This document shows positions 1-64,000 of a DNA stretch of 64,000 nt, piece by piece; position 1 is the first letter of the stretch; every line of letters starts with the position of its first letter. Under the pieces are notes generated by a model. It did not search any database. It worked only from the letters and a program-made list of their open reading frames with translations, and was not told the DNA's origin. Source of the DNA: Strix aluco (lineage: Eukaryota; Chordata; Aves; Strigiformes; Strigidae); the NCBI RefSeq assembly GCF_031877795.1, contig NC_133938.1:11440920-11504919 (forward strand). The letters are read 5' to 3'. The position numbers and the translations under genes are program-made.

Positions 1-1847
1 AATTGTGATGAATTCCAGAGAGAAGGAATGGATCGCTCCCTCGTTTTTCTTTCTACTGTAGCCCCAGCCATCCCGATGACAGATCTTGTCATTACGCGGT
101 GTCATTTTAGATGTTTGCACTGCACCAAAAGCAAACAGAGGAGCCTGCAGTCTAGGCTGTGGATTGAATAACAATGTTTTTCCAGAAAAAAAAAAAAATC
201 TGTGAAGGTTTTAATCAGAAACACGAGTTTTTCAGAGGCAGCCCGTGTACCACTCTCAACCCAGCGAAGCGATGGCTCGCATCTCCCTGGGTATCAGCTT
301 TTGTGGCTGTTTGTGTTTCTGAAGGCTGCGAAGCTGTGGAGTCATCTTGAACTTGAAAAGCAGGAGGGTTCATGTTTTCCCATGCGTGGTGGATGCTGGG
401 ACAGCTTTTCAGTTGCAGGCTCCTTGCTAAAGCAGAGGTTAGTGATGTGTGGCTGGGAGATGCTGGGGACAGTGCATGTCCAGAAGGAGTAAGGGCAGCA
501 CAGAGGGGCTTAAAATCACTGCACAGGAATCTGCTTCTCATGAAATGCCTGCGTGCTAAAGATGGTGAAAACTGCTGATGCTGGAGAGCAGAGCATCTTT
601 GTCAGGCATCTGTCTCCCAACTGCCTTCCTTTCAAGCAAGGAGGGCTGCTGGGGAAGTCTCTGCTCTGCAGACCTCCCACTGCCTTCCTGACTTCTCAGA
701 AGGGTCATGTGAAAACTGAAGTGATCAAAAGGGGGTTTTAAGTGTTATTTAAAGCATGATGACTGTTCTGCAGAGGGTTTTCATTGTGCAGACTTAGGCA
801 ACTTGACTGCTTGTCAGCCATGACCCCAAACTTCGCTGCGGGGTCTTACCAGAGAGGAGATACTGGCAACTGAGAACTTGTATGTGGTTGCCTCGGTTGG
901 GTTGGTCTTGTCTCTCTTTGATTTTTCTTATAGTGCCTGAACACGCTGCCTTGCTGTTGCCCTCTGAAGCATGTTGAGCTTTGTGGGCAGTGGTGGACAG
1001 TGGATCAGGGATCTCTTTTGTCATACCATTTGTGTGGCTTGGGGAAATGGCTGTGCCCAGGAGATGGCAAGGAGTCTGGCTGCTCTGGCACGACCTCTGG
1101 CCTCCGTGGAGCTGACTTTGTAGTTGTCTGAGTAATTTTGGGTGTATGTATAGTTTGGTAGGACTGGAGGATACCAAACAAAAACCTGGTCCTTGTGGAA
1201 GAGGCAGAAAACTGATCCACCAGCAGGTTGAGTTGAGCTTGACAGCTGCCATAGCACACTTGGATGCTCTGCAGGTCTCTCCACTGTCAGAGTTGGTGCT
1301 TCTCAGATAACCTCAACACACTTTGTGCACATGATGGATGAAAGCCTTGCGACTCCCCAGGGATGCGTGTAAGCACTGGCATCCCTCCTGTGTGGGACCC
1401 TGGTGTGTGGGCAGGACTCTTGTGAGAAGAGCACTGAGCCAAGATGGAGATGTGGGAAGCATGACATGACAGCACGTGTTCCCCCCTCCGAAGTGTGGTC
1501 CTGCTGGAGATCCCCATGTGCTCTGTGCAGAGATCCCAGGGACAGGAGTCATTTGCAGCACTGTGGGCAGATGTTACACCTCATGATGCAGAGTCCTCCA
1601 GCCTCTCACTAGACTGTTCCTCTCACTTCACAGCTTATGGGTTGAAAGAAAGCTGGAAAAATGTTTTTTCCACACGAAATCAACGTGTTTGCCTTTCCTT
1701 CACCTCAGTTTTTGCTGGATGTTGAAATTCAGTTTCAACCTTCCCAAGCTGGACACAGCCCCTCACCACCTCTTCTGGGATTGCTCTGGTCAGGATTGTC
1801 ACCGAGGGCTGGTGACCAGCCCAGTCACTGGTGTGCAGCAGTTATTT

Positions 1848-2060
1848 GAAAGACCCCCTGTCCTGGAATTAAAGTCCCTTCCTTCAGGAATAATTAATAC
1901 ATTAACAAAGTTTCCCAGAATTATTCTGGAATAAAATGTCCACAGAGGAGGCTGATCTGGAATAGCAATTGCTAATAATTTATTCTGCAATGAGTACTTA
2001 ATTTCCCTATATGGAGCACCCCTAATAAGCTCCAAAATTTAAGCTTTATTGGTTTGGGGG
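1848..2060. promoter_or_regulatory. candidate conserved element, ZSWIM5 intron 1 (a)
   Basis: AT-rich block with several homeodomain-like cores (AATAATTAATAC near 1889-1900, GCTAATAATTTATT near 1971-1984). Its texture differs from the TG-rich intron around it. This is inference from sequence texture alone. Confidence 0.3.
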
Positions 2061-5000
2061 TCGAGGGGGAAGGAAACCACTAAGTTTTTGTGAAGCTACT
2101 GAAGTGAGCTAAGCCGTTTAAGTATAATAATATTTCTACAATATAAAAAATGTTTGCTGTGGTCTCCTTAGTGAAATTCAATAGCAAAAAAAAAAAAAAG
2201 AGGTGGGTTTATTATAAACGGGGGCTGTAAAAGTTGGCAGGAGAGGGTTGGTAATCCTGGTGCCTGCTCCTGGAGTCTGTGCCCAACTTTCAAATGGGGG
2301 ATGGAGAGCAGAAACGGCAAAACAGGTCATCTTGAAGATTTTTCCACTTTGGGGGAGCAGTTTCAATGCAGAGCCCTTTCCTGTGCTTAAAAGCGAGGTT
2401 TTTGGAAGGAAGTTAATTGACCTTTTCAGCAAATCTGCTGCTGAGGCTGTTACCACAAATGCTATTGAAACGCTTTGTAAATACAATGTTTGTTTAACAA
2501 CATTGCCAATAACTTAGAAAGTCAGACTTTATCCTCCCTTTGAAAAAAAAAAAAAAAAAAAAGAGCTATTCTTAGTGGAAAAAATGTCTTTTTTAGGAAG
2601 AATTTGGAGCAGATTTTCGTACTGAATCTAGGCTGCCTCATTCCCTCAGAAGGCTTCTGAGGGCCAGGAAAATTATAACTAATAACTTCCCTATAAATTG
2701 TAGAGCTGCTATTTTAAGGTCTGGTGTCTCAGGGAGGATCGGGGTGGTGTCCTGTTTCCCTCCATTGCTGTGCGATGCCCTGGTTTGATTTTGGTCCTTG
2801 TTAAGCTGGCTGCTGGTCCTGCCCCTTACAAAACCAAAACGTGGTAAGAAAACAAGTCAGGAGACTCTCAAGCTTGGTTTTGCTTTTGCTTTTCCATACT
2901 GGTGGATTGAGTTTGTGCTTTGGGTTGGAGGTGGCCCGCTCGAGAGGCAGCTTTAAGTTGCAAAATATGCATTGAATGCAATTTATCTTTGTGTGTTTGA
3001 AGACAAAATCCAAAGCTGCTCCCCAGCCTGAGGCTAAGACCTGGAAAATCTGCCAATGCTGGGGGGAGGCTGCATCTTGGAAAAGCAGGTCAGCAAGGGG
3101 AGCAGACATGTAGAGGAAAGAGGATGCTCATGGCTCTGAAGCAGCTTCTTCCCTGACCATAAGGTACCCAGGATGAGCCCTTAAGCCAGGAGCAATGGGT
3201 TAAGGGCTCTGGCATGGGAGGCAGACTTTGCTTTTAGGGGTTGGGATTATGTTTTTGTGGGGCTAAGAGTTATGTGAATTGCCCCATAAAAAAGATGACA
3301 GAGGGGAGAGCACTGCTCCACTTGCTTTCAACTGCGGTGAAGATCAGTGATCCCATCGTGGTGACACTTGCATGGAGGGATAAGAGGCATTTCCTAATTA
3401 AAACCCTTTTATGTACTAGAAGCCAGCTCCTCAGCTGTTGGAAATCTGGGTGCCTCCATTGAAGTTGGGAGATGACCCCAGCTCAGCCTCGCGTGTGAGT
3501 TTTGGCATCTCCCATTGGTTTCCTTGAGGTAGCCAGGGTGGTGACAGCACAGAACTGGGTCTGCTCTGTGGCAGCCTCAACTGATGGGTCGCACGAGCCT
3601 GGAAACTCCAGCAAAAGTGAATTTCCTCCCCATGAATATTTTCTTTCATGCTCAGATACAATCCTCCATCTGTTAAGAAGACACCCGAGGTATAAAAAGG
3701 AACCATGTTGCTCCTTCTTCAGATACAACTGCTCGTGAGCACAGAGAGAGGAGGGATGCTTTTGGGCTGGTCACAGAGATGTGTTGCTTTTTCTCCTTTG
3801 ATGTAGAGATGGTCCATTCACCAGTTCTACCAAAAATACGTCCTCATCTTTCTGATTTATCATGGTTTTAAGAAAGCTCTTTATATTCAAGCTTACCTTA
3901 AGATATACTGTAGCAGTAAAGAGCAGACTTGTCAGCATTTTGTTACCAGTTATTATATGGGCAGCACATGTTAGCAAAGATGCAGTGAACTCATCCTCTT
4001 TTCAAGCCCTTTCTATTGCTTATGCTGCTGCAAAAATGGCATTTGGGTTGGTTTGTGTTAGATCTGAACTACTAGCAAGCTTGCAGGGCTGCACCTTAAC
4101 AGAGGAAGTCAGTCCGAACTTTAAAACTGGTTGTATTTTTAACTTCTCCCCCCAGACCATACATCTTCAGAGCAAGGGTTGTGCATCTGGGTAAATTAAG
4201 AACCCATTTGCTGGTGGGCAGTGAAAGGATGTGGAAAGTGATGCTGGAAGGAGTGGTCTTGGCTTTGGGGCTAGCAACAAAAGACCCCACAAACCTGGGT
4301 CTTCAGGTTTGGATGGGCAACAAAGAGCACTCCGGATTAGGGAGAAAATGGGGGAATAGTTTTGAATATTTTTGGGAAATGTCACAGATTTGGACCAGTC
4401 ATCCGGAGCACGCCCTTGGTCTAGCCACCCCCTGAGCTGAGTAGGGGGAAGTAAAAAAACCTCCATTTCAGGCTCCTAGATAAACAAACACCAGAAATCT
4501 CGTAAGGGTAATAATGGAAATCACTGGGAAATTGAGTTAATACAAGGGCATCTGTGTAAGTGAATGCTCGGGACAGGAACAGGGCTTTGTCCTTTAACTC
4601 TAGTAATGCTGGAGCAGATGGGAAGCGTGGTGTGCTTCACGCATTAGCTGGCTCAGATAAAGAGCAAGGCAGAGGCCGGTCCTCTTGGCTGATTAGAGGT
4701 TAACAGGGATAGAAACCAGTGGATTGACTCTTCATTTGCAGGAGGTGTTGTGGGATCAGAGCAGATGGCAGAGAGAGCGTCCCTCCAGCTTACTCAGCTG
4801 CTCAGAGGAGCTTACGGCTCCCTCCAGCACAAACAGCCCCACTTGCATCTCCTCTGTTTACAGCTGCAGCTCATGTTTCTTCCCTGGCCTACCTGGAGAT
4901 GCAGTATTTCTCCTAAACCTGTGGTAGTTGGTGTCTGAGGCCGTAGGTGCATGTGGGCACACTTGCAGGCATGGTGTGTCCTCTCCACCTTGGCCATATC

Positions 5001-5639
5001 CCTTTGTTACGGCTCCTCTGGTGTCAGCTCAGCTGTGGGCACGGCTCCTTACCAGGGGCTTTTAATGGTCTTCGTTAGCTCTGTAAAGGCCAGAGGTGCT
5101 TTTCCAGGGTGGTAATGACCGGGCAAGGTCAGGAGTATGATGGGGACTGGGGAGGAGGGCTGCGAGGGGAAAATGTACAGCAGAAGCAGCATGGCTGCAT
5201 TCTGCTGGGGCAGCATCCTCCTGGCCAGCCATCGCCTGCTTCCTTCATCCCTGCCAAGGTCTCGCTCAACGGCAACACCTTTGCCTGTGATCACAAAAAG
5301 AAATCGCTTTGGGGAGGAGGGAGGATGTAAACTTGTACCAGCTCTGCTCATTGACTCGTTGGAAGCCTGGTTTCCCTATTTTGCAAGGGAGAAATGGCAA
5401 TTGATTCAGCCTTACCCTCTTTCTTTTTGTCTGCCAGTGCTCTGAAAAGGCACATTTTATCTGTGTGTGACAACACCTGCCTAGGGTGCCTCTCATTGAG
5501 CCGTGCTGAATCAAAAGAGCAACAAGAAAAGTGGGTTTAATTGCACACATCTTCAGCAGAGTCTTTCTTGCACTGGCAGCACAAAAGGCCAGCCCCGTGC
5601 TGGTTGAATGGAGCCCGGGAGGGCTGGGGCGCGCCGTAC

Positions 5640-6110
5640 TCTCCGTTACTATCGGAGGCAGATGATTCACTTTGCTGGAGCATTGTCATGTGCAAATGAG
5701 TTCATGAGCCCATCTCCTTTCCAACTGCAAGGTCAGGGACTGAGCAATTGTCAGCATCAGCCGGCTGGAGGAATTGATCTAGAAGCTGGAAAGCTTTGGG
5801 AGATTTTACTAACCTCCGCTTCCCACCGCATGAGTGCACTGACACCTTCCTCCCACGGGTGTTGTCTACATTACAAATATTGACCGATTTTAAGTTCACA
5901 TTTAGAAAGCTGCTGTTTCGAGGTACGGAAATGTGACCGAGAATGGCTTATAAATAACACTTGCTGCAGCAATTATTATTCATTGCTAGTTATGGCTTTC
6001 ACACAGTGGAAAAACAAATGGTTTTTCCACTAGGAGCTGGAGCTGCAGTCCGTTTAATCACTAAAGAGCTTGGAATCGCTTTAGTTTAAAATACCTTTCC
6101 GCTGTGGTTT
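5640..6110. promoter_or_regulatory. candidate conserved element, ZSWIM5 intron 1 (b)
   Basis: A dense mix of plausible transcription-factor sites: CATTGT (5681-5686, SOX-like) next to TGCAAAT (5691-5697, octamer-like), AATTATTATTCATTG near 5971-5985 and a TTTAAAATACC stretch near 6085. The region has no CpG depletion pattern of old repeats and codes for nothing. Enhancer function is inference. Confidence 0.35.
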
Positions 6111-9100
6111 GGAAATTTAAAAAAAAATATTTGGGTCATGTTAACCTAGTGTATACGGCTTGCGCTGAGAATTTCAGTTTACCTCTTCTGCATCTGCTGA
6201 GCCCCATAAATATCCATGTATTTGTTCCTGTTCTGTTCTGCAGAGCTCCTGCCTGCCTGAAGGCAGAGCTGCCCAAATACAGATTTGAAATGGGGTTAGA
6301 CTGACTAGAAGTGGGGTCCTGGGAGCTGAGGGGCACAAGAGCAGTGAGGAGCCAAGGTGCTGTCTGCCGCAGCTGCCCCTTTCTGGCTGGGATGCAAGGG
6401 CATGCAGCTGGTGCCTCCGGAAAGCTGTGTGGATGGACTTTCCATCATGTTACTCCTAACAGAGGCTGCCTAAAATACCAGGCTCAGTTACTGGGAAGTC
6501 ACTTGAGGTTTTGACAGCCAGATGTGGGGGTGAGTTCTTTATGTACAGCGGTCGTTGCTCAGGGTGGTGGGTGTGGTTGCACGTTTCCCTCTGCAGAGTT
6601 GTCCTTGTCCCGCTTTGAGGTTTCCACAGAGACCAAGAAAAGCCTGCATAGCCGTCAGAGGAGCCACAGTGATGTGAAGAAATGCTCCCTGCGTTACGCA
6701 TGTGTTACTGATCCCCATCCTCTTGTGCAGCAACCTCAGATGGTCTCTGCTGATCCAGGGTTAGGTCCTAGAGATGGCTGCTCTTGCGTGAAGGCTTCCT
6801 CCCCTGCAGGATTGCACTAACGCTCCGTGAAAGGCGAGTGCTGCGCCTGGGAAGAGCGAGCTAATTTTTCCAAATGGCACAACTTTGTGAATGACAACTG
6901 TGAGTTGTGCCTGGGCTGCGGTGTGAAATCTGGGGGATGGCTGTGAGCAGCAACTGCCAGAGGGAGCAGAACTGAGCTCTCGAGTTCCCAGCTAGTGTTG
7001 TAGCTGCGGGGTGGTCCTCTTCCTTCTCCTCCTTGCGGGTGTTGGAGGGCTCTTGATGACACAGTTATGAGAAGGGAAGGGGTTACACCTGGGTTTTGCT
7101 TGTTTCTGGAGTTTAAATTTCCACCAGTGGTCTGCCTGTCTCCAAACTTTAGGTAATTTGGATGTAACCGGCTTGAATGTTGCCTTTACCTTCAGTGGTT
7201 TGCTGGAGGACCCAACACAAGGGGTCTCCACAGCCAGCCTGGTGGTGGGTTGGAGCTGCAGGACAGGCTAGTAGTTTCTCTTGACTGATGGCTTGTGGAC
7301 ATTTGGGTTAAAAATGCCCAGCTGAAAGACGCTGGCTGCTCTTGCAGAACTGGAAGAGTTTGCAAAACTCCTTTTGGTTGAGCAGGTTTAGAAATGGAAG
7401 AATTCTCCATCTTGGTTAAAAATACTTTTGTTGAGGCCTTAATGGTCTCATCTTAATAGCAAAGTCTCCTGCACTGGAGCTCCTGCTAAAGGCTTGATCC
7501 TTTGTAGCTGTTTCAGAACCCAGAGATGTTTTGTGGATCCATGCTCCTCCCAGCCTGCAGAATTTACTGGCTCCAAAGGGGAAAGTGTTGCCCAGCTGAT
7601 GAGTTTGGAAGTGCCACCAGTGCGGAGCTCACGAACTCCCAGATGACATTTCTAGGATCTGCTTTAATTTAAATCAGAGGCACAGTGTCCTGTGACACTA
7701 ATGCAAGGTCCTTGCTCTGGTGTTTTGTCCCCGTTTGAGGGGTAAGTGGGTTTAGGAAGAAAATGTGCTCATTGTGCCCTGTGTGCCTGTGAACATTCAT
7801 GGCACCTTTCTGTGCTCTTTCTGGGGCAGGTATGAGCACTCAGTTCCTTTTGCAACCTGGATCAGAGAGATATCCACTGGGAAGCATCTGTGGTAAAAGT
7901 AGGGGAGGCTGTTCTGGGGCAGGGAGGAGGTGGCGACGTTCTTGGGACAAAGCTAGGCTCCGATGGGGCGTAATCAGTCTGTAGTTACAAAGATGGTATT
8001 TAATTATTTCTTTTCCACGGTTTTCAAGCCCTGGCACTGTCACTTTGCTGGCAGCAAATCAAACACTAAGTTAGCTTATGTTAAGGAACAGAAGATGAAG
8101 TCCTAGATAAGCACTCGGCTGTAGGAATGTCTTAAATTGAAACGTGCAGGGGGGACATGGAAGAGAGTATGCTTTTGCTCTCAGCGCTATCCAGACCCTT
8201 TGTCTGCAGCCAGGGCTGTGTTTCTCTCTGCTGGAGTGCTGGTATCACCTACCCCATGTGCTTCTAGGATGCGAGATGAATGGAGAGGAGGGTATGGTGA
8301 CAGCTGTCCTTCTCCAGGGAGACCTGTAGCCTCTTGGTGAGTGTAGCATCAGGTTTTTGTGTGGAGCGGAAGTAAGTGCTTCAAAGGTTGATGGAGGAAA
8401 CACACCATAACCTACCTTTTAACCACCATTCTTCTCTGGGACAGTGATACCCATCACTGCTGAGCTGGTGTGCTCAGCACCCATGGGTGCTGGGGTGCAG
8501 ACCTGGCCACAGAGCAGGGCGCAGAGTGGTAGCTGCAGGCTGACCTCCTGTTAATGTAAATATTCCCAAATATTGCCTCTGCTCACGCCAGCTCCCCTCT
8601 CTCCCCCTCTCACCATGTTTAATTTCTGACTAAGCTTTTGATAAATGTTTTGTATAGAGTTCCTAGTTTATCTTAAATAGACCTGCTGCCACCATGCCTA
8701 AAATCTAAACTAACACTTGACTTAGGGCTCCAGTGCCAGATGAAATTGGCAGTTGCTGACGTGCTTGAACGGTCCTGCTCGATGTACAGACCTTGGCTAC
8801 GAGTTGCGAGGACCAGCTCTCGCAGTGGATGGGGGAGCACAGCTTTTAGGATGCCTGAGAGCAGCCTGAGAAGTATCCGGACAAATTTCCTCTCTCGAGG
8901 GGCCGGATTCAGACCACGGTTGATGTATTTTCAGACTTACACCTGTCCAAAACAGGTCATTTGGTTAAATGAGTTCCTCCAGTCTTACACCAGTTAGCCC
9001 CAAGTGGGGTCTGGCCCATGATCCTGCTAAAGTAAGCATTTCAAGGCAGTGTTTATGGCTAATAATTTGTCTTAAGAGGGTTTTATATATATGTGCCTAT

Positions 9101-10900
9101 GGGTGTACATACGCATATATACATACATTCTTGCTCAGGAACGTGGTTTCCAATCCTTTTAACTTGTTCAAAAAGTAAACTAAGGAGAAACTGGCAGTGA
9201 GTTGAAGCCGCCTGCCAAGCATCGCAGACCAGAGAAGTGGTAAAACATAAACACGTTGGAGTTTATCCTCAGGATTTATATAGTTTGGCTGCTGGGGGAT
9301 GGACTCGTGTGAAGCGGGGGGGCTCGTCAGCCCGTGGCCGTGCTGCTCCCATGGCACTGAGCCTGGCACCTCCACGGCCATGCTTCCACTGCCGGCAGCA
9401 TGCGAGCGAGAGGGTAGTGCGGGGTTGTCCGTCCCTCCCCTCTTGCTCTGCTGGCCATGTGGCGTGGGTTTTGGGTGATGGCAGCAGAACAGGTCTGCTT
9501 TCCCCCTCCCCTGCACTAAAGTAAAAGCAGACCTCCTTGACGCTTAATCAGATTTGAATGTGGTTTTTGGCGTGGCTATAAAGAGACTGGCAGTGAATAG
9601 CTGGTTTTGATGCCATTTATTAAAAACCTCTGGTAGAATTTGTCTCGGAAAGCCTTTGTGAGAGCTGGCAAACGCACAAGGGTTTGATGCAGTTAATGTA
9701 TTTTAATCTTCACCCCCCACCCCTTCTCCTTTTCTGTCGCTAATTGTAGGGCTCTCAGCTGTCTGCCGCCTTCTCTGGAGGGACGGCAGGCTCCGCAGGG
9801 ACCTCTGTACAAACATGGGCTTAATAAGGTTGCAGTGGCATGGAGAAAAGTGAGCATCCTCTTTGGGGAGGAGGGCTGCAACAGGCAGGGTCCCGGGTAC
9901 CATGCCAGACTCTGACACAGGGGCACTGGGTGGCCGTGGCCACATTAATTAACATGGAGGAGTGAGGCAGATGAATGGGGGAAACAAAGATGTCCCTTTT
10001 CCAGGTGGCTGGGCAAATGCAAAGTGTTGATGTTGGACCTCCTCTGCAGCTGGCTCCTGGGAAGGGCTCCCTGGGCTTTTGGATGGAGGTTGATGGGCAT
10101 CCAGTCTTTTCTCACTGATTTTATCCCTTGCTTGCTCATTGCGTCCACCTTCTTTGGACGCATTTTGCGCTCCTCATCCATGTTTGGGACTTGTTGGGAC
10201 TTAATTTTTCATGGTTCATGCCTGAAGGCACTACAGCCCCTTGCAGCACAGTGGGGGCTGTCGGGAGCACCGTAACGTTTGTGTGATCGATTTGGGCTGT
10301 CCCTACAGCCCAACACATGGATGTGCCAACAAGCAGCTGGCTCCCTGGCAGCAGTATTTTGGGAAAAGCTCAAGAGCTTGTGGGGAGTAGCAAATATTGT
10401 GGAGCTCAAGGAACAAACAGTTTCCCCTCCGACCATGGCTTGGGCTGTGCATTGCTCCTGTCCCTACTCTTTGTTTTCGCTGCGTGCAAGAGCTCAGAGC
10501 TGTGGCAATGCCCTGGAGCACTCTACCTGGTTGAGGGACTGAAGTTGGAGTTGCGTTGCATTTAATTTGTGGGGTTTTTTGTCTGCCTCATCAAAGAAAA
10601 GAAGACCTGGCCTTTTTCTGCCAGCCCTCGCTCACGTCAGTTGCAAATTCAGCAAGAGGGAGGTGTAGATGAAGATGACTCCCAGGAGAGAAACAGTCTG
10701 AGAGACTCTTAAACAAATGGGAACTGAGCAGCTTTGTTCTTCCCCTGGGGGTTTGGCTGTTAAATAAACTCGCCGATGAGTCTGGCTGCACGTGTGTGTT
10801 GGTGCAGAAGTGTGTTTATACGTGGGCTGGGTGTTGCTGGGTGTAAGCCACCAGGATGGCGTGCGTTGGGTGGAGCACTCCTTGACATAGCGATGCATGA

Positions 10901-40065
<29,165 letters not shown>

Positions 40066-40612
40066 GTCCCGGCCCCTGCCACGCTCACTGGCAGGGTCCG
40101 GCCGCAGCACGGGGACTCGGGAGAGAAGAAGGAAGGAAAGTGGAGATCACCTTCCCCCCATCAGCAGAGGCTGCTCTGTTCTGGTCTTCTGTTTCTTTTT
40201 TTTTTGTTTTCTTTCTTTTTTTTTTTTTTAGTTTTATTTTTTTCTTTCTTGGATTTAACCATTTCACATGCTGAGAGGATCCAGAGATTCCTTGGGCACA
40301 AACCAAAAGGCAACCACGGGGAAAAAGGATGGTTCGCTCAGCCCCCTGCCCTCCCTTGCCAATACCAAAAGCTAACCTGGAAATCTAATACCTCTTTCCT
40401 GAAGGAAGCGGTTGCTGGAGGGATCCGAAGGTTGCAAAGTGCAAAAATCTTTAAAATTACGTGGGGAACTAAAAAAAAAAAGAAAAAAAAGAAGAGCGAG
40501 CAAAGAAACCCGCGACACTAGAACCTCATGCGTCACCAAAAGCGATGGCTTTGCAGAGCGCTTCTCCCGCCCGCCCGAGACATGCAAACTCCTCTATTTG
40601 TGAAGATACTTC

Positions 40613-40618
40613 AATAAA
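40613..40618 (+). terminator. proximal poly(A) signal of ZSWIM5
   Basis: AATAAA about 550 bases after the ZSWIM5 stop codon. It would give the short 3'UTR that lacks the AU-rich Pumilio-motif block. Confidence 0.55.
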
Positions 40619-41632
40619 AACAAGTTAAAGTAACTGTTCTCAGGGATTGCTTACTAAAAGTAACACAAAAAAAAAAAGCATTTATGATACTGTAAATACT
40701 ATAGTATATGTGTCAATTATTAAATTGTAAAGTTATAATTATTTATAATTCTGTCTTTTATTTGGGGGATACTTGAAATTGTCGTGGGCTGGGGCGATTA
40801 TTTTTATTATTGCTATTATTATTATTGTTATTATTATTATTATTATAACTATTATTTAAAAAAAACCACAGAAAACAAAACCACAGACAAAAAGAGGAGG
40901 AGGCACGCGAACATTTCTCAGGTTCCCACGGCATCGTCAGCAGCGAGAAGGGTGTGGGGGGAGGCAAACGTCCGCTCAACTTGCAGCCCTGGGATGGACA
41001 GATGGAGGAATGGACAGAGCGGCAGCCCAGCGCTTGAGGACAGCGAAGGAGGGGACTCGGGACGACACTCGCTCGGACACGCATGGATGCTGGTGATGGA
41101 GGACACGAGCCCATCGCCATCTCCCGGCGGGCACAGGGGTGCGAGGTGCCTGGGCGGGCAGGCACCGGGGCTGCCCAGCTCCTGGGGAGGGAGCGGGGGC
41201 AGGCGCAGCCGTGCTGCTTCCCAGCTCCCTTCTGCTTCCCGGCCCTGTGGTGTGGCCAACGCTCAGCCCTTCCTGGCTTTGCCCTGGGCCAGGGGCAGAC
41301 TCTCCAGCCCCAGGCTCATGGCTCTTCGGTTTTGGTTCATTTCTTTGCCAGCGGGTCGGGAGGGCTGGGGGGGGCCAGGGCTGGTCTGAATGGTGACTTG
41401 TAGTTAGAGAACGTGGGCTAGTTATCTGCTGTCTGGTTTGACTTTTAATTTTGGCAAGTGACTTGTGTCCGCGCTCCGGCCAGGAACCCAATTGTACTCG
41501 GTCTCTGTCGCCACCGAAATAGTGGTCTTCAACCAGTCTGTTTCTCTCTTTTTTTTTTCCTTTTTTTTTTTTTTTTTTTTTTTGCGTGCGTGCGTGTATG
41601 TGTGTGTGCGACCTCTACATCTGATGTTTAAT

Positions 41633-41638
41633 AATAAA
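41633..41638 (+). terminator. distal poly(A) signal of ZSWIM5
   Basis: AATAAA follows a GT-rich repeat. It is the last good signal before the convergent UROD 3' end, so the likely end of the long transcript. Confidence 0.55.
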
Positions 41639-41660
41639 AGGGATGAACGTTACTGCCTGT

Positions 41661-42714
41661 ATCTCTACTGCCTTTCTCTGAAGTCGGTGGGGTCACCACG
41701 CTTGCTGGGCAGCCTGGCGTCATGGGCAAGCCCCGGGGAGGAGGTGGCATTGCAACCCCCTGTGGTACCCAGCCCCTGTGCCCCAAGGAGGGGGACAGAG
41801 CAGGGGCAAAGCTCAGCATCAGCAAGTCCCTGTCCACCCTGGTGGCACTGCCCCAGCTGCGCCAGCCTGAGCACTGTTGGTGCCCACGTCTTGATCCAGC
41901 CTCCAGCCAGCACGGACGCAGTGAGTGTACTGCAGCGTGGGATGGGGTGGCACAGAGTCAGAACCCAGGGTTCCTGGGTGCTGCCGGCACCCTGGGCTGC
42001 TTTCTGCAGGGTTTGCTGAGCCCCAGCCAGACTTGGCCCTGAGGATCAGAGGAGATGGGGAGGTGTGTGTGGGAGAGAGATCTCCAGGCCCCGTGGGATG
42101 GTCCCAAAGAGGCTCTGGGAGCTGGAGGAGGGTGATGGCGGTGCTATGGCCATGGTGTCTCTGCCACCATCGCAGCCAGTGTGGCAGGGTGCTGGTGGTG
42201 GTAGTGGCTGGAGGGCTCCTGCCACATGGCCAGCTGTCCCCCAGCTGAGACCTGGGTCTCCCACCCACTGGGGGAGGCCCTGGGTCGACATCATGTTGCC
42301 TATCCCCACCTGAGCAGGACTGAGGTACAGCTCACGCTGAGCTTGTGGCAGCAGTGGGCTGCAAGCCCCCAGCCTCCTGGCTGTGACCCCGCCAGCCTCA
42401 GGCAGCCCATTTCCCCTCGCAGGGCTGAGCGCATCCGTACTGCCAGGAGCTGACTATTGTGCTCTGGCCTCACCCCCTCTCTCACTCGCCCTTGGCACAA
42501 CACCGTGCAGCCTGGCAGGGAGGGGTACCCCCTCCCCCGCCCCCAACTTTGCTGGCATCCCCATTTCCCCATTCTGACCTGCAGGACAGGGCTCAGAAAC
42601 TGCCCCTGGCCTCACGTGCCCCACTGCTGGGCTGCCGTCACTGCTCATCTCCTCCAGGGCAATCCAGATCCCCGTCCCCCCAGCCAGAGCCACACGGCTG
42701 CTGTGGAGAAGGTG
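41661..42714. other. intergenic gap between convergent ZSWIM5 and UROD 3' ends
   Basis: About 1 kb of GC-rich DNA with no gene, repeat or RNA that I can identify. The open frames on both strands are overlapping and shadow-like. Confidence 0.75.
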
Positions 42715-42718
42715 CTGG

Positions 42719-42724
42719 TTTAAT
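42719..42724 (-). terminator. UROD poly(A) signal (ATTAAA)
   Basis: ATTAAA on the minus strand lies about 90 bases after the UROD stop, giving a very short 3'UTR, as in mammals. It is the variant signal, and no AATAAA is closer. Confidence 0.6.
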
Positions 42725-42814
42725 GCTGCAGCCCAGCCTAGAGCGGGCCCTGTGACAACACCCTATTTAGGGTGACTGCCCAAACCAGAGTCCTGGCCCC
42801 AAGCCCCCCAAGGC

Positions 42815-45800
42815 TCAGCTGTGCTTGTTGATGTGGCGGGAATGAGCGTGCACGGCCTCCACGAAGGCACCCACATGCTCGGGGCTCATGTCGGGGTAAA
42901 GGCCGTGGCCCAGGTTGGCGATGTAGCGTTGGGTCCCAAAACCTTCTAGCATCTTCTTCACCAGCTCGCCAATCTTCTCCTGCAGGCACAGTGGGAAACG
43001 ATGTGTCAGCCCGATCCAGTTCAGGGGGCTCCAGCCTGGAGGACTGCTGGGACATGAGTCAGCACTGCAGGTGGGGAAACTGAGGCAGGAGGCCTTTAAC
43101 ACAGGCTAGAACTAAACCCTGTTGCTGGCGCTGGCCACAGCTCACCTTGGGTGCGTAGAGAGCACAAGGATCCAGGTTCCCTTGCAGGGTGATGTCTTTC
43201 CCTATCTGTGCACTGCAGCAGGGAGGAAGCAGGCAAGTTGTTGCGTGTGGTGCAGATGCTGGGGGCAGCCAGGTGCCTGCAGTCCCCATCGCAGGGCACA
43301 TGGGACCCCTCAGTGCAGCCCCTAGTTGCTGTGAGCTCCATATAGCATGGGGCCCCAACGTCCCCACTGCTGGAGCAGAAATCTCCAGGCCTGGGATGGC
43401 TCAGGACAGAGGGAAAGGTCAGGGTACCCAGCCCGGGGTGCTGCCCAGGCATGTGAGTGCTCTGCCAGACTCTTACCGAGCTTCCTGGGGCCGGATGGTC
43501 CAGTCAAGTCCGACCACCTCATAACCTGCATGGGCCAGGTCGCGCAGCGCGTAGTGCGCGTCCTTCGCAAATATGATCTGGGGAGGGAGAAAACGGGCAG
43601 TAACTCCAGTATGGGTCAGGTCCCTCTCCACAGGCTAGACTGGGGGAAACAGGTGCCAGGGGATGCACCCCTGTCCAGCAGCCCCCCGATGCCAGGGTCA
43701 ATCAGGCAGCCCCGACTCACCATGGGCACCAGGGGCAGCGCCTCCTCCTTCAGCCTGCTCTTGACAGCCTGAGCGATGTCTCGGATGTAGGGCAGGGCGA
43801 AGTCCTGAAACTGCTCCGGGCCCAGGTGCCCTGCATGGGACTCAAACAGCTGGAGCGCCTGCCGGGGACATGGGGCTGGGAGAGCTGCACCTCAGTCCTT
43901 CCTCCTCCCCCCAGAAGCTGGACCCTCTCTGCTCCCTGTCCCCAGTTCCTGCCTGGCCCTGTCCCCATGTCCCAGGACACACCTGTGCTCCAGCAGCCAC
44001 CTGCCCCACGAGGTAGTCAGTGATGACATCGGCCAGCAGCTGCAGCAGTCGGTGGCTTGCCTCAGGGTGACGGTAGAGCCAGCTCTTGGCCTTGGCCATT
44101 GTAGTGGAGCCGCCACCTTCAATCATGTAGGACATGAGCGTCCACTGCAGGAAGGAGAGGAACGGAGTGAGGAGGGTGATGGAGACAGAAGAAGATGCAA
44201 GGGGCTGATCACAGTGCTGAAGGTAGGACCCGTGAGCACCCCAGAGCTTGGGGCACAGCTACTCTTGCATTGAACGTCCCCCACCTACACACCCCTCCCT
44301 ATAGCAGCCACAGCTCTGGGGGTGTCATGGCTGGTGTCACCCCAGAATAAAAAGCAGGGCAGCCCAGCTGGGAGCTCGCATGGAGGAGCCACGTCACTTA
44401 CAGGTGCCCCAGAGAAGCCGATGAGGGGCACCCTGCCCTCCAGGCTGTGTCGTGTCAACGTGATGGCCTGGAAAACGTAACCCAGCTCCGCTGTCACGTC
44501 CACCTTCTGTCGTAGTTTCAGCAGATCCTCCACCTCCTTCAGGGGCTCTGTGAATGTGGGTCCTTTCCCAGGGACCATGACAACCTCCATGCCCAGCGCC
44601 TGGGGACAGGGGAGATTGGAAGAAGCAGGAATGGCGGGGGGGCAGGCCTCAAACACAGCCCCATTCCCAGCTGCTGCTCCCCAACACTGACCTGAGGCAC
44701 CACCAAGATGTCAGAGAAGATGATGGCAGCATCCAGGGGGAATCGTCTGAGCGGCTGTGGAGGGGAAGAGGCAGTGTCAGTGAGGGGCTGGGAACCCCTC
44801 CCCATTGGAGGGCCTGGACAAGCACATGGGGCAGTGGGGTCCCCAAGGGCTGCACAACTTACTGGGGCCACCTGGGGTGGCCAGACCCAAGGTTTCTCCC
44901 CGTCCCCATCTGGGTGGGGAGAGGGGACACACAGACTCCACAGGCTCACCTGCAGCGTCAGCTCACAGCACAATTTGGGGCTCCGGCAAGTGGCGAAGAA
45001 ATCCTGCCCTGCCCGAGTCTCCCGAAACTCTGCAAGGGACCGGCACCAGTGTTATGGGGTGTGCGCTGGGCCCCACCTCTCCATCCCCACCCGCCGCACG
45101 CCCCCGCCTGCTCACCGGGCAGGTAGCGCCCCGCCTGCCGCATGCACCACACCGGGGTGTGTTCCGTCTCCTCCCCACGTGCCGCTCGCAGGAATGTGTC
45201 GTTCTTCAGCTTGGGGAAGCCCTTGGGGCTGTGGACAAAAGAGCAGATACAGGTTGTCACCCACGAGGGGTGTGGGTGCCCTGCCAGATCCCCGTGGCTG
45301 GGGGCAAGGGGGGCAGGGCCAGCGGCTCATCCCCACTCCCTGGACAGTGACCGCGGGAAAGGGCTTGCGCCCAGCTGTGACAAAAGCGGCAAATGCTCCC
45401 CATCATGGTCCACAGCCTCTTCCTGCTCGGCATCGTGGGGTTGTCCCCAGGGAGAGGCGATGCCTGGGCCCAGGGCCCTGTGAGATTAAGTTATCAGGGC
45501 CAGCAGCTGCTCCCGCCTGGAGAGATTTGGGGCCAGCGGGGCGCAGGGGGTGGGCAGCCCTGCCACCAGCGTCCCCGGTCCCTATCTGTGCTGTGCAGCC
45601 CCCGGAGGCCCAGGCACCCGCCGAGGTGGCAACCATGTGTCCCCAACCTCCCACCCACAGTGTCACCACCGAGGGGCTGCTGGAGCCTGGCCTGCCCCTG
45701 GGACGGGGACCCCAAGCAACCGCGGGGAATGGCCAGCACTGTCCTGCTGTGAGGGGCAGGGGCCACGGGGACAAAGTCCCCAAAACATCCAGTGTAGGAC

Positions 45801-46200
45801 CAGTGACTTCACTGCCACACAAGTGGCCCTGCTGATCCATCCCAGTACCTCACCAGTGCGGGATCAGACCTCCCAGTGTCTCACCAGTGACCCCAGTGCA
45901 GGACCCTGGTGCGAGCACCATATCCCCAGGGCCACACCAGTGCCTCACCAGTGTCCCCAGTACAGGACCCCGGGACCAGAGCACCAACCCCAGAGCCACA
46001 CCAGTAGAGGACTCTAGTACCAGAGCACTGTTCTGAGGGCCACACCAGTGCCCCCTGTGCAGGCCCCTGTGCGTGACCCCCCTCACCGCACTAGGAGGCC
46101 GGGGAAAGCGACGGGGCGGGGGGGCGCAGGCCTGCACCCTCTCCACCCTGCCACTCTCCCCAGCCCCGGTTACTCACAGGAGCTGCTCACTGCCCTCCAT
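42815..46200 (-). CDS. UROD: UROD, uroporphyrinogen decarboxylase (complete)
   Basis: Ten exons in transcription order: 46200-46178, 45228-45116, 45029-44950, 44754-44692, 44599-44402, 44144-43983, 43858-43721, 43577-43477, 43212-43146, 42979-42815 (stop TGA 42817-42815). All introns are GT-AG and the frame is intact: 369 residues against 367 in human. The enzyme removes four acetate carboxyls from uroporphyrinogen to give coproporphyrinogen in cytosolic haem synthesis. It works as a cofactor-free homodimer. Active-site residues are all present, shifted by one from human: R38 and R42 in [11 protein letters not shown]87 in FSDILVVP, Y165 in SYMIEGGG, S220 in LFESHAG, H340 in [10 protein letters not shown]. 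The exon 9 acceptor is set at 43214-43213 because the next AG downstream would put a stop in frame. The gene lies tail-to-tail with ZSWIM5 and head-to-head with HECTD3. Confidence 0.98.
45229..46177 (-). other. UROD intron 1
   Basis: The longest UROD intron (949 bp). Exon 1 carries only 23 coding bases (MEGSEQLL). The part nearer exon 1 (45788-46075) is a degenerate tandem repeat. Long open frames on the plus strand here are shadows of GC-rich sequence. Confidence 0.85.
45788..46075. repeat. degenerate minisatellite in UROD intron 1
   Basis: Imperfect units of roughly 50-65 bp rich in CACACCAGTG, CCCAGTGCAGGACCC and CCAGAGCACC recur three to four times. The copies are too diverged to fix exact borders. 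Confidence 0.6.
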
Positions 46201-46586
46201 CCTGCGCCGCTCTCCGGCCACCCCTTTGCTTCCCGACGCGGAGCGGCACGGCCAGCCCAGCCCGGCCCGCCCCACCCCGCCCCGCCCCGCCCCGCCGACG
46301 CCGCCATCTTGCCGTAGTCCCGCCTCTCCGTACGCCGCCATCTTGTCCCGCCCCCTCCGTACGCCGCCATCCTGCCCAGTTTCTCGTTCCTCCGTACGCC
46401 GCCATCTTGCCCTGCTCCTCGCGCGTCTGTACGCGGCACGGGCGCCACCATCTTGCCCTACGTCTGCCCCATCGGGCGCCGCCATCTTGCCTTGTCGGCG
46501 GGCGGGGTTTGCCGTAAACCCGCGAGTAGCGACCCCGCCGCTGTGGGGCTCGGCCGCTGTCCGCCGCACACGGTACCCGGTGCGCG
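46201..46586. promoter_or_regulatory. head-to-head UROD/HECTD3 promoter with YY1-site array
   Basis: Only 386 bases separate the two start codons. The UROD side has GC boxes (CCCCGCCCCGCC-type, about 46262-46295). A set of YY1-like sites follows, GCCGCCATCTTG or close to it, which is CAAGATGGCGGC on the other strand. They lie at 46300-46311, 46334-46345, 46363-46374 (one mismatch), 46398-46409, 46444-46455 (GCCACCATCTTG) and 46478-46489. Three of them lie inside a repeated CCGTACGCCGCCATC unit. No TATA box is seen. Binding by YY1 is inferred from the motif. The region lies in a CpG island running to about 47110. Confidence 0.85.
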
Positions 46587-57493
<10,907 letters not shown>

Positions 57494-57585
57494 TGTTGCA
57501 GCCTGACCGAGCAGCATGGACAATCGTTCGACAAAACTGTGCAGTGGGAAGAGAGCTCCCTTGTCCCCCCAGGATGTGTATATAT

Positions 57586-57591
57586 AATAAA
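57586..57591 (+). terminator. HECTD3 poly(A) signal
   Basis: AATAAA lies 93 bases after the stop, implying a short 3'UTR ending near 57605-57615. Confidence 0.75.
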
Positions 57592-57615
57592 CATACAGGT
57601 GTGAAGCCTGGCACC

Positions 57616-60600
57616 CAGCAGTGGTAACCAGCACCTCTTTGGACATGGAAGTTTGGGTCTTCAGCAGGGTGGGAGCTAACTTGGGTGTAAAAGTGATTGC
57701 AATAATGAAACCCTGGCCCAGCCCTCATACATCAGAAATGTCTAGTAGGGTTTTGTAATAAGTTTCTTCTCCACATGTCCCTGTTGCAGCTCCACAGGCT
57801 GTGCTCTGCTCCAAACCCAAGTGGGGTAAGGCCACAAAGCTGCATGTCAGGTTACAGGACAGGACAGAGAACCGTGAGCTGCTGCTGAGACCATGGGGAT
57901 GCTCAGAGATGCTCAGTGTATCCTAGCCTGAGTGTCCTGACCACATTCCCTTGCCTTGTTCCTGCTTTCCCCTGAGGTCAATGGAAATGAGATCATTCAT
58001 GGAGGTTTAAGAAGAAATGGGGCAAGTTGCTGGCAGGTGCTGCAGGGGTGCCTCTGGCCACCAGGTGTCACGACAGACCTGCACAGCAGGACTGCGGGTG
58101 CTGTCAGGAAAGGGCTCCCATGCTTTTACATCGCACAGACTCCCAGTTCCTGTGACCACCCGTGGTTCCCTGCACCCCTTGCACAGCAGTGACTGCTGAG
58201 GGAGCTGCTCCCCTACAGGAGGTGGGAACTGACCGCTTTCCTCCTGCTCTGTAACCTTCAGTTCTGCATCCAGCATGCTGGTGGCCTAGCAGCTGTTCTC
58301 TCAGGCTCTTTGAGCCTTGGTTTTCCCCTAAAAAACAGTATTACAACTAATCCGTTCCTAGTTCTCATGGAGGTGTGCAGGCAGGGCCAAGCTTTTCTCC
58401 CAAGCAGCAGGGGTTAGAGCAGTAGCAGGCACAGAAGCACCGGGCTCTTCTCCCCTCTGCCGTGGGGAGGTAGGTGGAGGTTTCAGGTGGACAGGGAAAG
58501 CCTTTGCCCCAGGGAAGTGGAGGGACTGTGGGTACTAAGGGTTGGAGCTCCCTGAGCAGATGAATATGCAGTGTGTGAGTGAGGGGCGGGCAATGAAAAC
58601 TTTACAACTTCAAGACCATTGGAAATGTTCCTTGATCTTCCCAGCCCTGGGCAGGGCTAGTCATTGCCTAGCACTGTGAGCTACCAGATGTCGGCCCGCT
58701 TTTATACCCCCAGCTCCACCTTCAGCCTGTGTGGTCTGTTGGACCACCACTGCTAAGAGCCACTGAGTCAGTGGGGCTAATGCTGTGAGGTAAGATTTAT
58801 CCTGTCCTAACACTTGATGCCTTTTTCTCCTCTGTTGAAGGAGTCTGTCATTCTGAAATCACTTCCAGTTGTAAATGAAGTCCTTCCCTTCAGCAGTTTC
58901 CTTTAAAACTGCTGTATTTCCAGACCTGCTGAGGGAGTTTGTGCTAAAAGGGATGTAGACCAGGACAGAGCATGTGCTGCCATCTCCCGCATCACAGCGA
59001 GTGGAAGCAGTATAGGGTGAGCAGGGAGGCTGTTCCTGGCAGCCCTTGCCTGCAGCAGAGCCTTCCACGCTCAGCTGGGTGGGTGTGAAGTCCCGTCTGC
59101 TGGAGGAGGTTTTTTGTAAATCCTAGAGTTATCTCAGAATTGAGTTTTTTGGCTTTGTGACTGACTTCAATGACCAGCATGGACAGAAGCAGATCCAGTG
59201 TGATACCTTGCAGTGCTGGTGGGTGAGTCACTTCCTAGGGTGTCTGTTTTAAGTAGGTACGGATGAGCTAGTGAAAGGACTTAGGTCTGCTGTCTTGGCC
59301 TCAGTAAGGAGAGTTGTTGAAGGAGTCTTCTGCAATGAGCTGGGATTTGAAATGAGCCATCCTAGATGCTTTCTGGTCACTGACATTTGGGTGGAATCGA
59401 TCCTGCTTTTTCCAACCTTGCCCACTCGTCTCTAAGGGGGATCAGCATTATTTACGAAGCAGAACTAGAAGTAGCAAGAAAAACTGACTCCTCTCTGATG
59501 CTTTATTGCCAGGCAGGAGACGGTTGGTCGATGGGTCGCTCAGGGCAGGATGGATAAAATGGCCCTAGTCTTTGGTGGAGGGTGGGCTGATGTCACCTGT
59601 GGCAATGGGCAGACTAAGAGCCACCTGGGGCTGCTTGGGGTGACCAGCTGCAGGGGAATGGGCACCTCTGGCTGAGACACCTGCAACAGGTGACCACTGG
59701 CTCCCATGGCCTTGGTGGAAGTAACTGCAGCTGACAGGGTAACTGAGGTAATTATGGAGGTGCCCAGAGGAGCTCAGGTTTCTCACTCAGAGATGAGACA
59801 CTTGGACAGCTGTATTCCCTCTCGTCATCCATGCGTTCAGTCCCAACCCTCTGTGATGAGGAGAGAACTGCCGTACAGGGTGATGCTGAGAGCAGAGCCT
59901 GGCTGAAGTGGTGGGATCCTTCCCTAGAAGTATCATGGCATCTCCATCCTTGGAGATGCTCAAGGCTTGTCTTACAGCCCTGGGCAATCTGATCTAACTT
60001 ACAGTCTCGCCCCACTGGCTTCAGGTCTAGGTCCTCCCTAACCTCAAGCACTTAATGACTGTGAAGTTACTGGCTCCAGTTTTTCCCAAGTTTCTGTACT
60101 CTTCCTCCCAACAAGGTCTTCTAGCCCCTGACCTTTCACACCCTTGGGTTTATATCCTGGCACTGGAAAAAGTGCTGCCCAAGGGCTTGCTGGAGCTCTG
60201 GTGTGAGTACTAGAGCTCGGGGGAAAGGATCTAGCTGGTGACGGGGATTTCTATTTTAAAAATACTTGTAGTAACAGGACCATGGCCCTAGCAGGAAGGC
60301 TGCAGTTGGGAGCTCATCCAGGATGGTCTGGGTTTAACCCCTACAAGCAATGAGAGAAACATTGTTTTACCATATATACCATTGTTTTACTGTCCCTTTT
60401 GTGTTATGGCCACGTACGTGTTGGAGAATGGCAGCAGCAACTGCTGTAGCACTATACTGGGGTGTAGAGACCTGTGAAAAGCCCTTCCAGTTGCAGGAAG
60501 AGCCCATTGCCCCAGCGAGGTCTCAGCTGAGATCATTTAGTGCATGGTCAGAGGGTCTGGACAAAAGTGAGCTGAGTAAGGACACCAAGATAACCCACAG

Positions 60601-62280
60601 ATCATGCTGTTGAGTTTGTGTGCAAAGGTGAGCTGGGAGGGGGGAACTGGTAACCTGCCTGGATCTCCTCTGCACGGTCCTCTGTTTTGCCTGTGGTGTT
60701 TTAAAGCCAATCACAAACTGAATTTCTGCTGTGACAGCCCAGCGAATTGTGGAAAAGGTCAGCCTGGCTCAGCTCTGGCCAATCTCAGGGGCCCAAAGTA
60801 GGTGTTATTTCAGTACTGGGTCATGTTCTTTCTCCTCTGATCTCTAAAGCTGCGGGTAGGAGCTGTCTCCTACCATGTTTGACAACACAGAAATCAAGTG
60901 CTGCTGCTTCAGACTCCTGCTGCGTGTGGCCCCCCCGGGGTGGGGGAGCCCTCCTGGGCACCAGGAGCCAGAGGCTGTGCATCCCCACCCCATCACCCAG
61001 CCTCAAGTTGGTTGAGATTGATTTTCAAGCCAGTGTCATCGTGAAGAAGGTGCTGGTGCCCCTGTGCTGCTGAGAAGAGGAAGCAGCTGCGTGTGCCAGA
61101 GCTGCAGCTTTACACGGGGGTAGGGACGAGCTGGGGGACGGACTGATGCTGTGACGGCTCCATGAAACCACTCGCTCTCTCCTGACTTCAGCTTGCTGAA
61201 TTGTCATAGAATAGCTTCAGGTGATTAATAATGCGGGTGTAGTCTAGCTGTTCTTGTTATTCCACTAATACCCTGGAGTATGACAAGCTATAAATAGTTT
61301 GACAGGATCTGTCTGTCCCTACCTCATGTAGGATCTAAAATAAAATGAACATACTAACTAGTGATGATTTGTCTGGTCTGGCTGGGGCTCCTGGATCCTG
61401 TTGGGTTAAACAGCGATGGTGACTGGTGTCATGAGAGGCAGCTGGAAGTGAAGCAGAAATTGGCTCAGTGCTACCCTTTGCACACAAAGCGGTGTCATGG
61501 AGATGACTCAGCCTATTAAGCAGCTCAACCCTTTCCAGCAGCTCTGTAACCAGTTTTATAGGGTGACGTGGCTGTGGAGGAAGGGCACGGGACCCTCCTG
61601 GCTGTGGTGGCCGCGGTTAGAACCGAGGCAGGAGTTTGCATTTCTCTTTCACCGTGGTTCAGGGCACTTTGCTCCTGGCAAGGCCGGTGCCTGTTGCTGT
61701 GACACAGTCACATCTCTTCAGTAGATAAGCTGCAGGGGTGACAGCTGTCGAACCTCTTTGCAGTGTGCCTTTACAGGCAGGGATGGAGCTGGACTCTGAC
61801 CTGCCAGGGGAGCAGGCAGGCGCTGGAAGGGCGTGGGGACCTTTGAGCTCTGCCAGCTCGGTTATTTCCCGATCCCTAAACGCAGCTCTTTTGTGCCCAG
61901 CCTGGAGAAGTTCAGGCAGCGTAGGGTGGAGCTGAGTTGCTCTCTGACACCGCCTCGCTGTGGTATGCAACAGGCGGACATGACATGGGGTGACGCACCG
62001 CCAGCGTTCTGGGGTGGTTGGGTGCTGCCGGGTGTCACGGCCTCGCTCCTGCCGCCGGGATGCCGCTGCTGGCTGGGCTAAAGCTGCTCCCCAGGGGGTT
62101 CCTGGAGCCTCCCCACGCGCTGCAGGCCTGCCTGGGGCAGGAGTATGTCCCCCAGCCAGCCAGGATGCCCTCTCCCCTCTTTTCCCTGCCCACGCTGGAG
62201 ATGTAGCCCTGTGCCCTGACCCTGGCAGGCACCCCCACCCTGCTCGTAGGGGTGCAGGCAGCGACAGGGACGTTGGACAC
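57616..62280. other. gene-poor interval between HECTD3 and the HECTD3-like copy
   Basis: About 4.7 kb in which I recognise no coding exon. It holds a decayed CR1-like piece near 59920-60010 and an isolated AATAAA at 61339-61344. A short open frame at 62018-62206 is unlike any family I know. Confidence 0.7.
59915..60010 (+). mobile_element. decayed CR1-like fragment
   Basis: GGCATCTCCATCCTTGGAGA and GCCCTGGGCAATCTGATCTA match the order of words in CR1 3' regions (compare the element at 52080-52672). The fragment is short and diverged, so the call is tentative. Confidence 0.5.
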
Positions 62281-62697
62281 CGGGAGGGAGTGGAGTCCTA
62301 AACCGCGGGGCGAGGGGACACCGGTCAGCGCCTGTCGGGGACCGAGGGACTGGGGTGGGTGTTACACAGTCGCATCTTGGCAAAGGGGGATGCCGGCGGC
62401 CCCACACCCAGCGCTCCGCTGGGGAGCGGGGGGACTGTGGCCCGGGAGGCGTGAAGAAGGGCTGCTGCGTACCGGGGCGCACGGGCGGAACTGCGCCTGC
62501 CCGGGGAGGAGGCGGCAGCCCGGCAGCAAGAGCTGTCCGCGGCGGGGCGGCCCCGGAGGGCCGGGCCGGGCCGGGCGCGGCCGGAGGCAGAGGCGGGCGC
62601 GGTGACACTGCTGGAGGCCAACGGGCACCGCCGGGCAGGGCCGGGGCGCAGCCGGAGCAGCACCGGGAGGGTGCGCGGAGCCGGTACCCGGTGCGCG
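62281..62697 (+). promoter_or_regulatory. CpG-rich 5' region of the HECTD3-like gene
   Basis: A GC- and CpG-rich stretch upstream of the second exon 1, with GGGCCGGGCCGGGCGCGG near 62562-62579. It has no YY1-type array and does not resemble the UROD/HECTD3 promoter, except for the last 16 bases (62682-62697), which belong to the identical block. The frame is open upstream to an ATG at 62602, so a longer N-terminus of 32 extra residues is possible. Confidence 0.55.
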
Positions 62698-63034
62698 ATG
62701 CGTGCGGGCGGGGAGGCGCCGCACCAGGTGCTGGGCCGGCTGCGGTTCCTGCTGCAGTGCAGCGAGTGCTTCCGCCGCGCCCGGGCGCTGCCCGCCGCGC
62801 TCTGCTACGTGCCGCGGGAGGTGCAGTACAAGATCTGCAAGGACCCCGCCGCCGCCGCCGCCGCTGCCGCCCGCAGCCTGCTCAGCGTCTGGGACAGCCC
62901 GGGGCCGGCGAGGGGCGGCAAGCGGGCGGCGAGGGCCACCATCGAGGTGCGGAAGGGCGGCTGCCTCCGCGCCACCGGCGAGGAGTACTGCAACGGCGCC
63001 GGGCTCTGGGTCAAGCTCAGCAAGGTAACGGCGG
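62682..63034 (+). repeat. 353-bp perfect duplicate of 46571-46923
   Basis: Comparing the two stretches base by base I find no mismatch over 353 positions (offset 16111). The block covers 16 bases before the ATG, all of exon 1 and 10 bases of intron 1. Outside it the sequences become unrelated at once on both sides. Confidence 0.93.
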
Positions 63035-63934
63035 CGGGACGCGCCCCGCCGCGCAGCCGCGAACTGCCGGGGGGGACCTGGGGTCCCGACGGCGATGACG
63101 AGCCGGGGTGCGCTTTCAGGAGCAGCTGGAGGAGCACACGAGCACCCGTGACCTGGCTGAGGGCTGGCTCCTGGCGCAGAGGTTTGGAGAGGGAGGAGAT
63201 AAGTTGGTACCGGTTGACTCCGTGGAGAAGATCCAGTGGCAGCGCCAAACATTCGGGGTTGATTATAAACCTGCGGTCAGGTACGGCCCCCAGCCTGCTG
63301 CACCCCGGGTAGGGACCAGGCTGTGGGCACCCTCGGAGGCACGTGTGGCTGGCACCCACAGAGGACGTGGGACCCAGCCATCCCAAAGCCCTTGGCACGT
63401 CCAGCACAGCCCCCCTGACACCCTCCAGCGCGGGTGGGACACATCCCCGCCGAGCCGCCTGTGGGCAGGAGGGTGGTGACCCCTCGTAGGCTAATCCTGT
63501 TTGCGTGTGGTAGCACCTGCGCAGGATAAAGGTGGTGCCAGCGGGTTTCTGAGGCACTCAGGTTTGGGCTGAGCAATGTCATGGAGGTAACACAGTGATG
63601 AGAGAGCTCATATTTGATTTTCATGCTGGAAGGCCATGTGCAGGGCTGGATTCCCCTGCTCAGCCCCAGCCTGCACCTGGGTGCTCTCATCCCTCCCACA
63701 GCTGTTCCTGCAGCCCCTGGGTGTTATCCCTGGTCCCTCAGTGCTGCTGCCTCCACTCTAGGCTAAGGCAGTAACGCTTGGGCACGCTGAGCACTGACCC
63801 ATCTTTTCCCTTCTGTGACTCCTCCACTGGTGCTGCTCCAGCTGGGAACAAGTGGTGGACCTGACCTACTCCATGCGCCTGGGAGAGAAGCCCAGACTCG
63901 TAGAGCAGGATGAAGCCGCGGTGCAGAAATTTCG
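62698..63934 (+). CDS. HECTD3-like tandem paralogue (first three coding exons; continues past window)
   Basis: Exons 62698-63024, 63120-63280 and 63842-63934 have lengths 327, 161 and 93, exactly those of HECTD3 exons 1-3, with the same phases. Exon 1 is identical to HECTD3 exon 1. Exon 2 (EQLEEHTSTRDLAEGWLLAQ...) is about 59% identical in protein and about 69% in DNA. Exon 3 (WEQVVDLTYSMRLGEKPRLV...) is about 77% identical in protein. Splice sites are good: donor GTAACG, acceptor CTTTCAG, donor GTACGG, acceptor CTCCAG, donor GTATGA. With no stops or frame breaks, it looks like a functional gene rather than a pseudogene as far as can be seen. The DOC and HECT regions lie beyond the window. 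Confidence 0.88.
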
Positions 63935-64000
63935 GTATGAGTGTATACGCTAGAGTGGTGCTGCAGCTCCCCGAGGAGCGGCCAGCCAGGGCCTAGACAT

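Follow-up and report, generated by a model that had tools for sequence, protein, structure and literature searches.

Mosaic concerted evolution has been reported for the mammalian gene pairs BMP8A/B, DDX19A/B and TUBG1/2, as set out in the available part of PMC2720389, and the accessible portion of PMC3161012 describes conversion of the first exon and part of intron 1 between the human delta and beta globin genes. Crossovers in the flycatcher reach their highest density in promoters and CpG islands, followed by first exons; the promoter rate is statistically above the intergenic rate, while the first-exon rate is not (PMC4878770, in the part available). Recombination rates in the blackcap peak at transcription start sites and are higher for promoters with CpG islands (PMC10781513, likewise in part).

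The HECTD3 locus of Strix aluco described here is a case of the first of these kinds, mosaic concerted evolution. What is unusual in this pair is a tract confined to an exon, the perfect identity of that tract and the age of the pair. An exon-only, CpG-rich tract is notable given that recombination in songbirds is concentrated at promoters. An old tandem pair that is identical in its CpG-rich first exon only, a small older patch aside, makes a clean case.

Gene models and relationship to HECTD3

The window, the whole stretch of 64,000 nucleotides that was analysed, corresponds to G000:C8:11440920-11504919 of an assembly of 1,414,655,264 bases (1.41 Gb) in 202 contigs. Gene models were built from similarity and splice borders, with 40 kb downstream of the window included. 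Two HECTD3 genes were predicted on the forward strand. Gene A (46587..57493) has 21 coding exons that encode 847 amino acids and is open throughout. Gene B (62698..64000 in the window) extends past the window to G000:C8:11512304 (window-extended position 71385); it also has 21 exons, encodes 846 amino acids and is open throughout, and its exons 1 to 3 lie in the window at 62698-63024, 63120-63280 and 63842-63934. In both models the exons have AG/GT borders, the exon phases match and internal stops are absent. With 21 predicted exons each, both copies look complete.

Both predicted proteins aligned with residues 14-864 of the chain PDB 9r85 ('E3 ubiquitin-protein ligase HECTD3'), which we take to be human, at 1614 bits for A and 1178 bits for B. 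The Pfam HECT and ANAPC10 (DOC/APC10) domains scored above cut-off in both. The cysteine of an STCS motif near the C-terminus, presumably the catalytic residue, is present in A, in B and in the PDB chain. On the grounds of length, domains and the STCS motif, A and B are both putative HECTD3 ligases. The first-pass annotation had described two HECTD3 paralogues, a description that the full-length alignment and the two domains support.

The two copies differ in how far they have moved from human HECTD3. Over exons 2-21, 627 of 737 residues of A are identical to the human protein compared to 457 of 737 in B, and A and B share 487 of 737 residues with each other outside exon 1. The exons of UROD (43842..45326, reverse strand; Pfam URO-D in 3 of 3 ORFs scanned) stand head-to-head with gene A. 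The same head-to-head arrangement of UROD and HECTD3 is found in mammals. On the strength of the UROD neighbour and the greater similarity to human HECTD3, we consider A to be the conserved orthologue and B a paralogue that evolves faster. Between the UROD exons and gene A, TRF reported a tandem repeat at 46279-46434 (unit of about 35 bp, 4.7 copies, 68% matches). Intron 10 of gene A holds an ORF (52190-52579) with no Pfam match, which to our eye resembles the tail of avian CR1 LINE elements.

By DNA, a search of the entire assembly with the exon 1 block described below, in which counts are lower bounds, returned no third copy. Outside the two loci, a protein search gave at least three matches to the HECT region, with 45%, 44% and 38% identity, on contigs C12, C2 and C21. 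Titles and the beginnings of abstracts, within a partial coverage of the literature, yielded no report of a HECTD3 duplicate in birds. In the available part of PMC2837046, a table row on HECTD3 lists a single gene under the last column, which is apparently the human one, and two genes under one other column.

An identical first exon in a diverged pair

The sequences at 46571-46923 (gene A) and 62682-63034 (gene B), both on the forward strand, match at 353 of 353 bp. Each block comprises 16 bp 5' of the ATG, the 327 bp coding part of exon 1 (46587-46913 in A, 62698-63024 in B) and 10 bp of intron 1. A genome search with the block found these two places only (two candidates, both scored; counts are lower bounds). 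The block is 76% GC with a CpG observed/expected ratio of 1.0, and exon 1 alone had no family match in Pfam. Comparison of the window with itself by BLAST gave 85.3% identity over 46571-47171 against 62682-63286 and 77.7% across a 121-column stretch that contains exon 3.

The remainder of the coding sequence is a different matter. Exon 2 (47005..47165 in A, 63120-63280 in B, forward strand) retains a DNA identity of 68.5% between the copies, and exon 3 one of 78.5%. When exons 2-21 were pooled, 249.75 of 498.5 synonymous sites differed (pS 0.50, dS 0.83, dN 0.22), as opposed to none of 85.3 synonymous and none of 241.7 nonsynonymous sites in exon 1 (dS 0). Fourfold degenerate sites differed at 84 of 223 positions in exons 2-21 and at 0 of 67 in exon 1, a result with a P of about 1.8e-14 under the rate of exons 2-21. 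Likewise, none of the 106 degenerate codons of exon 1 differs between the copies, while in exons 2-21 there are 158 differing codons among the 468 degenerate ones that encode the same residue in both. Identity in the coding alignment is unbroken for up to 342 columns, compared to a maximum of 68 in 2000 codon shuffles. The earlier reading had been that the two 353-bp blocks match at every base, that this extends to the synonymous sites of exon 1, that the next exon is about 69% identical in DNA and that exons 2 and 3 are old and diverged; each of these points is borne out by the counts above. The locus thus carries a sharp local excess of identity, silent sites included, on a diverged background, as a conversion tract does.

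The surroundings of the block retain little or no detectable similarity. Upstream flanks of 400 bp and 1000 bp scored no better than chance (243 and 291 of 300 shuffles, respectively, reached the observed score). Intron 1, which is 91 bp in one gene and 95 bp in the other, is weakly similar between A and B (7 of 300 shuffles reached the score) and matches at 12 of its first 14 bases. Introns 2 and 16 did not exceed shuffled similarity (116 and 115 of 300 shuffles, respectively). Each copy retains its own flanks, as in a conversion tract and not as in a new duplication. From these comparisons the identical block appears to be nearly all the sequence that is still homologous around exon 1. Since a repair tract cannot pair beyond homology, tight edges are to be expected and are no sign of an artefact. 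The first-pass annotation had counted the tight edges against conversion; that argument is weak, as no homology can be detected upstream and intron 1 has a faint trace at most, and a globin pair in the same genome (see below) has an equally tight 3' edge.

Probable gene conversion and its alternatives

Recent interlocus gene conversion between two old, tandem, full-length HECTD3 genes is, in our judgement, most likely the cause of the identity of exon 1. Conversion had been one of the two alternatives offered earlier, and it gains support from the contrast at silent sites and from the copy-specific flanks. We infer the mechanism, its recurrence and the reason that exon 1 was favoured as follows. 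An old duplication would have produced two tandem full-length HECTD3 genes, which diverged except where they were converted. A break inside the island of homology at exon 1 was then most likely repaired without crossover on the template of the paralogue some 16 kb away, once or repeatedly, and mismatches throughout the island would have been settled to one sequence. The tract would cover the island and end with it, the flanking UTR and intron having almost no alignable homology left.

The absence of any difference puts the 95% bound on divergence at 0.85% if all 353 sites are used or at 3.2% if the 67 fourfold and 26 flanking sites are used. At assumed avian rates of 1.5-3e-9 per site per year, the last event in exon 1 would be at most 1.4-2.8 Myr old by the first bound and 5.3-10.6 Myr by the second. 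Because conversion should be rare between sequences that are about 69-79% identical, either repeated events kept exon 1 similar or a single, unusual event took place. Since pairing is poor at the 69-79% of the neighbouring exons, it was probably earlier conversions that kept exon 1 similar. Human HECTD3 as an outgroup pointed to no donor for exon 1, since A and B are identical there and the distance of A from human is much the same in exons 2 and 3.

A second near-identical patch, of 117 bp with two differences, covers the 3' half of exon 16 and 10 bases of the following intron (55309..55425 in A, forward strand; G000:C8:11510442-11510558, window-extended 69523-69639, in B). It consists of exact runs of 43, 24 and 48 bp with single differences between them. 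Among the degenerate codons that encode the same residue in A and B, 2 of 35 differ within the patch, compared to 156 of 433 over the remainder of exons 2-21 (Fisher P 1.2e-4). The patch was selected once the data had been looked at, and scan permutation gives it a moderate probability (37 of 5000). The longest identical run in exons 2-21 was matched by 5 of 2000 shuffles. Identity over the 10 intron bases was ruled out as evidence, as exon 19, which is otherwise not near-identical, has an equal run on its donor side.

At the protein level A and B agree at 35 of 35 residues in the patch and both depart from human HECTD3 at 9 of them. In the rest of residues 520-847 of A, in contrast, A differs from human at 20 of 293 positions and B at 86 of 293, and the excess of differences between A and human within the patch (9/35 vs 20/293) has a P of 0.0014. 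The patch is thus a candidate for an older conversion over the 3' half of exon 16, and the residues that A shares there with B but not with human HECTD3 suggest that it ran from B to A, a polarity read from a single outgroup (human). The GC3 of exon 16 is 0.87 in A, the highest of the internal exons (tied with exon 2), and 0.83 in B, below exons 7 (0.96), 14 (0.85) and 20 (0.88); raised GC3 is therefore a weak sign of conversion at exon 16.

Among the other explanations for exon 1, an artefact of assembly or polishing, in which the two exons truly differ and one was overwritten during polishing by short GC-rich reads that came from the other copy, fares best, but we regard it as unlikely. The high GC content of the block is in its favor, and short reads could fit within 353 bp. 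However, polishing erases differences only between very similar copies, so that a high identity of the two exons would still need explaining; over-polishing of two exons that were already similar, which is possible, would likewise leave a conversion-like excess. Reading frames and splice phases are intact in both genes, the assembly has just 202 contigs for 1.41 Gb and there is no N across the 40 kb downstream. A misplaced read, contig or gap-fill would have carried the flanks of A with it, whereas B's own sequence reaches both edges of the block. Simple misplacement of exon 1 by the assembler was judged unlikely because of these copy-specific flanks. The first-pass annotation had treated double placement as a serious possibility; with B's own flanks on both sides, matching phases and the exon 16 patch, that concern loses most of its force.

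A good deal less probable is a one-off replacement, by template switching or insertion, in which B had lost its 5' end and a copy of exon 1 of A was recently inserted. This would suit the sharp edges of the block and a B promoter without detectable similarity to that of A, but the insert would have had to land beside exon 2 with the right orientation, phase and splice donor. The lengths of intron 1 and the match over its first bases are what would be expected if the exon had always been present, and the exon 16 patch suggests that exchange between A and B occurred in place. Purifying selection alone has next to no claim as the cause: conservation of the N-terminus with respect to human HECTD3 is recognisable (59 of 100 aligned residues), but of the 21 exons of A it is exon 1 that is least identical to human (59%, with exons 2 and 3 at 61%), A and B agree at every synonymous position and at 26 flanking bases, and the fourfold sites contradict, and led us to reject, selection on the protein unless an RNA or DNA element fills the entire exon.

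Gene conversion, then, is the reading we carry forward, and the CpG-rich 5' exon, taken with the concentration of recombination at promoters and CpG islands in the songbirds studied, offers a possible reason for the 5' bias. We put forward, tentatively and as somewhat less probable than its opposite, that the first exon has long acted as an island of conversion, in which meiotic breaks at avian promoters and CpG islands repeatedly homogenise the 5' exons of tandem paralogues. If so, the two ligases of the HECTD3 pair, otherwise separate, would have had a single N-terminal module in common over tens of millions of years. The pair could serve as a useful marker for whether promoter-directed recombination drives concerted evolution of first exons in birds. 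A search for PRDM9 through its SSXRD domain gave no match here and none in 14 control genomes either and is thus uninformative. HECTD3 A and B would be confounded in any tree or expression count that relies on exon 1.

Comparison with globin genes and mammalian pairs

Embryonic beta-globin genes undergo conversion in birds. The same genome has four beta-like globin genes within about 15.6 kb (G000:C2), and one pair of these, L009/L012, is 96.8% identical over 596 bp. Near-identity in this pair sets in about 155 bp upstream of the ATG, continues across exons 1 and 2 with the intron between them, and is lost a few bases past exon 2; intron 2 cannot be aligned, and exon 3 retains 79.9% identity. 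As a positive control, L009/L012 shows that 5'-biased tracts with an edge at the exon side occur here in another family. The three alpha-like globin genes of this genome, at 70-73% between copies, have no comparable tract. The alpha-A globin matches alpha-A chains of avian type: the six highest matches are fused constructs of two domains, and the best among ordinary chains are 3eok ('Hemoglobin subunit alpha-A'), 1faw and 1a4f, which are from waterfowl. Clusters of three alpha and four beta globin genes are also bird-like. Like HECTD3, the beta-like pair combines 5'-biased near-identity, a sharp edge just past an exon and a diverged 3' exon. Unlike HECTD3, its tract extends to about 600 bp, takes in intron 1 and 5' flank and is 96.8% rather than 100% identical.

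The mammalian pairs BMP8A/B, DDX19A/B and TUBG1/2 are, like HECTD3, old duplicates in which homogenised exons stand beside diverged ones (PMC2720389, in the part available). GC3 is raised in their homogenised part, although not significantly for rodent Bmp8, according to the same portion of that report. Their fragments, as described there (PMC2720389), include introns, whereas the HECTD3 tract adds 26 bp in all to a single exon, in a pair whose introns are essentially unalignable. The delta and beta globin genes are like HECTD3 in that a first exon was converted between tandem paralogues; they differ, in the accessible portion of that account, in that the conversion belongs to the human lineage and includes part of the intron (PMC3161012).
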